From NCBI GenBank assembly GCA_021463165.1, contig JAJTWY010000016.1, positions 1-64,000 on the forward strand: a stretch of 64,000 nt of DNA. The letters run 5' to 3'. Below the pieces are notes generated by a model. That model ran no database searches. It worked only from the letters and a program-made list of their open reading frames with translations, and was not told where the DNA came from. Shown here piece by piece: positions 1 through 64,000 of the stretch; the first letter of the stretch is position 1, and every line of letters begins with the position of its first letter. The translations under genes and the position numbers were made by a program. Origin of the DNA: Pyrinomonadaceae bacterium. GTDB taxonomy: Bacteria; Acidobacteriota; Blastocatellia; Pyrinomonadales; Pyrinomonadaceae.

Positions 1-121
1 CTTCGAGTCCTTCTCGCCGGCGAGTTTCGAATCGCGTTCACCAGCAAGCTTCGAGTCCCTTTCACCGGCGAGTTTCGAGTCCTTCTCGCCCGCAAGTTTC
101 GAATCGCGTTCACCAGCGAGT
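1..121 (-). repeat. 24-bp in-frame tandem repeat encoding octapeptide KLAGE(R/K)DS, about 5 copies visible
   Basis: TTCGAGTCC..GCGAGT / TTCGAATCGCGTTCACCAGC.AG. units at 24-bp period; translation (minus) TKLAGERDSKLAGEKDSKLAGERDSKLAGERDSKLAGEKDSK. Confidence 0.9.
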
Positions 122-1575
122 TTTGTGTCGAAGCCTATAGCCACTGATCGAGATGAATGGTCATCGAACCTGACTCCTGAGTAGTAACGATACTTTTCGC
201 CAACGGCTACGTTTTCAACGGGTGCTTCAAAGCGGCGGATCGCGACTTCGTTTAGGTATTTTTCAAGAAAGCCGGTCCAGGTAGTCTGTTTTGCCCGTCC
301 CGTATCCTTGATAAAAAAGAGCCCCTCGTAGTTTTTCTTTGAGACTTCGTAGCCTTCGCGCGACCACGGAAAGAAAACAGATACACCGTTCGAGTACTGA
401 TAAGCAGCTCCACTGAAACCGCTTAGGATGACCGCTTGCCTTAGTGCTGACAATACTAGACGACAGGTAGAACGGAGGTACTCCAGGATCTCGAGGTCGT
501 CCCCACCACCGAGCTCCTCGATCACAAGTCCGCATTCGCGATCAAGCAATTCGCAAAGATCACCCAGGTCAACATTCTGGTCGTACATGTATGACTGGCA
601 CTTCCAATGAACCTGCAGGAGAACGCGCTCCATCTGGCGATAAATGCGACTGGACGGAACAGCAAAACACTGAAGGAGCGCGACCGCTAGTTCGTCGAAG
701 GCATCGGCCAGCTCCGGCAAACGGCAGAGATCCCAGGCAGCCATATCGACAGATACTCCGCCAACGGTGAATGCGTCCTGCGATTTGATAAACTCGCGAA
801 CAAACCGTTCGGCGAACCTCGACCCGTTATAGACATCATCATCGCAGGCCAGGCTTCCAAGGATCTTGGCGTAGGTCCATCCTGCACTTGGAACGCTGCC
901 TTCAGAGGCGATCATCGTTTTTGCGACCTTGCTGAACTCATAACCGACCTCGAGCATTCCCATCACGCATGCGTCGAAACCGAGTAGGTCGAGCGGTTGG
1001 CCAAGCAAAACTGTTGTATCGCGCTCGCGGATATCAGCGGGAACGTCATCCGCTTCGACAATTCGTCCGAGTTCGTCTTTATCCCGAACCAGCCGTCGGA
1101 GGGTGATGTAGAGGTTGGCCATCTTCATTGTTTTCCCGGATGTTTCGTCGCGAAACAGCCCGATGTCCTGAAAACCGAGCGAATGACCTGAGAATATGAA
1201 GGCGTATTTCTTCGCTCGCCGGCCGTAGGTGATCTCGCCACCGGGGTTATCGACCTCGACCTTGTTAACGCACCAATCGACGAAATTAAGTACCGAGCGA
1301 AAATCGGCGGCGTTCTCGTTCTGTTTCAAGGGCACGTCGTGCAGCTTGTCGGGAACCTTGTACGAACGGACGTACTTTGGCCTATCTGGGTCTGAAAAGT
1401 CGCAATACAGAGTAGGGATCGAGGGAGAGTTCCCATCGTAATAAACGAAGAGATTCGGGCTGTTCTCACCTTTGCCGGCAACGCCCTTGATCTGTTCCAT
1501 GGCATATGCCATATCGACGGCGAGATTGTTGTCGCCAGCCATATAAACCATTATCGTCCACTCTTTTTGACTCAT
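1..1575 (-). CDS. Clostripain-family (peptidase C11) cysteine peptidase, C-terminus runs off the left edge
   Basis: Reverse-strand frame from ATG at 1575 (MSQKEWTIMVYMAGDNNLAVDMAYAM...) stays open to position 1; contains C11-type AFIFSGHSLGFQ (His) and DLLGFDACVMGMLEVGYE (Cys) motifs. Not in the ORF track because no stop falls inside the window. Confidence 0.85.
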   Translation of the reverse strand, partial: MSQKEWTIMVYMAGDNNLAVDMAYAMEQIKGVAGKGENSPNLFVYYDGNSPSIPTLYCDFSDPDRPKYVRSYKVPDKLHDVPLKQNENAADFRSVLNFVDWCVNKVEVDNPGGEITYGRRAKKYAFIFSGHSLGFQDIGLFRDETSGKTMKMANLYITLRRLVRDKDELGRIVEADDVPADIRERDTTVLLGQPLDLLGFDACVMGMLEVGYEFSKVAKTMIASEGSVPSAGWTYAKILGSLACDDDVYNGSRFAERFVREFIKSQDAFTVGGVSVDMAAWDLCRLPELADAFDELAVALLQCFAVPSSRIYRQMERVLLQVHWKCQSYMYDQNVDLGDLCELLDRECGLVIEELGGGDDLEILEYLRSTCRLVLSALRQAVILSGFSGAAYQYSNGVSVFFPWSREGYEVSKKNYEGLFFIKDTGRAKQTTWTGFLEKYLNEVAIRRFEAPVENVAVGEKYRYYSGVRFDDHSSRSVAIGFDTKLAGERDSKLAGEKDSKLAGERDSKLAGERDSKLAGEKDSK

Positions 1576-1663
1576 TTTCTTGTCTCCTTAGGAGAAAACT
1601 AAAGGTCCGACTTCATTTAAATAAGCGACAGAATGTCTCGATCGGGGTAATCGACGTCTATCA

Positions 1664-2236
1664 CTATTCGAGGCGTTGACGCAGCCACGCCCTTGCGATC
1701 TGCCAATCCCGTTTGACCGTCTCCCGGGATATACCTAGGATCTCCGCTGTTTCATCAAGAGTCATTCCGCCGAAGTACTTTAACTCAACGATCTGCGCCT
1801 GACGAGGATCAAATTCGCTGAGCTCGGCCAGAGCGCTGTCGAGGGCGACGAGGTCGATGCTCGTCGGGGCGATGTGGACATTGTGGGCCTCAGCCAGCGG
1901 AAGGGTCGCGTGCTCACCGCCGCGTTTTTCGCGACGACGCGTTCGGGCGTGATCTACCAGGATCCTCCGCATAGATTGTGCCGCGATGGCAAAGAAATGA
2001 TTGCGGTCGGCCCACTCGATGTCCTGCTTGCCAACCAATTTGATAAATGCCTCGTGGGCGAGCCCAGTTGTTTGGAGCGTGTGTCCGGGGCGTTCGCCAC
2101 GGAGATAGGCCGATGCCCGCCGGCGCAGGTCGGCGTAGATGTAGCCGGTCAAACTGTCCAGCGCGGCGGCATCGCCCAAGCGCCAGTCGCGCAACAGATC
2201 TGTGATCGGCGGCGGATCGAGGTGGTCGTCTGACAT
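1664..2236 (-). CDS. RNA polymerase ECF-type sigma-70 factor
   Basis: MSDDHLDPPPITDLLRDWRLGDAAALDSL...LRRRASAYLRGERPGHTLQTTGLAHEAFIKL...RRILVDHARTRRREKRGG...GGMTLDETAEILGISRETVKRDWQIARAWLRQRL; sigma region 2 and 4 signatures. Start moved from ORF-track 2527 to 2236 to avoid overlapping the divergent kinase gene. Confidence 0.88.
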   Translation of the reverse strand: MSDDHLDPPPITDLLRDWRLGDAAALDSLTGYIYADLRRRASAYLRGERPGHTLQTTGLAHEAFIKLVGKQDIEWADRNHFFAIAAQSMRRILVDHARTRRREKRGGEHATLPLAEAHNVHIAPTSIDLVALDSALAELSEFDPRQAQIVELKYFGGMTLDETAEILGISRETVKRDWQIARAWLRQRLE

Positions 2237-2369
2237 CCATCGAATATCATATGCTGTTTTTCCCAATGGCAAAGGCGAAAACGAGCCTGTCGGCATGAAT
2301 TTGTCGCTTATGCTATTGATCGGGTAATTGTGATCGGAAAGGAATTCGGCTACGCTCGATCTGTTTCTC

Positions 2370-5150
2370 ATGACACCTGAACGCTGGGACAAGATAAAGA
2401 ACCTGTTTTCCTCGGCCCAGGAATGCTCTGGAGCTGAGCGAAGCGAATTTCTGCTCAGGGCCTGCGGTGGCGACCTGGAACTCAAAGATGAGGTCGAAAA
2501 GCTGCTCAATTCCGCCCGGGATGACAAGTTTCTCGGTCAATCGGCGGTTGCCGAGATCGTCAGCATGTTCGAAGGCGGGACAACGGCTGCCCTCGGCACT
2601 CGAGCGTCCGGCGATACTCCGTCGCGGTACGACGAGGGTGACCTGATAAACGATCGTTACGAGATCATCCGGCTGCTGGGGCGCGGCGGGATGGGCGAGG
2701 TCTATCTAGCCAACGACAAGCGCATCAACCGCAATGTCGCGCTCAAGGTGCTGCATCCTGACCTAGTTTCGAATAAAGAGAGTCTTGGTCGATTCGAAAG
2801 AGAGGCGCAGGCCGTTTCGGCTCTCAACCACCCCAACATTATTACGATCTATGAGTTCGACAAGACGGACGACGGGTCGTCATATATTGTTTCCGAGTAT
2901 GTCGATGGAACGAGCCTGAACCGGATCATAGGTTCCGGGTTAGAGCCGGACAAGGCCCTCGATATCGCCATACAGGCGGCATCGGCCCTTTCTGCCGCAC
3001 ATGAAGCGGGCATCATCCACCGTGATGTAAAACCGGAAAATATAGTGGTTCGGCCTGACGGCTATATTAAGGTCTTGGATTTCGGCCTCGCAAAGCTTGC
3101 TGATAAGCGGGACGGCTCGGCAGGGTCCGGAATGTCGGGATCCGAGGATCCGACGGTCGCGCTGCACAAAACGCGCCCCGGCGCGGTGATGGGTACGGCG
3201 GCATACATGTCGCCGGAACAGGCTCGCGGGCTGAGCGTTGATGCACGGACCGATATTTGGAGCGTCGGGGTCGTTCTCTACGAAATGCTTACCGGCCGTC
3301 GTCCGTTCGTCGGCGATACATCCGCCGATATTATCGTCGGGGTGCTCCTGCGCGAACCGTCGCCGATCGCATCCTACCGGAGCGATGTCTCGCCCGAGCT
3401 TGAGTGGGTCGTGTCGAAGGCCCTTTCCAAAAATGTTGAGGCTCGCTATCAAACATCCAAAGAGCTGAAAGCCGATCTTGAAAAGATCAAACGTCGAGTC
3501 GAGTTTGAATCGACCTCACAACAGAGCGGAGCGTCCATATCAGATGTCGACCTGAAAGTAGCGGCCGTTCCCACTGCGGGAGGTGAGGCCCGACCAACTG
3601 ACGGAGGTGTCGACGAGGTCGGCGCACAGCGACCACGCGGCTTTCACAGCGTCGTCGCCGAGGCCCGATCGCATCGAGTGCGTTCTGCCTTGGCGGCGGT
3701 CACCGTAATTGCCGTCCTCGCCTCGGCCACCTATTTTGGCGCTCGTTGGTTCGGAGGGCACCGGCCTGTCGATTCGATAGCCGTCTTGCCATTTGACAAT
3801 CCGACAGCCGATCCGTCCCTCGATCCTATTGCTGGCGGCCTGACCGAAGCCCTGATCGATCGATTGGCGGAACTCCCGCAGCTAAAGGTCATTTCGCGGC
3901 GGTCAAGTTCCCGTTTTGTTGGATCGGACCTCGATCCGCGAGAAGCGGCATTGAGACTCGGCGTTCGGGCAGTCGTTACGGGGAGCGTTTCAAAGGTTGG
4001 CAACCAGATCAGCGTACGTATCGATGTGATCGACGCAAACGACGATCGCCAGCTCGGCGGCGGTCAGTATCAACGGTCGGCCGACGATCTCGTCCGGCTG
4101 TCCGATGAGGTCGCCCGCGCGGCGGTCGCCAAGCTTGAACTAAACCTTTCGCCGGATCAATCGCGCCGTCTGGCCAAACGGAGTACGGAGAACTCCGAAT
4201 CGTTCCAGTACTATCTGAACGGCCTAAAGGCAATAAACGGCGACGGCAACGGCCGCGATCAGGCCCGAGCATTCTTCGAAAAGGCTGTCGAACTCGATCC
4301 GGATTTCGCCCTCGCCTATGCTGAGATCGCCTGGCTATATTGGCAGGATGCGAACGCAAGCAGTGATCCCGGAAAGGTGATGCCGAAGGCTCGTGCGGCG
4401 GCTGAGAAGGCTCTTGCGATAGATCCCGAACTCGCGAAAGCTCATGTCGCGAAGGCAGTGATCCACGAATATGAGTTCGATTGGGTCAATGCGGAACGGG
4501 AGTATCGGCGGGCGATCGAGTTAAGTCCAAGTCTCGACTTTGCCCGCAATAACTATGCATTTTATCTTTCGGTGCTCGACCGTCAGGACGAGGCTCTGGC
4601 CCAACTCGAAGAGCAACGCAAGCGCGATCCGTTGAATCAACGGCAGAGTTTATTGCAGAAGGCCATTGTGCTTGTGCAGGGACGACGATTTGATGAGGCG
4701 CTGCAGGCATATCAAGCCGCACAAGCGGTTGATCCGTCAAAACCGATCCCGGACTTTGCTCTCGGTTATGCGTATGCCGGGAAAGGAATGAAGGCCGAGG
4801 CCATCTCATACTACAAAAAGGCGGTCGACGATCTTGGTGGGCCTGATAAATACAGCCAGCCGCTTGTCTACCTCGCTGCGATCTACGCCAGTCAACCCGA
4901 TCGCCGGGCCGAAGCTAAGGCTCTCCTCGCAAAGATCGAGGCGATGAATACCTACGTTTCGCCGGCGCTCCTCGCTATCATTTACACCGAACTTGACGAC
5001 AAGGACAAGGCCATAGAACTGCTGGAACGCAGCTACATCAACCGCGACCTCCTGCTCCGCTACATAAGGACGGGATATGAATACGACAAGCTGCGAAATG
5101 ATGCCAGATTTGCCGACCTTGAGCGTCGGTCGGGTCTCACGGCACAATAG
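2370..5150 (+). CDS. Serine/threonine protein kinase with TolB/CsgG-like domain and TPR repeats
   Basis: GRGGMGEVYLA, IIHRDVKPENIVV, DFGLAK, GTAAYMSPEQARG kinase motifs; SIAVLPFDN... module; C-terminal TPR repeats (FALAYAEIAWLYW, KAHVAKAVIHEYEFDW...). Confidence 0.93.
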   Translation: MTPERWDKIKNLFSSAQECSGAERSEFLLRACGGDLELKDEVEKLLNSARDDKFLGQSAVAEIVSMFEGGTTAALGTRASGDTPSRYDEGDLINDRYEIIRLLGRGGMGEVYLANDKRINRNVALKVLHPDLVSNKESLGRFEREAQAVSALNHPNIITIYEFDKTDDGSSYIVSEYVDGTSLNRIIGSGLEPDKALDIAIQAASALSAAHEAGIIHRDVKPENIVVRPDGYIKVLDFGLAKLADKRDGSAGSGMSGSEDPTVALHKTRPGAVMGTAAYMSPEQARGLSVDARTDIWSVGVVLYEMLTGRRPFVGDTSADIIVGVLLREPSPIASYRSDVSPELEWVVSKALSKNVEARYQTSKELKADLEKIKRRVEFESTSQQSGASISDVDLKVAAVPTAGGEARPTDGGVDEVGAQRPRGFHSVVAEARSHRVRSALAAVTVIAVLASATYFGARWFGGHRPVDSIAVLPFDNPTADPSLDPIAGGLTEALIDRLAELPQLKVISRRSSSRFVGSDLDPREAALRLGVRAVVTGSVSKVGNQISVRIDVIDANDDRQLGGGQYQRSADDLVRLSDEVARAAVAKLELNLSPDQSRRLAKRSTENSESFQYYLNGLKAINGDGNGRDQARAFFEKAVELDPDFALAYAEIAWLYWQDANASSDPGKVMPKARAAAEKALAIDPELAKAHVAKAVIHEYEFDWVNAEREYRRAIELSPSLDFARNNYAFYLSVLDRQDEALAQLEEQRKRDPLNQRQSLLQKAIVLVQGRRFDEALQAYQAAQAVDPSKPIPDFALGYAYAGKGMKAEAISYYKKAVDDLGGPDKYSQPLVYLAAIYASQPDRRAEAKALLAKIEAMNTYVSPALLAIIYTELDDKDKAIELLERSYINRDLLLRYIRTGYEYDKLRNDARFADLERRSGLTAQ

Positions 5151-5160
5151 CTTGCACACT

Positions 5161-5964
5161 ATGATCTTTACCGATATTGAACTTTCAAGAAGGTTGGAGC
5201 GAACCGAGGCTCGCTCGAACGTCGATTTTGTTGAAGCGAGGCGACGCCTGTTCCCGGATAGCGGAGCGTGTTGGAAAGAGGTCGGCGGGGCTTATGCAAT
5301 GTTCGACGGCGTCGGTTCCCCATTGACTCAGACTTTCGGTTTGGGCGTTTTCGAGGATGCCAGCCCGGAACATCTCGACGAGCTGGAGAGTTTCTTCACA
5401 GAACGCGGGGCCGAAGTGTTTCATGAGGTTAGCCCGTTGGCTGACCAAGCGATACTGAGGCTGCTTGGCGATCGCGGATACCGGCCGGTCGAGCTTACCA
5501 CCGTAATGTATCGCGAACTCATTGATGCGGGGCTTACGGTCTCCGGCATTGTCGCGCGACCTATCGAGAGTGACGAAGCCGATCTATGGGCCGAGACAGC
5601 CGCCGCAGGCTGGGCGACGATCGATCCGGGGCTTGCGGATTTTATGCTTGATTTCGGGAAGATCGCTGCCCGAACAGAGCATTCGAAGCCATTCATCGCC
5701 GAGTTCGACGGTCAAAACATCGCTGCCGGCGGGCTTATTATCTTCGACGATATTTGCATCCTTGCCGGTGCGTCGACAAAGCCCGAATTCCGTAACCGCG
5801 GTGCGCAGAACGCATTGCTCGCAGCCCGACTCGATTTTGCTAGGGAACATGGTTGCCGCCTCGCGATGATGTGCGCGGCCCCTAGCAGCCAATCGCAGAA
5901 AAATGCGCAAAAGAATGGCTTTCAGATCGCTTATACACGGATAAAGTGGCAGCTTTTGGGGTAG
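5161..5964 (+). CDS. GNAT-family N-acetyltransferase
   Basis: MIFTDIELSRRLERTEARSNVDF...ILAGASTKPEFRNRGAQNALLAARLDFAREHGCRLAMMCAAPSSQSQKNAQKNGFQIAYTRIKW; GNAT-type R-N-R-G-A-Q-N-A-L motif. Confidence 0.75.
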   Translation: MIFTDIELSRRLERTEARSNVDFVEARRRLFPDSGACWKEVGGAYAMFDGVGSPLTQTFGLGVFEDASPEHLDELESFFTERGAEVFHEVSPLADQAILRLLGDRGYRPVELTTVMYRELIDAGLTVSGIVARPIESDEADLWAETAAAGWATIDPGLADFMLDFGKIAARTEHSKPFIAEFDGQNIAAGGLIIFDDICILAGASTKPEFRNRGAQNALLAARLDFAREHGCRLAMMCAAPSSQSQKNAQKNGFQIAYTRIKWQLLG

Positions 5965-5996
5965 TATGTTCTCGTTACCTGTCAAGCCTGAAAACG

Positions 5997-7589
5997 ATGA
6001 AGCGCTGCCCAAAATGCTCACGGAAATATTTTGACGAGACGCAGAACTTCTGTCTCGACGACGGTGCGTGGTTGGTGGACGATGCTGTCGGCCCAGACCA
6101 AGCGACCGTTATTCTTCCGGGTCCCGAATCACCGACACGGCTATTCGTGGCTGCTCCGGACGCAATGACGGTATCGATGTCCGGCTATCAGCCGAACTCG
6201 ATCGCCGTTCTGCCCTTCGCTCACCTGTCGAGCGACCCTGACGACGAGTATTTCTGTGATGGCCTCGCGGAAGAACTGATCAACGCGCTTTCGCGAGTTG
6301 AAGATCTAAAAGTGGTCGCACGTTCGTCCGCCTTCTCGTTCAGGGGAAAGAACGTAGATGTTGCCACAGTAGGTGCTGCGCTCGGGGTCAGCAACGTCGT
6401 CGAGGGCTCGGTACGTAAGTTTGGCGAGCGGATGAGGATCAGCGTGTCGCTCACGAACACGTCGGACGGCTTTAACATTTGGTCCGACAAATACGATACC
6501 GAAATGCGCGACATCTTCGACGTGCAGGACGAGATAACGCGTTCGGTCGTCACCTCGTTAAAGGAAAAGCTGCTCGGCCGGCCGACGAACGAAGACGACC
6601 GAATGACAGCGCTGATCGAGGAGCTGAAGCATCACGCGCACGACGTGACGGCCTACCAATTCTATCTCCGCGGACGATTCCTGTTCAATAAATTCAATGA
6701 ACAGGACCTCTACCGCGCCTTGGCATCGTTTCAGGAGGCCCTCGAGATCGCACCGGATTTTGCTGAGGCGTATTCGGGCATCGCCGACGTCTATATGTGG
6801 CTGACCGAACTCGGCCCGATCGCGCCGCGGGAAGGGATGCCGAAGGCAAAGGAAGCCGCGTTGAAAGCGATAGAACTAAACCCCGGCCTCTCCGAGGCTC
6901 ATACATCGCTCGCGATCGTTCTGCAGGAGTTCGAATACGATTTCGAGCGGGCCGAGACCGAATATAAACGAGCGATCGAACTAAATCCGAACAACGCCCT
7001 TGCCCATCAGATGTATGGAGCCTTGCTCGCACAGCTTGACCGATTTGAAGAAGCAGAACGGCGTTTCAAGCGATCACTCGCACTTGACCCGCTTTCGCCG
7101 ATGGGAAGCTGGATCTATCCGTTTGGGTTATTCCTCGCCCGGCGTTATGACGAATCGATCGAACGTGCGAACAAGATCCTCGAGCTCGATGGCAATTTTG
7201 CCGCAGCGTACCTGATCCTTTCATTCAACTACCAGATGAAGGGCGACACGGAGGCGTCGCAGGAGAATTATTGCCGTTTTCTTGAGATATTTGGTTTGAC
7301 CGAGGTCGCGGCAGCTGCGAGGGAAGGTTTTTCGCGAGGCGGCTGGGACGGGTTCTTACATGCAATGACCACGCAGGAGGTTCGTCAGTGCGTGACCGCC
7401 TATATCTCGGCTGTGTATTTCACCGCCCTAGGCGAAACGGATTCCGCTCTTGACAGTCTCGAACAGTCGTACGAACTCCGCGAAGGCCACATTGTGATGC
7501 TCAACGTCGATCCGCGTTTTGATGGGATTCGAGAGCATCCGCGATTTCAGAGGCTCCTGGAGAAAGTTGGTTTTCCGGATCAAAAATGA
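5997..7589 (+). CDS. Zinc-ribbon N-terminus + TolB-like domain + TPR repeat protein
   Basis: MKRCPKCSRKYFDETQNFCLDDGAWL (CxxC...C zinc-ribbon-like), then NSIAVLPFAHLSSDPDDEYFCDGLAEELINALSRVEDLKVVARSSAFSFRGK..., then TPRs. Confidence 0.8.
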   Translation: MKRCPKCSRKYFDETQNFCLDDGAWLVDDAVGPDQATVILPGPESPTRLFVAAPDAMTVSMSGYQPNSIAVLPFAHLSSDPDDEYFCDGLAEELINALSRVEDLKVVARSSAFSFRGKNVDVATVGAALGVSNVVEGSVRKFGERMRISVSLTNTSDGFNIWSDKYDTEMRDIFDVQDEITRSVVTSLKEKLLGRPTNEDDRMTALIEELKHHAHDVTAYQFYLRGRFLFNKFNEQDLYRALASFQEALEIAPDFAEAYSGIADVYMWLTELGPIAPREGMPKAKEAALKAIELNPGLSEAHTSLAIVLQEFEYDFERAETEYKRAIELNPNNALAHQMYGALLAQLDRFEEAERRFKRSLALDPLSPMGSWIYPFGLFLARRYDESIERANKILELDGNFAAAYLILSFNYQMKGDTEASQENYCRFLEIFGLTEVAAAAREGFSRGGWDGFLHAMTTQEVRQCVTAYISAVYFTALGETDSALDSLEQSYELREGHIVMLNVDPRFDGIREHPRFQRLLEKVGFPDQK

Positions 7590-7592
7590 ACG

Positions 7593-7694
7593 ATGAAACG
7601 ATGTCCAGAATGTAGGCGAGACTATTACGACGACACGCTCCTGTATTGTCTCGACGACGGAAACAGACAGCTAATAGGACCCGCGACCAGGTAA
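7593..7694 (+). pseudogene. 33-aa mini-ORF: stand-alone copy of the zinc-ribbon leader of the upstream gene
   Basis: ATG...TAA = MKRCPECRRDYYDDTLLYCLDDGNRQLIGPATR*, strongly similar to MKRCPKCSRKYFDETQNFCLDDGAWL at 5997; 3 bp downstream of the preceding stop. Confidence 0.6.
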
Positions 7695-7759
7695 GAGCCG
7701 TCTGCTGCAGCGGCAAATTTTTGTTGTTGGGTGTAACGACCGCAAACAGCAGATGATCG

Positions 7760-8251
7760 ATGAAGGAGACGCTTGATCGGATCTTATTTTTCATTGCGGT
7801 CGCGGTTACTGTGATCGTAGGCTTGGCCTTGGCAGGATACAGCGCCCGGAACATTTATTGGTCTTTTGTAAACCCATCATGGCCGACTGTCCAGGGTCAG
7901 GTCGTTTCGTCGGAAATTCGAATGATCTCAGGATCTAAGGGCAGTTGGAAATGGCCGCGTCCCGAGGTTAAATATCGTTTTAGTGTTGATGGTATTGAAT
8001 ACTGGGGTGATCGTATCACGTTCGGTTACGAACGTGATACGCAAGAGTATGCGGATGCGATGACGCTGAAATACCCACTTGCCGCACCTGTAGCTGTTCA
8101 TTATCATCCTCGAGATCCCTATCTTAATTGTCTCGAAACAGGGGGCCGAATTAGGGGACATCTTTTTGTCATACTTTGTGGATTAGTCTTATGCGTCATT
8201 GCCGCATTACCGATGATCTTTAAACTTCCTTCCCGATATGGCGGTTCTTGA
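7760..8251 (+). CDS. DUF3592-like membrane protein
   Basis: N- and C-terminal TM segments flanking VQGQVVSSEI...YRFSVDGIEYWGDRITFG...VAVHYHPRDPYLNCLETG. Confidence 0.65.
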   Translation: MKETLDRILFFIAVAVTVIVGLALAGYSARNIYWSFVNPSWPTVQGQVVSSEIRMISGSKGSWKWPRPEVKYRFSVDGIEYWGDRITFGYERDTQEYADAMTLKYPLAAPVAVHYHPRDPYLNCLETGGRIRGHLFVILCGLVLCVIAALPMIFKLPSRYGGS

Positions 8252-8351
8252 TCCGGCATTTGGGATCGAACCGCATTGACAACGTATCGCATTTCCTACT
8301 ATCGTTCGCTCTGGAATAAATTGGATCGGTTCAATCTTGTGAGAATTCATT

Positions 8352-9839
8352 ATGAGTGATTCAACCCGGGAATTTGTCGAGTTGAGCGACGACGTTTCGG
8401 CCTCGCCGTTGTGGAACGCGGACCTTGCTCCGACGACGATCGGGCAGCGGACGTGGACGACGTGGAACATCGCTGCGTTGTGGATCGGGATGAGCGTGGT
8501 GATCACGACCTATACGCTCGCGGGTGGGTTTATCGAGGCCGGGATGACGTGGTGGCAGGCGATGATCACGATCCTGCTCGGCAACTGCATTGTGCTGATA
8601 CCGATGGTTTTGAATGCACATGCGGGTACGAAATACGGCGTGTCGTTCCCGGTTCTGGCCCGTGCATCGTTCGGAACCAAGGGCGCGAATATTCCGGCTA
8701 TTTTGCGGGCGATCGTGGCATGCGGCTGGTTCGGTATTCAGACGTGGATCGGCGGAGCAGCCATCGATGCTCTGCTGACCGCGTTATGGCCGGGCTGGGC
8801 GTCGATCGACGCGATGCTTGGCGGCAATCCGCTGCATACGTGGATATCGTTCCTGTTGTTCTGGGCGATACAGGTCGTAATTATTTTGAAAGGTATCGAG
8901 GGCATCAAACATCTGGAAAGCCTGTCGGCACCGATACTACTGCTCGGCGGACTCGTTTTGCTGATCTGGGCTGCCAGCGCTGCCGGGGGACTAGGCAATG
9001 TGCTGTCCGGCGTGGCGGTTCTGCAGAAGCAGCAGGGTGATTTTTGGACGATCTTTCCCGGGGCATTGACGGCCTCAGTCGGTTATTGGGCAACGCTGAG
9101 TCTGAACATTCCGGATTTCACGCGATACGCGAAAAGCCAGCGTTCGCAGATGATGGGGCAGGCGCTAGGTTTGCCGACGACGATGACCGCGTTCGCATTC
9201 ATCGGTGTTGCGGTGACGAGTGCGACCGTCATCATCTACGGCGAAGCGATCCCAGATCCCGTCAAGCTGATACAGAAATTTGATTCGACGGTCGTCATTC
9301 TTTTTGCGATGATCGTCATTTTTGCCGCGCAGCTTTCGACCAATATGGCTGCGAATGTCGTATCGCCGTCGAATGATTTTTCGAACCTAAATCCAAAGAA
9401 GATATCGTACGTTGCGGGCGGCATCATTACCGCCATCATTGGCATTCTGATGATGCCGTGGCAGCTGATGTCGTCGATGGGAGCGTATATTTTTACGTGG
9501 CTGATCGGCTATTCCGGCCTGATGGGCGCCATCGGGGGCATTCTGATCTGCGACTATTTTGTCGTTCGCGGAAAACATCTGGAGCTAGCCGAATTATTTA
9601 ATACCGATGGGATATATTCATACGGCGGCGGGTTTAACTGGCGGGCGATCGCGGCGCTGGTTTTGGCTATAGCTCCGGTGGTTCCGGGGTTTCTGCGGGC
9701 CGCATCTACGCCGGGCGGTCAGGTCGCCGACGCCGGAATTCTCGACACGCTTTATATCTATGCGTGGTTTTTGACCTTCGGCATCGCGTTTTTGGTGTAT
9801 CTTATTCTCACGAAGTTTAGTCCGCCCTCGCAAGGGTGA
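8352..9839 (+). CDS. NCS1-family nucleobase/allantoin-type permease
   Basis: ATTIGQRTWTTWNIAALWIGMSVVITTYTLAGGFIEAGMTWWQA...GWFGIQTWIGG...SVGYWATLSLNIPDFTRYAKSQ; multiple TM segments. Confidence 0.88.
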   Translation: MSDSTREFVELSDDVSASPLWNADLAPTTIGQRTWTTWNIAALWIGMSVVITTYTLAGGFIEAGMTWWQAMITILLGNCIVLIPMVLNAHAGTKYGVSFPVLARASFGTKGANIPAILRAIVACGWFGIQTWIGGAAIDALLTALWPGWASIDAMLGGNPLHTWISFLLFWAIQVVIILKGIEGIKHLESLSAPILLLGGLVLLIWAASAAGGLGNVLSGVAVLQKQQGDFWTIFPGALTASVGYWATLSLNIPDFTRYAKSQRSQMMGQALGLPTTMTAFAFIGVAVTSATVIIYGEAIPDPVKLIQKFDSTVVILFAMIVIFAAQLSTNMAANVVSPSNDFSNLNPKKISYVAGGIITAIIGILMMPWQLMSSMGAYIFTWLIGYSGLMGAIGGILICDYFVVRGKHLELAELFNTDGIYSYGGGFNWRAIAALVLAIAPVVPGFLRAASTPGGQVADAGILDTLYIYAWFLTFGIAFLVYLILTKFSPPSQG

Positions 9840-9854
9840 GCGTAAAGGAGCTGA

Positions 9855-10343
9855 ATGATGACCAAGAGACTTGCGGCAATCTTTCTTTGGATATCTATAG
9901 TTACCTGGGGGCTGTGGTTCGGAGCACTCGTTTATGAAATGAATACTGTGCTTCCTTTGTGGAGTTCGAACCTGCCGCAATCCGTGATCGAATGGAATTC
10001 ACGGCCTGAGTTCAAGTTCAATCCGACACCCTATTACGTGCCCGTCGCTGTGACAACGATCTTGTCGTCGTTGTTGGCATTTCTGTTAGGTTGGCGCAGC
10101 GGCGGGCGTACGCCTTGGCTTTTTGTTTCGGCCGCGAGCTCGGTCGTGACTCTCGCCTACACGCTGCTATACTTTTTCAGCAAAAACGATGTATTGTTTC
10201 GCGGCGAGAACGCGGGGCTCAGTGGTGAGCAGATCACGGAAATCGCGAATGCGTGGATAACGGGCAATTGGATCAGGGTTTTTATCATGGCGGCGGGCTA
10301 CTTTGCGGCACTTGTTGCATTTCGCTACGGTACAAAAGATTAG
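9855..10343 (+). CDS. Hypothetical membrane protein
   Basis: ORF preceded by AAAGGAG; four hydrophobic segments. Confidence 0.6.
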   Translation: MMTKRLAAIFLWISIVTWGLWFGALVYEMNTVLPLWSSNLPQSVIEWNSRPEFKFNPTPYYVPVAVTTILSSLLAFLLGWRSGGRTPWLFVSAASSVVTLAYTLLYFFSKNDVLFRGENAGLSGEQITEIANAWITGNWIRVFIMAAGYFAALVAFRYGTKD

Positions 10344-10344
10344 G

Positions 10345-11802
10345 ATGAAGTACGCAAAAGTTAAGAATTTTTACAACGGCAGATTTGTGGATAGCTCGGC
10401 TGCATGGACTGATGAGGTGGTTTCGCCCATCGATGGTTCGCAGCTCTCCAGCGTTCCGATGTCGACGATCGACGAATTGAATGCTGCGGTTGCATCGGCA
10501 AAGGCGGCGGCAGCGGGCTGGGCAGCAACGCCGATAAAGGAGCGCGTTCAGGTTTTTTTCAAATATCGATATTTGCTCGAAAAGAATTTTGACGAGCTGA
10601 CCGCGCTCGTTTCCGAAGAGAACGGCAAAACTTGGGACGAGGCAAAAGCCGAAGTTGAAAAATCGATCGAGCTGACCGAGTTTGCTTGCTCGATGCCGCA
10701 GCTCGTCGCGGGTGAGATCCTTGAGGTTTCAAAGGGCGTCGAGTGCCGCACCGAACATTTTCCGCTTGGCGTTGTCGCGTCGATCGTGCCGTTCAACTTT
10801 CCGCTGATGGTGCCGAATTGGACGATGCCAAATGCGCTTGTGCTCGGCAACACGATGATCATGAAGCCGAGTGAACTCGTGCCGCTTTCGTGTCAGCGAA
10901 TGGCCGAGCTTTTGAAAGACGCCGGTTTGCCCGACGGTGTTTTTAACATCATCAACGGCGGCAAGGAGATCGTCGAAGGCATCTGCGATCACGCCGACAT
11001 CGAGGCAGTAAGTTTTGTCGGTTCGACAAAGGTCGCGAAGCTCGTTTACCAGCGCTCGACAAACGCGCTCAAACGCTGTGTCGCGCTCGGCGGTGCGAAA
11101 AATCATCTGTTCGTGCTGCCTGATGCCAACCCGTCGATGACCGCGACAAACGTGACGGCTTCGATGTCAGGCTGCGCCGGCCAGCGCTGCATGGCTGCCT
11201 CGGCGATGCTCGCGGTCGGTAACGTCGATCCGATAATTTCGTCGATCTGCGACGAGGCAAAAAAGGTAGTTCCCGGCAAAAATCTCGGCGCGGTCATCTC
11301 GCCCGCTGCGAAGAAACGCATTGAAGATTACATAACCGAGGCCGAGCGTGCGGGAGCAAAAATCCTCGTCGATGGCCGTGGTGCCACGGTTGAGGGCAAG
11401 GAAGGCGGTACATACGTCGGCCCCACCGTGATCGACTATGTAACACCAGATATGTCGGTCGCGAAGGAGGAGATCTTCGGCCCGGTTATCTCGATCATGC
11501 GTACGGATACGATCGATGATGCGTTAAGGATCGAGAACGCAAATCCGTACGGAAACGCTGCGTCGGTCTTTACGCAAAGCGGAGGTGCGGCTCGATATAT
11601 CATGGAACACGCCTCAGCAGGAATGATCGGCGTCAACATCGGCGTACCCGTGCCGCGCGAACCGTTCTCGTTCGGGGGATGGAACGATTCACGGTTTGGC
11701 GCAAACGATATTACGGGCAAAAGCTCGATCGAATTTTGGACGAAATTGAAAAAGACAACGACCAAGTGGAACCCGGAGGCTGGCGTCAATTGGATGAGTT
11801 AA
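10345..11802 (+). CDS. mmsA: CoA-acylating methylmalonate-semialdehyde dehydrogenase
   Basis: MKYAKVKNFYNGRFVDSSAAW...SIVPFNFPLMVPNWTMPNALVLGNTMIMKPSE...GGAKNHLFVLPDAN...GCAGQRCMAASAML...EEIFGPVISIMR; aldehyde dehydrogenase with MMSDH-type QRCMA. Confidence 0.87.
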   Translation: MKYAKVKNFYNGRFVDSSAAWTDEVVSPIDGSQLSSVPMSTIDELNAAVASAKAAAAGWAATPIKERVQVFFKYRYLLEKNFDELTALVSEENGKTWDEAKAEVEKSIELTEFACSMPQLVAGEILEVSKGVECRTEHFPLGVVASIVPFNFPLMVPNWTMPNALVLGNTMIMKPSELVPLSCQRMAELLKDAGLPDGVFNIINGGKEIVEGICDHADIEAVSFVGSTKVAKLVYQRSTNALKRCVALGGAKNHLFVLPDANPSMTATNVTASMSGCAGQRCMAASAMLAVGNVDPIISSICDEAKKVVPGKNLGAVISPAAKKRIEDYITEAERAGAKILVDGRGATVEGKEGGTYVGPTVIDYVTPDMSVAKEEIFGPVISIMRTDTIDDALRIENANPYGNAASVFTQSGGAARYIMEHASAGMIGVNIGVPVPREPFSFGGWNDSRFGANDITGKSSIEFWTKLKKTTTKWNPEAGVNWMS

Positions 11803-11841
11803 GATAGATGAACGCCCAAGTCAAAAAAGGAGGCCAGGTGG

Positions 11842-12285
11842 ATGGAGGAGCTTGAAGTAAAGACAAGTAAAGTGCCGATCGTTGCGACGGTCTTCCTCGC
11901 GGTGCTTTTTGTGCCGATGGGGCTTGGGATGCTTTACAGTGGTGTTTCGGGCGGGAAGCCGGTCTTCCTTGTTATGGCCGTTGTGATTCTCGCGTTATTT
12001 GCTGCGGTCTTTTACTTGGTGTTTCGGGCTCATCGTCGTACGGTTCGACGCTTTTCGGCTCGCGGTGTGATGCGAAACGACGGTGTTGAATTTCCTTGGT
12101 CGACGCTTAAGGGCATTCACGACCAGTTAGTTACCCGCCGCGGCCAGGTTTTTATCTGGAGGCGCGAGGTTCAGTTCAACGATGGCTCGACTGCCTGGTT
12201 GATCCCATCGAAGATTTCCAATTTTGCCGAGGTGAGGGATTTTACGGATAAGCTCGACTGTGAACATACGAGCGGCTCTGCCTAA
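11842..12285 (+). CDS. Hypothetical membrane protein
   Basis: Two N-terminal TM segments then a short soluble domain; AAAAGGAGG upstream. Confidence 0.55.
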   Translation: MEELEVKTSKVPIVATVFLAVLFVPMGLGMLYSGVSGGKPVFLVMAVVILALFAAVFYLVFRAHRRTVRRFSARGVMRNDGVEFPWSTLKGIHDQLVTRRGQVFIWRREVQFNDGSTAWLIPSKISNFAEVRDFTDKLDCEHTSGSA

Positions 12286-12365
12286 AAATGAGGATCGACG
12301 TGAAGAGGAACACCGAGGATTAAGAACTTGTATTGTCCGAAAAGAAATAGGAGAAGAGCGAATCA

Positions 12366-13235
12366 ATGGCGCGAATCGTAAAAGGAGGCCTGATCCAGGC
12401 TCACAACCAGAAGGCGGCGGATGCCCCGATCGAAGAGATCAAAAAGGCGAATATCGATCATCAGATGAAATTTGTCGAGGCGGCGGCGAAGCAGGGCGTG
12501 CAAATGCTTTGCTTTCAGGAAATTTTTACGACGCCATATTTCTGTGCCGAGCAGACGACGCGTTGGTACGAGGCGGTCGAGAGAATACCGGATGGCCCGA
12601 CGGTCAAGCTGATGCAGGATGTGGCAAAGCAGTTTGGCATGGTGCTCGTAGTCCCGATCTATGAGGAAGAGCAGACGGGCGTTTATTATAATTCGGCTGC
12701 CGTGATCGACGCTGACGGCAAGTATCTCGGCAAATATCGCAAGACGCACATTCCGCATGTCGCACCGGGTTTCTGGGAGAAATTTTATTTTCGTCCGGGC
12801 AATCTCGGCTATCCGTGTTTTGATACGGCTTTTGCGCGGATCGGCGTTTATATTTGCTACGACCGACACTTTCCCGAAGGCGCTCGATGTCTTGGTTTGA
12901 ATGGGGCCGAGATAATTTTTAATCCGTCAGCCACCGTTGCAGGTTTGAGCGAATATCTTTGGAAACTCGAACAGCCTGCACACGCTGTCGCGAACGGCTA
13001 CTTTGTCGGGGCAATAAATCGCGTCGGCACCGAGGCTCCGTGGAACATTGGCGAGTTCTACGGCCAATCGTATTTCTGCGATCCGCGCGGACAGATGCTC
13101 GCCGTCGGCACACGCGATCAGGACGAACTCATCGTCGCCGATCTCGATATGGACAAGATCCGAGAGGTCCGAAACACCTGGCAGTTTTTCCGCGACCGGC
13201 GCCCGGATGCTTACGGAGCGATAGTGGCCGATTAG
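12366..13235 (+). CDS. Beta-ureidopropionase / N-carbamoyl-beta-alanine amidohydrolase (nitrilase superfamily)
   Basis: MLCFQEIFTTPYFCAEQ (Glu), GKYRKTHIPH (Lys), RIGVYICYDRHFPEGAR (Cys); sits in the pyrimidine catabolism cluster. Confidence 0.88.
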   Translation: MARIVKGGLIQAHNQKAADAPIEEIKKANIDHQMKFVEAAAKQGVQMLCFQEIFTTPYFCAEQTTRWYEAVERIPDGPTVKLMQDVAKQFGMVLVVPIYEEEQTGVYYNSAAVIDADGKYLGKYRKTHIPHVAPGFWEKFYFRPGNLGYPCFDTAFARIGVYICYDRHFPEGARCLGLNGAEIIFNPSATVAGLSEYLWKLEQPAHAVANGYFVGAINRVGTEAPWNIGEFYGQSYFCDPRGQMLAVGTRDQDELIVADLDMDKIREVRNTWQFFRDRRPDAYGAIVAD

Positions 13236-13243
13236 AACGTGGA

Positions 13244-14029
13244 ATGATTGTTCGAACGCTGTTTGCTGTTATTGCGATCCTTGCCGGCTCCTGGCTGAGC
13301 GTAGTCGCGCAAAGTGCGCAGGCAATTGAATCGGAGTTGATCAAGCATCTCGACAACATCCAAACGAGTCGTGAGAATGAAACTGTTCTCGATGCCGAGA
13401 ACCGTGTCCTCAAACAGAAGCTGCTGCGGTACGGGAAAAAGCTGGCGACGTTGAAATATGATTTCAAGGCCCTCGCCGAAAGGATGTATATAACTACGTC
13501 GAAGGACCGGAGGTTTAGGATCTATTCCTGGGACACGAATACCGGCGGCACAATGAAGTTCTTCGAAGGCGTTTTTCAGTTTCAGGGCAAGCGTGGACGG
13601 GTTTATTCACAGCCGTTCATCGGCACCGGAAAGGGGGATCCGCGCGGGTTTTATTCCCAGATATTTCAATTGGATACTGGAAAGAGCCGAGTCTATCTCG
13701 CGACCTCGAATTCGGTCTTCTCGACGTCGCAGATGCGTCAGGATCTGCGTGCTTTTGCCATCGACGGCGAAAAGCTCAACACCGACGTACGGCTGATCCG
13801 AACGCCTACGGCTTTGCGTGATTCGGTCGGATTCGATTTTGATTTCTTCTCGGTCGTCGATCGGCCGGAACGGCCCGTAAAGCTCATTTATTGGGATGAG
13901 ACCAGAAAGCAGTTTCGGTTTCCTGTCGTGCTTGCCGATCGCAAGTTCCCGAACGGCGGGCGGGTGACGAACAGGTTTATTACCTATCGATTTGATGGGA
14001 AAGAGTTCGTTCGGCTGCCGATACGTTGA
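13244..14029 (+). CDS. Hypothetical secreted protein
   Basis: MIVRTLFAVIAILAGSWLSVVAQSAQA signal-peptide-like N-terminus; start moved in frame from 12959. Confidence 0.6.
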   Translation: MIVRTLFAVIAILAGSWLSVVAQSAQAIESELIKHLDNIQTSRENETVLDAENRVLKQKLLRYGKKLATLKYDFKALAERMYITTSKDRRFRIYSWDTNTGGTMKFFEGVFQFQGKRGRVYSQPFIGTGKGDPRGFYSQIFQLDTGKSRVYLATSNSVFSTSQMRQDLRAFAIDGEKLNTDVRLIRTPTALRDSVGFDFDFFSVVDRPERPVKLIYWDETRKQFRFPVVLADRKFPNGGRVTNRFITYRFDGKEFVRLPIR

Positions 14030-14072
14030 TATTATTCATCAGAACTGGTCGAACTGGTGTAACATTCGATTC

Positions 14073-15455
14073 ATGTCAGCATACTGTTCACCCCTCGATA
14101 TTAGACAGATCGAGCAGAATTTTGCCGAGATCAATCCCGCGATGTCTGCTCCCGAGGCATTGCAGGAAGCCAACCGCTGTCTGTATTGCTTCGATGCCCC
14201 ATGTACTCGTGCCTGTCCGACACATATTGATGTGCCTGCGTTTATCAAGAAGATCGCTAGCGGCAATGTGACCGGGGCGGCCCGAGTGATCTTTGATGCG
14301 AATCCGATCGGTGCCTCATGCGCCCGCGTTTGCCCGGTCGAAGTGCTTTGCGAAGGGGCTTGTGTTGAGAAGACGCTCGTCAAGAAACCGATCGAAATAG
14401 GCCGTTTGCAGCGATACGCGACCGACCACGTCATGTCGAACGGAACCCGGATATATGAGCCCGGCCCACGAAATGGTCGATCAGTTGCCATAATCGGTTC
14501 TGGCCCTGCGGGACTTTCTTGTGCATCCTATCTCGCGAGGACGGGATACTCTGTTACTGTTTTCGAGAGGAAGGAAAAAGCCGGCGGCCTTGATACCTAC
14601 GGAATGGCCGAGTACAAGATGCCGCAATCCGTTAGCCTCAGCGAGGTTGAGCATATCGCGGCGATGGGCGTCGAATTTCGGCTCGGAGTGGAGATCTGTT
14701 CTGACGCCGAAGCACGTTCGGATGGAACGGTTACATTCTCGGACCTTATGGCAGAATATGACGCGGTCTTTCTGGCGACCGGCCTTGGGGCAACAAACCG
14801 ACTCAATATTCCCGGCGAAGACTTGCCCAATGTGATCGATGCGCTCAAGTTCATCGAAACGATAAAAACGCGGGATTGGCATGCGGTCCCGCTCGGCAGA
14901 AATGTCGTTGTGATCGGTGCAGGAAATACGGCAATAGATGCGGTAACGCAGGCAAAACGGCTTGGGGCAGAGAAGGTTACCTTGGTCTACCGGAGGACGG
15001 AAATGGATGCCCCGGCTTACGATTACGAGATGGAACTCGCCCGCAAAGACGGCGTCGAATTCATGTGGGAGACGACGCCGATAGAGATCCTCGGGGATGG
15101 GGCGGTCTCAGGTATTCGGGTTCGACAGGCCGGGCGCGAATTTGAGGTCGGCTGCGACCAAGTCATCAAAGCGATAGGCCAGCAGAAGATGTACTCGTTC
15201 TTCAGCGACGTCGCTCGTGTTGAAACTGATGAAAAAGGCCGCGTCGTTGTGGCCGAGAACATGCAGACGTCGGATCCGAAGGTGTTTGCCGGCGGCGACT
15301 GCGTCAACGGCGGCGCCGAAGCGGTCGATGCTTCGCAAATGGGAAAGCTCGCTGCGATGGGTATTCACGAAATGCTCTCGGGAGAAAAGATCGAATTCGC
15401 GGGAGCGATCCTTCGCGATCCTCCAAAAGCACCGGTCGATCCCAATCCGCATTGA
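14073..15455 (+). CDS. preT: NAD-dependent dihydropyrimidine dehydrogenase subunit PreT
   Basis: CLYCFDAPCTRACPTHIDVPAFIKKI...GASCARVCPVEVLCEGACV; SVAIIGSGPAGLSCASYLARTGYSVTVFE; NVVVIGAGNTAIDAVTQAKRLGAEKVTLVYRR. GltB-small-subunit-like FeS/flavin domains. Confidence 0.9.
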   Translation: MSAYCSPLDIRQIEQNFAEINPAMSAPEALQEANRCLYCFDAPCTRACPTHIDVPAFIKKIASGNVTGAARVIFDANPIGASCARVCPVEVLCEGACVEKTLVKKPIEIGRLQRYATDHVMSNGTRIYEPGPRNGRSVAIIGSGPAGLSCASYLARTGYSVTVFERKEKAGGLDTYGMAEYKMPQSVSLSEVEHIAAMGVEFRLGVEICSDAEARSDGTVTFSDLMAEYDAVFLATGLGATNRLNIPGEDLPNVIDALKFIETIKTRDWHAVPLGRNVVVIGAGNTAIDAVTQAKRLGAEKVTLVYRRTEMDAPAYDYEMELARKDGVEFMWETTPIEILGDGAVSGIRVRQAGREFEVGCDQVIKAIGQQKMYSFFSDVARVETDEKGRVVVAENMQTSDPKVFAGGDCVNGGAEAVDASQMGKLAAMGIHEMLSGEKIEFAGAILRDPPKAPVDPNPH

Positions 15456-15460
15456 ACGTT

Positions 15461-15865
15461 ATGAAAAAGAGTAAGCGAATAATCCTTGCGATAGCGCCGC
15501 TTCTGACCTCAGCCCTTGCGTGCGGGGGCGGCGAGGAGCCGCAGGTTCGCGACGTCTACAAGACAAAAGAGGAGTGTATAAAGGATTGGAGCGAAGGCGA
15601 TCTGTGTGAGCAGATGGGCGAGTCCGACGAGCGGACCTATCACGGCGGCCACCATGGATACTATTGGGGACCGGTCTATTATCGGGGGAATAGATCCGTT
15701 AGCTACAACGGACGGACCATATCCGGATCGAGCAACGGCGGTGCGTTGAAACCCTACACGATCAGTTCGTCGTCATCGACGTCAGCGCGGAGCAGCAAGA
15801 GTTCACCGAGTCGGACGACCTACGGCGGATTCACCGGAAGTAGGGGCTCGAGCCCAAGCAGTTAG
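15461..15865 (+). CDS. YgiB/DUF1190-like Ser/Gly-rich lipoprotein
   Basis: Signal with ALACGGG lipobox-like stretch; EECIKDWSEGDLCEQMGE...; Ser-rich tail; directly upstream of a YgiC-like gene as in the enterobacterial ygiBC/yjfMC arrangement. Confidence 0.5.
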   Translation: MKKSKRIILAIAPLLTSALACGGGEEPQVRDVYKTKEECIKDWSEGDLCEQMGESDERTYHGGHHGYYWGPVYYRGNRSVSYNGRTISGSSNGGALKPYTISSSSSTSARSSKSSPSRTTYGGFTGSRGSSPSS

Positions 15866-17008
15866 ATGCAGAGGCGGTCATTTCCGGGGCGACCGAACGC
15901 GGCAGAGCGTCATGAGGAGATCGGCTTTCACTATGCAGTTGATCGATCGACCGATGGTGATCCATATTGGACGGAAACTGCGGCGTATGAATTTTCGTTA
16001 GCCGAGATAGAAGCGATCGAGGCAGCTACCGAGGAGCTTCACTATCTATGTCTCGCTCTTGTCGACGATATTGTCACTTCAGGTGACTACCCTGACGGTT
16101 ATGGCTTGACTGATGTGGCCAAAACGCTGGTAGAACGTTCGTGGCGAGAACGCCGTGCGGCTGTTTACGGTCGATTTGACCTGCTCTTTGAATCGCTGGA
16201 GCGAATCAAGCTATACGAATACAATGCCGATACGCCAACCTCACTCCTCGAAGCCTCGGTTGCACAATGGCTTTGGGTCGAGGAGACGCCGGTGCCGAAC
16301 CATGACCAGTTCAACAGCCTCCACGAAAAACTGGTCGAACGCTGGCGGCGGGCCTTGCGAAAGCCGGGCGACATTCTGCACCTCTTTGCGATGAAGGAGG
16401 CTCCGCCCGAAGACTGGGGAAACGTTTCCTACATGGCGGACGTCGCTTTGCAGGCCGGATGGCAGATATTTGTTGATGAAATGGAGAACATCGGCCATTC
16501 CGACGATGGTTTCGTCGATATCAATGGCGATCCGATCCGTTTTGCGTTCAAGCTCTATCCTTGGGAGTGGATGATGGAAGATCCATTTGGCAAGTTTGTC
16601 CTCGATGCCGACACCCAATGGTTCGAGCCGCCATGGAAAATGCTGCTGTCGAACAAAGCGATACTTCCGCTATTGTGGGCGAAGGAACCGAATCATCCAA
16701 ACCTTCTCCCCGCGTATTTTGACGAGGTCGAAGGATTTGTGAAAAAGCCTATTCTCGGCCGCGAGGGGGCAGCGATCTATCGCAACGGGCGACTGATGGA
16801 AGGTTCGTGGGAGTCCGCGGAATATGAGACCGCGTTCGTATATCAGGAGTTCGCGCCACTCCCTGCCTTTGACGGGCACCACCCGGTGATCGGATCGTGG
16901 ATGATCGGAAATCAAGCGGCAGGCATGGGAATTCGGGATGACCGAACGTTGATCAGCGGCAACGGATCGCATTTCGTACCGCATTATTTCGTTGAGGAGA
17001 ATCTATGA
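15866..17008 (+). CDS. Glutathionylspermidine synthase-like (YgiC/YjfC family) protein
   Basis: ERHEEIGFHYAVDRSTDGDPYWTETAAYEFSLAEIEAIEAATEELHYLCL...FDLLFESLERIKLYEYNADTPTSLLEASVAQW...KPILGREGAAI. Confidence 0.87.
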   Translation: MQRRSFPGRPNAAERHEEIGFHYAVDRSTDGDPYWTETAAYEFSLAEIEAIEAATEELHYLCLALVDDIVTSGDYPDGYGLTDVAKTLVERSWRERRAAVYGRFDLLFESLERIKLYEYNADTPTSLLEASVAQWLWVEETPVPNHDQFNSLHEKLVERWRRALRKPGDILHLFAMKEAPPEDWGNVSYMADVALQAGWQIFVDEMENIGHSDDGFVDINGDPIRFAFKLYPWEWMMEDPFGKFVLDADTQWFEPPWKMLLSNKAILPLLWAKEPNHPNLLPAYFDEVEGFVKKPILGREGAAIYRNGRLMEGSWESAEYETAFVYQEFAPLPAFDGHHPVIGSWMIGNQAAGMGIRDDRTLISGNGSHFVPHYFVEENL

Positions 17009-17403
17009 AATACATAACACTCGAAGCGTTTCTAAACTTTCTGCTCTACGCTTTTTCCAGTATCGGACTGCTTGGTATTTTCGGCTTGCTCTACCAATTT
17101 ACAACGCCCTATCACGAGATGACGCAGATCCGCGAAGGCAAGGAAGCTCCTGCAATTGCGATGGGCGGAGCCCTGCTCGGCTTCACTTTCCCCCTTCTCT
17201 CGGTTTCATACCACGGTACGAATTATATTGATTTCCTGATATGGGCGGGCGTAGCGGGCGCCATCCAGATCGTTACATTCAAGGTTCTGTACTGGATCAT
17301 CCCGATGCAGATAGAGGAAGATAACTGGGCGATAGCGATCCTGTACGCGTTTCTAGCGGTGTGTGTGGGACTGATAAATGCCTTTTCGCTGATCCCGGCG
17401 TAG
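17005..17403 (+). CDS. DUF350 (YjfL-like) membrane protein
   Basis: Overlaps the previous stop by ATGA; IAMGGALLGFTFPLLSVSYHGTNYIDFLIWAGVAGAIQIVTF; four TM segments. Confidence 0.75.
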   Translation: MKYITLEAFLNFLLYAFSSIGLLGIFGLLYQFTTPYHEMTQIREGKEAPAIAMGGALLGFTFPLLSVSYHGTNYIDFLIWAGVAGAIQIVTFKVLYWIIPMQIEEDNWAIAILYAFLAVCVGLINAFSLIPA

Positions 17404-17531
17404 AAATGCTCAAGACGTGATGAAAGATGCCTATTTTCCGCAACCATCTCGTCTTTCAGCCCATGGGATCAAGTTTCACCTGCGTCATCCGAGTGATCAG
17501 CGGTTGAAGTTGCCGCCAGAGTTCTAATATT

Positions 17532-18776
17532 ATGGCCGACCTAAGCATAAATTTTGCTGGTATCAAATCTCCTAATCCTTTTTGGCTGGCGAGCGCTCCG
17601 CCGACGAATATGGGCTCGATGATCGAGCGTGCGTTCGACGCGGGTTGGGGCGGCGCAGTTTGGAAAACACTTGGCGAGCCGATCACGAATGTCTCATCGC
17701 GGCTTGCGGGGCTGGATCAGGGGCCGTTGCGACTGCTCGGGCTGAATAATATCGAGCTGATCACCGACCGGCCGCTTGAGGTCAACCTTCGCGAGGTTTA
17801 CGAGTGCAAGAAAAAATATCCGAATAACGCGGTGATCGTCAGTCTGATGGTCGAGTCGAAGCGAGAGGCTTGGCACGAGATCGTCAAGCGTTCGCAGGAT
17901 ACGGGCTGCGACGCGTTTGAGCTGAACTTCGGCTGCCCGCACGGAATGTCGGAACGCGGAATGGGCTCGGCGATGGGGCAGGTGCCGGAATACACTTGCA
18001 TGGTCACCGAGTGGGTGAAGGAAGTTTCCGAGTTGCCGGTGATCGTCAAGCTCACGCCAAACGTCGCGCATATCGTTCCGCCCGGCCGTGCTGCGCAAAA
18101 AGGCGGTGCCGATGCAGTTTCGCTGATCAATACGATCAACTCGGTGATGGGCGTCGATGTCGATACGTTCATTCCGTATCCGAACGTCAATGGCATGGCC
18201 GCTCACGGCGGTTATTGCGGCACTGCGGTCAAACCGATCGCGCTGAACATGGTCAGCGAGCTCGCGCGTGACGAGGAATTCAACATTCCGATCTCGGGCA
18301 TCGGCGGCATAAATACGTGGCGCGACGCGGTTGAATTTATGCTGCTCGGGGCCGGATCGGTCCAGGTATGCACCGCCGTGATGCATTACGGTTACCGCAT
18401 CGTCGAAGACATGATCGACGGCCTAAACACCTATCTCGATTCCAAGGGCTACGCTTCCGTCAATGATATCGTCGGCCTTTCAGCGAACCGCGTGACCGAC
18501 TGGGGAAACCTTGATCTGAACTACGTCGTCAAGGCTCATGTCAATGAAGAACATTGCGTGCGCTGCAACCTCTGCTACGTGGCCTGCGAGGACGGAGCCC
18601 ACCAATCCTTCGAGTTCGTCGAATCGAACGGGCATCGATATCCGCGTGTGATCGAGGCCGAATGCGTCGGCTGTAACCTGTGCGCCCTCGTCTGTCCTTC
18701 GCCCGGAGCGATCACGATGGAACGCCGCGACGACGGTTCGAACCCGCAGACATGGCGGGAAAGGACGGCCAGTTAG
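17532..18776 (+). CDS. preA: NAD-dependent dihydropyrimidine dehydrogenase subunit PreA
   Basis: ADLSINFAGIKSPNPFWLASAPPTNMG...ELNFGCPHGMSERGMGSAMGQ...NGMAAHGGYCGTAVKPIALNMV...CVRCNLCYVACEDGAHQ...CVGCNLCALVCPSPGAI. Confidence 0.93.
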   Translation: MADLSINFAGIKSPNPFWLASAPPTNMGSMIERAFDAGWGGAVWKTLGEPITNVSSRLAGLDQGPLRLLGLNNIELITDRPLEVNLREVYECKKKYPNNAVIVSLMVESKREAWHEIVKRSQDTGCDAFELNFGCPHGMSERGMGSAMGQVPEYTCMVTEWVKEVSELPVIVKLTPNVAHIVPPGRAAQKGGADAVSLINTINSVMGVDVDTFIPYPNVNGMAAHGGYCGTAVKPIALNMVSELARDEEFNIPISGIGGINTWRDAVEFMLLGAGSVQVCTAVMHYGYRIVEDMIDGLNTYLDSKGYASVNDIVGLSANRVTDWGNLDLNYVVKAHVNEEHCVRCNLCYVACEDGAHQSFEFVESNGHRYPRVIEAECVGCNLCALVCPSPGAITMERRDDGSNPQTWRERTAS

Positions 18777-18837
18777 ATTGTCAAAGATCGGATAATGGCA
18801 GCGGATCGGCCGCTGTATTGTCGCTCAAAGAACACTA

Positions 18838-19920
18838 TCAAGGACTCACGCCCAACTTCATTAGTTCGTTCTTGGCTCCCTGGTGGTTTGGATTCATTCG
18901 AAGTGCCGACCGAAAGTCAGCGACCGCTTTCTCTTTACTCCCAAGCCCGATGTGTGTCAGACCGCGAAGATAGTAATCGTCAGAGACGGCCGCGTTGCGC
19001 TTTACAACATCATCAAAATTAAACTGTGCGGTGTAGAGCTTTTGCCGATCATTCGGATTCTTCTGGTAGCCTAACAAAGCGGCGAGGCCGCGAAATCTGT
19101 ACGCGTCGACATATTCGCGATCATAGTCCAGGACCTGGTTGAATAGACGTATCGCGCCGTCATAGTCCTGCGCATTGATCAGACGCTGGCCCTGTTCGAT
19201 GAGTGCCTTTATCTCCGCCGGGTTGCCGGGTGTCTTGGTCGGCCCCAATTCCAGCCGGCTGTTGCTCGCAATTCTTCGCGAGCCATTCTCCACCGCATCA
19301 TCGAGCACCAGTATAAAAAATCCGCGCGTCATCGGCTTATCGGGATCGGCTGACGACAGCGAGGCCGGCCCGAATATACATTTGAGAGAATTAACAACTT
19401 CGCCGGCGGTCATGACGTCAGCAATTGCTTTTGGTTCGGGACAATTCGTGATGAAAAGCTCGTCAAAACGCTTGGCTGGCATGCCGATCTTTGAAGCGAT
19501 CTGCCGCAACTGGGCGACGGCGCTCTGCCTGATGGTCCTGTAGGCTGCGGGCGAGAGATTCTGATCCGGCATTAGTTTCCGGCCCTCGGTTAATCCGGCA
19601 ATGCCATATTTCTCGATCAGGAGCTTGAGTTCTTTATACCCAAAGTCAGTCGGCTCGATGTCCGTCACCTGTGTTACCGACGTCAAAGTCTCGGCGGTCG
19701 CCCAGGTGTATGCAGGCGGTTTCATTATCGGCGTGCCTGTCGGAGCGGGAGGGGTCTTTGGCCGATAGACCGGAGGCGTCGACGATGGGCGATAGGTAGG
19801 CGTCGGGGTCGGCGTTGCTCGGGTCGGAGGTTGAGCGGCAAACAAGCTGGGAGAGAATGCAGCAACAAACAGCGCGATGGTCGCGGCAAAAAACATCGAA
19901 ATATGGCCTGCGATTTTCAT
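18838..19920 (-). CDS. Secreted TPR-repeat protein
   Basis: MKIAGHISMFFAATIALFVAAFSPSLFA signal; Pro/Thr-rich linker; C-terminal TPRs (AQDYDGAIRLFNQVLDYDREYVDAYRFRGLAAL). Confidence 0.7.
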   Translation of the reverse strand: MKIAGHISMFFAATIALFVAAFSPSLFAAQPPTRATPTPTPTYRPSSTPPVYRPKTPPAPTGTPIMKPPAYTWATAETLTSVTQVTDIEPTDFGYKELKLLIEKYGIAGLTEGRKLMPDQNLSPAAYRTIRQSAVAQLRQIASKIGMPAKRFDELFITNCPEPKAIADVMTAGEVVNSLKCIFGPASLSSADPDKPMTRGFFILVLDDAVENGSRRIASNSRLELGPTKTPGNPAEIKALIEQGQRLINAQDYDGAIRLFNQVLDYDREYVDAYRFRGLAALLGYQKNPNDRQKLYTAQFNFDDVVKRNAAVSDDYYLRGLTHIGLGSKEKAVADFRSALRMNPNHQGAKNELMKLGVSP

Positions 19921-19969
19921 AGAATTTGTCCGATCAGGGTCACACGGCTCCATGGTCTCCGTCGCATAT

Positions 19970-22576
19970 CTACTGAGTTTTCAGCAATTCGTCAATGCGA
20001 ACGGGTTTGTAACCTCTTATTATCAATAGACTAATAAGCTCGTCTATCTTGTCATGGAACTTGTCCGTTCGCTTCGGGCCTGAACCGATATGCGTCAGCA
20101 GGATGAATCCGTTCAGGCCTGCGGGTTCCTTGGCTTCGTACTCGCCGATCCGGGTCATGATAGCCTCGCTTGAGATGTAGTTCTTGTCGTCATCGGTTGT
20201 ATAGTCCGCGTTTGAGCGGGTCCCGGGCGTGAAGTTGATGATCTTGTGGCCAAGCGCCTCGGTCCAGTTGGCTATCTCCTCGTTGTACCACTCGTAGGGA
20301 GGCATGAAGAACGGAACCTGTGTCCGGTCAATTCCGAAAGGGCGCATTGCGGCGAAATTGTCGTTCAGGTCGCGCTCAAATTGCTCACGGGTAACGAGCG
20401 TTTTGTTTCGGTCGGCCCAATCGGCATAGAGCAGGTGCTGATCGGAGTGCGGGCCGAGGTAATGGCCGTCCTTTTTTAGGCGTTCGATGATCTGGCGATT
20501 GGCCCGCGTTCGGTAAAAGCGGCCGGTAAGGAAGAATGACGCTTTGATGTTGTGTCGCTGCAATGCCTCAGCTATCACGGTCCCGCCCTCGGCAAATTCA
20601 TCGCCGGTGAAGACGAGAGACATACGTTTGGAGGTCTTATCGCCTCGCGTGATGCCTCCTTCGACGTAGGTCAACCGCGGATCATTCGCCGGCGAGGCGG
20701 ACGCCCGCTCAGGCAGCCGCTTCTGACTCCACAGGGCCATCACGAGTATGGCATCAGCCGTGCCGTCCATGGTTGGTTCGTTGGTCGCATAGTCGCCGAC
20801 ATCATCGTGATAGACGACCTCGGCAGGCTGGAAGATCGCAAATTCGTCGGGTTTGTGAAGAGAAACTCCGATGAGGCCCTTATATGTCTCGGCAGCGATC
20901 GGCCCGTCGACGAGGCCGCCGCGGACCTGCTTTTTCAATAGCTGCACGGTCGGCAAATGAGTGTCCTCGGGGAATTCGCCGCCTGCGGGCAGGCCCTCGA
21001 ACATCGACGTGCCCCAAGGATTTGTGCCGAAAAGCCAATCGCGGTGGGCGATCTTCGAATCGCGGAATCTCCTGTCGCCTGTCATTCGCTCGTACAGTTC
21101 GACCTGCGTGATGTAGGCCACAACGAGATTATTCGAGCACCAGAGAAACGGTACGCCGATCCCGTAGGCGTTTGTTTTGGCGCGCTCGACAATGCGCTCG
21201 ATGCCGGAGCGATAATACCCGGCGAGTTCCCGTTTTGTCCTCGCATCGACGAGCGGATAGAGTGCGAAGTGTCCCACGTTCGTAAACGGGTACATCTCGT
21301 AGTGTCTCGACATCTGATCGCCCATCTGCGAGTCGGGATATTCCATCCACGATGTGGTTCCGGCGAGCTTGGCATAACGTTTAGCGTCTGCGAGATACGA
21401 GAACTTTCTCGTCGCCTTGTAAAGTTCGGCGGCCGCGTACTCCATATCGTCGGCCCACGTCGTTTCGTTGTAGCGGTAGGGAGCACCGAAGGAATTGCCT
21501 TGTTGAAATCCTTCCTGTCGCTTGCCCATCGCGTAAAGCTCTTCAGCCGCCTTGAGGCACTTGGCGGAAAACCCGACATCTTTCAGATCAATTTTCCATA
21601 TCCGCGAGCCCATTGCCATTGCTGCCGCCGAACGGCCGGCGATATTTGCGACACCGGTCGATCTGCTCTGAAACTGCGAGAGGCCCTGCGGCTTGCCGTC
21701 GGCAAAATATGCGGGCCGATAGCTGTTCGGGCCCCAGCCGTAGTCCGCGTTGTCGTTATCCGGCATCTTGAAGCCGCGGTGGTCGCGGTCGTCAGCCACC
21801 TGGTGAATGAGTTGGTCGGCCGCAGGATGGAGCTTATGGATCCAGTCGAGGCCCCATCGTGCTTCGTCCAAAATATCGGCTATGCCGTTCGGGCGGTTTT
21901 CGCGTCCCAACGCGTCGGTAAAGTCACCGAACTTGGCCTTTTCGAGCTCATAGGCGAGCATCATTCGCGCGGTCGCGTTGCTGGCCGTTATCAGATACTT
22001 CAGCTGGTCACCGGCATCGTGCCAGCCGCCCGTTGCATCGACAAAGGTTTCGTCCGGCATCGGCCCATAGAATGAGCGCCCGTCACGTTGATGGCAAACC
22101 ATGTCGAGAAATGGATTGTAGCCACACCGCTGCTGCCGCATGAAAAAAAGCAGATCCTCGTGAAAACCCGGGTAGGCTCCGATGGTGAATTCTTTCGAGA
22201 CCGCACCGGCCTTTACGAGCTGGATCGAATGCTTGCCCGACGCCTCCGATGACATCTTTGAAAAGTCCAGTTCGTAATGATGCGGAAATGACGATCTCCA
22301 GGCCGGGGCCTCGATCGGCTTGATACGGCCAGACCACGCAATATTGCCCGCGGGATCCCTAACGAGAAAAGCCTCGTCTTCGAGCGGCGCTTTTGAGAAC
22401 GCGATAGCAACCTTTTTGTCCTTCGGAAGGTATCCCGCCTGGTTGACACGAATGACAACATCCTGCGCTGTGACGGTGAAAAATGCGATAAAAATCAGTG
22501 ACGTGAATTCCAACAAACGCCGCGAAGCGGTGAAGAGGAAATAGCCAGATGCGGAGCTTCTGGTTTTTTGCCGCAT
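19970..22576 (-). CDS. Glycoside hydrolase family 9 with N-terminal CelD_N-like domain, fused to a C-terminal polysaccharide deacetylase (NodB/CE4) domain
   Basis: IRVNQAGYLPKDKKVAI..., GGWHDAGDQLKY (GH9), AAELYKATRK...; C-terminus KRMSLVFTGDEFAEGG...KASFFLTGRFYR...GHYLGPHSDQHLLYADW...PPYEWYN (NodB-like). ORF-track start 22690; 22576 preferred because a signal-like segment follows. Confidence 0.88.
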   Translation of the reverse strand: MRQKTRSSASGYFLFTASRRLLEFTSLIFIAFFTVTAQDVVIRVNQAGYLPKDKKVAIAFSKAPLEDEAFLVRDPAGNIAWSGRIKPIEAPAWRSSFPHHYELDFSKMSSEASGKHSIQLVKAGAVSKEFTIGAYPGFHEDLLFFMRQQRCGYNPFLDMVCHQRDGRSFYGPMPDETFVDATGGWHDAGDQLKYLITASNATARMMLAYELEKAKFGDFTDALGRENRPNGIADILDEARWGLDWIHKLHPAADQLIHQVADDRDHRGFKMPDNDNADYGWGPNSYRPAYFADGKPQGLSQFQSRSTGVANIAGRSAAAMAMGSRIWKIDLKDVGFSAKCLKAAEELYAMGKRQEGFQQGNSFGAPYRYNETTWADDMEYAAAELYKATRKFSYLADAKRYAKLAGTTSWMEYPDSQMGDQMSRHYEMYPFTNVGHFALYPLVDARTKRELAGYYRSGIERIVERAKTNAYGIGVPFLWCSNNLVVAYITQVELYERMTGDRRFRDSKIAHRDWLFGTNPWGTSMFEGLPAGGEFPEDTHLPTVQLLKKQVRGGLVDGPIAAETYKGLIGVSLHKPDEFAIFQPAEVVYHDDVGDYATNEPTMDGTADAILVMALWSQKRLPERASASPANDPRLTYVEGGITRGDKTSKRMSLVFTGDEFAEGGTVIAEALQRHNIKASFFLTGRFYRTRANRQIIERLKKDGHYLGPHSDQHLLYADWADRNKTLVTREQFERDLNDNFAAMRPFGIDRTQVPFFMPPYEWYNEEIANWTEALGHKIINFTPGTRSNADYTTDDDKNYISSEAIMTRIGEYEAKEPAGLNGFILLTHIGSGPKRTDKFHDKIDELISLLIIRGYKPVRIDELLKTQ

Positions 22577-22734
22577 ACGATCTGTGCGTTGAAGATGCAC
22601 AGAGTAGGGCACGCAACTACAAGTATTCGGGGTCGTACTCAACATTGTTGTTTTCGAGCAATCGGACATATTCATGTTGATATGATTCACGCTAATGATG
22701 AACTGTGGCGGCCATCGTCGAGGGAAACGTTAGC

Positions 22735-23898
22735 CTATATTGTTCCTCGCTTCAATGCCCCGTTTGCGATGCATCCCAAAGCGGCGACGAACTTGTCGAA
22801 CCCGGCGAACCGCGCGTCACCCGTGAAGCCCCTGACGTACCTCGCATAGATCTGCTGTGCGATCACCGCAATTTTAAATGTGCCAAAAACGTAATAGAAA
22901 AGCATGTCAGGAACGGCGCGTCCTAAACTTTCCGAATACATATCGACGAGTTGCTGCCGTGTGATGTTCTCCATCAAGACCCTGGGGTTGAACGGCATCG
23001 AAAGCATCTCGTCACCCGCGTCACCAGACATCCAATATCCCAGCGTAGTGCCGAGGTCCATTAGCGGGTCGCCGACCGTAACCATTTCCCAATCGAGCAC
23101 CGCGGTGACGCGCGTGAGGTCGGCGGGGTCGAGCATCACGTTGTCAAATTTATAGTCGTTATGGATCAGCGACGCGCCCGATTCGGTTGGAATGTTTGCG
23201 TTAAGCCATACGATCGTCTTTTCGAGCGCGTCCCAATCGTGCGTCTTCGCGGCAAAATAGCGTTTCGTCCAGCCTTCGATCTGGCGGCGGTTGTAGCCTT
23301 CGATGCGTCCCAATGTTTCGAGGCCCGCCGCGCTGTAGTCGAGGCCGTGAAGGCCGGCCAGGTTCTCGATGAAGGAGCGGCAGACATCGAGACGGAAGTC
23401 TTCGGAAGTTTCAAGGTCGTGTTTCGCCTTTGCTAACGCGCGGGCTTCAGCACTTTCGCCGTACGTCCCAGGCATTCTGCCTCGAATGATCAGGCCGTGG
23501 CGGCGTTCCATCAGATAGAACTCCGAGCCGATCACCGATGCGTCACCACAGAAAAGCAGCGGCTTCGGTGCGGGGGCATAGACGGCTGCGAGTTTCGAGA
23601 GAACATCAAATTCGCGACGCATGTCGTGAGCCGTCTTGACCGTGTTCCCGAACGGAGGACGGCGGAGGACGAATTCCTGCGTCCCAAAGCCGGCTGGATC
23701 TGCACACGGCTCGCTCGCCTCACCTGCCGCCGCCGGCCGTTCCGGCACGATCCGCACCAGATACGTCAGGTTCGAGCTGCCGCCAGGGAACTGTTCGATC
23801 TCGATAGGGCCGTGCGTCACAAGTTCGCCTTCAAGGTACGCACTCAGCCGTTCGATATCGATCTCTTCGCCCTGCCTTACCGGTTTGGTTTCCCCCAT
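22735..23898 (-). CDS. Phosphotransferase (APH/ACAD10-type) family protein
   Basis: IEQFPGGSSNLTYLVRI...EFVLRRPPFG...SLIHNDYKFDNVMLDP...VLDWEMVTVGDPLMDLGTTLGYW. Confidence 0.88.
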   Translation of the reverse strand: MGETKPVRQGEEIDIERLSAYLEGELVTHGPIEIEQFPGGSSNLTYLVRIVPERPAAAGEASEPCADPAGFGTQEFVLRRPPFGNTVKTAHDMRREFDVLSKLAAVYAPAPKPLLFCGDASVIGSEFYLMERRHGLIIRGRMPGTYGESAEARALAKAKHDLETSEDFRLDVCRSFIENLAGLHGLDYSAAGLETLGRIEGYNRRQIEGWTKRYFAAKTHDWDALEKTIVWLNANIPTESGASLIHNDYKFDNVMLDPADLTRVTAVLDWEMVTVGDPLMDLGTTLGYWMSGDAGDEMLSMPFNPRVLMENITRQQLVDMYSESLGRAVPDMLFYYVFGTFKIAVIAQQIYARYVRGFTGDARFAGFDKFVAALGCIANGALKRGTI

Positions 23899-24123
23899 TC
23901 CATCGATCGCGCCATTCGTCAACGGCAAACCGATAATGCCAGAAAAAACGTCGCTCCGGCAAACGGATGAAACAACCCATATCCTTGAGCCCGTTGCCCG
24001 GGATCGCTGCTCAACGCCGCCACGAAATCGCCGAGCATCCAGTCTGTGCAAAAGTATTGCATAAATAAGACAAGATGTCAAGCGCTTTTCGACCACGGCG
24101 GACATTCGTGTAAAATCCTGATA

Positions 24124-25335
24124 ATGAATTTCGAAGTTTGTGAGAAGGCCCGTGAGGTTGCGCGACTTTTGAGTGCGTTCATGGATGAGAACGTCTATCC
24201 GAACGAAACCGCGTACTTGAATGAGCTTGAAAGCGGTGACCGTTGGCGGCCGCTTGAGTTGATCGAGGATCTGAAGGCCAAGGCGAGGGCTGCGGGGTTA
24301 TGGAACCTTTTTTTGCCGGCCGAGTCGGGCCTGACAAATCTGGAATACGCACCGCTGGCCGAGATCATGGGGCGTGTGATATGGGCCAGCGAGGTCTTTA
24401 ACTGCTCGGCTCCGGACACGGGGAATATGGAGGTCCTGCACCTCTACGGTACCGAGGATCAGAAGGCGAAGTGGCTGCGGCCATTGCTCGATGGCGAGAT
24501 ACGCTCGTGTTTTTCGATGACCGAGCCGAATGTTGCCTCGTCGGACGCAACGAATATTGAAGCCTCGATAGTCCGCGACGGCGACGACTATGTTCTGAAT
24601 GGTGAGAAATGGTGGTCGACGGGTGGCGGTGACGCGCGCTGTAGGCTTTCGATCTTTATGGGGAAGACTGACGAAACTGCACCGAAGCACTTGCAGCAGT
24701 CGATGATCCTAGTCCCGATGGACACACCCGGCGTGGTCGTTCAGCGGCAGTTGAATGTGTTCGGATTTGATGACGCGCCGAGTGGGCATTCGCAAATCTC
24801 CTTTATCAATGTTCGCGTTCCCAAGGAGAACATTCTGCTCGGCGAAGGCCGCGGGTTTGAAATAGCCCAAGGGCGGCTTGGGCCGGGCCGCGTTCATCAC
24901 TGCATGCGGCTGATCGGGATCGCGGAACGTTCGCTGGAGATGATGTGCGCGCGTGCGAGGGCTCGTGTTGCGTTCGGAAGGCCGATCGCCGAACAAGGCG
25001 TCGTTCGCCAATGGATCGCGGAGGCGAGATGCGCCATCGATCAGGCGAGGCTTTTGGTACTGAGAACGGCCTGGCTGATGGACACGGCAGGGAACAAGGC
25101 GGCCCGTCGTGAGATCGCCATGATAAAGGCTGTCGTGCCGCAAATGGCGCTAAAAGTGATCGACCGGGCCATCCAAGTCCACGGCGGCGGAGGCGTTTCG
25201 CAGGATCATCCGCTGACCCAGTTCTGGATCTATGCCCGGTCGCTGCGTCTGGCTGATGGGCCGGACGAAGTTCACCTTGAATCAATTGCCAAGATGGAGA
25301 TCAGCGGCCGGCCGTCGGCTGTCGTCGATCAGTGA
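24124..25335 (+). CDS. Acyl-CoA dehydrogenase
   Basis: [40 protein letters not shown]...[22 protein letters not shown]...[34 protein letters not shown]. Confidence 0.92.
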
Positions 25336-25375
25336 TCATGACTAATAGATCGGGCTGAAAACTAACAACTAACCT

Positions 25376-26905
25376 ATGCCAAGTATTGAAGAATCGATCG
25401 ATCCACCTGAAACAATAAGCGAGGGGGAAGCTAAATTCGAGGCATTTCGGAGACGTGCGGGCTATGTCCTCGCACCAGCGGTCTTTCTTGCGATCTTCTT
25501 TTACCCGTTCCAGGACCTAAAGCCCGAGGCCCATCGCCTTGCGGCGATAATGGCGGCGGTTATCGTTCTTTGGCTGTGCGAGACACTGCCGATGACGGCG
25601 ACGGCTTTGCTGGGGGCTGCGGCAGCCATCGTTCTTCAGGTTGCCGACGCAAAGGCGGTCTTTGCGCCGTTCGCCGACCCGCTCATCTTCCTTTTTATAG
25701 GTTCCTTTATTCTGGCGCGAGCTCTTTTCGTCAGAAATCTCGACAAGCGAGTCGCCTTCACCGTCCTTTCACTAAAGATCATCGACGGGCGGCCTTCGAG
25801 GATAATGTTTGCCTTTGGCGCGGTAACGGCCTTCATGTCGGGCTGGATGTCGAATACGGCAACGACCGCCATGATGTTCGCGATCGGGTTGTCGATAATC
25901 TCGTTCCTGATGCGGCAGGAGAAAGAGACCGGCATCAAGATCAATCCGGGTTACGCTACGGCATTGATGCTGATGACGTCCTTCTCGGCGTCGATAGGCG
26001 GTCTGGCGACGCCGATCGGAACTCCGCCGAATGTGATCGGCATAGGCTTTATTCGCAGCTTGGGCGGAACGGATATTTCCTTCTTCAAGTGGATGATGAT
26101 CGGGGTGCCCGTTGTGGTGGTCCTGTTTCTATTCCTCTGGTTCTACCTGAACAAGCTCGCGCCCGCCGGCGTCAAGGTGATCGAGGGAAGCGGTGAGATG
26201 CTTGCCGCTGAGCGCGAGAAACTAGGCCCTTGGACACGCGGCCAGCGGTCGGTTGCTATTGCGTTCGCCGTAACGGTCGTGCTGTGGATCGTTCCAGGCA
26301 TCATTGCCCTTATTCTGGGGGAACAGAGTCAGCAATATAAACTGCTCAACAGCCGGCTGCCCGAATCAGTTGGCGCACTGCTGGGGGCAATGCTGCTGTT
26401 CGTTCTTCCCGGCGACGAGCCCGAGGAGAAGGCGATCAGTTGGGATGACGCGGTCAAGATCGATTGGGGTGTCGTCTTCCTCTACGGCGGCGGATTTGCG
26501 CTCGGCGTACTTTCGTTTCAAACGGGCCTTGCCGAGGCGGTTGGACGCGGCCTGACGGAATTGCTTCCGTTCTCGGGCGGATTCGGCTTACTGGTCGCCT
26601 CGGTTTTTGTGGCGGTGGTCGTATCCGAGACGACATCGAACACCGCCTCGGCAAATATGGTCGTGCCGGTCGTTATCGCCATAGCACAATCCCAGGGAGC
26701 CGACCCGTTCATCCCGGCACTTGGCGCAACATTGGCGGCAAGCCTGGGGTTTATGCTGCCGGTCTCAACGCCCTGTAACGCGATCGTTTACGGCTCGGGC
26801 TACATTCCACTGATGAAAATGGTTCGCTACGGCATACTTTTGGATATTGTCGGAGCGATCGTTATCATCGCATTGGTCTGGACCCTCGGGGCCTATCTCC
26901 GATAG
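25376..26905 (+). CDS. SLC13/DASS family anion:Na+ symporter
   Basis: LWLCETLPMTATALLGAAAAIVLQV...SNTATTAMMFAIG...ASIGGLATPIGTPPNVIGIGFI...SETTSNTASANMVVPVVIA. Confidence 0.88.
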   Translation: MPSIEESIDPPETISEGEAKFEAFRRRAGYVLAPAVFLAIFFYPFQDLKPEAHRLAAIMAAVIVLWLCETLPMTATALLGAAAAIVLQVADAKAVFAPFADPLIFLFIGSFILARALFVRNLDKRVAFTVLSLKIIDGRPSRIMFAFGAVTAFMSGWMSNTATTAMMFAIGLSIISFLMRQEKETGIKINPGYATALMLMTSFSASIGGLATPIGTPPNVIGIGFIRSLGGTDISFFKWMMIGVPVVVVLFLFLWFYLNKLAPAGVKVIEGSGEMLAAEREKLGPWTRGQRSVAIAFAVTVVLWIVPGIIALILGEQSQQYKLLNSRLPESVGALLGAMLLFVLPGDEPEEKAISWDDAVKIDWGVVFLYGGGFALGVLSFQTGLAEAVGRGLTELLPFSGGFGLLVASVFVAVVVSETTSNTASANMVVPVVIAIAQSQGADPFIPALGATLAASLGFMLPVSTPCNAIVYGSGYIPLMKMVRYGILLDIVGAIVIIALVWTLGAYLR

Positions 26906-27019
26906 AGATCCCGGGACATTTTCCCCGTCGATCCTCTCCAATTCGTTCAACCTGACTGATGCCGCCATATCAGGTTGAACAAATTTCTCTCAATATGCGT
27001 TAAACAAGACAAAAAACTG

Positions 27020-27048
27020 TTGACAGATGTTTGCCAATCCTGTAATTT
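27020..27048 (+). promoter_or_regulatory. Candidate sigma-70 promoter (TTGACA-N17-TAATTT) upstream of pilM
   Basis: TTGACA at 27020-27025 and TAATTT at 27043-27048 with 17-bp spacer in the only long gap before the pil operon. Confidence 0.5.
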
Positions 27049-27335
27049 TTATAGAGTGACGGTCACATACACCTTCACACCTTCGCCACCAGGAACGGCA
27101 AAGTTTTCTGAAGTTAGGTTCCACAGATCACAGATCGTGATCGCAAACATCCGACAAATGCGGGTTTTAGGCAAATCTCAGAATTGACCTGTCTAGCAAA
27201 AACATTCCTTACTTTTCGGTCTAACGGCTGGTGGCACAAATAACCTCAAAATCAAAACTCGCATTTATCGGCTGGGAACAAAGAAAACTTTCTTGAAGCA
27301 AAAAGCTAAGCGAAGCGGACAAAGGAGCAAAAATA

Positions 27336-28385
27336 ATGTTCGGTAAAAAGAAAAGCATTGCCGGTTTGGACATCGGTTCCAGTTCGATCAAGATGGTCGA
27401 ACTCGAGGGCAAGCTGAACAATTTGAATTTGGTGAGCCTCGGATTCGAGAATCTTCCGGGCGACACGATCATCGACGGTCAGATCATGGAGCTGAACGTC
27501 GTTTCGGACGTTATTCAGAGCGTTTGCTCAAATCATCAGGTCAATGCGGCGAACGTCGTCACGGGCGTGAGCGGCCATTCGGTCATTCTAAAGAACATCG
27601 TTTTGCCGCCGATGACGCGTGAAGAACTCGAAGAATCGATAGACTGGCACGCGGAGGAACATATTCCGTACGATCTCGCTGACGTCAGTCTCGATTATCA
27701 GGTGACGGCCGAGGATCCTGAGGCGACCCACGTATTGATCGCCGCCTGCAAACGCGAGCGCATCGACAACATCAAGCAGGCAATTCAGCTTGCGGGCAAG
27801 ACGCCGGTGGTCATCGATGTCGATACGTTTGCCCTTCAGAATTGCTACGAAGTGAACTATAGCCCGTCGGACGACGAGGTGGTCACGCTGCTGAACATTG
27901 GTGCATCGACGATGAACGTGAACATCGTCAAGGGAACGCGTTCGCTGTTCACCCGCGATATTACGGTAGGCGGCAGCCAGTTCACGGATGTGCTGCAGAG
28001 AAGCCTCGGGCTTAATTTTCAGCAAGCCGAAGCCCTCAAGCGCGGCATGACCGACGTTGTCGACGGCGTCGAAGAAAAATCGATCGAACCGCTAATGAAC
28101 AATGTGACGGAGATCGTCGCAATGGAGATCCAGAAAACATTCGATTTTTACCGGGCGACGACCGAGGACAATCAGACGGTCGTTCAGAAGATCCTGATCT
28201 CCGGCGGCGGTTCGAAGCTGACCGGGCTCGCACAGGAGCTTTCACAGCGACTGGAGCTTCCGGTAGAGGTCCTGAATCCATTCCGCAATATCAACGTTGA
28301 CAGCAAAAAGTTTGACCCGGACTACCTTAATGAGATCGTGCCCGAAATGGCGGTTGCCGTCGGACTGGCGGTAAGGGGAGTGTAA
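27336..28385 (+). CDS. pilM: Type IV pilus assembly protein PilM
   Basis: MFGKKKSIAGLDIGSSSIKMVEL...; actin-like ATPase; first of an ordered pilMNOPQ block. Confidence 0.93.
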   Translation: MFGKKKSIAGLDIGSSSIKMVELEGKLNNLNLVSLGFENLPGDTIIDGQIMELNVVSDVIQSVCSNHQVNAANVVTGVSGHSVILKNIVLPPMTREELEESIDWHAEEHIPYDLADVSLDYQVTAEDPEATHVLIAACKRERIDNIKQAIQLAGKTPVVIDVDTFALQNCYEVNYSPSDDEVVTLLNIGASTMNVNIVKGTRSLFTRDITVGGSQFTDVLQRSLGLNFQQAEALKRGMTDVVDGVEEKSIEPLMNNVTEIVAMEIQKTFDFYRATTEDNQTVVQKILISGGGSKLTGLAQELSQRLELPVEVLNPFRNINVDSKKFDPDYLNEIVPEMAVAVGLAVRGV

Positions 28386-28390
28386 CCAAC

Positions 28391-29116
28391 ATGATCAAGA
28401 TCAACCTGTTAAATTCCGTTACCGAACGACAAGGCGGCGCAGTCGTTGCCGTCGATCGCAAGATATCGAGCCCGACATCGAAGTTTACCTTGATGTCGAT
28501 AGTCGTTTTCATTCTGCTCGGCGCGTTGGTGGGCTGGGACGTCATTAGTTCGCAAATGGCCCGGACCGAGGCCGAAAGGCAATTGGCCGAGCAAAAGACG
28601 ATAGAGGCCGAGCTTCAGGCAGTGATCAATGAGCAGAAAGAACTCGAGGGCAAGATCGCGAGCATCGACGCCAGGATCGAGGCCATCAAGAAGCTCCGGG
28701 CTTCGCAGGCCGGGCCGAGTGCGGTGCTTGATGCCGTTCGCGAGCGCATTGCTATGGTGCCGGGCCTTTATCTCGAGAGCATCGAGCAGTCTGGCGGAAG
28801 CCTTGTAATATCAGGCACCTCGCCCGACGAATCTCAGGTGACACAGTTCGGCCGGAGCCTCGAATTTTCGAACGGGCTGTTCTCTGATCTCAACATCGAG
28901 ACAAATCGAGCCGAGATCACCAATGAGAACGCACCGGTCAAAGCCGGCGACGCCGGCGGTGAAAGGCCAAAGGTCAACATCGTTAACTTCAAGGTGAAGA
29001 CCGCTTACACGCCCACTAAGGCCGCTGGCGCAAATAGCGACACGAATCCGACGACCGCTTCGGCCCAAAAGCCCGGAGCGCCAGCCGGAGAACCCGCACA
29101 GATCGCCAAGAACTGA
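28391..29116 (+). CDS. pilN: Type IV pilus assembly protein PilN
   Basis: MIKINLL N-terminus, single TM, coiled coil; operon position. Confidence 0.88.
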   Translation: MIKINLLNSVTERQGGAVVAVDRKISSPTSKFTLMSIVVFILLGALVGWDVISSQMARTEAERQLAEQKTIEAELQAVINEQKELEGKIASIDARIEAIKKLRASQAGPSAVLDAVRERIAMVPGLYLESIEQSGGSLVISGTSPDESQVTQFGRSLEFSNGLFSDLNIETNRAEITNENAPVKAGDAGGERPKVNIVNFKVKTAYTPTKAAGANSDTNPTTASAQKPGAPAGEPAQIAKN

Positions 29117-29151
29117 GCCGAATCGACACGCAAGAATAAAGGGATAACGAC

Positions 29152-29859
29152 ATGTTAGAGAAAATCAAGAATCTAAAGTGGCACTTCCAACTGATGTTGC
29201 TCGTGACCGTTGCGGCTCTGCTGTACACCTGCGTCTGGTATTTCTATACGGGCGATATTCGCACTGAGACCGCGGCGCTGATGGACCAGGTCGCCCAGCT
29301 GCAGGCCAAGAACGAGACGGCCCGCGTCGCTACGCAGCGTATCAATGAGTTTCGAGCCCTTTATGCAAGCAAGGCCGAGGAATATGAGGAATTGAAGGTC
29401 CTGCTTCCTGAACAGCGTGAGATCACCAACGTTCTCCAGAGCCTTCAGGATACGGCGAACGGCCAGCGGCTGACGGTGATGCGTTTCAATCCGCGCGAGG
29501 ATGCGATGCAGGATTCGATCATGTCGAAGCCGGTCGAGGTCGAGGTGGACAGCAACTTCAACAACCTGCGTTCATTCTTCGATGCGATGGCCAAGCTTCC
29601 GAGGATCGTCTCGATCACAGATTTCAAGATACATCAGCTCCCGAAGCAGACCGATGCAAAGACCATCCACTCATCTTTCCTGCTGACGGCATATTACGCC
29701 GCTCCGTCCGATCTTAATCCGAAGCCCGCCGGTCCGGGCGCACCGCCCGTTCCCGGAGCCCCTCCGGCTGCCGGAGCACCTGCACCCGGCGCGGTACCCG
29801 CAGGCCCGCGGCCGCCGGCGATCCAGTCGGCACCGGCAGCGGCACGTCCAGCCAACTAG
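29152..29859 (+). CDS. pilO: Type IV pilus inner-membrane component PilO
   Basis: Single TM, coiled coil, YEELKVLLPEQREITNVLQSLQDTA; Pro/Ala-rich tail; operon position. Confidence 0.88.
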   Translation: MLEKIKNLKWHFQLMLLVTVAALLYTCVWYFYTGDIRTETAALMDQVAQLQAKNETARVATQRINEFRALYASKAEEYEELKVLLPEQREITNVLQSLQDTANGQRLTVMRFNPREDAMQDSIMSKPVEVEVDSNFNNLRSFFDAMAKLPRIVSITDFKIHQLPKQTDAKTIHSSFLLTAYYAAPSDLNPKPAGPGAPPVPGAPPAAGAPAPGAVPAGPRPPAIQSAPAAARPAN

Positions 29860-29893
29860 GCCTGATCGTTCGATTAAACCCAAGAGAAAAGCC

Positions 29894-30640
29894 ATGATCT
29901 ACACATCGACACTAAAACGCTTTGTCAGCCTTGGCGTGTTCGCCGCCGCGTTGATCGTTCTGAGCGGAGCCTTCTCTGAGGCCATTGCCCAACGCGATCC
30001 TTTTGCAAAGCCTGGTTTCATGCGGCCGAGGCCCACCGTTGTTGCTAAACCGAAGCCCGTCAAGGTCGAGAAGCCAGTTGTGAACTACGCACCGCCGCCG
30101 GTCGAAGCCCGCGTTGAATATTACAAGCGGATGCGCGAAGCGGCAGCCGCGAGCGGAGCTCCTATGCCAAAGCCGACGAGCGTGATGACGCTGAGCGAGC
30201 TGGCGGTAAGCGGGATCTTCAAGACGCCGCGTGGCTACGCAGCGATCGTAGAAGCAATACCTATCAAGCTTTCTTACACGATCTATCCGGGCGAGAAGTT
30301 CTTTGACGGGCAGCTGGTCGCTGTCGATGAAGCACGTCTCGTTTTCAGAAAGGTGACGAAGGTCGGCGAAGGCAAGTTCGTCTCGTCGGTCGAGAACAAG
30401 GGGTTGAAACCGTTCGGCACCAAGGCCGAAGCGACGACCGCAGCGGCTCCGCCGCCGGCAGACAAGCCGGTGGAAACGGCGACAAATGCGGCCCCGGGCA
30501 CAAAACCGTCGACCCAGCCCGCGCATAATCCTTTCCTTTCGCCTGTTGACGAAATGAACGCACTTCCCGAGAACCAGCCAAAAGAGCCGGTCAAAACGGC
30601 AAGGAAGCCGGCAAAAACGGCCAAGAACAAGAAGCAGTAG
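29894..30640 (+). CDS. pilP: Type IV pilus lipoprotein PilP-like protein
   Basis: Between pilO and pilQ; secreted N-terminus; LAVSGIFKTPRGYAAIVEA..YTIYPGEKFFDGQLVAVDEARLVFRK. Confidence 0.75.
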   Translation: MIYTSTLKRFVSLGVFAAALIVLSGAFSEAIAQRDPFAKPGFMRPRPTVVAKPKPVKVEKPVVNYAPPPVEARVEYYKRMREAAAASGAPMPKPTSVMTLSELAVSGIFKTPRGYAAIVEAIPIKLSYTIYPGEKFFDGQLVAVDEARLVFRKVTKVGEGKFVSSVENKGLKPFGTKAEATTAAAPPPADKPVETATNAAPGTKPSTQPAHNPFLSPVDEMNALPENQPKEPVKTARKPAKTAKNKKQ

Positions 30641-30707
30641 TTCTAGCTCTCACAAGTTTTTCGATTCTTAAACAAAGAAACGATCTGATCCAGATACGGA
30701 GGAAACA

Positions 30708-32408
30708 ATGAAGTCCTTTAACAAAACACGCGCCGCGGCCGCCAGATTGCTGGCCGCTATCGCACTTATCACATGTTTTGCACTGACGATCTCGGCTCAG
30801 CGAACTGATCCGCAGTCGCAGGGCAAAATGTACGGCGACCCCGGATTTGTGGGCGAGTCTATCGACCTCAACGTCGTCAATGCCGACGTTCGCGAGATCC
30901 TCAATTACATCACAGACCAGTACGGCATAAACTTCGTGATCGATAAGTCGGTCAAGGAAACGCCCGTGACGGTCAAGGTAAAAGACGTGCCCTGGAATAC
31001 GGCCCTCGATTCGATCCTGCAGGCTCAGGAACTCGGCGTGCAGGTCAATGGGAACATCCTTCGCGTTGCATCGGCAACGGTGCTGGCGAGTGAAGGTGCC
31101 CTGCTTCGCGAGCGTCAGAACAATCAGATAGATACGTCTGCACTTGTCACCGAGCTGGTTCGCCTCAATTATGCGACAGCAGCGGGTTCGCAGGGCCCGG
31201 GAGCAACCACTAGCGGGACCGCTGCCGGCAGTTCGATGCAGGCTGCCGCTTCTTCCGGTTTGGGAATGGGCGGAGGCATGGGACAGGGCGTCGGTGCAGC
31301 GTCGATGACGGGCGGCGACGGGCTGCTGCCGATCATCCGCAGAAGACTTTCACGCCGCGGCTCGATCGAAATCGATTCGCGCAGCAATTCGCTTATCATC
31401 ACCGACGTTCCGGCTAACGTGGCGGCCGTCAAGCAGCTTATCGCGATCCTTGATCAGCCTGAGCCGCAGGTCGAGATCGAAGCCCGCATCGTCGTTGCGT
31501 CACGCAGTTTCAGTCGCGATATCGGCGTTCAGCTTGCCGGGCTTTTGACCGGTGCCCGCGGAAGCGGCGGCTCGATCGGCACGCTGCCGAACGCGACGAC
31601 CACTCTGCCGGTTCCCGGCGGTCTGCCCGTTCCGTCGATCAACAACGATCTTTTTTCGAGCATCGCCAACACCGCTATCGGCCTGACGACCGGCGTCTTC
31701 GGTACGGCTCAGCTTAGTGCCCTGATCTCGGCCGGTGAAAAGAAAGGCCAGGTCAAAGTGATCGCGACACCGCGCGTGACCGCCCTGAACAATCGTCCGG
31801 CGGAGATCAAGAATAGCACCCAGATACCTATCACGACGATACAGCCTAACTCCGGCAGCGGTTCGGCCGTGGTCGCGACAACTGAATACGTTGACGTACC
31901 GCTTCGCCTCGCTATTACGCCTCAGATCACCGATCTCGGCACGGTCATCCTGAATGTTGTTGCGGAGAACAGCTCGACAGCGCAGATCGCTGCCGGTGTT
32001 GCTCCTGCGATCAATACTCAGAGCATGACGACGCAGGTCACGGTTCCCGATGGCGGAACTACGGTCGTCGGCGGAGTTCTCTTCGACGACGAGCGTGAGA
32101 GCCAGGATCGCACGCCGGGTCTCGCGAGCATTCCGCTGCTCGGCAATCTCTTCAAGCGAAAAGGCGTTCAGCGCAATACGAACGAGATCCTTTTCTTCAT
32201 CACGCCGCGCATCACGCGTCCTGATTACAACGCGCAGGTACAACCGGGCACCGCACCTCGCGGCCCGGCGATCACCCAGCCGGTCCCGATGGCCAACCCG
32301 ACATCGAACTCGATGCCAACTCCGGCCCCGACGCCCGGCCCGATCATCCTGCAGTCGCCGGGCCTCGAGACGCCCGCCTCGCCGATCAAACCAAAAGATC
32401 AGGATTGA
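30708..32408 (+). CDS. pilQ: Type IV pilus secretin PilQ
   Basis: ISLNVVNADVREILNYITDQYGINFVIDKSV-type N domain; GSIEIDSRSNSLIITDVPANVAAVKQLIAILDQPEPQVEIEARIV; secretin domain VPDGGTTVVGGVLFDDERESQDRTPGLASIPLLGNLFKRK. Confidence 0.93.
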   Translation: MKSFNKTRAAAARLLAAIALITCFALTISAQRTDPQSQGKMYGDPGFVGESIDLNVVNADVREILNYITDQYGINFVIDKSVKETPVTVKVKDVPWNTALDSILQAQELGVQVNGNILRVASATVLASEGALLRERQNNQIDTSALVTELVRLNYATAAGSQGPGATTSGTAAGSSMQAAASSGLGMGGGMGQGVGAASMTGGDGLLPIIRRRLSRRGSIEIDSRSNSLIITDVPANVAAVKQLIAILDQPEPQVEIEARIVVASRSFSRDIGVQLAGLLTGARGSGGSIGTLPNATTTLPVPGGLPVPSINNDLFSSIANTAIGLTTGVFGTAQLSALISAGEKKGQVKVIATPRVTALNNRPAEIKNSTQIPITTIQPNSGSGSAVVATTEYVDVPLRLAITPQITDLGTVILNVVAENSSTAQIAAGVAPAINTQSMTTQVTVPDGGTTVVGGVLFDDERESQDRTPGLASIPLLGNLFKRKGVQRNTNEILFFITPRITRPDYNAQVQPGTAPRGPAITQPVPMANPTSNSMPTPAPTPGPIILQSPGLETPASPIKPKDQD

Positions 32409-32444
32409 TCGCATAATCGAAAAGTAGTTGTTTCTTCCGAAAAC

Positions 32445-32485
32445 GCCCGGCCGATGCTGAGATATGTATCGGCCGGGCTATCTTT
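32445..32485 (+). terminator. Rho-independent terminator after pilQ
   Basis: GCCCGGCCGAT-N12-ATCGGCCGGGC followed by TATCTTTTT. Confidence 0.85.
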
Positions 32486-32644
32486 TTGTTAGGGTCCAAT
32501 GTTACTCGTGATCACCCTGTGCACGTTGTGATGTTCAGTGTGTGTGCTTTTCTGATCTCAGGCAGGTATCTGGAAAAAGACGAAAACTAGCGGGAAAGGC
32601 CACGAGCGTGATTCGCCCTTGCTGCGCGCGGGTGTCGGCACTCG

Positions 32645-33520
32645 CTATTCGAGGCCCACGAAGTCGATATTCGTTGCATTTTCCATCGGAGCGAGTGTTC
32701 GCGGGGCGAAGCGGTAGCGTTTTGACTGGACGCCGAGCGTGTAGTTGTCGCCTGCCGGGACATTCGTGAAGCTGTAGATTCCGAACGAGCTCGTTACCGC
32801 AACGGTCTGTAAGCCCGAACCGTTGGTCAGGAGGACCTTCGTATTGCGGACTGGGATCCCGGCCGGGGTGGTGACGCGGCCGCTAATAGAAACCGGCGGG
32901 GCATCCGGGAGCGTGTAAGCCGCTTTTGTATAGACATAGTCGCCGCCCGGACCGCCATCGCTATTGGCGGCGAGTCCGGCAACGTAAAAATCGATCCGGC
33001 CCATCGGTTGGCTCGGGGCCGTCCAGGTGAAGACCCATTCGTTAAAGCCGAACTGTCCATTCGAGAGGCCGCCCGTTTTGTGCTCGATGTATTCGCGAAT
33101 AATGTTGTTGGGGCCGACAACGCCAAAGACGATCTGAGCGCGATCATCGCTCGCCGCCGGTATCCCAAGGCTTCCTGCCTTCTGCCCCATCGGGTCCACA
33201 GCGGTCAACTGAAAGCCGTAGATCACGGCGTTGGCCTCTGTCAGCTTTACCTTGACGGTGTATTGCTGGCCGGGCATGTACGACGGAGGCAGGTCTATGA
33301 TCTGAGCCATGCCTTCGCCGCTATTTGCCTCGAAATCAGCATGGCACCGTGTGCAGTTGGCCTCGAGCGGTGCTCCGGTGTGGGCGGGTGAAGGGCCGAA
33401 TGCCGACGCTGCCGCACGCTGCCGGCTTCCAAACAGGGCGAGCGAGAGGCAAAGAACTGAGACGAAGGCGATTATCGCTAGTTTAAGAAACGCGGCGTTG
33501 CCTGCGACGATCCTGTTCAT
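32645..33520 (-). CDS. Secreted protein with CxxCH motif, reelin/choice-of-anchor-like domain and C-terminal carboxypeptidase-regulatory-like domain
   Basis: Signal-like N-terminus, ANCTRCHADFEANSGEG, ...FNEWVFTWTAPSQPMGRIDFYVAGLAANSDGGPGGDYVYT, then PPVSISGRVTTPAGIPVRN...SKRYRFAPRTLAPMENATNIDFVGLE*. Confidence 0.7.
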   Translation of the reverse strand: MNRIVAGNAAFLKLAIIAFVSVLCLSLALFGSRQRAAASAFGPSPAHTGAPLEANCTRCHADFEANSGEGMAQIIDLPPSYMPGQQYTVKVKLTEANAVIYGFQLTAVDPMGQKAGSLGIPAASDDRAQIVFGVVGPNNIIREYIEHKTGGLSNGQFGFNEWVFTWTAPSQPMGRIDFYVAGLAANSDGGPGGDYVYTKAAYTLPDAPPVSISGRVTTPAGIPVRNTKVLLTNGSGLQTVAVTSSFGIYSFTNVPAGDNYTLGVQSKRYRFAPRTLAPMENATNIDFVGLE

Positions 33521-33641
33521 GAATTTACCTGCTCTATTTTTGACGCCCAAAGCTCCCGGAAAGTCTTGAAAAAAATGTTCTCCTAAAAGGATAGGGTGCT
33601 GATTCCTTGATAGTCAAGGGGCGGACAACGATGTTAAACGG

Positions 33642-36600
33642 CTATTCGAGGCCCGTAAGGTCGAGATTCGTAACATTTCCGGTGATATTCAGGACCTGCG
33701 GAGCAAAACGGTACCGCTTGGACCCGACGCTTACCGTGTACGCCTGCCCGATCTGGATCTGGTCAAAGCTGAACAGGCCGAACGATCCGGTCGTAACGCG
33801 CCGCTGCACCGAGTGTGCATCGGTCAGCGTGACGACAGCATTTCGCAATGCGAGGCCCGTTGGTGTCAGAACGCGCCCCGAGATCGAGACCGGAGGCGGC
33901 GCGAGCTGGCAGGTAAAGTTCGTGACGAACGCCGCACCGTTAAGCGAGATCGTGTCGACACGCCAACCCGGGTCTGTTCCCGTCCCCGCTGTATTGTCAT
34001 CCGCACCGAACCGCCATCGAAGCCTGATGATCTTTCCGTTCGCAGCCGCCGGAAGCTGTGCGACCGTTGTCACGTAACCATTCGAATCTCCCGACCATCC
34101 CTCGCGGCTCGCGAGGGGATTGTTACGCCCGCCGCCGAGAGCCTCGTTGTATCCATTCTGCAGAAATACGCCACCGGCCAATACCAGATCGACAAAATCG
34201 CCGCCTGCAACGGCGATCTCCAGAACGCCGCCGTCCCAGCCCTTTTCGGTATTGAAGCTGTGGCGGAACGTGACCTGGGCGGATGTCGAGGTCACGGAGA
34301 TCGGAGGTGCGGTCAGATCGGTGCCGCCGCCGACGGTCGTCGGGTTTCGAGCGTACATCACATTGGGCTCCGAATCGGGTGTCAAGGTCGAATTGACAAA
34401 GTTCAGGCCATTCGCGACGGGGACGGCGGTCCATCCGGCCGGAAGGGCGGGAGCTGTTACGGAGTCAAAGTTCTCGGCCGCAGTCGTCGCTCCAGGTGCC
34501 CCGACAAAGATCGACCGTTGGAACGAGACGGGCCCTAAGCTGCTGTCAACACTGATCGTAGTTGATATTGTCGAGCCGCATTCTGTGGCGGCGGGGATCG
34601 TGTAGTCGATCGTTTTCGAGGTGCTTGATAAACCGGACATCGTTCCGAAATCAGCCGTTCCGCCACCTGCGATCTGAGCCGTAACACCCGTTGCCACGCG
34701 GCCCGTTGAATTGGTCAATGGGACCGAAATTGTGACGGCCTCGCCCGGTTCCGGATAGCCGTCGCCGTCGCCTGGGGCATCGCTGACCGTTATCGTTGGG
34801 GCCTGGGCGATGTTTGGCAGAGCAAACGATTCCGTGACCCGGACGCTGCTGCTGCCGCCGGTGCTGATGCCGCCAACGCTGTCAACCGATGCCGCGGCGC
34901 CAAAGCCGCGAACGGCAAAGCCCTCCCACGCATCGACAAGATCGGCCTCGGTCCCGCTGGCAAAGATCGCTGCGATCAACGCATCGCGTTCGCTGATCGG
35001 CGTCGGGCCGAGCGGAGCCAGTTTCATCCCGTCCATAACGAACTGCAGGATCCGGCGGTTGCCGACCTCCCAGCCCAGCCGCTGGATCATTCGGGCCCGG
35101 ACCTCCCACAGGGCGCTGGCCCAAACCTCGCCGATCGCATGAACCTGGTCTGCCGTTGGATTGAATCTTGGCGTGAACGCGCCGTCTGAGATATCGATCT
35201 TGGTCGAATCGATGTCCTGGAAGGTGACCGGATTGTGCGGCAGATCGGCGGGGCCGCCCCTGGCTGACATTACCGCACGCGGGAACCGTCGAATGCCGTA
35301 GTAATAATTGTTAAAGCCGACCGAACCGAACAGATAAGAATCGTAGCTGCCGATGGTGTAGAGCCCGTCTATGGCGTCGGTCGGTTCGCTTAGCAGGGAA
35401 CTCGCAAAGAAGTCCGACCATCCCTCACCCATTCCGCGGGCGATATCGAGAAAAAGCCCGTCGCCGTTACCGTGGAGGCGGTTTGAGACGCCATGGGTAA
35501 GCTCATGAATGACAACGTCGGCGTCGAGCGATCCGTCGATGTCAGGGTTCGGGCCGATCCAGATATACATCTGCATTTGCGGACGGTCGCCGTCGCCAGG
35601 CGTCGTGAAATTGGCATTATTCACACCGCTGCAGTCCTGGGCCTGTGCTGAAATACGGTCGCCGCCGAGCCCGCCGCGGCTAAAATTATCGTGCTGGAAG
35701 TTGCGTGCTGCCTCGGTAAAACCAAGACGGTACACTTCGTCGTGAAAGACGTTCGTAATGTAGAAGAGCTGTGTTGTGATGGCCTTCTGAAAATCGGTCG
35801 GAACGGCGTTCGTTCCTTGCTCAAGGCAGGTTTGAGCCGTCTGGCCGGCGGGTAGCGGCGAGTCGCCAGTATTGAGCGCCGGATTCGTCGGGATGCTCGG
35901 ATTGATCGGGAAGTCGAAGACACGGTTTGGCGAGCCGGTCGGAGTGCTGCCAGGATCGATCGCGTTCGGGTCCAGCGAACCAATGTTCGGCGCTTCACGG
36001 TCGAGTCCCGCCTGAACATTGTTGCCATCGAGCGTGTTGTTGCCGTCGGTTATCCAGCCGAGGTTGTTGAATTCATACGGAGATTCGTTGCCGACCCTTG
36101 TCACCAGGGTTCGAGATATGGCGGTGCCCTGAACACCTGTCGGTGCGGTCGGGCCGGGTGTCATCGGGAACGGGTTGTCGGCCACTTTCACCATTGCGTT
36201 GGGGTTCGCATAAACATTGTATGTGGCCGGTTGCGTCTGGTCTTCCGTCAGGTTCTTTCGCCAGAGCATCGTCCCGGTCTTTGCATCGACGATCACGTAG
36301 AAAGCATTTGCAGGATGCCAGATCAAGACCCGCCATGCCGGCACCACGACGCCGGGTTCGGTCGGGAAGTAGGTCTTTTCAGCCTTCGGAGAGCTGATCC
36401 CGGGGCCAAAGACTGCCTTCGTTCCCGAAGATAAGGCACCATCGACAGCCAATTCGGCTTGAGCCAAACGGTCGTCACCTATGTGGGCAGCCGCGATGCG
36501 CACGGCCGCGGCAGGATCACCAAAGTCGGCTGAAACGGCAGATTCATCGATCACCGGCGCAAAGTTATTGATCACCCGGATGATGTCGCCGTCGCGGGTA

Positions 36601-37184
36601 AACCCGGCTTTCACCCCACCGCGAAAAACCCGAACGCCATTGACCTCCTGGTCCAGTTCGACAAACGAGAGATTTCCGTCCGGGTTTGTATAGTTTGAAA
36701 AGACCTTCAGATCTTCTATGTCGGCCGGCTTTGCACCGATAAGTTCGGCGTTCTCGGCGAGAAATTTCTTTAATGAGACGGCCCTGTCAGCGGACAGAGG
36801 GCGGGCGAGGAACCTGCGGCCCTTTTTGACGTCGGGAGCGATCACCTCAGGGATCTTGAGATCGAGATTGTACTCAACCTTGAGCGTTGGCACGCGGAGA
36901 CGGAGCTTGTCCTCGGCGGCGACCATGCGGTCGCGCGCGTCGGCGACGTCCGGAGCTGACCTGCCCGCTTCGGTTCGATAGGCGGCGACCGTGTCGATCG
37001 CGTGCTTGTCCAAACGAATGTCGTAGTTTGGAAGCTCTTTGGCCTGGCCGGTCGAACGCGGATCGCGGCCGGCCGCAGCATTTGCAGACCCCGCAGATGT
37101 CCACCAGATCGCAGTCGCGATCATGAGAACGACCGAGAGCAAGCACAGACATCGTCCGGCCCTTTTCACAAAACAAACTGCCAT
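33642..37184 (-). CDS. M36 (fungalysin)-family metallopeptidase with C-terminal carboxypeptidase-regulatory-like domain
   Basis: DADVVIHELTHGVSNRLHG (HExxH), MGEGWSDFFASSL (downstream Glu), FTP-like propeptide; C-terminus PPPVSISGRVLTPTGLALRN...SKRYRFAPQVLNITGNVTNLDLTGLE*. Start moved from 37505 to in-frame ATG 37184 (signal-like MAVCFVKRAGRCLCLLSVVLMIATAIWW). Confidence 0.9.
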   Translation of the reverse strand: MAVCFVKRAGRCLCLLSVVLMIATAIWWTSAGSANAAAGRDPRSTGQAKELPNYDIRLDKHAIDTVAAYRTEAGRSAPDVADARDRMVAAEDKLRLRVPTLKVEYNLDLKIPEVIAPDVKKGRRFLARPLSADRAVSLKKFLAENAELIGAKPADIEDLKVFSNYTNPDGNLSFVELDQEVNGVRVFRGGVKAGFTRDGDIIRVINNFAPVIDESAVSADFGDPAAAVRIAAAHIGDDRLAQAELAVDGALSSGTKAVFGPGISSPKAEKTYFPTEPGVVVPAWRVLIWHPANAFYVIVDAKTGTMLWRKNLTEDQTQPATYNVYANPNAMVKVADNPFPMTPGPTAPTGVQGTAISRTLVTRVGNESPYEFNNLGWITDGNNTLDGNNVQAGLDREAPNIGSLDPNAIDPGSTPTGSPNRVFDFPINPSIPTNPALNTGDSPLPAGQTAQTCLEQGTNAVPTDFQKAITTQLFYITNVFHDEVYRLGFTEAARNFQHDNFSRGGLGGDRISAQAQDCSGVNNANFTTPGDGDRPQMQMYIWIGPNPDIDGSLDADVVIHELTHGVSNRLHGNGDGLFLDIARGMGEGWSDFFASSLLSEPTDAIDGLYTIGSYDSYLFGSVGFNNYYYGIRRFPRAVMSARGGPADLPHNPVTFQDIDSTKIDISDGAFTPRFNPTADQVHAIGEVWASALWEVRARMIQRLGWEVGNRRILQFVMDGMKLAPLGPTPISERDALIAAIFASGTEADLVDAWEGFAVRGFGAAASVDSVGGISTGGSSSVRVTESFALPNIAQAPTITVSDAPGDGDGYPEPGEAVTISVPLTNSTGRVATGVTAQIAGGGTADFGTMSGLSSTSKTIDYTIPAATECGSTISTTISVDSSLGPVSFQRSIFVGAPGATTAAENFDSVTAPALPAGWTAVPVANGLNFVNSTLTPDSEPNVMYARNPTTVGGGTDLTAPPISVTSTSAQVTFRHSFNTEKGWDGGVLEIAVAGGDFVDLVLAGGVFLQNGYNEALGGGRNNPLASREGWSGDSNGYVTTVAQLPAAANGKIIRLRWRFGADDNTAGTGTDPGWRVDTISLNGAAFVTNFTCQLAPPPVSISGRVLTPTGLALRNAVVTLTDAHSVQRRVTTGSFGLFSFDQIQIGQAYTVSVGSKRYRFAPQVLNITGNVTNLDLTGLE

Positions 37185-37369
37185 TAATGAGTTCCCCTTA
37201 TTCGTGCTTCCGTTTTTGATGCAAAAAAATGGCCGCCGGTTTCGAAGTAATTTAGCAAAGACATTAAAATAGAAAGGTTGTAATTGTACGGCGAAAGTCT
37301 TCCAAATACTTCGGAAAACGCGGATTCGAGAAACTAATTTATACCAAAAAAGGACAATACTCGCCAAAA

Positions 37370-39373
37370 ATGGCTGCCGAGAAACCGCAGGAGAATAATA
37401 GCGAAGTGGGGGGATCGGTGTTCGGCCCCGACGGTGTGATCGCCCGTGCACATGAGAACTACGAATATCGCGAAGGCCAGGTGAGAATGGCCGAGGCCAT
37501 AGCACGCTCGTTCCTCGACAAGAAGCACCTGATCGTCGAGGCGGGAACCGGAACCGGAAAAACGCTTGCCTATCTCGTTCCCGCGATAAACGAATCGATC
37601 CGCACCAAGAAACGGATCATTGTTTCTACGGGTACGAAAAACCTGCAGGAACAACTGATGGAAAAGGATATTCCTTTTCTGCAGAAGGTATTTCCGAAGA
37701 AGTTCACGGCTGCATATATGAAAGGGCGTTCGAATTACGCCTGCCTTTATCGCATTCACAAGAGCCACGACCAGCCGATTCTCGACGGGATTGGCGACGT
37801 CGAGTATTTTCGCGAAGTCGCCGAGTGGACTCGCGAAACTGAAACGGGCGACCGCTCGGAACTTACATTTCTGCCGGAAAACCTTTCGTTCTGGCCGCGA
37901 ATGAACGCCAAGGCCGAAACCTGCCTTGGGCAAAAATGTCCCGATCACGAACCCTGTTTCATAACCAGAATGAGGACGGCGGCGGACAATGCGGACATTG
38001 TTATCGTCAACCATCATCTCTTCTTTGCGGATCTCAATGTTCGCGGCAACCAGTTCGGTCGGGTGCTGCCTGATTATGGAGCCGTGATCTTTGACGAAGC
38101 TCACCTGATCGAAGATATCGCCGCCGACTATTTTGGGTTTCAGGTCTCAAATTTTCGTATTGACGAGCTTGTCCACGATGCCGGGTCGCTGCAGATATCG
38201 GACGCAATATTCAACTCCGCGATAATGAAAACTTCCGCGCGGATCGCCGACCTCTCGGAGCAGTTTTGGTCGCGATTTGCACAGGCCCGGGGCCAGGAAG
38301 GCCGGTTTCCGCTGCCATCTGAGGCGTTTCGCGTAAGAACGGTTGACGGCGAGGTGCCGACCCCGCTCGGAGAAAGCTATCAGGCGCTCGATGAAGCGCT
38401 TGGCCGATTAGAAAGCGATGTTGATATGTTTGCCGAAAAGCTTGTCGAGGCCGACAGCGTCGTAAGACGTATCAGGCAAACTCGTTTTGACCTTGGCTTC
38501 ATCGTCGCGCAGGCTGACCGCAATTTCGTTTACTGGCTAGAACGCCGCGGGCGTGGAACGTATCTGCAGGCCTCGCCGGTCGATGTTTCTTCGCTGCTGC
38601 AGGAGAAACTTTTTGACAAGGTCGATACCTGTGTACTCACATCGGCGACGCTCTCGGCAAAGGGCAGCTTTAATTTCATTCGAGAAAGGCTCGGCCTGAC
38701 CCGCGGTAGAACAGATCTGCTCGAAGCTCCGTCCTCGTTCGATTACGAGAATCAGGCGATACTTTACTTGCCCAAGGGCATGCCCGATCCGCGTTCGCCT
38801 GAGTTCAACCAGATCGCCGCGGCCGAGATCGTGCAGATCCTGCACGCCACAAAGGGTCACGCATTCGTTCTTTGCACCAGCAATTCGTCGATGGCCGCGC
38901 TTTACGAACTTGTCTCGTCGCGGGTCGGTTATCCCTGCTACCTGCAGGGCACGATGTCGAAAACCGGTATTATCGATAAGTTTCGGTCAACGCCGAATGC
39001 CGTGCTTTTTGCGACCTCGAGCTTTTGGCAGGGAGTCGATGTGCGGGGCGAACAGCTCTCATGCGTGATCATCGACAAACTCCCGTTCTCGGTCCCGACC
39101 GACCCGCTCGTTCAGGCCAGATCGCGGTTCATTGAGGAAAACGGCGGGAGCTCGTTTTTTGACTACAGCGTGCCGCAGGCGATCATCAGCCTGAAACAGG
39201 GGATCGGCCGCCTGATCCGCAGCCGCACCGACCGCGGCGTGATAGCGATCCTCGATCCTCGATTGAGGACGAAAGGATATGGCAAGGACTTCTTGCGGAG
39301 TCTGCCACGAATGCGAATAACGAGTGATATCCAAGATACAATGGAGATGACAAGGATCGCAGATCGATTGTAG
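37370..39373 (+). CDS. DinG/XPD-like ATP-dependent DNA helicase
   Basis: YREGQVRMAEAIARSFLDKKHLIVEAGTGTGKTLAYLVPAI (Walker A), AVIFDEAHLIED (DEAH), ATSSFWQGVDVRGEQLSCVIIDKLPF, QGIGRLIRSRTDRGVIAILDPR. Confidence 0.93.
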   Translation: MAAEKPQENNSEVGGSVFGPDGVIARAHENYEYREGQVRMAEAIARSFLDKKHLIVEAGTGTGKTLAYLVPAINESIRTKKRIIVSTGTKNLQEQLMEKDIPFLQKVFPKKFTAAYMKGRSNYACLYRIHKSHDQPILDGIGDVEYFREVAEWTRETETGDRSELTFLPENLSFWPRMNAKAETCLGQKCPDHEPCFITRMRTAADNADIVIVNHHLFFADLNVRGNQFGRVLPDYGAVIFDEAHLIEDIAADYFGFQVSNFRIDELVHDAGSLQISDAIFNSAIMKTSARIADLSEQFWSRFAQARGQEGRFPLPSEAFRVRTVDGEVPTPLGESYQALDEALGRLESDVDMFAEKLVEADSVVRRIRQTRFDLGFIVAQADRNFVYWLERRGRGTYLQASPVDVSSLLQEKLFDKVDTCVLTSATLSAKGSFNFIRERLGLTRGRTDLLEAPSSFDYENQAILYLPKGMPDPRSPEFNQIAAAEIVQILHATKGHAFVLCTSNSSMAALYELVSSRVGYPCYLQGTMSKTGIIDKFRSTPNAVLFATSSFWQGVDVRGEQLSCVIIDKLPFSVPTDPLVQARSRFIEENGGSSFFDYSVPQAIISLKQGIGRLIRSRTDRGVIAILDPRLRTKGYGKDFLRSLPRMRITSDIQDTMEMTRIADRL

Positions 39374-39502
39374 CCGTTTCCCGGGGTCGATGCCCCTGAC
39401 CATCTTACGTTGTCCCTTTGGGCTTCAAATGTTTGATCGCCTTGCCCGCCTGGCTATTTTACGAGGCACGGTTGGTGCTATATTTCTAGCGGATCGTCGG
39501 AT

Positions 39503-39886
39503 ATGTCAAGTTTCTTTGAAGTAATGATCGAGCGCAATTTCTCGTCGGCCCATCAGTTGCGTGGGTACAAGGGGAAGTGCGAGAACCTGCACGGGCACAA
39601 CTACAAGATCGAGATCTTCGCGAAGGGCGAGGAACTGAACAATATCGGCCTGCTGATCGATTTTGGTGACCTGAAAAAGGCTGCAGACGAGGTTGTAAAA
39701 TATCTGGATCACCGCAATCTAAACGAGCTTCCGCCGTTTGACGAGGAGCTCAATCCATCGGCCGAGAATATCGCACGCTATTTCCTCGAGTACCTGAATA
39801 CGCGGGTTGCGGACGAGCGAGTGCGTGTATTCAAAGTCCGCTGCTACGAAACCCCAACGAGCGTCGCCACGTATGTTAGCGAATAA
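39503..39886 (+). CDS. queD: 6-carboxytetrahydropterin synthase (QueD)
   Basis: FSSAHQLRGYKGKCENLHGHNYKIEI...LIDFGDLKKAADEVVKYLDHRNLNELPPF...PSAENIARYFLEYL. Confidence 0.92.
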   Translation: MSSFFEVMIERNFSSAHQLRGYKGKCENLHGHNYKIEIFAKGEELNNIGLLIDFGDLKKAADEVVKYLDHRNLNELPPFDEELNPSAENIARYFLEYLNTRVADERVRVFKVRCYETPTSVATYVSE

Positions 39887-39992
39887 CGCTCTCCAACTAA
39901 TACGCCGAATGGTAGTAGTTCGAGCGGCGCACTACTGTTAGTTTTGGACATACGGTCAAGCCCTTTTTTCGCGGGCAGACCTCGAACGGCCC

Positions 39993-40568
39993 TTGCAAGA
40001 CACAAAAAGAAAACGAAAGGCAGCGATGCTCAGGATCGCGCGGAAGGTGCATCGCATGTCCGGCGCGTTGCTTTTCGTCTTTTTCTTTATTGTTGCCACA
40101 ACGGGCCTGATCCTGGGTTGGAAGAAGAATACAGGTGGACTGATCCTAGCTAAAACCCACGCCGGGAAGTCGAATGACCCAAAAAACTGGCTTCCGATAG
40201 ATGTTCTGCGGCAGAAGGCTATCGAACATGCAAAGCAGCATGTTTCAGCCGATTTTGATCCGAAGATCGACCGTATCGACGTCAGGCCCGACAAGGGAAT
40301 GGTCAAGTTCGTTTTCGTGGAAGGCTATTGGGGAGTCCAGATAGATGCGACGACCGGCGAACTGCTGCTGATGGAGAGTCGGTGGGCGGACCTGACCGAG
40401 AATATACACGACGGGTCGGTCATCGACTATCTTCTCGGCACGGACGGCCAGTTCAAACTATTCTATACCTCCGTGATGGGGGTATCTCTGTTGCTATTTA
40501 CGGTTACCGGTTTCTGGCTCTGGTACGGGCCGAAAGATTTTAAGAAGAGTAGAGGAACAAGCGCGTGA
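39993..40568 (+). CDS. PepSY-associated TM helix protein
   Basis: RIARKVHRMSGALLFVFFFIVATTGLILGWKKN...YWGVQIDATTGELLLMESRWADLTENIHDGSVIDYLLGTDGQFKLFYTSVMGVSLLLFTVTGFWLWYGPK. Start could be 40026. Confidence 0.82.
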   Translation: MQDTKRKRKAAMLRIARKVHRMSGALLFVFFFIVATTGLILGWKKNTGGLILAKTHAGKSNDPKNWLPIDVLRQKAIEHAKQHVSADFDPKIDRIDVRPDKGMVKFVFVEGYWGVQIDATTGELLLMESRWADLTENIHDGSVIDYLLGTDGQFKLFYTSVMGVSLLLFTVTGFWLWYGPKDFKKSRGTSA

Positions 40569-43318
40569 TCTCGATCCGAACAGGAATCCAAATTATCTTA
40601 GTTCTCATAGTTTCGACGACCGCCTTCGGACAGGGCACGGGTTCGATCGCCGGAAATGTTCGTGACAGTGCGGGCGCCGCGATACCGGGTGCGGAAGTCA
40701 GGCTGATCAATGCGCAGCAGATAGCGATCAAGGTCACGCAGACCGATCAGCAGGGAAATTACCGCTTCGATTCGGTCGCCAATGGCAGTTACATGATCCA
40801 GGCGGCCAGCCAGAATTTTAGTCCAAAGAGTGAAGCTGTCAAGGTTGACCGGGAATCGATCTCGGGGCTGAACATCGCCCTTTCGGTCAACCAGCTTACC
40901 GAACAGGTCACGGTCACTGCCGACACCGGACTGGTTGGCGAAAAGGACAAGGTTCCGGTCCAGATCAATATCATCTCGTCGGACGCCATAATGCAGAGGA
41001 CGACGAACGTGCTGGCGCAGGTTGTCGATGAAGAAAGCGGAGCTTCGCTCCAGCGTACAAGCCCAACCATCGGGGCGGTCCTTGTTCGAGGGTTGACCGA
41101 GGTCGGGGTTTATGTGGACGGTGTCCGTTACACCAACTCGACGCAGCGGGGCGGGATCAATACCTTCTTTAACCTCAACGAGCCGACGGCGCTCAATTCG
41201 GTCGAGATCCAGCGCAGCCCGAATACGGCCCAGTTTGGTTCGGACGGGCTCGGCGGTAACGTGCAGCTTATTTCGCGGCAGCCGCAGTATGGTTTCGACG
41301 AGCCGGCATGGCACGGCGACCTCAATACGGGATATACCTCCGCTGACAATTCGTTTGGAGCTAATTTGCTCACGAGTTACGGAACCCGCCGATACGGCAT
41401 AATGACAAATATCATCGGCAGGCGGGTGAATACGCTCCGGCCGGGAGGAGGCGTCGAGAGCCATTCGGCGATCACGCGATTTCTGGGCCTTCCGTCAAAC
41501 TTTATGGGCGACGATCGGCTGCCCGACACAGCGTTCACGCAATATGGCGGCACGCTCCATGCCAATTTTACCCCGCGGGACGACCAGAATCTCAGCTTCC
41601 GGTATCAGCGAAGCCAGCAGGACGGCGGCAAGCGGTACGATCAGTTGATCGGCGGCGACGGCAACCTGATCGCGGAGCTTAAGAATCTGATGCTCGATTT
41701 TGGGTACCTGAGATACACAAAGCTCGGGGTCGGTTTCTTTGATAATTTCTCGGCGAACGTGTCATACAACAGCCAGCGCGAGGAGCGGATCAACCAGGGC
41801 GGCCAGGGCAATCCGTCGGGTTCGATCACCAACGACCGCGAACGCACTTCGACTTACGGCCTGGCGTTCTACCTCGACAAGCAAGCCTCACGCAACAATT
41901 TCCTGCTCGGCGGCGACTATTATTACGACAAGGTGAGGGCTCCTTCCTTCAGCACAGATCCGGTCTCGCGTACGGTCACGTTGGTTCGGCCACGTGTGCC
42001 GAACGGCTCAACGTACAAGCTTGCGGGCCTCTACGTGCAGGATGTTTTTGAAGCCGTCCCGGAACGGCTGCGTCTTAGCGGATCGCTGCGTTATAACGTC
42101 GCTTCCTATCGATCGCGGGCGTCGGATGCGCCGGTCGTAGGCGGCACTCCTCTATTTCCAGACGATTCAGCGAGGTTTGAGGACTTCTCGGGCAGGATCG
42201 GCATGACCGTCACACCATTGACCGGGTTAAACTTCGCAATAAACTACTCGCGCGGATTTCGTGCGCCGAACATTACCAGTCTCGGCGGACTCGGCCTCGT
42301 CGGAGTCGGATTCCAGGTATCGACCGCAGATGTGGCAGGGCTTGGCGGAACGATCGGTACGACCGCGAATGCGACGGCGGTTTCGACGGGCGTTTCGGTT
42401 GGCCCGCTTCGTTCCGAGATCAGCGACAACGTCGATTTCAGCATCCGATATCGCAACTCTCGTGTTGAATTAGACCTTACGGGATTCAATATCGACTATT
42501 CTGACACAATAGTTCGACAAACGCTCATCCTTCCGCCGGGGGCGGTCGGGAAACGGCTGGGGAGCCAGACGATCACCAGTCAGAACGCCAATGGAGCCGT
42601 GTTCGTTCCGGCTTCAACGACACCGGTGCTCGTCCAATCCAATTTTGGCAGCACGAGGCTGAAAGGAGCCGAATTCAACTTCGCTTATCGTTTTCACCGT
42701 AGCTGGACCGTGGCCGGTAATTATTCTTACGTCTTTGCGGAAGACAGATCGACGGGCGTGCCGCCAAATCTCGGCGGTGGGGGACTTCCGCCGCAGTTCG
42801 GATTTATGCGGCTAAGATATCAGCCGCCCGGCAAGCGCTACTGGTTCGAGGCCTACGCGAATCTTGCCGGACGACAAGACCGGCTGTCATCACTCGACGT
42901 TTCCGACAGGCGGACCGGCGGGGCGAGGACCAGATCCCAGATACAGAATTTTATTCGCCGCGGCGCGTGCGTCAGAGGGATATCGGTACCGACCGTCGTC
43001 CAGGCCTGCGGTACATCGAACGGCAATTACCAGCTTGCGGCGACCGGTGAGACACTGGCACAGGTCCTGAACCGGGTTTTGCCGATCGGAGCGACGATCA
43101 ACGGCGTTCTCGTTGTAAATAACGATACCGCCGTGCCGCTGTTCAGGGCGATCCCGGGCTACGGACTTGTGAATCTGCGCGGCGGTTTTCGGCTCATGGA
43201 ACGCCAGGAGCTAAACTTTGATCTCGAAAACATCGCGGACAAAGGCCACCGTTCACCGGGTTGGGGCATCGACGGCCCGGGCCGAAGCCTGACGGTTCGC
43301 TATAGCATCAAATTTTGA
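40565..43318 (+). CDS. TonB-dependent receptor with N-terminal carboxypeptidase-regulatory-like domain
   Basis: GTG start overlapping the preceding TGA; SIAGNVRDSAGAAIPGAEVRL...; plug PTIGAVLVRGLTEVGVYVDGVRYTNSTQ...VEIQRSPNTAQFGSDGLGGNVQL; C-terminal beta-barrel NFDLENIADKGHRSPGWGIDGPGRSLTVRYSIKF. Confidence 0.92.
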   Translation: MISIRTGIQIILVLIVSTTAFGQGTGSIAGNVRDSAGAAIPGAEVRLINAQQIAIKVTQTDQQGNYRFDSVANGSYMIQAASQNFSPKSEAVKVDRESISGLNIALSVNQLTEQVTVTADTGLVGEKDKVPVQINIISSDAIMQRTTNVLAQVVDEESGASLQRTSPTIGAVLVRGLTEVGVYVDGVRYTNSTQRGGINTFFNLNEPTALNSVEIQRSPNTAQFGSDGLGGNVQLISRQPQYGFDEPAWHGDLNTGYTSADNSFGANLLTSYGTRRYGIMTNIIGRRVNTLRPGGGVESHSAITRFLGLPSNFMGDDRLPDTAFTQYGGTLHANFTPRDDQNLSFRYQRSQQDGGKRYDQLIGGDGNLIAELKNLMLDFGYLRYTKLGVGFFDNFSANVSYNSQREERINQGGQGNPSGSITNDRERTSTYGLAFYLDKQASRNNFLLGGDYYYDKVRAPSFSTDPVSRTVTLVRPRVPNGSTYKLAGLYVQDVFEAVPERLRLSGSLRYNVASYRSRASDAPVVGGTPLFPDDSARFEDFSGRIGMTVTPLTGLNFAINYSRGFRAPNITSLGGLGLVGVGFQVSTADVAGLGGTIGTTANATAVSTGVSVGPLRSEISDNVDFSIRYRNSRVELDLTGFNIDYSDTIVRQTLILPPGAVGKRLGSQTITSQNANGAVFVPASTTPVLVQSNFGSTRLKGAEFNFAYRFHRSWTVAGNYSYVFAEDRSTGVPPNLGGGGLPPQFGFMRLRYQPPGKRYWFEAYANLAGRQDRLSSLDVSDRRTGGARTRSQIQNFIRRGACVRGISVPTVVQACGTSNGNYQLAATGETLAQVLNRVLPIGATINGVLVVNNDTAVPLFRAIPGYGLVNLRGGFRLMERQELNFDLENIADKGHRSPGWGIDGPGRSLTVRYSIKF

Positions 43319-43845
43319 AGCGTCTTTTCTAGTACAAGATTTATCCCGACGGAGTCACCGTAAGGAAATTCGAGCGTGCCTCGCTGCGCGAAGCCGTTTT
43401 TTTCATAGAATCGCTGAGCGCGGGCGTTCCTTTCCCATACTCCGAGCCAAATCGACCCGGCGCCGAGTTCTCGGGCTTCGTCAAAACACCGATCGAGCAA
43501 CAGCTGGCCTACTCCGGTTCCCCAAACGCGTTCAACGACATAAATTCGACGAAGCTCCGTGGTAGCTGGCGTGGTTATCGAAGGATGTCGTGAGCCTTCG
43601 ATCAGCCTTGCATACCCGACGGCTTTACCGTCGAGAAACGCGATCAGGAAGCTGGATCCGGGCTCGCCGAGTTCCTCGGCGACGCGGTCGAGTTCGAACG
43701 ATCCGCGAATGTAATTGGTCAGGTCGTGCGGATCGTCCTGTTCGAAATAGGCCTCATAGAACGAGACCGTGGCAAGAACCGAGATCAGGCCGGCATCTTC
43801 GGGCAACGCACGCCGGATCGAGAGCTGTTCGGAAGCGGGGATCAT
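43300..43845 (-). CDS. GNAT-family N-acetyltransferase
   Basis: LSIRRALPEDAGLISVLATVSFYEAYF...LRRIYVVERVWGTGVGQLLLDRCFDEARELGAGSIWLGVWERNARAQRFYEKNGF. Convergent overlap with the TonB receptor end. Confidence 0.88.
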   Translation of the reverse strand: MIPASEQLSIRRALPEDAGLISVLATVSFYEAYFEQDDPHDLTNYIRGSFELDRVAEELGEPGSSFLIAFLDGKAVGYARLIEGSRHPSITTPATTELRRIYVVERVWGTGVGQLLLDRCFDEARELGAGSIWLGVWERNARAQRFYEKNGFAQRGTLEFPYGDSVGINLVLEKTLQNLML

Positions 43846-43996
43846 ACGTCCAGCATCGCACATTTTGAACGGCGGACGTTAGGCCCGGCCGTCCGGGAAT
43901 CGTTGACAGCCGGGAAGCGGTTGGTATATGTTGGAGTCCTCTTTTTTCAACACAGATCATCACAGATTTATCACTCCAAAGTGAGGGGGTTTTTCG

Positions 43997-44836
43997 ATGA
44001 AACAGCGCCATCTCTTTTCTTCGCTACGATTTGCGGCAGTTATCTCACTTTGTGTCGTTAACTGCGTCTTCGCCGGTAGCTACTATCACGGTTATCCGGA
44101 TGAGAGTTTGACCGTCGTGAAGAGGCCTGCTGAGGGCGGCATCAAAGAAGACATTCCCATTCAATATCGACAGAAGTATGATCGATGGAAAGCCGAGTTG
44201 CTTGCGACCGATTTCGGCCGTGCTCAATGGGAAAGGTATGCGAACAACAAGAGTTTTCTGCTCACGATCTCGATCTCCGACAAGAAGGGAAAAGGGGCCG
44301 GCACCGGCAAATATCTATGGGATGAGGATGGCAACTTCGTCGGTGCGACCATCACGCTGGGCAGCAAACTGAACGAAGGCTACCCAAACCCGATCTATTA
44401 CCCGGTGATGAATTCGCTCTCGTCGGATGAGACATCTTACACGATCAGCGGCCGCATACTCGCCGCTGCAAAGATGTCGCACGAGTTTGGCCACGTGAAC
44501 CAGACATCCGAGGCCAACCGCTCGTTCATGCAGCTTCAGAATTCACTAATGCCGGTCTATACATCGATCTTTCTCAAGAACGGGCGGAATACCCGGGACG
44601 CGAAACTTGTCGATCTGGCGCGCCAGATGGGTGGCACGCCGGTCGAGATATGGGAAAGCCGCGAATACTGGAGCGAGGTCAACGCAATGCTTTACCTGAA
44701 AGAACGCATCAGCAAGGAGGATTATCACTGCTTTGTCTTCAATAAGATCAAGCAGAATGTGACGACCTACGCCAAGGATTATGAGTATCGATTCGACCAG
44801 CAGGGCGTTCTATCAAATTCGCCCTGTTCGAAGTAG
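43997..44836 (+). CDS. Hypothetical secreted protein with HEFGH zincin-like motif
   Basis: Signal-like N-terminus RFAAVISLCVVNCVFAG; AAAKMSHEFGHVNQTSEANRSF. Confidence 0.6.
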   Translation: MKQRHLFSSLRFAAVISLCVVNCVFAGSYYHGYPDESLTVVKRPAEGGIKEDIPIQYRQKYDRWKAELLATDFGRAQWERYANNKSFLLTISISDKKGKGAGTGKYLWDEDGNFVGATITLGSKLNEGYPNPIYYPVMNSLSSDETSYTISGRILAAAKMSHEFGHVNQTSEANRSFMQLQNSLMPVYTSIFLKNGRNTRDAKLVDLARQMGGTPVEIWESREYWSEVNAMLYLKERISKEDYHCFVFNKIKQNVTTYAKDYEYRFDQQGVLSNSPCSK

Positions 44837-44915
44837 TGCCCGCGTAGTTTGACGGCGAGGACGAAACCGTTTTCCCCGATCGTTCGAACGTGCCGAGGGT
44901 CGCTACCCTCGGAAG

Positions 44916-46061
44916 CTATCTCACGCCAAAAATGATATCCATCGTTAACTGGTCGAGTCTTTCATATCCGAGGCCTCGCGAGGCGAGTTGGTGACGGTCG
45001 AAATCAGTCGCCAGAAGTCTCTCGAATGAACCAAGCGAACCTCTATTTGTTTCTTCTATCTCGGCAAGAATGGCCTGGATCTCGCCGTCTGCATTCCATC
45101 GTTCGCCCTTTTCCTTTAGGATCAGATATGTCCGCATACAGCCTCGGGCGAAGTCTTTTACGCCGTTGTAGTCCTCGGTGCGATAGGCGTGGGCGTCGAA
45201 GTGGCGCATTCCCTGATAACCGACATCCTCGAGAAATTTAACTACCCAGAACATCTGCTTGACCGACACGGAACCGAACCGCAGGTCCTGGTCGTAACGG
45301 CCCGGATATTGGTCGTTGAGGTCGATATGGAATAGCTTTCCTGCTTCCCACGCCTGCGCGATGGCGTGGTACATCGAAAGTCCGGGCATCTGTTCATGGG
45401 CGACCTCGGGATTTACGCCGACCATTTCCTTGTGATCGAGCGTTTCGATGAAAGCAAGATATGCGCCGGTCGTGGGCAGGTAAATGTCGGCACGCGGCTC
45501 GTTCGGCTTGGCCTCCAGCGCAAATTTATAGCCGAAATTCTGCGAAATGCTGTATTCGCAGAGGTAGTTCATCGCCTCACGCAGCCGCTTGATCGCCTCA
45601 TCGGGCCGTCGGCAGGCGTCGGTCTCAACACCTTCACGGCCGCCCCAAAGGACAAATATCTCGGCTCCTAACTCGGCCCCGAGTTCCATTGCCCGCATCG
45701 TTTTCTGAACAGCATAGTGGCGAACCTTCGCATCATTGGCCGTAAACGCACCGTCGCGAAAAACGGGTTCGTAAAACAGATTTACCGTAGCCATTGGCAC
45801 CTTGATGCCATTGTCTTCGCAGGCCGTTCGAAACTCGGCGACTATCTGATCTCGCTCGGCGGCGGTCGCGTCGATCGGCACCAGATCATTGTCGTGGAAG
45901 TTGACGCCATATGCTCCGACCTCGCCCAAAAGTTGGACGAGGTCGACCGCCGTCCTTTTCTCGCGAACCTGCGTCCCGAATGGGTCAGCCCCGCGATTGC
46001 CAACAGTCCACAAGCCGAACGTGAATTTGTCTTCAGGTTTTGGCTGATAATTTGTCGTCAT
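44916..46061 (-). CDS. xylA: Xylose isomerase
   Basis: [25 protein letters not shown]...[12 protein letters not shown]...[16 protein letters not shown]...[26 protein letters not shown]...[20 protein letters not shown]...[22 protein letters not shown] precedes ATG 46061. Confidence 0.93.
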
Positions 46062-46077
46062 ATTCTGATCCTCTCCG

Positions 46078-47058
46078 CTAGTTGTAGCCATGCGGGTTGG
46101 CAATTTTCCAATCCCAGGCTGTCCGGATGATCTCTTCAATATCCGCGATCTGCGGTTTCCATCCAAGCACTTCCCAAGCCTTTGTCGCGTCGGCGATCAA
46201 CTGCGGCGGATCGCCCGGACGACGAGGTGCCATGCTTATCGCGATCGGTCTTCCGGTTACGCGGCGGGCGGCTTCGATCACCTCAAGGACCGAAAATCCC
46301 ACGCCATTTCCGAGATTGATGTGCGTTGACACCCCGCCATTTTCGAGGTGATCGAGCGCCCGTGCATGAGCATCGGCAAGATCGGCTACGTGGATGTAAT
46401 CCCGAATGCAGGTGCCATCCGCGGTCTCATAATCGTTTCCGAAAACGGAGACCGACGGCGATCCACCTGCCGCAACATCCAGCGTCAACGGTATCAGGTG
46501 GGTTTCGGGGTCATGATGCTCGCCGCATCGCTTCGTGGCGCCCGAGGCATTAAAGTAGCGCAGGGCGACGGATCTCATTCCGTAGGCCCCATCATATGAT
46601 TCCAGAATCCGCTCGGTCATAAACTTCGACCAGCCGTAGGGATTAACGGGGTTCTGCGGATGTGCCTCGTCGATCGGTATTCTGACCGGATCGCCATAGG
46701 TCGCGCAGGTCGACGAGAAAACGAATCTTTTCACACCCTGTTCGATCAAGGTTTTCAGCAGCCGGTCGGCCCTCACCGTGTTGTTGTCAAAATACTTCGC
46801 CGGATCGGCCATCGATTCGCCGACGTAGGCATAGGCCGCAAAATGAACGCAGGCGTCAATGCCGTGTTCCGCAACGATGCGGCCAACTAGTTCGCTGTCG
46901 CCAACATTTCCTTCATAGAACGGCACATCCGCGTCGATCGCATTTCGGTGGCCGTAAACGAGATTATCCAGCACGACGACGCTGCGCCCGTATTCACGCA
47001 GCAACTCGACCGTTGCGCTTCCGATATATCCCGCTCCGCCTGTTACGAGAATGGCCAT
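46078..47058 (-). CDS. galE: UDP-glucose 4-epimerase
   Basis: [39 protein letters not shown]...[14 protein letters not shown]...[14 protein letters not shown]...[12 protein letters not shown]. Confidence 0.93.
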
Positions 47059-47063
47059 GGTGT

Positions 47064-48017
47064 TTACGACGCGACCTTCGCCGCCTGCCTTTGCCGCAAA
47101 AGCTGATCTGCAACGACGCCGATCAGGATCACGGCTCCCATCACGGCAAAATTAAGCGAGCTCGGGATGCCGAGCAGGTTTACGAGATTCTGCAAAACCT
47201 GCAGCAATGCCGTCCCGATCAGTATGCCGATTATCGATCCTTCGCCGCCCCTGAGCGAACAGCCTCCGAGGACGGCGGCCGCGATGCCGTAAAGCTCATA
47301 GAAATTTCCATGTGACGAGGGTGAGATCGAGTTGGTGTAGAACGCGAGCAGAATGCCGGCGATCGCCGTCAGGAACGAGCAAATGACATAGGCGCTCGCG
47401 ACAACAAGGTTCGCGTTGATCCCCGAATAGCGGGCCGCCGTTTCATTCCTTCCGACGGCAAAAAGATAACGTCCGAATATCGATCGATGCAGAAATAACC
47501 AAGCGATGACCGAGATAACAACGAGGATGATAAACGGAGTCGGTATGCCAAGCAGGCTGCCGGTCGCCATGCTTTGGAGTGTTTCGAACCCGCTCGCCGC
47601 ACCGAAACCTTTGGTCTCGTCGTTCGCCACAAATCGCGCCAGCCCACGATAAAAAAGCAATCCACAGAGGGTAACGATGAACGGCTGGATCTTGACCTTG
47701 GTAATGAGAAACCCGTTGAAGACGCCAAGCGAAGTCGTTATGGCAACCACCAGAAGCACGGCGGCCGCGGCCGGCAGCTGCCATTCGACCAGAAAGATCG
47801 ATAGCAGAACGCCCAGCAAAGCAAACACGGAACCAACCGACAGATCGATGCCGCCCGTGATCACGACCAGCCCGAGCCCGATGCTGAAAATGCCGTAAAT
47901 GCCTATCAGCCGTGTCAGATTCTGAAGATTGACTCCCGAGACAAAGCTCGGATTCAGGATCGCAAGCACAATACAAAGCACGACGAGCAATACAAACGTT
48001 CCTAATTCTTTTCTCAT
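47064..48017 (-). CDS. Sugar ABC transporter permease (RbsC/XylH type)
   Basis: [14 protein letters not shown]...[21 protein letters not shown]...[20 protein letters not shown]...[44 protein letters not shown]. Confidence 0.92.
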
Positions 48018-48110
48018 TTCTGTAAGACCCTCGGCCTTCTGGCCTTGCTCGCGGTTCTCGTCTCCGATAACTCTGTCCGAAAACCACTGCCAAGTGCCAA
48101 AGGCCGTCTT

Positions 48111-49601
48111 TTAATGCCCAACGGCCAGTCTCATCACCGCTTCTTCGTTCGCCTCGGCACGGTCGAGAATCCCGGTTATGGTTCCCTCGTGCATCACGGC
48201 GATCCGATCGCTCTCGCCCAGAACCTCTTCCATATCGCTCGAGATCATCAAGATCGCGACGCCGCTTGCGGCGAGTTCGCGCATCAGCTGGTAGATCTCG
48301 GACTTGGCTCCTACGTCAATTCCGCGGGTCGGTTCGTCAAATATCAACAGTTTCGGCTCGAGCGAAAGCCATTTTGCGAGCACGACCTTCTGCTGATTGC
48401 CGCCGCTGAGGGTCGAGGCCTTCGATTCGACCGAAGGAGCTTTCACCCTGAGCCGCTCCGACATTTCTTCGGCTTTCTTCGTTTCGTCGGCCCGGCTGAC
48501 CAGGCCGCCTGAGGAATAGCGATCCAAGGATGGCAGCGTGATGTTTTCGCGGATCGAGAGATCGACGATAAGACCTGAGTTTCGGCGGTCCTCTGGAACA
48601 AGAAAGATGCCATTGCGGATCGCGTCTCTGGCCGAAGCAATGCTGATCGCCTTGCCATCCATTTCAACCGTTCCCGATAGCGGGACATCGACCCCGAATA
48701 TCGCCTGCGCCGCATCAGACCGCCCCGCCCCGACAAGGCCTGCGAATCCCAGTATCTCGCCCTTTCGTATCTCAAACGAGATCGGACTATTCGGATATCG
48801 CCGTGTTCGCAGACCGTGGACCTTGACGGTATCAGACACGTCGGTCGCGTTTTGTGGGCGGTCGGTATGCTTGATGTCGCGGCCGACCATCAGCTTGACG
48901 ATAGCTTCGTGGTTTATCTCGTCACGCTCCAAAACCCCGGCATTCCGGCCGTCACGAAGCACGACGACGCGGTCTGCGATCTCCTTGATCTCGCCCAATC
49001 GGTGCGAGATGTAAATGATCGAGACTCCCTGATCACGCAGCTCTTTGATCACACCGAGCAGCCTTTCGGTCTCGGTCAGCGTCAGGCTCGAAGTCGGCTC
49101 ATCCATGATCAGCATGCGTGCATTCAGCGACAGAGCCTTGGCGATCTCGACCAGTTGCTGCTGGGCGATCGAAAGCTCGCTGAGTCGCGTGCGCCCTGGA
49201 ATGTCCAGCCCGAGACGTTTCAGAAAGACCTCGGCGTCGGCGTTCATCTTTGCTCGATCGACGATAAAACCGATCTTCCTGGGCTCGCGTCCGAGATAGA
49301 CATTTTCAGCCGCCGTCAGATTGTCGAGGACGTTCAGCTCCTGATGCACAAAACCGATGCCGTTTGCCCCCGCGTCGCCCACCGAGCGTATCGCCGTCAC
49401 CTTAGAGTTGATGACGATGGTTCCTTCGTCAGGTTGATAAACGCCCCCGAGGATCTTCATCAGCGTGGATTTCCCGGCGCCGTTCTCGCCGGCCAAAGCG
49501 ATCACCTCACCCTCGCCGACCGCGAGGTCAACATCGCCAAGCGCGAGAACTCCCGGGAATCGCTTGGTTATCCCTTTCATTTCGAGGATCGGCTTGCTCA
49601 T
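48111..49601 (-). CDS. Sugar ABC transporter ATP-binding protein (two nucleotide-binding domains, RbsA/XylG type)
   Basis: GITKRFPGVLALGDVDL, GENGAGKSTLMKILGGVYQPDEG, ELSIAQQQLVEIAKALSLNARMLIMDEPTSSLT, second domain LSGGNQQKVVLAKWLSLEPKLLIFDEPTRGIDVGAKSEIYQL. Confidence 0.93.
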   Translation of the reverse strand: MSKPILEMKGITKRFPGVLALGDVDLAVGEGEVIALAGENGAGKSTLMKILGGVYQPDEGTIVINSKVTAIRSVGDAGANGIGFVHQELNVLDNLTAAENVYLGREPRKIGFIVDRAKMNADAEVFLKRLGLDIPGRTRLSELSIAQQQLVEIAKALSLNARMLIMDEPTSSLTLTETERLLGVIKELRDQGVSIIYISHRLGEIKEIADRVVVLRDGRNAGVLERDEINHEAIVKLMVGRDIKHTDRPQNATDVSDTVKVHGLRTRRYPNSPISFEIRKGEILGFAGLVGAGRSDAAQAIFGVDVPLSGTVEMDGKAISIASARDAIRNGIFLVPEDRRNSGLIVDLSIRENITLPSLDRYSSGGLVSRADETKKAEEMSERLRVKAPSVESKASTLSGGNQQKVVLAKWLSLEPKLLIFDEPTRGIDVGAKSEIYQLMRELAASGVAILMISSDMEEVLGESDRIAVMHEGTITGILDRAEANEEAVMRLAVGH

Positions 49602-49645
49602 AGATCGATCTGATAGCGGTCTCCACAGATTAACACGGATCGCTG

Positions 49646-51211
49646 TTATGCCCAGTAGTTTCGGTCGAGCGAACGATAATTTATCGCCTCGCTGATGTGT
49701 CCGGGTTCGATGTGCTGCTTGCCGTCGAGATCGGCAATGGTCCGCGAAACCTTCAGTATCCGGTCGTGTGCGCGGGCCGAGAGGCCCTGCCGCAGCATCG
49801 CTTTTTCAAGAAGCTGTTCGCTCATCTCATCCAACTCGCAGTAGCGTCGTATCTGCTTCGGCGACATTGCTGAGTTCGAGTAGATACCGTCGCCGCCGAG
49901 TCGTCTGATCTGCAGCTCGCGGGCACGAATAACACGCTCGCGTATGGTCGCTGAGCTGTCACATTCTTCTACATTTTTTCCGCGAAGCTCGTTAAATTTG
50001 ACCGCGGGCACGTCGATATGGATGTCGATCCTGTCCATCAGCGGCCCCGAGATCTTGCCGACGTATCGCTGGATCATCGGCGGCGTGCATTTGCACTCAC
50101 GCGACGAGCCGAAATACCCGCACGGACAAGGGTTCATCGAGGCGACCAAAGTGAAATTCGAAGGGAAGGTCAGCGATGTCGCCGCACGCGAGATGGTAAC
50201 GGTCTTGTCCTCCATCGGCTGGCGGAGGACCTCGAGCACCGAGCGGTCGAATTCCGGCAGCTCGTCGAGAAACAGCACGCCGAGATGAGCCAGGGAAACA
50301 TCGCCCGGCTTCGGGATCGAACCGCCGCCGATAAGCCCGGCCTGCGAAACGGTATGATGCGGCGACTTGAACGGCCGCTCGACGATGAGCCCCGAACGCC
50401 CCGTCAACCCCGCGACCGAATGAATTTTTGTTATCTCGATCGCTTCTTCAAACTCAAGCGGCGGCAGGATCGTCGGCAAACGCTTCGCGAGCATCGTCTT
50501 GCCTGAGCCCGGCGGGCCGATGAACAGTATGTTATGCCCGCCGGCACTTGCCACTTCGAGAGCACGCTTTGCGGACTGCTGTCCGCGAACCTCGTTAAAA
50601 TCGACGCTGTAACGATTTTCGCGGCCACGCAGTTCGGCCATGTCGAGCCGCATCGGCTGCACGCGGGTCGGTTTTCCGGTCATCAACTCATGCGAAAGCT
50701 CAGCCGCAGTTCGCAGATCGGCGACCGGATAGACGTTTATGCCGCTCACGACCGCAGCTTCCGGCGCGTTCTCCTCGGGCAAAAGTACGTGCTTTATCCC
50801 GACCTCGCGTGCCTTCAAAACGATCGACAAAGCCCCGCGCACCGGCCGCACGCGTCCGTCGAGCGAAAGTTCGCCTACGCTCAGGATACCTTCGACGCTC
50901 TCGATCGCCAGATCGCCGTTCGCGCCCAATATCCCCAAGGCCATCGGCAGGTCAAATGCCGCCCCCTCCTTCTTAACGTCAGCCGGAGCCAGATTGATCG
51001 TCGTCTTGTGAAAAGGGAAGAAGTACTTGCTATTAGTGATCGCCGCCCGAACTCGCTCCTTCGATTCACGAATAGCCGTATCCGGCAGCCCGACGATAGT
51101 AAACGGCGGAACAACATCGCCCTCGTTCTTCACCGGCTGCAGATTCACCTCGATATCGACGATCAACGCATCAATACCGTAAACGCACGCCGACTGCGAA
51201 AGGAAGAGCAT
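49646..51211 (-). CDS. comM: YifB/ComM-family Mg-chelatase-like AAA+ ATPase
   Basis: [17 protein letters not shown]...[22 protein letters not shown]...[27 protein letters not shown]...[20 protein letters not shown]...[20 protein letters not shown]. Confidence 0.93.
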
Positions 51212-51285
51212 AGCTAAAGAATTGAACAGCGGAAGTTTAGCTTATTCATGCGGAAAAACCAATAAACCAGCTTTTAGCATTGTCT

Positions 51286-52940
51286 TCTGAATGAATTGCC
51301 ACTAGCTTTAGCTAGTGGCAATAGGCAAGAAAAGAGGCTTCGGGCTTTAGCCCAACAGCTTATAACACCATTGGGCTGAAGCCCAGATCATTTACAGAAT
51401 TCAATCCACTAGCAAAAGCTAGTGGCAATTCAAAACAGTCGGCTAGTCACTAAACAGTGAAAACAGTTCTCAAAACCAACATCTGCCTGAGAAAAAAGGC
51501 CGGAGTGGCGATTGGCCCCTGGCTCTTTTTGCATTGCCACGGGCTTTCTGAAAGAACTGCCATTGGCTATCGCCTAGCCTTCGGAATGAATTGCCACTAG
51601 CTTTAGCTAGTGGAAATAGGCATGAAAAAAGGCTTCCGGCTTTAGCCCAACAGTTTGAGCACATTGGGCTGAAGCCCGGATCATTGAGAGAATGCAATCC
51701 ACTAGCTAAAGCTAGTGGCAATTTATTCCGAAAATACAGCAAAAGCCAGTGGCAATTCTCTAAAAGATCGATCATCATTGGCTCAAACTAGTTAAGAAAA
51801 ATAGGGAGAAGGGATTCTGGGCTTGAGCTCTTACTGGTCGTATGCCACATATCAGTGTTTGGGTACATTTCGTTTGGACAACTAAAGATCGCGAACCGCT
51901 GCTTACGGAATCGATCAGATCCAAGGTATTCGAGCATATTCGCGAAAACGCCAAGGCCAAAAGCATATTTATCGGAGCATTGGATGGCTGGGTCGAGCAC
52001 GTTCATTGCCTTGTGTCGTTAGGTTCGGGACAAAACCTTGACGAAATAATGCGGCTGTTGAAAGGCGAGTCGTCGTACTGGATAAACAAGAATCAGTTGT
52101 GCCGTGGGAAATTTCACTGGCAGGATGAATATTTTGTGGTTTCGGTAAGCGAATCTCTATTGCCGAAGGTGAGAAAATACATCGATTCGCAGGAAGATCA
52201 TCATCGTGTCAGGCCTTTTGATGAAGAGTTCGATGACTTCCTTGAGCGCGGAGGATTCAAGCGAGGGTTGGGCTGAAGCCCGGATCATTTTACAGAATGC
52301 TATCCACTAGCTGAAGCTAGTGGCAATTCAAAACAGTCAGCTAGTCACTAAAACTGTGAAAACAATTCTCAAGACCAACATCTGCCTGAGAAAAAAGGCC
52401 GGAATTTTCACTAGCTTCCCATTCTTAGAGATGGTTACAGAGGAATTTGCCCCTAGCGTTAGCTTTGTTTTCGGAATGAATTGTCATCAGCTTTAGCCTT
52501 GCTTTCAGAATGAATTGCCACTAGCTTTAGCTAGTGGAAATAGGCAAGAAAAGAGGCTTCGGGCTTTAGCCCAACAGTTTGTAATGCCATTGGGCTGAAG
52601 CCCGGAATATTTACAGAATGCAATCCACTAGCTGAAGCTAGTGGCAATTCAAAACAGTCAGCTAGCCACTAAAACAGTGAAAACAGTTCTCAAAACCAAC
52701 ATCTGCCTGAGAAAAAAAGGCCGGAATTTTCACTAGCTTCCCATTCTTAGAGATGGTTACAGATGGATTTGCCCCTAGCGTTAGCTTTGTTTTTAGAATG
52801 AATTGCCACTAGCTTTAGCTAGTGGAAATAGGCAAGAAAAGAGGCTTCGGGCTTTAGCCCAACAGCTTATAACACCATTGGGCTGAAGCCCGGGTCATTT
52901 ACAGAATTCAATCCACTAGCTAAAGCTAGTGGTAATTCTT
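51286..52940. repeat. Field of REP/MITE-like nested palindromic repeats (about 140-bp units) flanking a tnpA gene
   Basis: Consensus AATTGCCACTAGCTTTAGCTAGTGG..AATAGGCAAGAAAAGAGGCTTCGGGCTTTAGCCCAACAG..N..TTGGGCTGAAGCCCGG..CCACTAGCTAAAGCTAGTGGCAATT; full units near 51290-51430, 51586-51724, 52509-52649 and 52797-52938, half unit 52268-52328. Confidence 0.9.
51842..52276 (+). mobile_element. IS200/REP-associated (Y1/RAYT-like) tyrosine transposase TnpA
   Basis: MPHISVWVHFVWTTKDREPLLTESI...LDGWVEHVHCLVSLGSGQNLDEIMRLLKGESSYWINK (HVH = HUH motif) ...LLPKVRKYIDSQEDHHR (catalytic Tyr candidate). Confidence 0.9.
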
Positions 52941-53351
52941 TCAGGTTATCGACAGCCGGAGTTAGTAGCAATTCATTCAAGCTCTCCACAGCCTGAGCAA
53001 GAGACAATTCTCTCAAGCGACTCATACCTAAAGCTAGGCAATTCCTTCAAGAGTTGGCCAACTCACGATCGGAGCGAAAGGAGATCGACAGTTCATCTCA
53101 CCACCTTGGACCTCAGTGACAAACATCTTGACTCTTACGCAACAGATGTGCTATCAGTGAAAGAGTGTTGCATAGCCTTTATATGGCTCGGCTGCGGGAT
53201 CTTTGACAAGAAAAAAGCTGCGATGAGCGGGTCCCAAATTCCGCCCTGTTTTGTGGGGTGATAGGCTTATATTGTCTTACAAAAATTTTTTTGAAAACGG
53301 CGGAAAGTGAGGTGATCGCGGTCGTAAAGTATTGATAACAGCGAGTTTATT

Positions 53352-53456
53352 TGTCCCAAGAGGTGCGTGGGACAGTCGTGGAACGATGGGACAGTCGGAA
53401 TATCGAGGTTAACCTCCTATCACGTCAACACTTACGGCCAAAGTTCGTGTAAGACA
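53352..53456. promoter_or_regulatory. Composite motif cluster A: TGTCCCA-N9-TGGGACA, extra TGGGACA, TGTAAGACA
   Basis: TGTCCCA 53352-53358, TGGGACA 53368-53374, TGGGACA 53387-53393, TGTAAGACA 53448-53456; another TGTCTTACA (inverse) at 53273-53281. Confidence 0.55.
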
Positions 53457-53582
53457 AATGTAAGAAACCTGCGGGTTGTCTCGGCGGGCCGCATGAAACT
53501 TGCATTTTCTGGTGGACTCAGGTCTAATGATAGTTTGCTCTGATGAGCGCATCTTTTGCCGAAGAGGAGGTGAGAAAACGAA

Positions 53583-53840
53583 ATGGCATTTATTACAGTG
53601 AATAACAACGAGTCGATCGAGTCGGCACTTCGCCGGTTCAAGAGAAAGGTTATCAGCGAGGAGATCATCAAGGATCTCAAGAAGCACGCTCATTTCATTC
53701 CTCCGGGCCAGAAGGCAAAGCTCAAGTCGGTCAACGCGCGCAAGCGCAATCGTCGCAGGTTCCGTCAGCAGCGTCCGATGGGTACAGGTGCGGGGATCGG
53801 GGCTGGTGCTTCGCGTCCGCCGCTCGGGCAGAACAGATAA
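53583..53840 (+). CDS. rpsU: 30S ribosomal protein S21 with extended C-terminal tail
   Basis: NESIESALRRFKRKVISEEIIKDLKKHAHFIPPGQKAKLKSVNARKRNRRRFRQQRP; RBS GAGGAGGTGAG upstream. Confidence 0.85.
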   Translation: MAFITVNNNESIESALRRFKRKVISEEIIKDLKKHAHFIPPGQKAKLKSVNARKRNRRRFRQQRPMGTGAGIGAGASRPPLGQNR

Positions 53841-53859
53841 CGAAAGTTAAAAGTAAAAA

Positions 53860-53908
53860 GTAAAAGGTGAAAAAGCGCGGTGCAGCACCCAACTTTTTCA
53901 CCTTTTAC
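53860..53908 (+). terminator. Long hairpin between rpsU and surE (possible terminator/regulatory stem-loop)
   Basis: Perfect 16-bp arms GTAAAAGGTGAAAAAG (53860-53875) / CTTTTTCACCTTTTAC (53893-53908), 17-nt loop. Confidence 0.55.
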
Positions 53909-53963
53909 CGTTTAATATAGACATAGCTTCTTCACCTTTTGACTTCTGCCTTTTGTTTCAATA

Positions 53964-54713
53964 ATGTCGCGACCGAGAATTTTACTAACAAACGACGATG
54001 GTTATCACGCAGATGGCATTCTGGCTCTTGAGGAAGGGCTGAAAGAGATCGGCGATGTGTATGTTGTCGCCCCCGAATCGGAGATGAGTGGGGCTTCGCA
54101 TAGTTTGACGCTCGCCAGGCCGCTGCGTATCCGGCAGCGGAGCGAACGGCACTGGACTGTCGACGGGACGCCGACCGACTGTGTGACGCTGGCGCTAAAT
54201 CAGATCCTGCCGAAGGACGAGATGCCCGACATTTGCTGCTCGGGCATCAATCACGGAGCTAATCTTGGCGATGACGCGACGTATTCGGGAACTGTTGCAG
54301 GAGCGATGGAAGCCACTATTCTGGGTGTGCCGGGCCTCGCCTTTAGCCTCGCGGTTACGCGCGACCATATTTTTGACGAGTCCATAAAGGTCGCGGTCGA
54401 AGTAACGAAAAAGGCGCTTGCGGATGGAATCCCGATGTGGACTTTGCTGAACGTCAACGTCCCGAAGGGCGTTCCTAAAGGCATTCGTATCACAAAACAG
54501 GGTTTTAAGCATGCCCGCCCGCATATTACCGAGCATCTAGACCCACGCGGCAAGCTATATTATTGGATCGGTGAGCTGCGCGAGGGCTTTCACCCCGAAG
54601 GCGGGACCGATTTTGAGGCGATCGACGAAGGGTACGTTTCGGTTACGCCGATGCGAAGCGACCTCACGAACCATGTCGCCATCGAGCAGCTCAAGAACTG
54701 GAATTCAAACTGA
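53964..54713 (+). CDS. surE: 5'/3'-nucleotidase SurE
   Basis: RILLTNDDGYHADGILALEEGL...VVAPESEMSGASHSLTLARPLRI...WTVDGTPTDCVTLALN...CSGINHGANLGDDATYSGTVAGAMEA. Confidence 0.94.
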   Translation: MSRPRILLTNDDGYHADGILALEEGLKEIGDVYVVAPESEMSGASHSLTLARPLRIRQRSERHWTVDGTPTDCVTLALNQILPKDEMPDICCSGINHGANLGDDATYSGTVAGAMEATILGVPGLAFSLAVTRDHIFDESIKVAVEVTKKALADGIPMWTLLNVNVPKGVPKGIRITKQGFKHARPHITEHLDPRGKLYYWIGELREGFHPEGGTDFEAIDEGYVSVTPMRSDLTNHVAIEQLKNWNSN

Positions 54714-55387
54714 TGACCGCCGCGACACAGCCCGACCTGACAGATGAATTCACTCTGCCGCGCTATCGCATGGTCGAGCTGCTACGGGACAAGTACAAGA
54801 TCGCGGACGAACGCGTTCTCGACGCAATGGCCCGGGTTCCGCGGCATTATTTCGTACCGGAAGCTATCAGGCATCAGGCTTACAAGGACAATGCCCTTCC
54901 ACTTGCTTTGGGACAAACCATTTCGCAGCCTTTTATCGTCGCGAGGATGACCGAGCTGCTCGAGTTGAAGGGCGATGAAAAGGTTCTCGAGATCGGAGCG
55001 GGTTCCGGATATCAAACGGCCGTCTTGGCATTGCTCGCACGCAAGGTCTTTGCCATAGAACGGCTCGAACAGCTCGCGGCCGAGGCAAATACAAAACTGC
55101 GCTCGCTTGGTTTCCGAAACATCACGTTGAAGGCGGGCGACGGCACAAACGGATGGGACGCCTATCATCCGTATGATGCGATCCTGACCGCGGCTGGCGG
55201 GCCTGAGATCCCGATACCGCTTGTTCTACAACTCAAGCCCGGCGGAAAGATGGTCATCCCGATCGGTGCCGATCAGCGTTCGCAACGCTTGTGTCGAATT
55301 GTAAGAACCGAGAGAGGTTATACGCAGGAGGATCTCGGACCGTGTGCGTTCGTGCCTCTGATCGGTGAACACGGGTGGAATAAATAG
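54713..55387 (+). CDS. pcm: Protein-L-isoaspartate O-methyltransferase
   Basis: DERVLDAMARVPRHYFVPEAIRHQAYKDNALPLALGQTISQPFIVARMTELL...KVLEIGAGSGYQTAVLALLARKVFAIERLEQL. Confidence 0.94.
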   Translation: MTAATQPDLTDEFTLPRYRMVELLRDKYKIADERVLDAMARVPRHYFVPEAIRHQAYKDNALPLALGQTISQPFIVARMTELLELKGDEKVLEIGAGSGYQTAVLALLARKVFAIERLEQLAAEANTKLRSLGFRNITLKAGDGTNGWDAYHPYDAILTAAGGPEIPIPLVLQLKPGGKMVIPIGADQRSQRLCRIVRTERGYTQEDLGPCAFVPLIGEHGWNK

Positions 55388-55394
55388 TTTCAAT

Positions 55395-56132
55395 ATGGAA
55401 TCGATCGTTGATTTTCTATACCAGGTCAAGGACTATCTCAACCCCAAGATCCTTATCGACTGGATGCTCTTGAAACTTGGCATCTATGTCTATTTCGGCC
55501 TATTCTTTATCGTTTTTGCCGAAACTGGTCTGGCGATCGGCTTTTTTCTGCCTGGCGATTCACTTCTTGTGGTCTGCGGCCTGTTTGCGGCGGCGGGGAA
55601 GCTGAATCTGTGGATAATGCTCGTCGCTCTCGTTATTGCTGCCGTCTTGGGAGATGCGGTTGGGTATTACTCGGGACGCAAGGTCGGGCCGGCGATCTTT
55701 AGCAGGCCGAAGTCCCGCTTCTTCAACCCTAAGCATCTTAAGAAGGCACACGATTTTTATGAGAAGCACGGAGGAAAGACCATCATCCTCGCGCGTTTCG
55801 TACCGATCGTGAGGACCTTTGCCCCGATCGTCGCGGGGGCGGCTGAGATGTCGTATCGGCAATTTGCTCTTTACAACATCGTTGGCGGGCTGGCGTGGGT
55901 AACGAGTATGCTGTTTGCCGGCTATTTTCTCGGCGGACTCGTTGAGCAGTTCGTGAGAAATGTGTTTGGTGTCGAGAGCTTCAAGTTAGAGGATCACATC
56001 GATAAGGTCGTCATCGTGGTCATTTTCCTCTCCATTTTGCCGATCATTTTCGAGTATATGAAAGCGAGAAGAGAGGGCAGGAAGGAACAAGCCGAAGCGG
56101 CCCTCGAGCCGGGGTCGGACGCGGTGAACTAG
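55395..56132 (+). CDS. DedA-family membrane protein
   Basis: FFIVFAETGLAIGFFLPGDSLLVVCGLFAAAGKLN...GDAVGYYSGRKVG...FYEKHGGKTIILARFVPIVRTFAPIVAGAAEMSYRQFALYNIVGGLAWV. Confidence 0.92.
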   Translation: MESIVDFLYQVKDYLNPKILIDWMLLKLGIYVYFGLFFIVFAETGLAIGFFLPGDSLLVVCGLFAAAGKLNLWIMLVALVIAAVLGDAVGYYSGRKVGPAIFSRPKSRFFNPKHLKKAHDFYEKHGGKTIILARFVPIVRTFAPIVAGAAEMSYRQFALYNIVGGLAWVTSMLFAGYFLGGLVEQFVRNVFGVESFKLEDHIDKVVIVVIFLSILPIIFEYMKARREGRKEQAEAALEPGSDAVN

Positions 56133-56238
56133 GCCTTATCGCTGCACGGACTAAAGAGAACTTTGCTGCGGATCCTTATCGAAGCTCCGTCCGGTTTGAC
56201 TATCGAGGCCGGCGTAGATACACTCTTAGCTTAGTTAA

Positions 56239-56315
56239 CGGGGCGTGGCTCAGCCTGGTAGAGCGCACGGTTCGGGACCGTGAGGTCGGATGTTCAAATC
56301 ATCTCGCCCCGACCA
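56239..56315 (+). tRNA. tRNA-Pro (anticodon CGG), CCA encoded
   Basis: CGGGGCGTGGCTCAGCCTGGTAGAGCGCACGGTTCGGGACCGTGAGGTCGGATGTTCAAATCATCTCGCCCCGACCA; 7-bp acceptor, CACGG-TTCGGGA-CCGTG anticodon arm, GTTCAAATC T-arm. Confidence 0.95.
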
Positions 56316-56473
56316 TTCTCGATAAATGGTGTGATTCAGATCGCACCATTTCTTATTTTAAATATGATCCAGATCATAGATTTATCCCAGGCACGGTGAT
56401 ACTGACTCGATTGCGACGCGACATGGCTGAAGCAGACGTGCACGCCGACACACCTGTCCAATGGAGGTTTATC

Positions 56474-57810
56474 ATGATCAGACAGAATATTCGAGGAGTT
56501 GCTGTCGTGCAAATTGCGGCCGCAATGCTTTTTTCACCAGTTACCTTTGCCCTTCACGGGGGCGTTCAGTCAAGCGACAAGTCCTCCGTCAATACCGAAA
56601 ATGGTCTTTCGACCATAACCTACAATGTTCGCGGCGGGACGGTCAAGGTTCACCTGCCTGCGGACATGGCGGCCGGGGATACAATTACCGGCACCGTCAT
56701 CGCCGAACCGACAAAGACAGCGAATGAGACCGGACCCGCCTCTGATACGCTTAACGGGATCGTACTTGACCTTGGCGATGGCCAGAAAGTTCAGGTGTGT
56801 GAGCCGTGCTCAACACTTCGGAACTTCGTTATACCCCATGTGCTGGAGGGAAGCCGCGGACTCAGCAAGATCTCAGTTAGCCAGCCCGGGGCCCCTAAAC
56901 TGACGGCTTCAGTTCCGCTCTTGACAAATCCAGCGAGCCTCGTAAACACAGACCCCAATTTTCCACCCTTCGTACAGGCCGGCCGTCCGGTTCCGATCAC
57001 CGGGGCATTCGACGGAAACGCCGCGAACACACAGTGTACGATAGGCGATCAAGCGGCAACGCTACTCGCTGAGTCGCCTCGGTCGGCCATCTTTCGCACC
57101 CCTGCGAATCTCAGTGGCCCGGCCCGCGTCCAGCTCACTGACAGAACAAGACGACCGAAGGAAACACACGGGTCGTTCAACTTCGGCTTACCGCTGACAG
57201 GACGGCGCTGAAGCGTGGCGAACGAACAAATGTGCATCTCGAGATAACGGGACTTGAAGGTGAGAGCCGTAATGTTCCGCTGCGTCTGGTTACAAGCGGG
57301 GCTGCCAATATGCAAGGCGGAAATACGCAAATAATCGAGATCACGCCGAGCGACCTTGCGGCTGACGGTTCTTTTACCCGTGACTTTGCACTAACTGGCA
57401 CGACGACAGGTACTTTCAGCGTTACAGGAACTGTTCCGATCGGCAAACCGGTAGCCGGTGGAGCAAAGGGGTGTGAGTGCTTTTGTGTCCTCAATCCAAA
57501 CCCGATCGTGACTGCCGGAAAGAGGAAGATCGCAGGTGGGGCTCAACACGCTTTTTCGCCGAACGTCTCAAAAGCCGCGTGCAACGGGAATCAGTGCAGC
57601 ATTGCAAAAACGGAGTACAAGTGGTCGGTGGGAGCCGGCAGTACCGCAACCTATACGATAGTCGGTGGTATTGATGATGCAGAAACCATCTCGCTTGACG
57701 TGACAAAGGCGGGGACCGTCGAGCTAACTGTCACGGTGACAGTTAAGTGCAGTGACGGAACAACTTGCAGTGATACAGATTCCAAAACTTTTAGGGTCGA
57801 TACGAAATGA
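56474..57810 (+). pseudogene. Secreted protein split by an apparent frameshift into ORFs 56474-57211 and 57232-57810
   Basis: ORF1 has a signal-like N-terminus (MIRQNIRGVAVVQIAAAMLFSPVTFA). The second frame is open from 57142 and reads QNKTTEGNTRVVQLRLTADRTALKRGERTNVHLEITGLEGESRN, continuous in style with ORF1 ...SGPARVQLTD; ORF1 tail (RTRRPKETHGSFNFGLPLTGRR) looks out of frame. Confidence 0.6.
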
Positions 57811-57888
57811 ATATCGGGCCTTTGACTTGATCTGAGGGGCCGGAGGGCAGACAACTGCATGCCTGCCCTCGACCATCACCATCCGAGA

Positions 57889-60060
57889 CTATCGGCCAAC
57901 GAGTTTCATCTCATCCACGACCCATTTCGCATTGCCGAACTTTTCGGTAACGAAAAGCACGAAGCGGATATCGACTGAGATGGTCCGATTGTACTCAGGG
58001 TCATAATAGAAATCGTTGCCCAGGCCTTCGTAGTTGCCGTCGAAACATAACCCAACCTGTTCGCCGTTCGCGTTCAGGATCGGTGATCCGCTGTTCCCGC
58101 CGATGATATCGGTGTTCGAGAGGAAGTTTACGACGACGCTGTCGCCCTCGCCATAGCGGCCGAAGTCCTTAGCCGCCTGCAGATCCTTGAGCTTCTGCGG
58201 AGCGTCGAAGGGGTTGACGCCAGTGTCTTTCTCGAACATTCCTTTCATTGTGGTGAACGGCGTTCGATACTCGGCCTCGCGTGAGCGGTACCCCTTGACG
58301 TTGCCATAGGTGAAGCGAAGGCTTGAGTTGGCGTCAGGATACACGGTCGCGGTGCCTCTCATCTCGGTAAGCGCTTGCGTATATAGGAGCCGCAGCCGAT
58401 TGATGTTCGCGTTGAACTTCGCCGTCTTTGCGTCGGTAGCTGCTCGTTCTTCGGCAACACCTCGGGCAAATCCCAAGATCTTCTCGCGAGTCTCATTAAA
58501 CTCCATTGTCCGCGGACCGTAAAGTCCGGCCACTCTTTCGGCTGAAGCGTACTCCCCGTTGCCGATCGAATCGGCAAATTTCGCCTCGGCGTCGCGGCGG
58601 GCCTTGCCCTTGAGCGACCCGAAGAGATCTTCGGCCGGTTTGAACTTCTGGTCAGCGGGAAGCTGGTCGAAGGATCGGAGGAAGTATTTGATCATCTCAA
58701 GTTCGTGGGCCGGTTCGCGCTCGCTGTAGGCCTGCTCGATCAGCTTCAGTTTTGCTGCGCGCTCGGTATCGCTCAGCATCTTGGCATTTGGGCCTGAGGT
58801 CGCAACGACCGCGGCAAAAACCTGGCTAAAGACAGTCATCGACAGCGGGTCGGGAACTCGACGGAGGAGTACGTCGCGTCTTGCAGTGGCAAAGGTCTCC
58901 TCAGAAAGAGCTCGTAGTTCTGACAATAGCGATCCGTATTTCTTCTGCCTCTCGGGGTTTGAGGCGATCCATGAGGCAAGTTTGGCTTCCTCTGCCTCAC
59001 GCTGTTCGACCACCTTTGCCCGTCTCAGCCTCAAGGCGCCGCCGCCGTAAACTGTACGGGAGTTGTCGAAATTTGCGATGTCGCTCTGGAACGCGATCCG
59101 TTTCTCCTCGTCGGTTTCGCCGATCTTGGCGAGGCTCCTCGAAAGGGCATCAAGATAAGAAGCGAGGAACGGGAAGTTTGCGTCGCGTGCATATTTTATC
59201 GACCAGCTTTCGCGATAACGCGTGGTTCCGCCGGGATAGCCCAGGACGAAGACGAAATCGTTGTCCTTGAGACCGCCAATGTTCATCGTTAAGAACTTTT
59301 TCGGCTTGTAGGGAACATTGTTCGGCGAATAATCCGCCGCGGAGCCGTCGGGGGCCACATAGGCCCGAAGGAAAGTGAAATCTCCCGTGTGGCGAGTCCA
59401 TTGGAAGTTGTCCGGGTCTCCGCCGAACACGCCGATGTTTCGCGGCGGAGCATACACGACGCGAATATCCTTTATCTGCTGGGTTTCATAGAGATAGTAA
59501 AAGAAGCCGCTGTTGAGCATCTGAATGCGGACGATCGAGCCCGGCTTTGCCTTGGCTTGCTCGGCCGCCTGCAAAGCATCAGCATTTGCCTTTATCTTCG
59601 CAGCAAGAGCTTCGGCCGCTAGGCCGTCCGTGCCAGCCTTGACCTTTGCCGTCACGTCTTCGACCCGATTCGTAATGAATATCGAATAACCTTGGGCAGC
59701 TATCTCGCCGGATCGCCCGTCGGTACGAAAGCCCGTCTCAACCAGGTCGTTGCCCGGCGTCGAAGCCTTTACAAGGGCGTCGAACCCGCAATGGTGATTT
59801 GTCAATATCAGGCCTTCGGGCGAAACAAACTCGGCCGTGCAGCCTATCGAAAGCCTGATGACCGCATCGGTCAAACCGCCGCCGGCCGGATTGTAGATCT
59901 CGGAAGGCTTTATCTTCAGCCCCTTTTTATCGAGCGGCAGCCGCGCGATCTGATCTGGAGCGAACATGCCTTCGTCAAAGGCGAGGACAAACGAAGAAGT
60001 CGACAAAAACACCGCGAGCAGGATCGCGATCGAGAAAAATCTGTTTCCAATAGCTTTCAT
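57889..60060 (-). CDS. S46-family (DPP7/DPP11-like) dipeptidyl-peptidase
   Basis: DEGMFAPDQIARLPLDKKGLKI...CTAEFVSPEGLILTNHHCGFDALVKAST...DIIGGNSGSPILNANGEQVGLCFDGNYEGLGNDFYYDPEYNRTISVDIRFVLFV. Confidence 0.93.
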   Translation of the reverse strand: MKAIGNRFFSIAILLAVFLSTSSFVLAFDEGMFAPDQIARLPLDKKGLKIKPSEIYNPAGGGLTDAVIRLSIGCTAEFVSPEGLILTNHHCGFDALVKASTPGNDLVETGFRTDGRSGEIAAQGYSIFITNRVEDVTAKVKAGTDGLAAEALAAKIKANADALQAAEQAKAKPGSIVRIQMLNSGFFYYLYETQQIKDIRVVYAPPRNIGVFGGDPDNFQWTRHTGDFTFLRAYVAPDGSAADYSPNNVPYKPKKFLTMNIGGLKDNDFVFVLGYPGGTTRYRESWSIKYARDANFPFLASYLDALSRSLAKIGETDEEKRIAFQSDIANFDNSRTVYGGGALRLRRAKVVEQREAEEAKLASWIASNPERQKKYGSLLSELRALSEETFATARRDVLLRRVPDPLSMTVFSQVFAAVVATSGPNAKMLSDTERAAKLKLIEQAYSEREPAHELEMIKYFLRSFDQLPADQKFKPAEDLFGSLKGKARRDAEAKFADSIGNGEYASAERVAGLYGPRTMEFNETREKILGFARGVAEERAATDAKTAKFNANINRLRLLYTQALTEMRGTATVYPDANSSLRFTYGNVKGYRSREAEYRTPFTTMKGMFEKDTGVNPFDAPQKLKDLQAAKDFGRYGEGDSVVVNFLSNTDIIGGNSGSPILNANGEQVGLCFDGNYEGLGNDFYYDPEYNRTISVDIRFVLFVTEKFGNAKWVVDEMKLVGR

Positions 60061-60208
60061 ATGATTGAGTTCGATCTAGTGTGACTTAAATGGTTACTGA
60101 TGTGATGAAAGTATACCGCAATCATCCCATTCCCCGTAATTTAGTGCCCAAAACTGTCCCGCCGTTGCCCGCAAAGTACTGAATCCGATATCGGCGCGTC
60201 ACCAAAAG

Positions 60209-60331
60209 TGTCCCACCCCGTACCAGCACTGTCCCACCCTACTCGTGGGACACCGTAACCATTGTGTTGTAAATGACTTACAGAGGTCAGAAGGCTTAAA
60301 TTTTGGGTTATTTCAACAAAAGTGTAAGACA
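60209..60331. promoter_or_regulatory. Composite motif cluster B: TGTCCCA, TGTCCCA-N9-TGGGACA, TGTAAGACA
   Basis: TGTCCCA 60209-60215, TGTCCCA 60230-60236, TGGGACA 60246-60252, TGTAAGACA 60323-60331; partial TGTCCC 60155-60160. Confidence 0.55.
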
Positions 60332-60566
60332 TGTTCCTCGTCGTCTTGTTCTGATAAAAGCTCTCGGACCTCGTCCTGTTCCACAACCCCTTTCCGGCGG
60401 CCGCAGATGCAACTATCATGCAAGTATAGCACAAAATCAGAACCCAGGAGGTACAATTTAAGAACGGGCCGCTTTACCTTGTTGACGGCCAGTTTCCGTT
60501 CAATTTCTTTCCAAAGAAATGCATGACATGCTTTGTCGTGATCGAACTGATCTTGCCTGAAGACGC

Positions 60567-60597
60567 AAAAAAAGCGAGCGTGTTCGCCCGCTTTTTT
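60567..60597. terminator. Bidirectional rho-independent terminator
   Basis: AAAAAAAGCGAGCG-tgtt-CGCCCGCTTTTTT downstream of the M23 peptidase stop. Confidence 0.8.
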
Positions 60598-60616
60598 GAT
60601 TTATTTGATGAAATGA

Positions 60617-61441
60617 CTACTTCTTGACTAATTTCGTCAGATCGACCGGTTCGGTCGGGAGGAAATGACGCGGGTTGATGGCCTTGTCGTTGAGCAGCAG
60701 TTCGTAGTGAAGGTGCGGGCCGGTCGAGCGGCCGGTCGAACCAACCTGACCGATCATCTGGCCACGCGTGACGGTCGTTCCGGCTTCGGTCTCGATCTTC
60801 GAAAGGTGGCCATAGCGTGTGGTCAGGCCGTTGCCGTGGTCGATCTCGACGAGGTTGCCGTAGCCGCCCTTGTAGCCAGCCGAGACGACGGTGCCGTTTG
60901 CCGGAGCAATGACGAGGTCGCCGCGTTCGCCGTCGATGTCCATACCGGCATGAAACTCATAAGCTCGTCCGCCGAAAGGATTCCGACGGAAGCCAAATTC
61001 GTTATTGATCTTGCCAAGATGGGCCCAAATGGTCGGCAGGGTTGAAGGATCTGCTGTTTTACGGATCGCCATTAACTGGTCCTCGACCGAATTGTCCTCA
61101 CCGTCTTCAACCGGGCCATCTTCGGGGCCGCCGCTGTTAAACGCGAGTTCGCTGGGCGACTGAGGCCTGGTGTAATCGGTTGTTTCGACAGTTGAAGGGA
61201 CGACTGATTGAGGGGCGATCTGTGCTACGGGAGAGATGTTCAAGGCCGATGTATCGGCAAGTGCTGAATTCTTAACGATGCCGCTCATGCCGATCGACAC
61301 GGCGGAAATACCTAGAAGTAGTAAGATTCCAATGGTTCCAAAATGAAGGTAGCTCTTCCTGAGAGCTACTCGCTTGATATAAATACCTGATTTTGATGAA
61401 TGCGATAAAAGAAAAGTATACGACTTATCGTTTTTCTGCAT
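60617..61441 (-). CDS. M23-family metallopeptidase (LytM domain, TM-anchored)
   Basis: NEFGFRRNPFGGRAYEFHAGMDIDGERGDLVIAPANGTVVSAGYKGGYGNLVEIDHGNGLTTRYGHLSKI...GQVGSTGRSTGPHLHYELLLNDKAINPRHFL. Confidence 0.94.
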   Translation of the reverse strand: MQKNDKSYTFLLSHSSKSGIYIKRVALRKSYLHFGTIGILLLLGISAVSIGMSGIVKNSALADTSALNISPVAQIAPQSVVPSTVETTDYTRPQSPSELAFNSGGPEDGPVEDGEDNSVEDQLMAIRKTADPSTLPTIWAHLGKINNEFGFRRNPFGGRAYEFHAGMDIDGERGDLVIAPANGTVVSAGYKGGYGNLVEIDHGNGLTTRYGHLSKIETEAGTTVTRGQMIGQVGSTGRSTGPHLHYELLLNDKAINPRHFLPTEPVDLTKLVKK

Positions 61442-61720
61442 TATGCTGTAAAGCTCCTTTTAATGATCTTGCGCACCGCGACGATAAAGCAGCCGCAGTA
61501 CTTGGAATCACGCAAGAATAGCCGCGAGCGACTAACGCGAAACCTTAGTCAGACGATTACCTAACATGGTGACCGTCCGCTGTCGTGGGTGAACAAATTA
61601 AAAACTTCCCAATAAAAACTTAATAGGAACTACAATCAAACCACAAACCGCCCAAGAAGGCAAGCGCTAGCGGCAATGCCATTTGAGCGGCTTATGAGTT
61701 GAATAATAGATCCTATTGGC

Positions 61721-61921
61721 TCAGTCCTTCTTGCGATTGCTCTGCCAGGCCCGAAAGACCATGAATCCCACGGCTGCGAAGACTGCAATGAAGGCGAGAA
61801 CTATCAGCAGCTTGATCGCGACCGAGAGAAATCCGACAAAGCCGACCAAGGCCTTCAACAGGACGATCAAGAGCGCGAGGATCGCGACGATACTGCCTCC
61901 AACGGATGCTGCTTTTAACAT
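61721..61921 (-). CDS. Small membrane protein
   Basis: 66 aa with two hydrophobic segments; spaced upstream by only 15 bp from the next minus-strand gene. Confidence 0.5.
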   Translation of the reverse strand: MLKAASVGGSIVAILALLIVLLKALVGFVGFLSVAIKLLIVLAFIAVFAAVGFMVFRAWQSNRKKD

Positions 61922-61936
61922 ATAACGTAAAACTCC

Positions 61937-62692
61937 TTAAGCGTCTCTCCAGCCTCCGCTTCGCGAGCGGTCGGAAAAATCGTTCTGTGCGACTCGATAG
62001 TCAGCCTCAGTATAGCGTGGATTCGACAGGGCAAAGCTGGTCGAGGGCTCAGACCGGTTCCACTTCGTGTCTGTCGAAGGTGCCTTGAATATGTAGCCTT
62101 TTAATAGATATATCCCAAGACCGATGAGCATCAAAGGCAGAAGCCCCCGCAACACTCCGCGCATCGGGAACAGATTCTGCATAACAAACGTGAATCCCAG
62201 CACGAGGAGCACGATACCCCATAGCTTCGGATTACCCGAAAATCTCTTAACGAGGATGTCGTCAGCAACGTCAGGTGTCAGCCCCGAACGGATCATCTGA
62301 GCCGTTCTGAACGAATCGAGAGCTGCGAAACCCCACATTCCAAGCATTCCGAACAGGAACAGCGGTGTTCCGGTAAGAATTGCCATCTGGAAAAGCCCGA
62401 TAAAGATGCCGAAATATACGAGAGCCTTTACCGTCTGCCCATTGTAAGCGGCCCCAAGACCCGGACACAGCAATGAAAGAAGCGTTGCTACCAGCGGCGA
62501 TGTGCGTTTTCTGACGAACGGAATACTATGCGGTTGGCTGCGCTGATCACGAAGCAGATCGATGCCTAATACGATACAGTCCTGACAATAAGGGAAGCCC
62601 TTGATCCTGTGGTCGCAAGCAGGACAGAGCGGCTTGCCGCAGCCATTGCAGCTCACCGTCGCCACATTCTGGCTATGAAAGGTACAATTCAT
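61937..62692 (-). CDS. B-box-type zinc finger membrane protein
   Basis: MNCTFHSQNVATVSCNGCGKPLCPACDHRIKGFPYCQDC; several TM segments; overlaps the next gene by 1 bp. Confidence 0.75.
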   Translation of the reverse strand: MNCTFHSQNVATVSCNGCGKPLCPACDHRIKGFPYCQDCIVLGIDLLRDQRSQPHSIPFVRKRTSPLVATLLSLLCPGLGAAYNGQTVKALVYFGIFIGLFQMAILTGTPLFLFGMLGMWGFAALDSFRTAQMIRSGLTPDVADDILVKRFSGNPKLWGIVLLVLGFTFVMQNLFPMRGVLRGLLPLMLIGLGIYLLKGYIFKAPSTDTKWNRSEPSTSFALSNPRYTEADYRVAQNDFSDRSRSGGWRDA

Positions 62693-63462
62693 TATCTCTG
62701 TTCCTCAGTCGCGATAGTCACTGGTTCGCCGGACGACGGCTTGCCGTTCCATGCGTCTGCCCCCTGCTGATACGTCTGTTTGGCGAGCTGAACACTCTCC
62801 TCATAAACACCTGACAGCGATCCGTCGGCCGAAACCGTCTGGCTGACCATCAGGAACGCAAAAAGGAGCATCATCGCGACCGGAGCAAGCTGCGGAATGC
62901 GAACCGGAATGCCTATGCCCCGGATCCATTCAGCGATCTGTGATGTCCACGAAGCCTTCACTTCCGCCGCCTTTTCGGTTCCCAGCGTGAGGTTCAATAT
63001 CCTTTCATGGAGGCCCGCCGGCACGGCAAGCTCGTCCATCTTGTAAGTGTAGAGCGAAGCGATCGAACGTACGACCATGCCCGGAAGGTCCTCGCAGCCC
63101 GTGCATAGAGCCGCGTGACGTTCCCAACGATGGAACGCGGCAGCCGGAAGGAAGCCGTCCAGATAGTCGGTCAGATGGGCCTCAAAGTCCTCGCAGGTCA
63201 TTGCCGTTTCGGGCATTGTCATCGAAAGGACCCGCGCCTCAAGTCGTGTCATCGATGCCTTCGGCGCCGATATCTGATGGCAGACCTCAAGGGACTCTTT
63301 CACGTCGTTGAGAAGGGAATGGCAAAGCGGGCAGGCCAGAGCGTGAGAAGCAACCGCCTTATGGGCCGCATTCTCAAGCGTCCTGTCCAAATAATCGGTC
63401 AACAGTTCCTCGAACGTCGAACAATTAATTATGTTTTCCTGCTCCTTTATCATCATTCTCAA
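62692..63462 (-). CDS. Anti-sigma factor with two zf-HC2-like zinc-binding domains and a TM helix
   Basis: CSTFEELLTDYLDRTL...HALACPLCHSLL and CEDFEAHLTDYLDGFL...HAALCTGCEDL, TM LAPVAMMLLFAFLMVSQTV; directly downstream of an ECF sigma gene. Confidence 0.82.
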   Translation of the reverse strand: MRMMIKEQENIINCSTFEELLTDYLDRTLENAAHKAVASHALACPLCHSLLNDVKESLEVCHQISAPKASMTRLEARVLSMTMPETAMTCEDFEAHLTDYLDGFLPAAAFHRWERHAALCTGCEDLPGMVVRSIASLYTYKMDELAVPAGLHERILNLTLGTEKAAEVKASWTSQIAEWIRGIGIPVRIPQLAPVAMMLLFAFLMVSQTVSADGSLSGVYEESVQLAKQTYQQGADAWNGKPSSGEPVTIATEEQR

Positions 63463-63501
63463 CCCCTTGGATCAAATCCCGTCAAACATCCCGCCGGCTA
63501 T

Positions 63502-64000
63502 CTAGATCGTCACCACTCTCATTCGTCTCAATATCTTTGCCAGCTCAATTCGCCCTCGATTTATTCGCGATTTCACCGTCCCTTCCGGTATTCGCAGAAC
63601 ATCGACGATCTCCTGGTATGTCAGTTCTTCAATATCCCGAAGGATCACGCACGTCCTAAGGTCCTCCGGCAGCTTGTCAATTCCTTCCTGCACCTGCGAG
63701 GCAAGTTCTTTACGCTCCATCTCACGGTGGGCCGAACTTCCGGCGGCTCGAAGGTGATACTGGTGGTCGTCCACCGCATCGGCCATCGTATTCTGCGGAT
63801 TTCGCTGTCGATGGCGGTAATCATCGATTATCAAATTGCGTGCAAGCCGCATCAGCCAATTCGCCAGATCGCCCTGTTTAGAGTCATATTGCTCGAGACT
63901 CCGATAGACCCGGATGAAAACATCCTGTGTCAGATCCTCGGCTGAATCAATGTTCGAGGTGAAGCGGTAGGCAAGATTGAAGATACGCCGCGAAAACGCA
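63502..64000 (-). CDS. ECF-type sigma-70 factor, 5' end beyond the right edge
   Basis: Reverse frame open to 64000: AFSRRIFNLAYRFTSNIDSAEDLTQDVFIRVYRSLEQYDSKQGDLANWLMRLARNLIIDDYRHRQRN...LPEDLRTCVILRDIEELTYQEIVDVLRIPEGTVKSRINRGRIELAKIL. Confidence 0.92.
   Translation of the reverse strand, partial: AFSRRIFNLAYRFTSNIDSAEDLTQDVFIRVYRSLEQYDSKQGDLANWLMRLARNLIIDDYRHRQRNPQNTMADAVDDHQYHLRAAGSSAHREMERKELASQVQEGIDKLPEDLRTCVILRDIEELTYQEIVDVLRIPEGTVKSRINRGRIELAKILRRMRVVTI

Follow-up and report, generated by a model that had tools for sequence, protein, structure and literature searches.

Why does the stop codon of a transposase gene lie in a palindrome that recurs, without any gene, in the neighbouring DNA? 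The initial annotation took this overlap as direct evidence of a link between repeat and enzyme. Within the window (the whole stretch of 64,000 nucleotides that was analysed), tagged palindromes are confined to one cluster, from about 51295 to 52932, which contains the following features:

51293..51431, + strand: short unit 1 (P1-P2-loop-P2'-P1'), without tnpA
51588..51724, + strand: short unit 2, without tnpA, immediately upstream of tnpA
51776..51830, + strand: degenerate left arm, with remnants of the outer (CATTGGCTCAAACTAGT) and inner (GGGCTTGAGCTC) palindromes
51842..52276, + strand: tnpA open reading frame, Y1 HUH transposase of subclass 1.2 type, 144 aa (HUH residues H53/H55; Tyr113; motif YIDSQEDHH)
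52268..52281, + strand: right inner palindrome P2' (TTGGGCTGAAGCCC), holding the tnpA stop codon
52304..52330, + strand: right outer palindrome P1' plus its tag (CCACTAGCTGAAGCTAGTGG-CAATTCA), where the tnpA unit ends on the right
52512..52650, + strand: short unit 3, without tnpA, loop ATGCCATTGGGCTGA
52800..52938, + strand: short unit 4, without tnpA

The gene ends TTG GGC TGA, and its TGA (52274-52276) straddles the middle of the palindrome GGGCTGAAGCCC (52270-52281), which recurs in the four neighbouring non-coding units; the stop codon is thus part of a palindrome arm, as annotated. Exact copies of TTGGGCTGAAGCCC occur in the window at 51371, 51664, 52268, 52590 and 52878 only. Three of the four non-coding units share the 16-mer ending in CCCGG without change, and the fourth reads CCCAG. 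The degenerate left arm that had been noted before the ATG is real: positions 51776-51828 align with the left arm of the unit at 52518 through both the outer and the inner palindrome with a score of 36, which was reached by 0 of 1000 shuffles (for the unit at 51299, one of 1000 shuffles was as good). Given this decayed left arm, the window's tnpA copy may be immobile. The gene does lie between paired palindromes, but the central hairpin in which it had been placed is not the boundary of the putative mobile unit, which is formed by the outer palindromes. Taken alone, the window is weak evidence for a link between repeat and enzyme; it is the relatives that settle the matter.

The tnpA product matches Pfam Y1_Tnp with 89.6 bits (cut-off 23); among the NCBIfam models, it scores 66.3 bits against the IS200 model, above the cut-off of 55, and 28.8 bits against REP_Tyr_transpos, below the cut-off of 80. 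The best PDB matches of the predicted structure (pLDDT 88.9) are the TnpA proteins of ISDra2 and IS608, followed by E. coli TnpA-REP (4er8). The catalytic residues H53, H55 and Y113 are invariant among 15 diverse relatives, as are F126 and E129, C-terminal to the Y motif. The signature Y---Q--HH is present in 100 of 101 TnpA proteins and WQ in 95 of 101. Plasmid-borne matches are remote: none reaches 60% identity, and top matches have about 30%. The source genome contains four TnpA genes, only one of which belongs to the clade of the window's tnpA; the other three (L002, L003 and L004, on contigs C45, C12 and C14) are flanked on either side by palindromes of their own, distinct from those described here.

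The short units are about 140 nt long and consist of GAATTG-CCACTAGCTTTAGCTAGTGG (P1), about 24-30 nt, GGGCTTTAGCCC (P2), a short loop, GGGCTGAAGCCC (P2'), about 21 nt and CCACTAGCTGAAGCTAGTGG-CAATTC (P1'). They fold into a long double hairpin of about -44 kcal/mol (z about -10.5). The genome has additional units, complete or partial, on six other contigs (C1, C12, C23, C34, C67 and C78). The region 51202-53173 of the window is duplicated on C12 (L010, about 46.9-47.6 kb), with one unit, no tnpA and both flanks shared (76-92% identity). The array itself contains a direct repeat of unit and spacer of about 321 bp (52391-52800), so that tandem duplication explains part of the local copy number. 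The loop of unit 3 (52574-52596, ATGCCATTGGGCTGA) reads ATG CCA TTG GGC TGA (M-P-L-G-stop), as if tnpA had been reduced to its first and last codons, joined in frame; as the sister units read ACACCA, this resemblance may be due to chance.

A search of 119 genomes of the family yielded eight further copies of tnpA with 83-90% identity and roughly twenty-five with about 50-62%. If homologues lacked the arms at both ends, the initial annotation had argued, the overlap would be accidental. The arms are there: L045, L046, L048 and L049 have P1-P2 to the left of tnpA and P2'-P1' to the right, and the proposal withstood this test. L051 retains the left palindrome pair and has a broken 3' end, and in L001, L044, L047 and L050 the left arm is damaged, with a complete short unit lying upstream instead of a clean arm. 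In the loci with at least 83% identity, homology mostly stops 53 to 70 nt past the stop codon, commonly at +53 to +55, which is at P1' or slightly beyond it; on the left, where the arm is intact, it stops at P1, 67 to 75 nt before the ATG. The DNA beyond the outer palindromes is unrelated among close tnpA orthologues. The locus L203 of Acidobacteria bacterium OLB17 corresponds to that of G047, a genome from the same genus as the window's, which is therefore probably a Pyrinomonadaceae acidobacterium.

How regularly does the stop codon fall within a palindrome? With stems of at least 5 bp, this is the case for 41 of 168 TnpA genes, compared to 63 of 778 other long frames (p = 2e-8). With stems of at least 6 bp, the number drops to 26 of 168, which is not above that of stop-like triplets in the palindrome-rich flanks (15% vs 14%); the stop overlap alone is therefore not strong evidence. 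It is recurrent in TnpA genes, not obligatory, and it probably arises because the element is compact: the right hairpin begins inside the last codons. Eight close copies, counting the window's, have an intact 3' end, and in all of them the stop codon (TAA or TGA) is located inside P2'. At their right ends, clade loci carry the motif GGCTNNAGCC in 28 of 39 cases within the same family and in 31 of 47 cases in other phyla; the background is 0.009-0.021 per 75 nt, and of 63 less related TnpAs a single one has the motif. This inner motif marks the TnpA clade in Acidobacteriota and Bacteroidota; less related TnpAs have other inner palindromes.

The initial annotation regarded the short units as internal-deletion derivatives, and relatives of the element bear this out: both ends of the tnpA element are kept, the reading frame is lost, and some units are trimmed on one side. 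The more distant elements L052, L056 and L065 contain a third palindrome, P3, adjoining the gene, and short units in G016 and G030 (L147, L146, L201) have the order P1-P2-P3 and P3'-P2'-P1', with a few bases in place of the reading frame. L147, for example, is a 199-nt unit made up of the left and right ends of a tnpA element. Units of G026 have one P3 only (L144, L184, L185, L190; mirrored in L145, L188, L197) or, in L198, none. The cores of the units matched the inner flanks of tnpA elements in 14 of 14 cases tested (0 of 300 shuffles). Internal deletion is well supported by these sequence comparisons as the origin of the short units, and its direction, deletion as opposed to capture, is suggested by the one-sided forms and by the gene-adjacent sequence retained in the short units. 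Like MITEs, the units have both ends in common with the tnpA element and no reading frame. In six units (L061, L053, L070, L186, L187, L196) the outer stems differ between the two ends (e.g. CCTCCAGC on the left and CCACTAGC on the right), which suggests an exchange of ends.

A common hairpin design emerges from about 180 TnpA loci, sampled from the family as well as from Bacteroidota, Verrucomicrobia, Planctomycetota, Marinimicrobia and others: a tag, [AGT]T[AT]G, is followed by an 8-bp palindrome whose 4-nt loop ends in A. When sites were chosen by the tag alone ([AGT]T[AT]G-CC), 98 of 298 were perfect 8-bp palindromes with the exact 20-nt span, compared to 5 of 2098 control sites. The tagged palindromes comprise 50 distinct stems, and the loop ends in A in 80 of 80. 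The tag is GTAG in some lineages, but ATTG, GTTG, ATAG and TTAG are jointly commoner. Covariation in the stem was 0.927, compared to 0.171 after shuffling and at most 0.19 when the register was slid, with 151 cells altered on both sides. These values come from 51 distinct sequences preselected for at least five of eight pairs, which inflates the paired percentage (98% of cells) and leaves the constant tag, the loop base and the contrast with control sites unaffected. By a strict hairpin test, 56 of 98 loci have a matched hairpin pair at both ends (0 of 490 shuffles) and 42 do not. Many Bacteroidota loci have a short inverted repeat.

The palindromes and the TnpA clade tend to occur in the same genomes. 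The CCACTAGC palindrome occurs in 27 of 33 genomes containing the TnpA clade and in 24 of 86 without it (Fisher 1e-7, uncorrected for shared ancestry). Within the genus, units are more numerous in genomes with close orthologues (Mann-Whitney p = 0.002; p = 0.055 for the whole clade; both uncorrected for relatedness). Some genomes have many short units and no detected tnpA; G026, with an assembly that is 71% complete, has about 60 tagged palindromes and yielded no TnpA match. In the nearest relative found (87% identity at comM), the orthologous interval has neither tnpA nor units. A flank-based search for empty sites revealed presence and absence at the sufC site and in the comM-rpsU interval, but no base-exact junction; exact empty sites or target duplications were not found by way of the flanks, intergenic DNA being too diverged between species. 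A single intergenic site 3' of sufC (L013, L163, L156, L158) is occupied by units whose palindrome family varies with the species, which is what a favoured landing place might look like. Within single genomes there are no near-identical recent tnpA copies (the best pair is 82% identical). Given that tnpA DNA identity between species is 73-85%, comparable to that of a housekeeping gene, the movement may be old. In IS200/IS605 insertion sequences, a guide tetranucleotide sets the cleavage site; here, base composition showed no clear enrichment of a cleavage dinucleotide at a fixed distance from the tag (predicted to be CA for NTTG and CT for NTAG).

We think it likely that this locus represents a small mobile unit, about 560 bp long (P1, P2, tnpA, P2', P1'), in a decayed state, and that the short units, both beside it and elsewhere in the genome, derive from such units by internal deletion of tnpA. 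The main rival is a classical REPtron, in which a resident, immobile tnpA amplifies the REP pairs flanking it, and the short units would be REPINs built from REPs. Such a system would account for the genome having a single tnpA of this clade outnumbered by short units, and for the four loci with a complete short unit upstream and no clean left arm. It is at odds with the end of homology at or near the outer palindromes and the unrelated flanks of close orthologues, and also with the tnpA-adjacent sequence retained in the short units, including the one-sided third palindrome; we regard it as unlikely. The hairpins are strong (z about -10.5) and mostly intergenic, as would be expected of transcription terminators or RNA elements at gene ends, for which the overlap with tnpA would be mechanistically meaningless. 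Such elements would not explain why inverted palindrome pairs flank tnpA, why tag and loop base are constant or why the inner palindrome is specific to a TnpA clade, and an Rfam search gave chance-level matches only, none of them near a family threshold. This explanation is very unlikely. The degenerate left arm of the window might, finally, suggest that tnpA came to lie beside unrelated repeats and overlaps them by accident, but the same arrangement is repeated, with differing palindromes, in homologues from several phyla. Coincidence is already contradicted by this recurrence, and its probability is negligible.

The mobile-unit reading is most likely to describe an IS-like REPtron, in which TnpA would recognise tagged single-strand hairpins, move its own unit and act in trans on units lacking tnpA. 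At the level of sequence, the architecture and boundaries of the unit, its recurrence in several phyla, the compensating stems, the constant tag and loop base, the patchy distribution and the unrelated neighbouring DNA are all established. The mechanism would be as follows. When the DNA becomes single-stranded, for instance during replication, the ends of the unit would fold into hairpins. By analogy with TnpA-REP (PMC8266576), a TnpA dimer would bind stem, loop and tag, and Tyr113 would cut near the tag. The gene's own unit, as the presumed substrate, or a relative lacking tnpA would then be moved as a single strand.

If so, the orphan subclass 1.2, described in 2018 as IS200-like without IS features or REP, gains a likely DNA partner, although later papers, or papers outside the open-access literature that was searched, may have provided one, as well as a predicted short substrate in several phyla (tag, 8-bp stem and loop ending in A). 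The short units would be a concrete case of REPIN-like repeats arising by internal deletion of a transposase unit, REP origin being an open question, and the tnpA unit would link ordinary IS200-type jumping genes with bacterial REP repeats. More tentatively, and in our view somewhat less likely than not, subclass 1.2 as a whole may consist of widespread, still-moving REPtrons: IS-like elements whose ends bear two or three tagged hairpins and which shed REPIN-like derivatives all the time. It could then be the autonomous source of domesticated REP systems.

By its protein sequence, the enzyme belongs with TnpA_Y1 subclass 1.2 (Quentin et al. 2018, PMC6006769). The signature reported for this subclass, Y---Q--HH, is shared, as are WQ, the conserved C-terminal extension and the low copy number, and the 144 aa of the window's TnpA agree with a subclass length of about 148 aa. 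In that study, the REP entry for subclass 1.2 is 'no', typical IS200 end structures are generally absent and the hosts are mostly Cyanobacteria and Bacteroidetes, whereas here paired tagged palindromes flank many genes and the hosts are Acidobacteriota, Bacteroidota, Verrucomicrobia, Planctomycetota and others. IS200/IS605 elements of subclass 1.1 (IS608, ISDra2) have the same fold, catalytic residues and hairpin ends, but lack terminal inverted repeats; the ends of the tnpA unit are inverted repeats of palindromes, no tnpB was seen and the unit is not multicopy. TIRtrons/TIRYT (Di Nocera 2013, PMC3733652) also have a tyrosine transposase between inverted repeats, some of them doubly palindromic and some in Acidobacteria, but most belong to subclass 2.1 (PMC6006769), with other motifs and a GGGGWSAS repeat.

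The arrangement of the DNA resembles that of the REPtron (TnpA-REP/RAYT with REP/REPIN): a transposase gene between inverted palindromes, and dispersed pairs lacking tnpA. TnpA-REP enzymes act on single-stranded DNA, where tag, stem and loop contribute to recognition to varying extents and the cut is made next to them (PMC8266576). The 8-bp perfect stem resembles the Stenotrophomonas REP, itself an 8-bp perfect palindrome, and the loop is similar to the TTTA loop of the Marinomonas REP, three positions of which are needed (PMC8266576). The protein differs, being IS200-like (Y---Q, not YxxNP) and outside the RAYT family. The tag is GTAG-like and agrees in part: RAYT palindromes have GT[AG]G at their 5' foot, and here the tag is [AGT]T[AT]G, with GTAG in some lineages and the other forms together more often. 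There are two or three palindromes per end, and the gene has apparently moved together with its ends. Judged by its sequence, the system is REPtron-like in its probable working, an IS200-like subclass 1.2 member in its enzyme and IS-like in its apparent movement as a unit.
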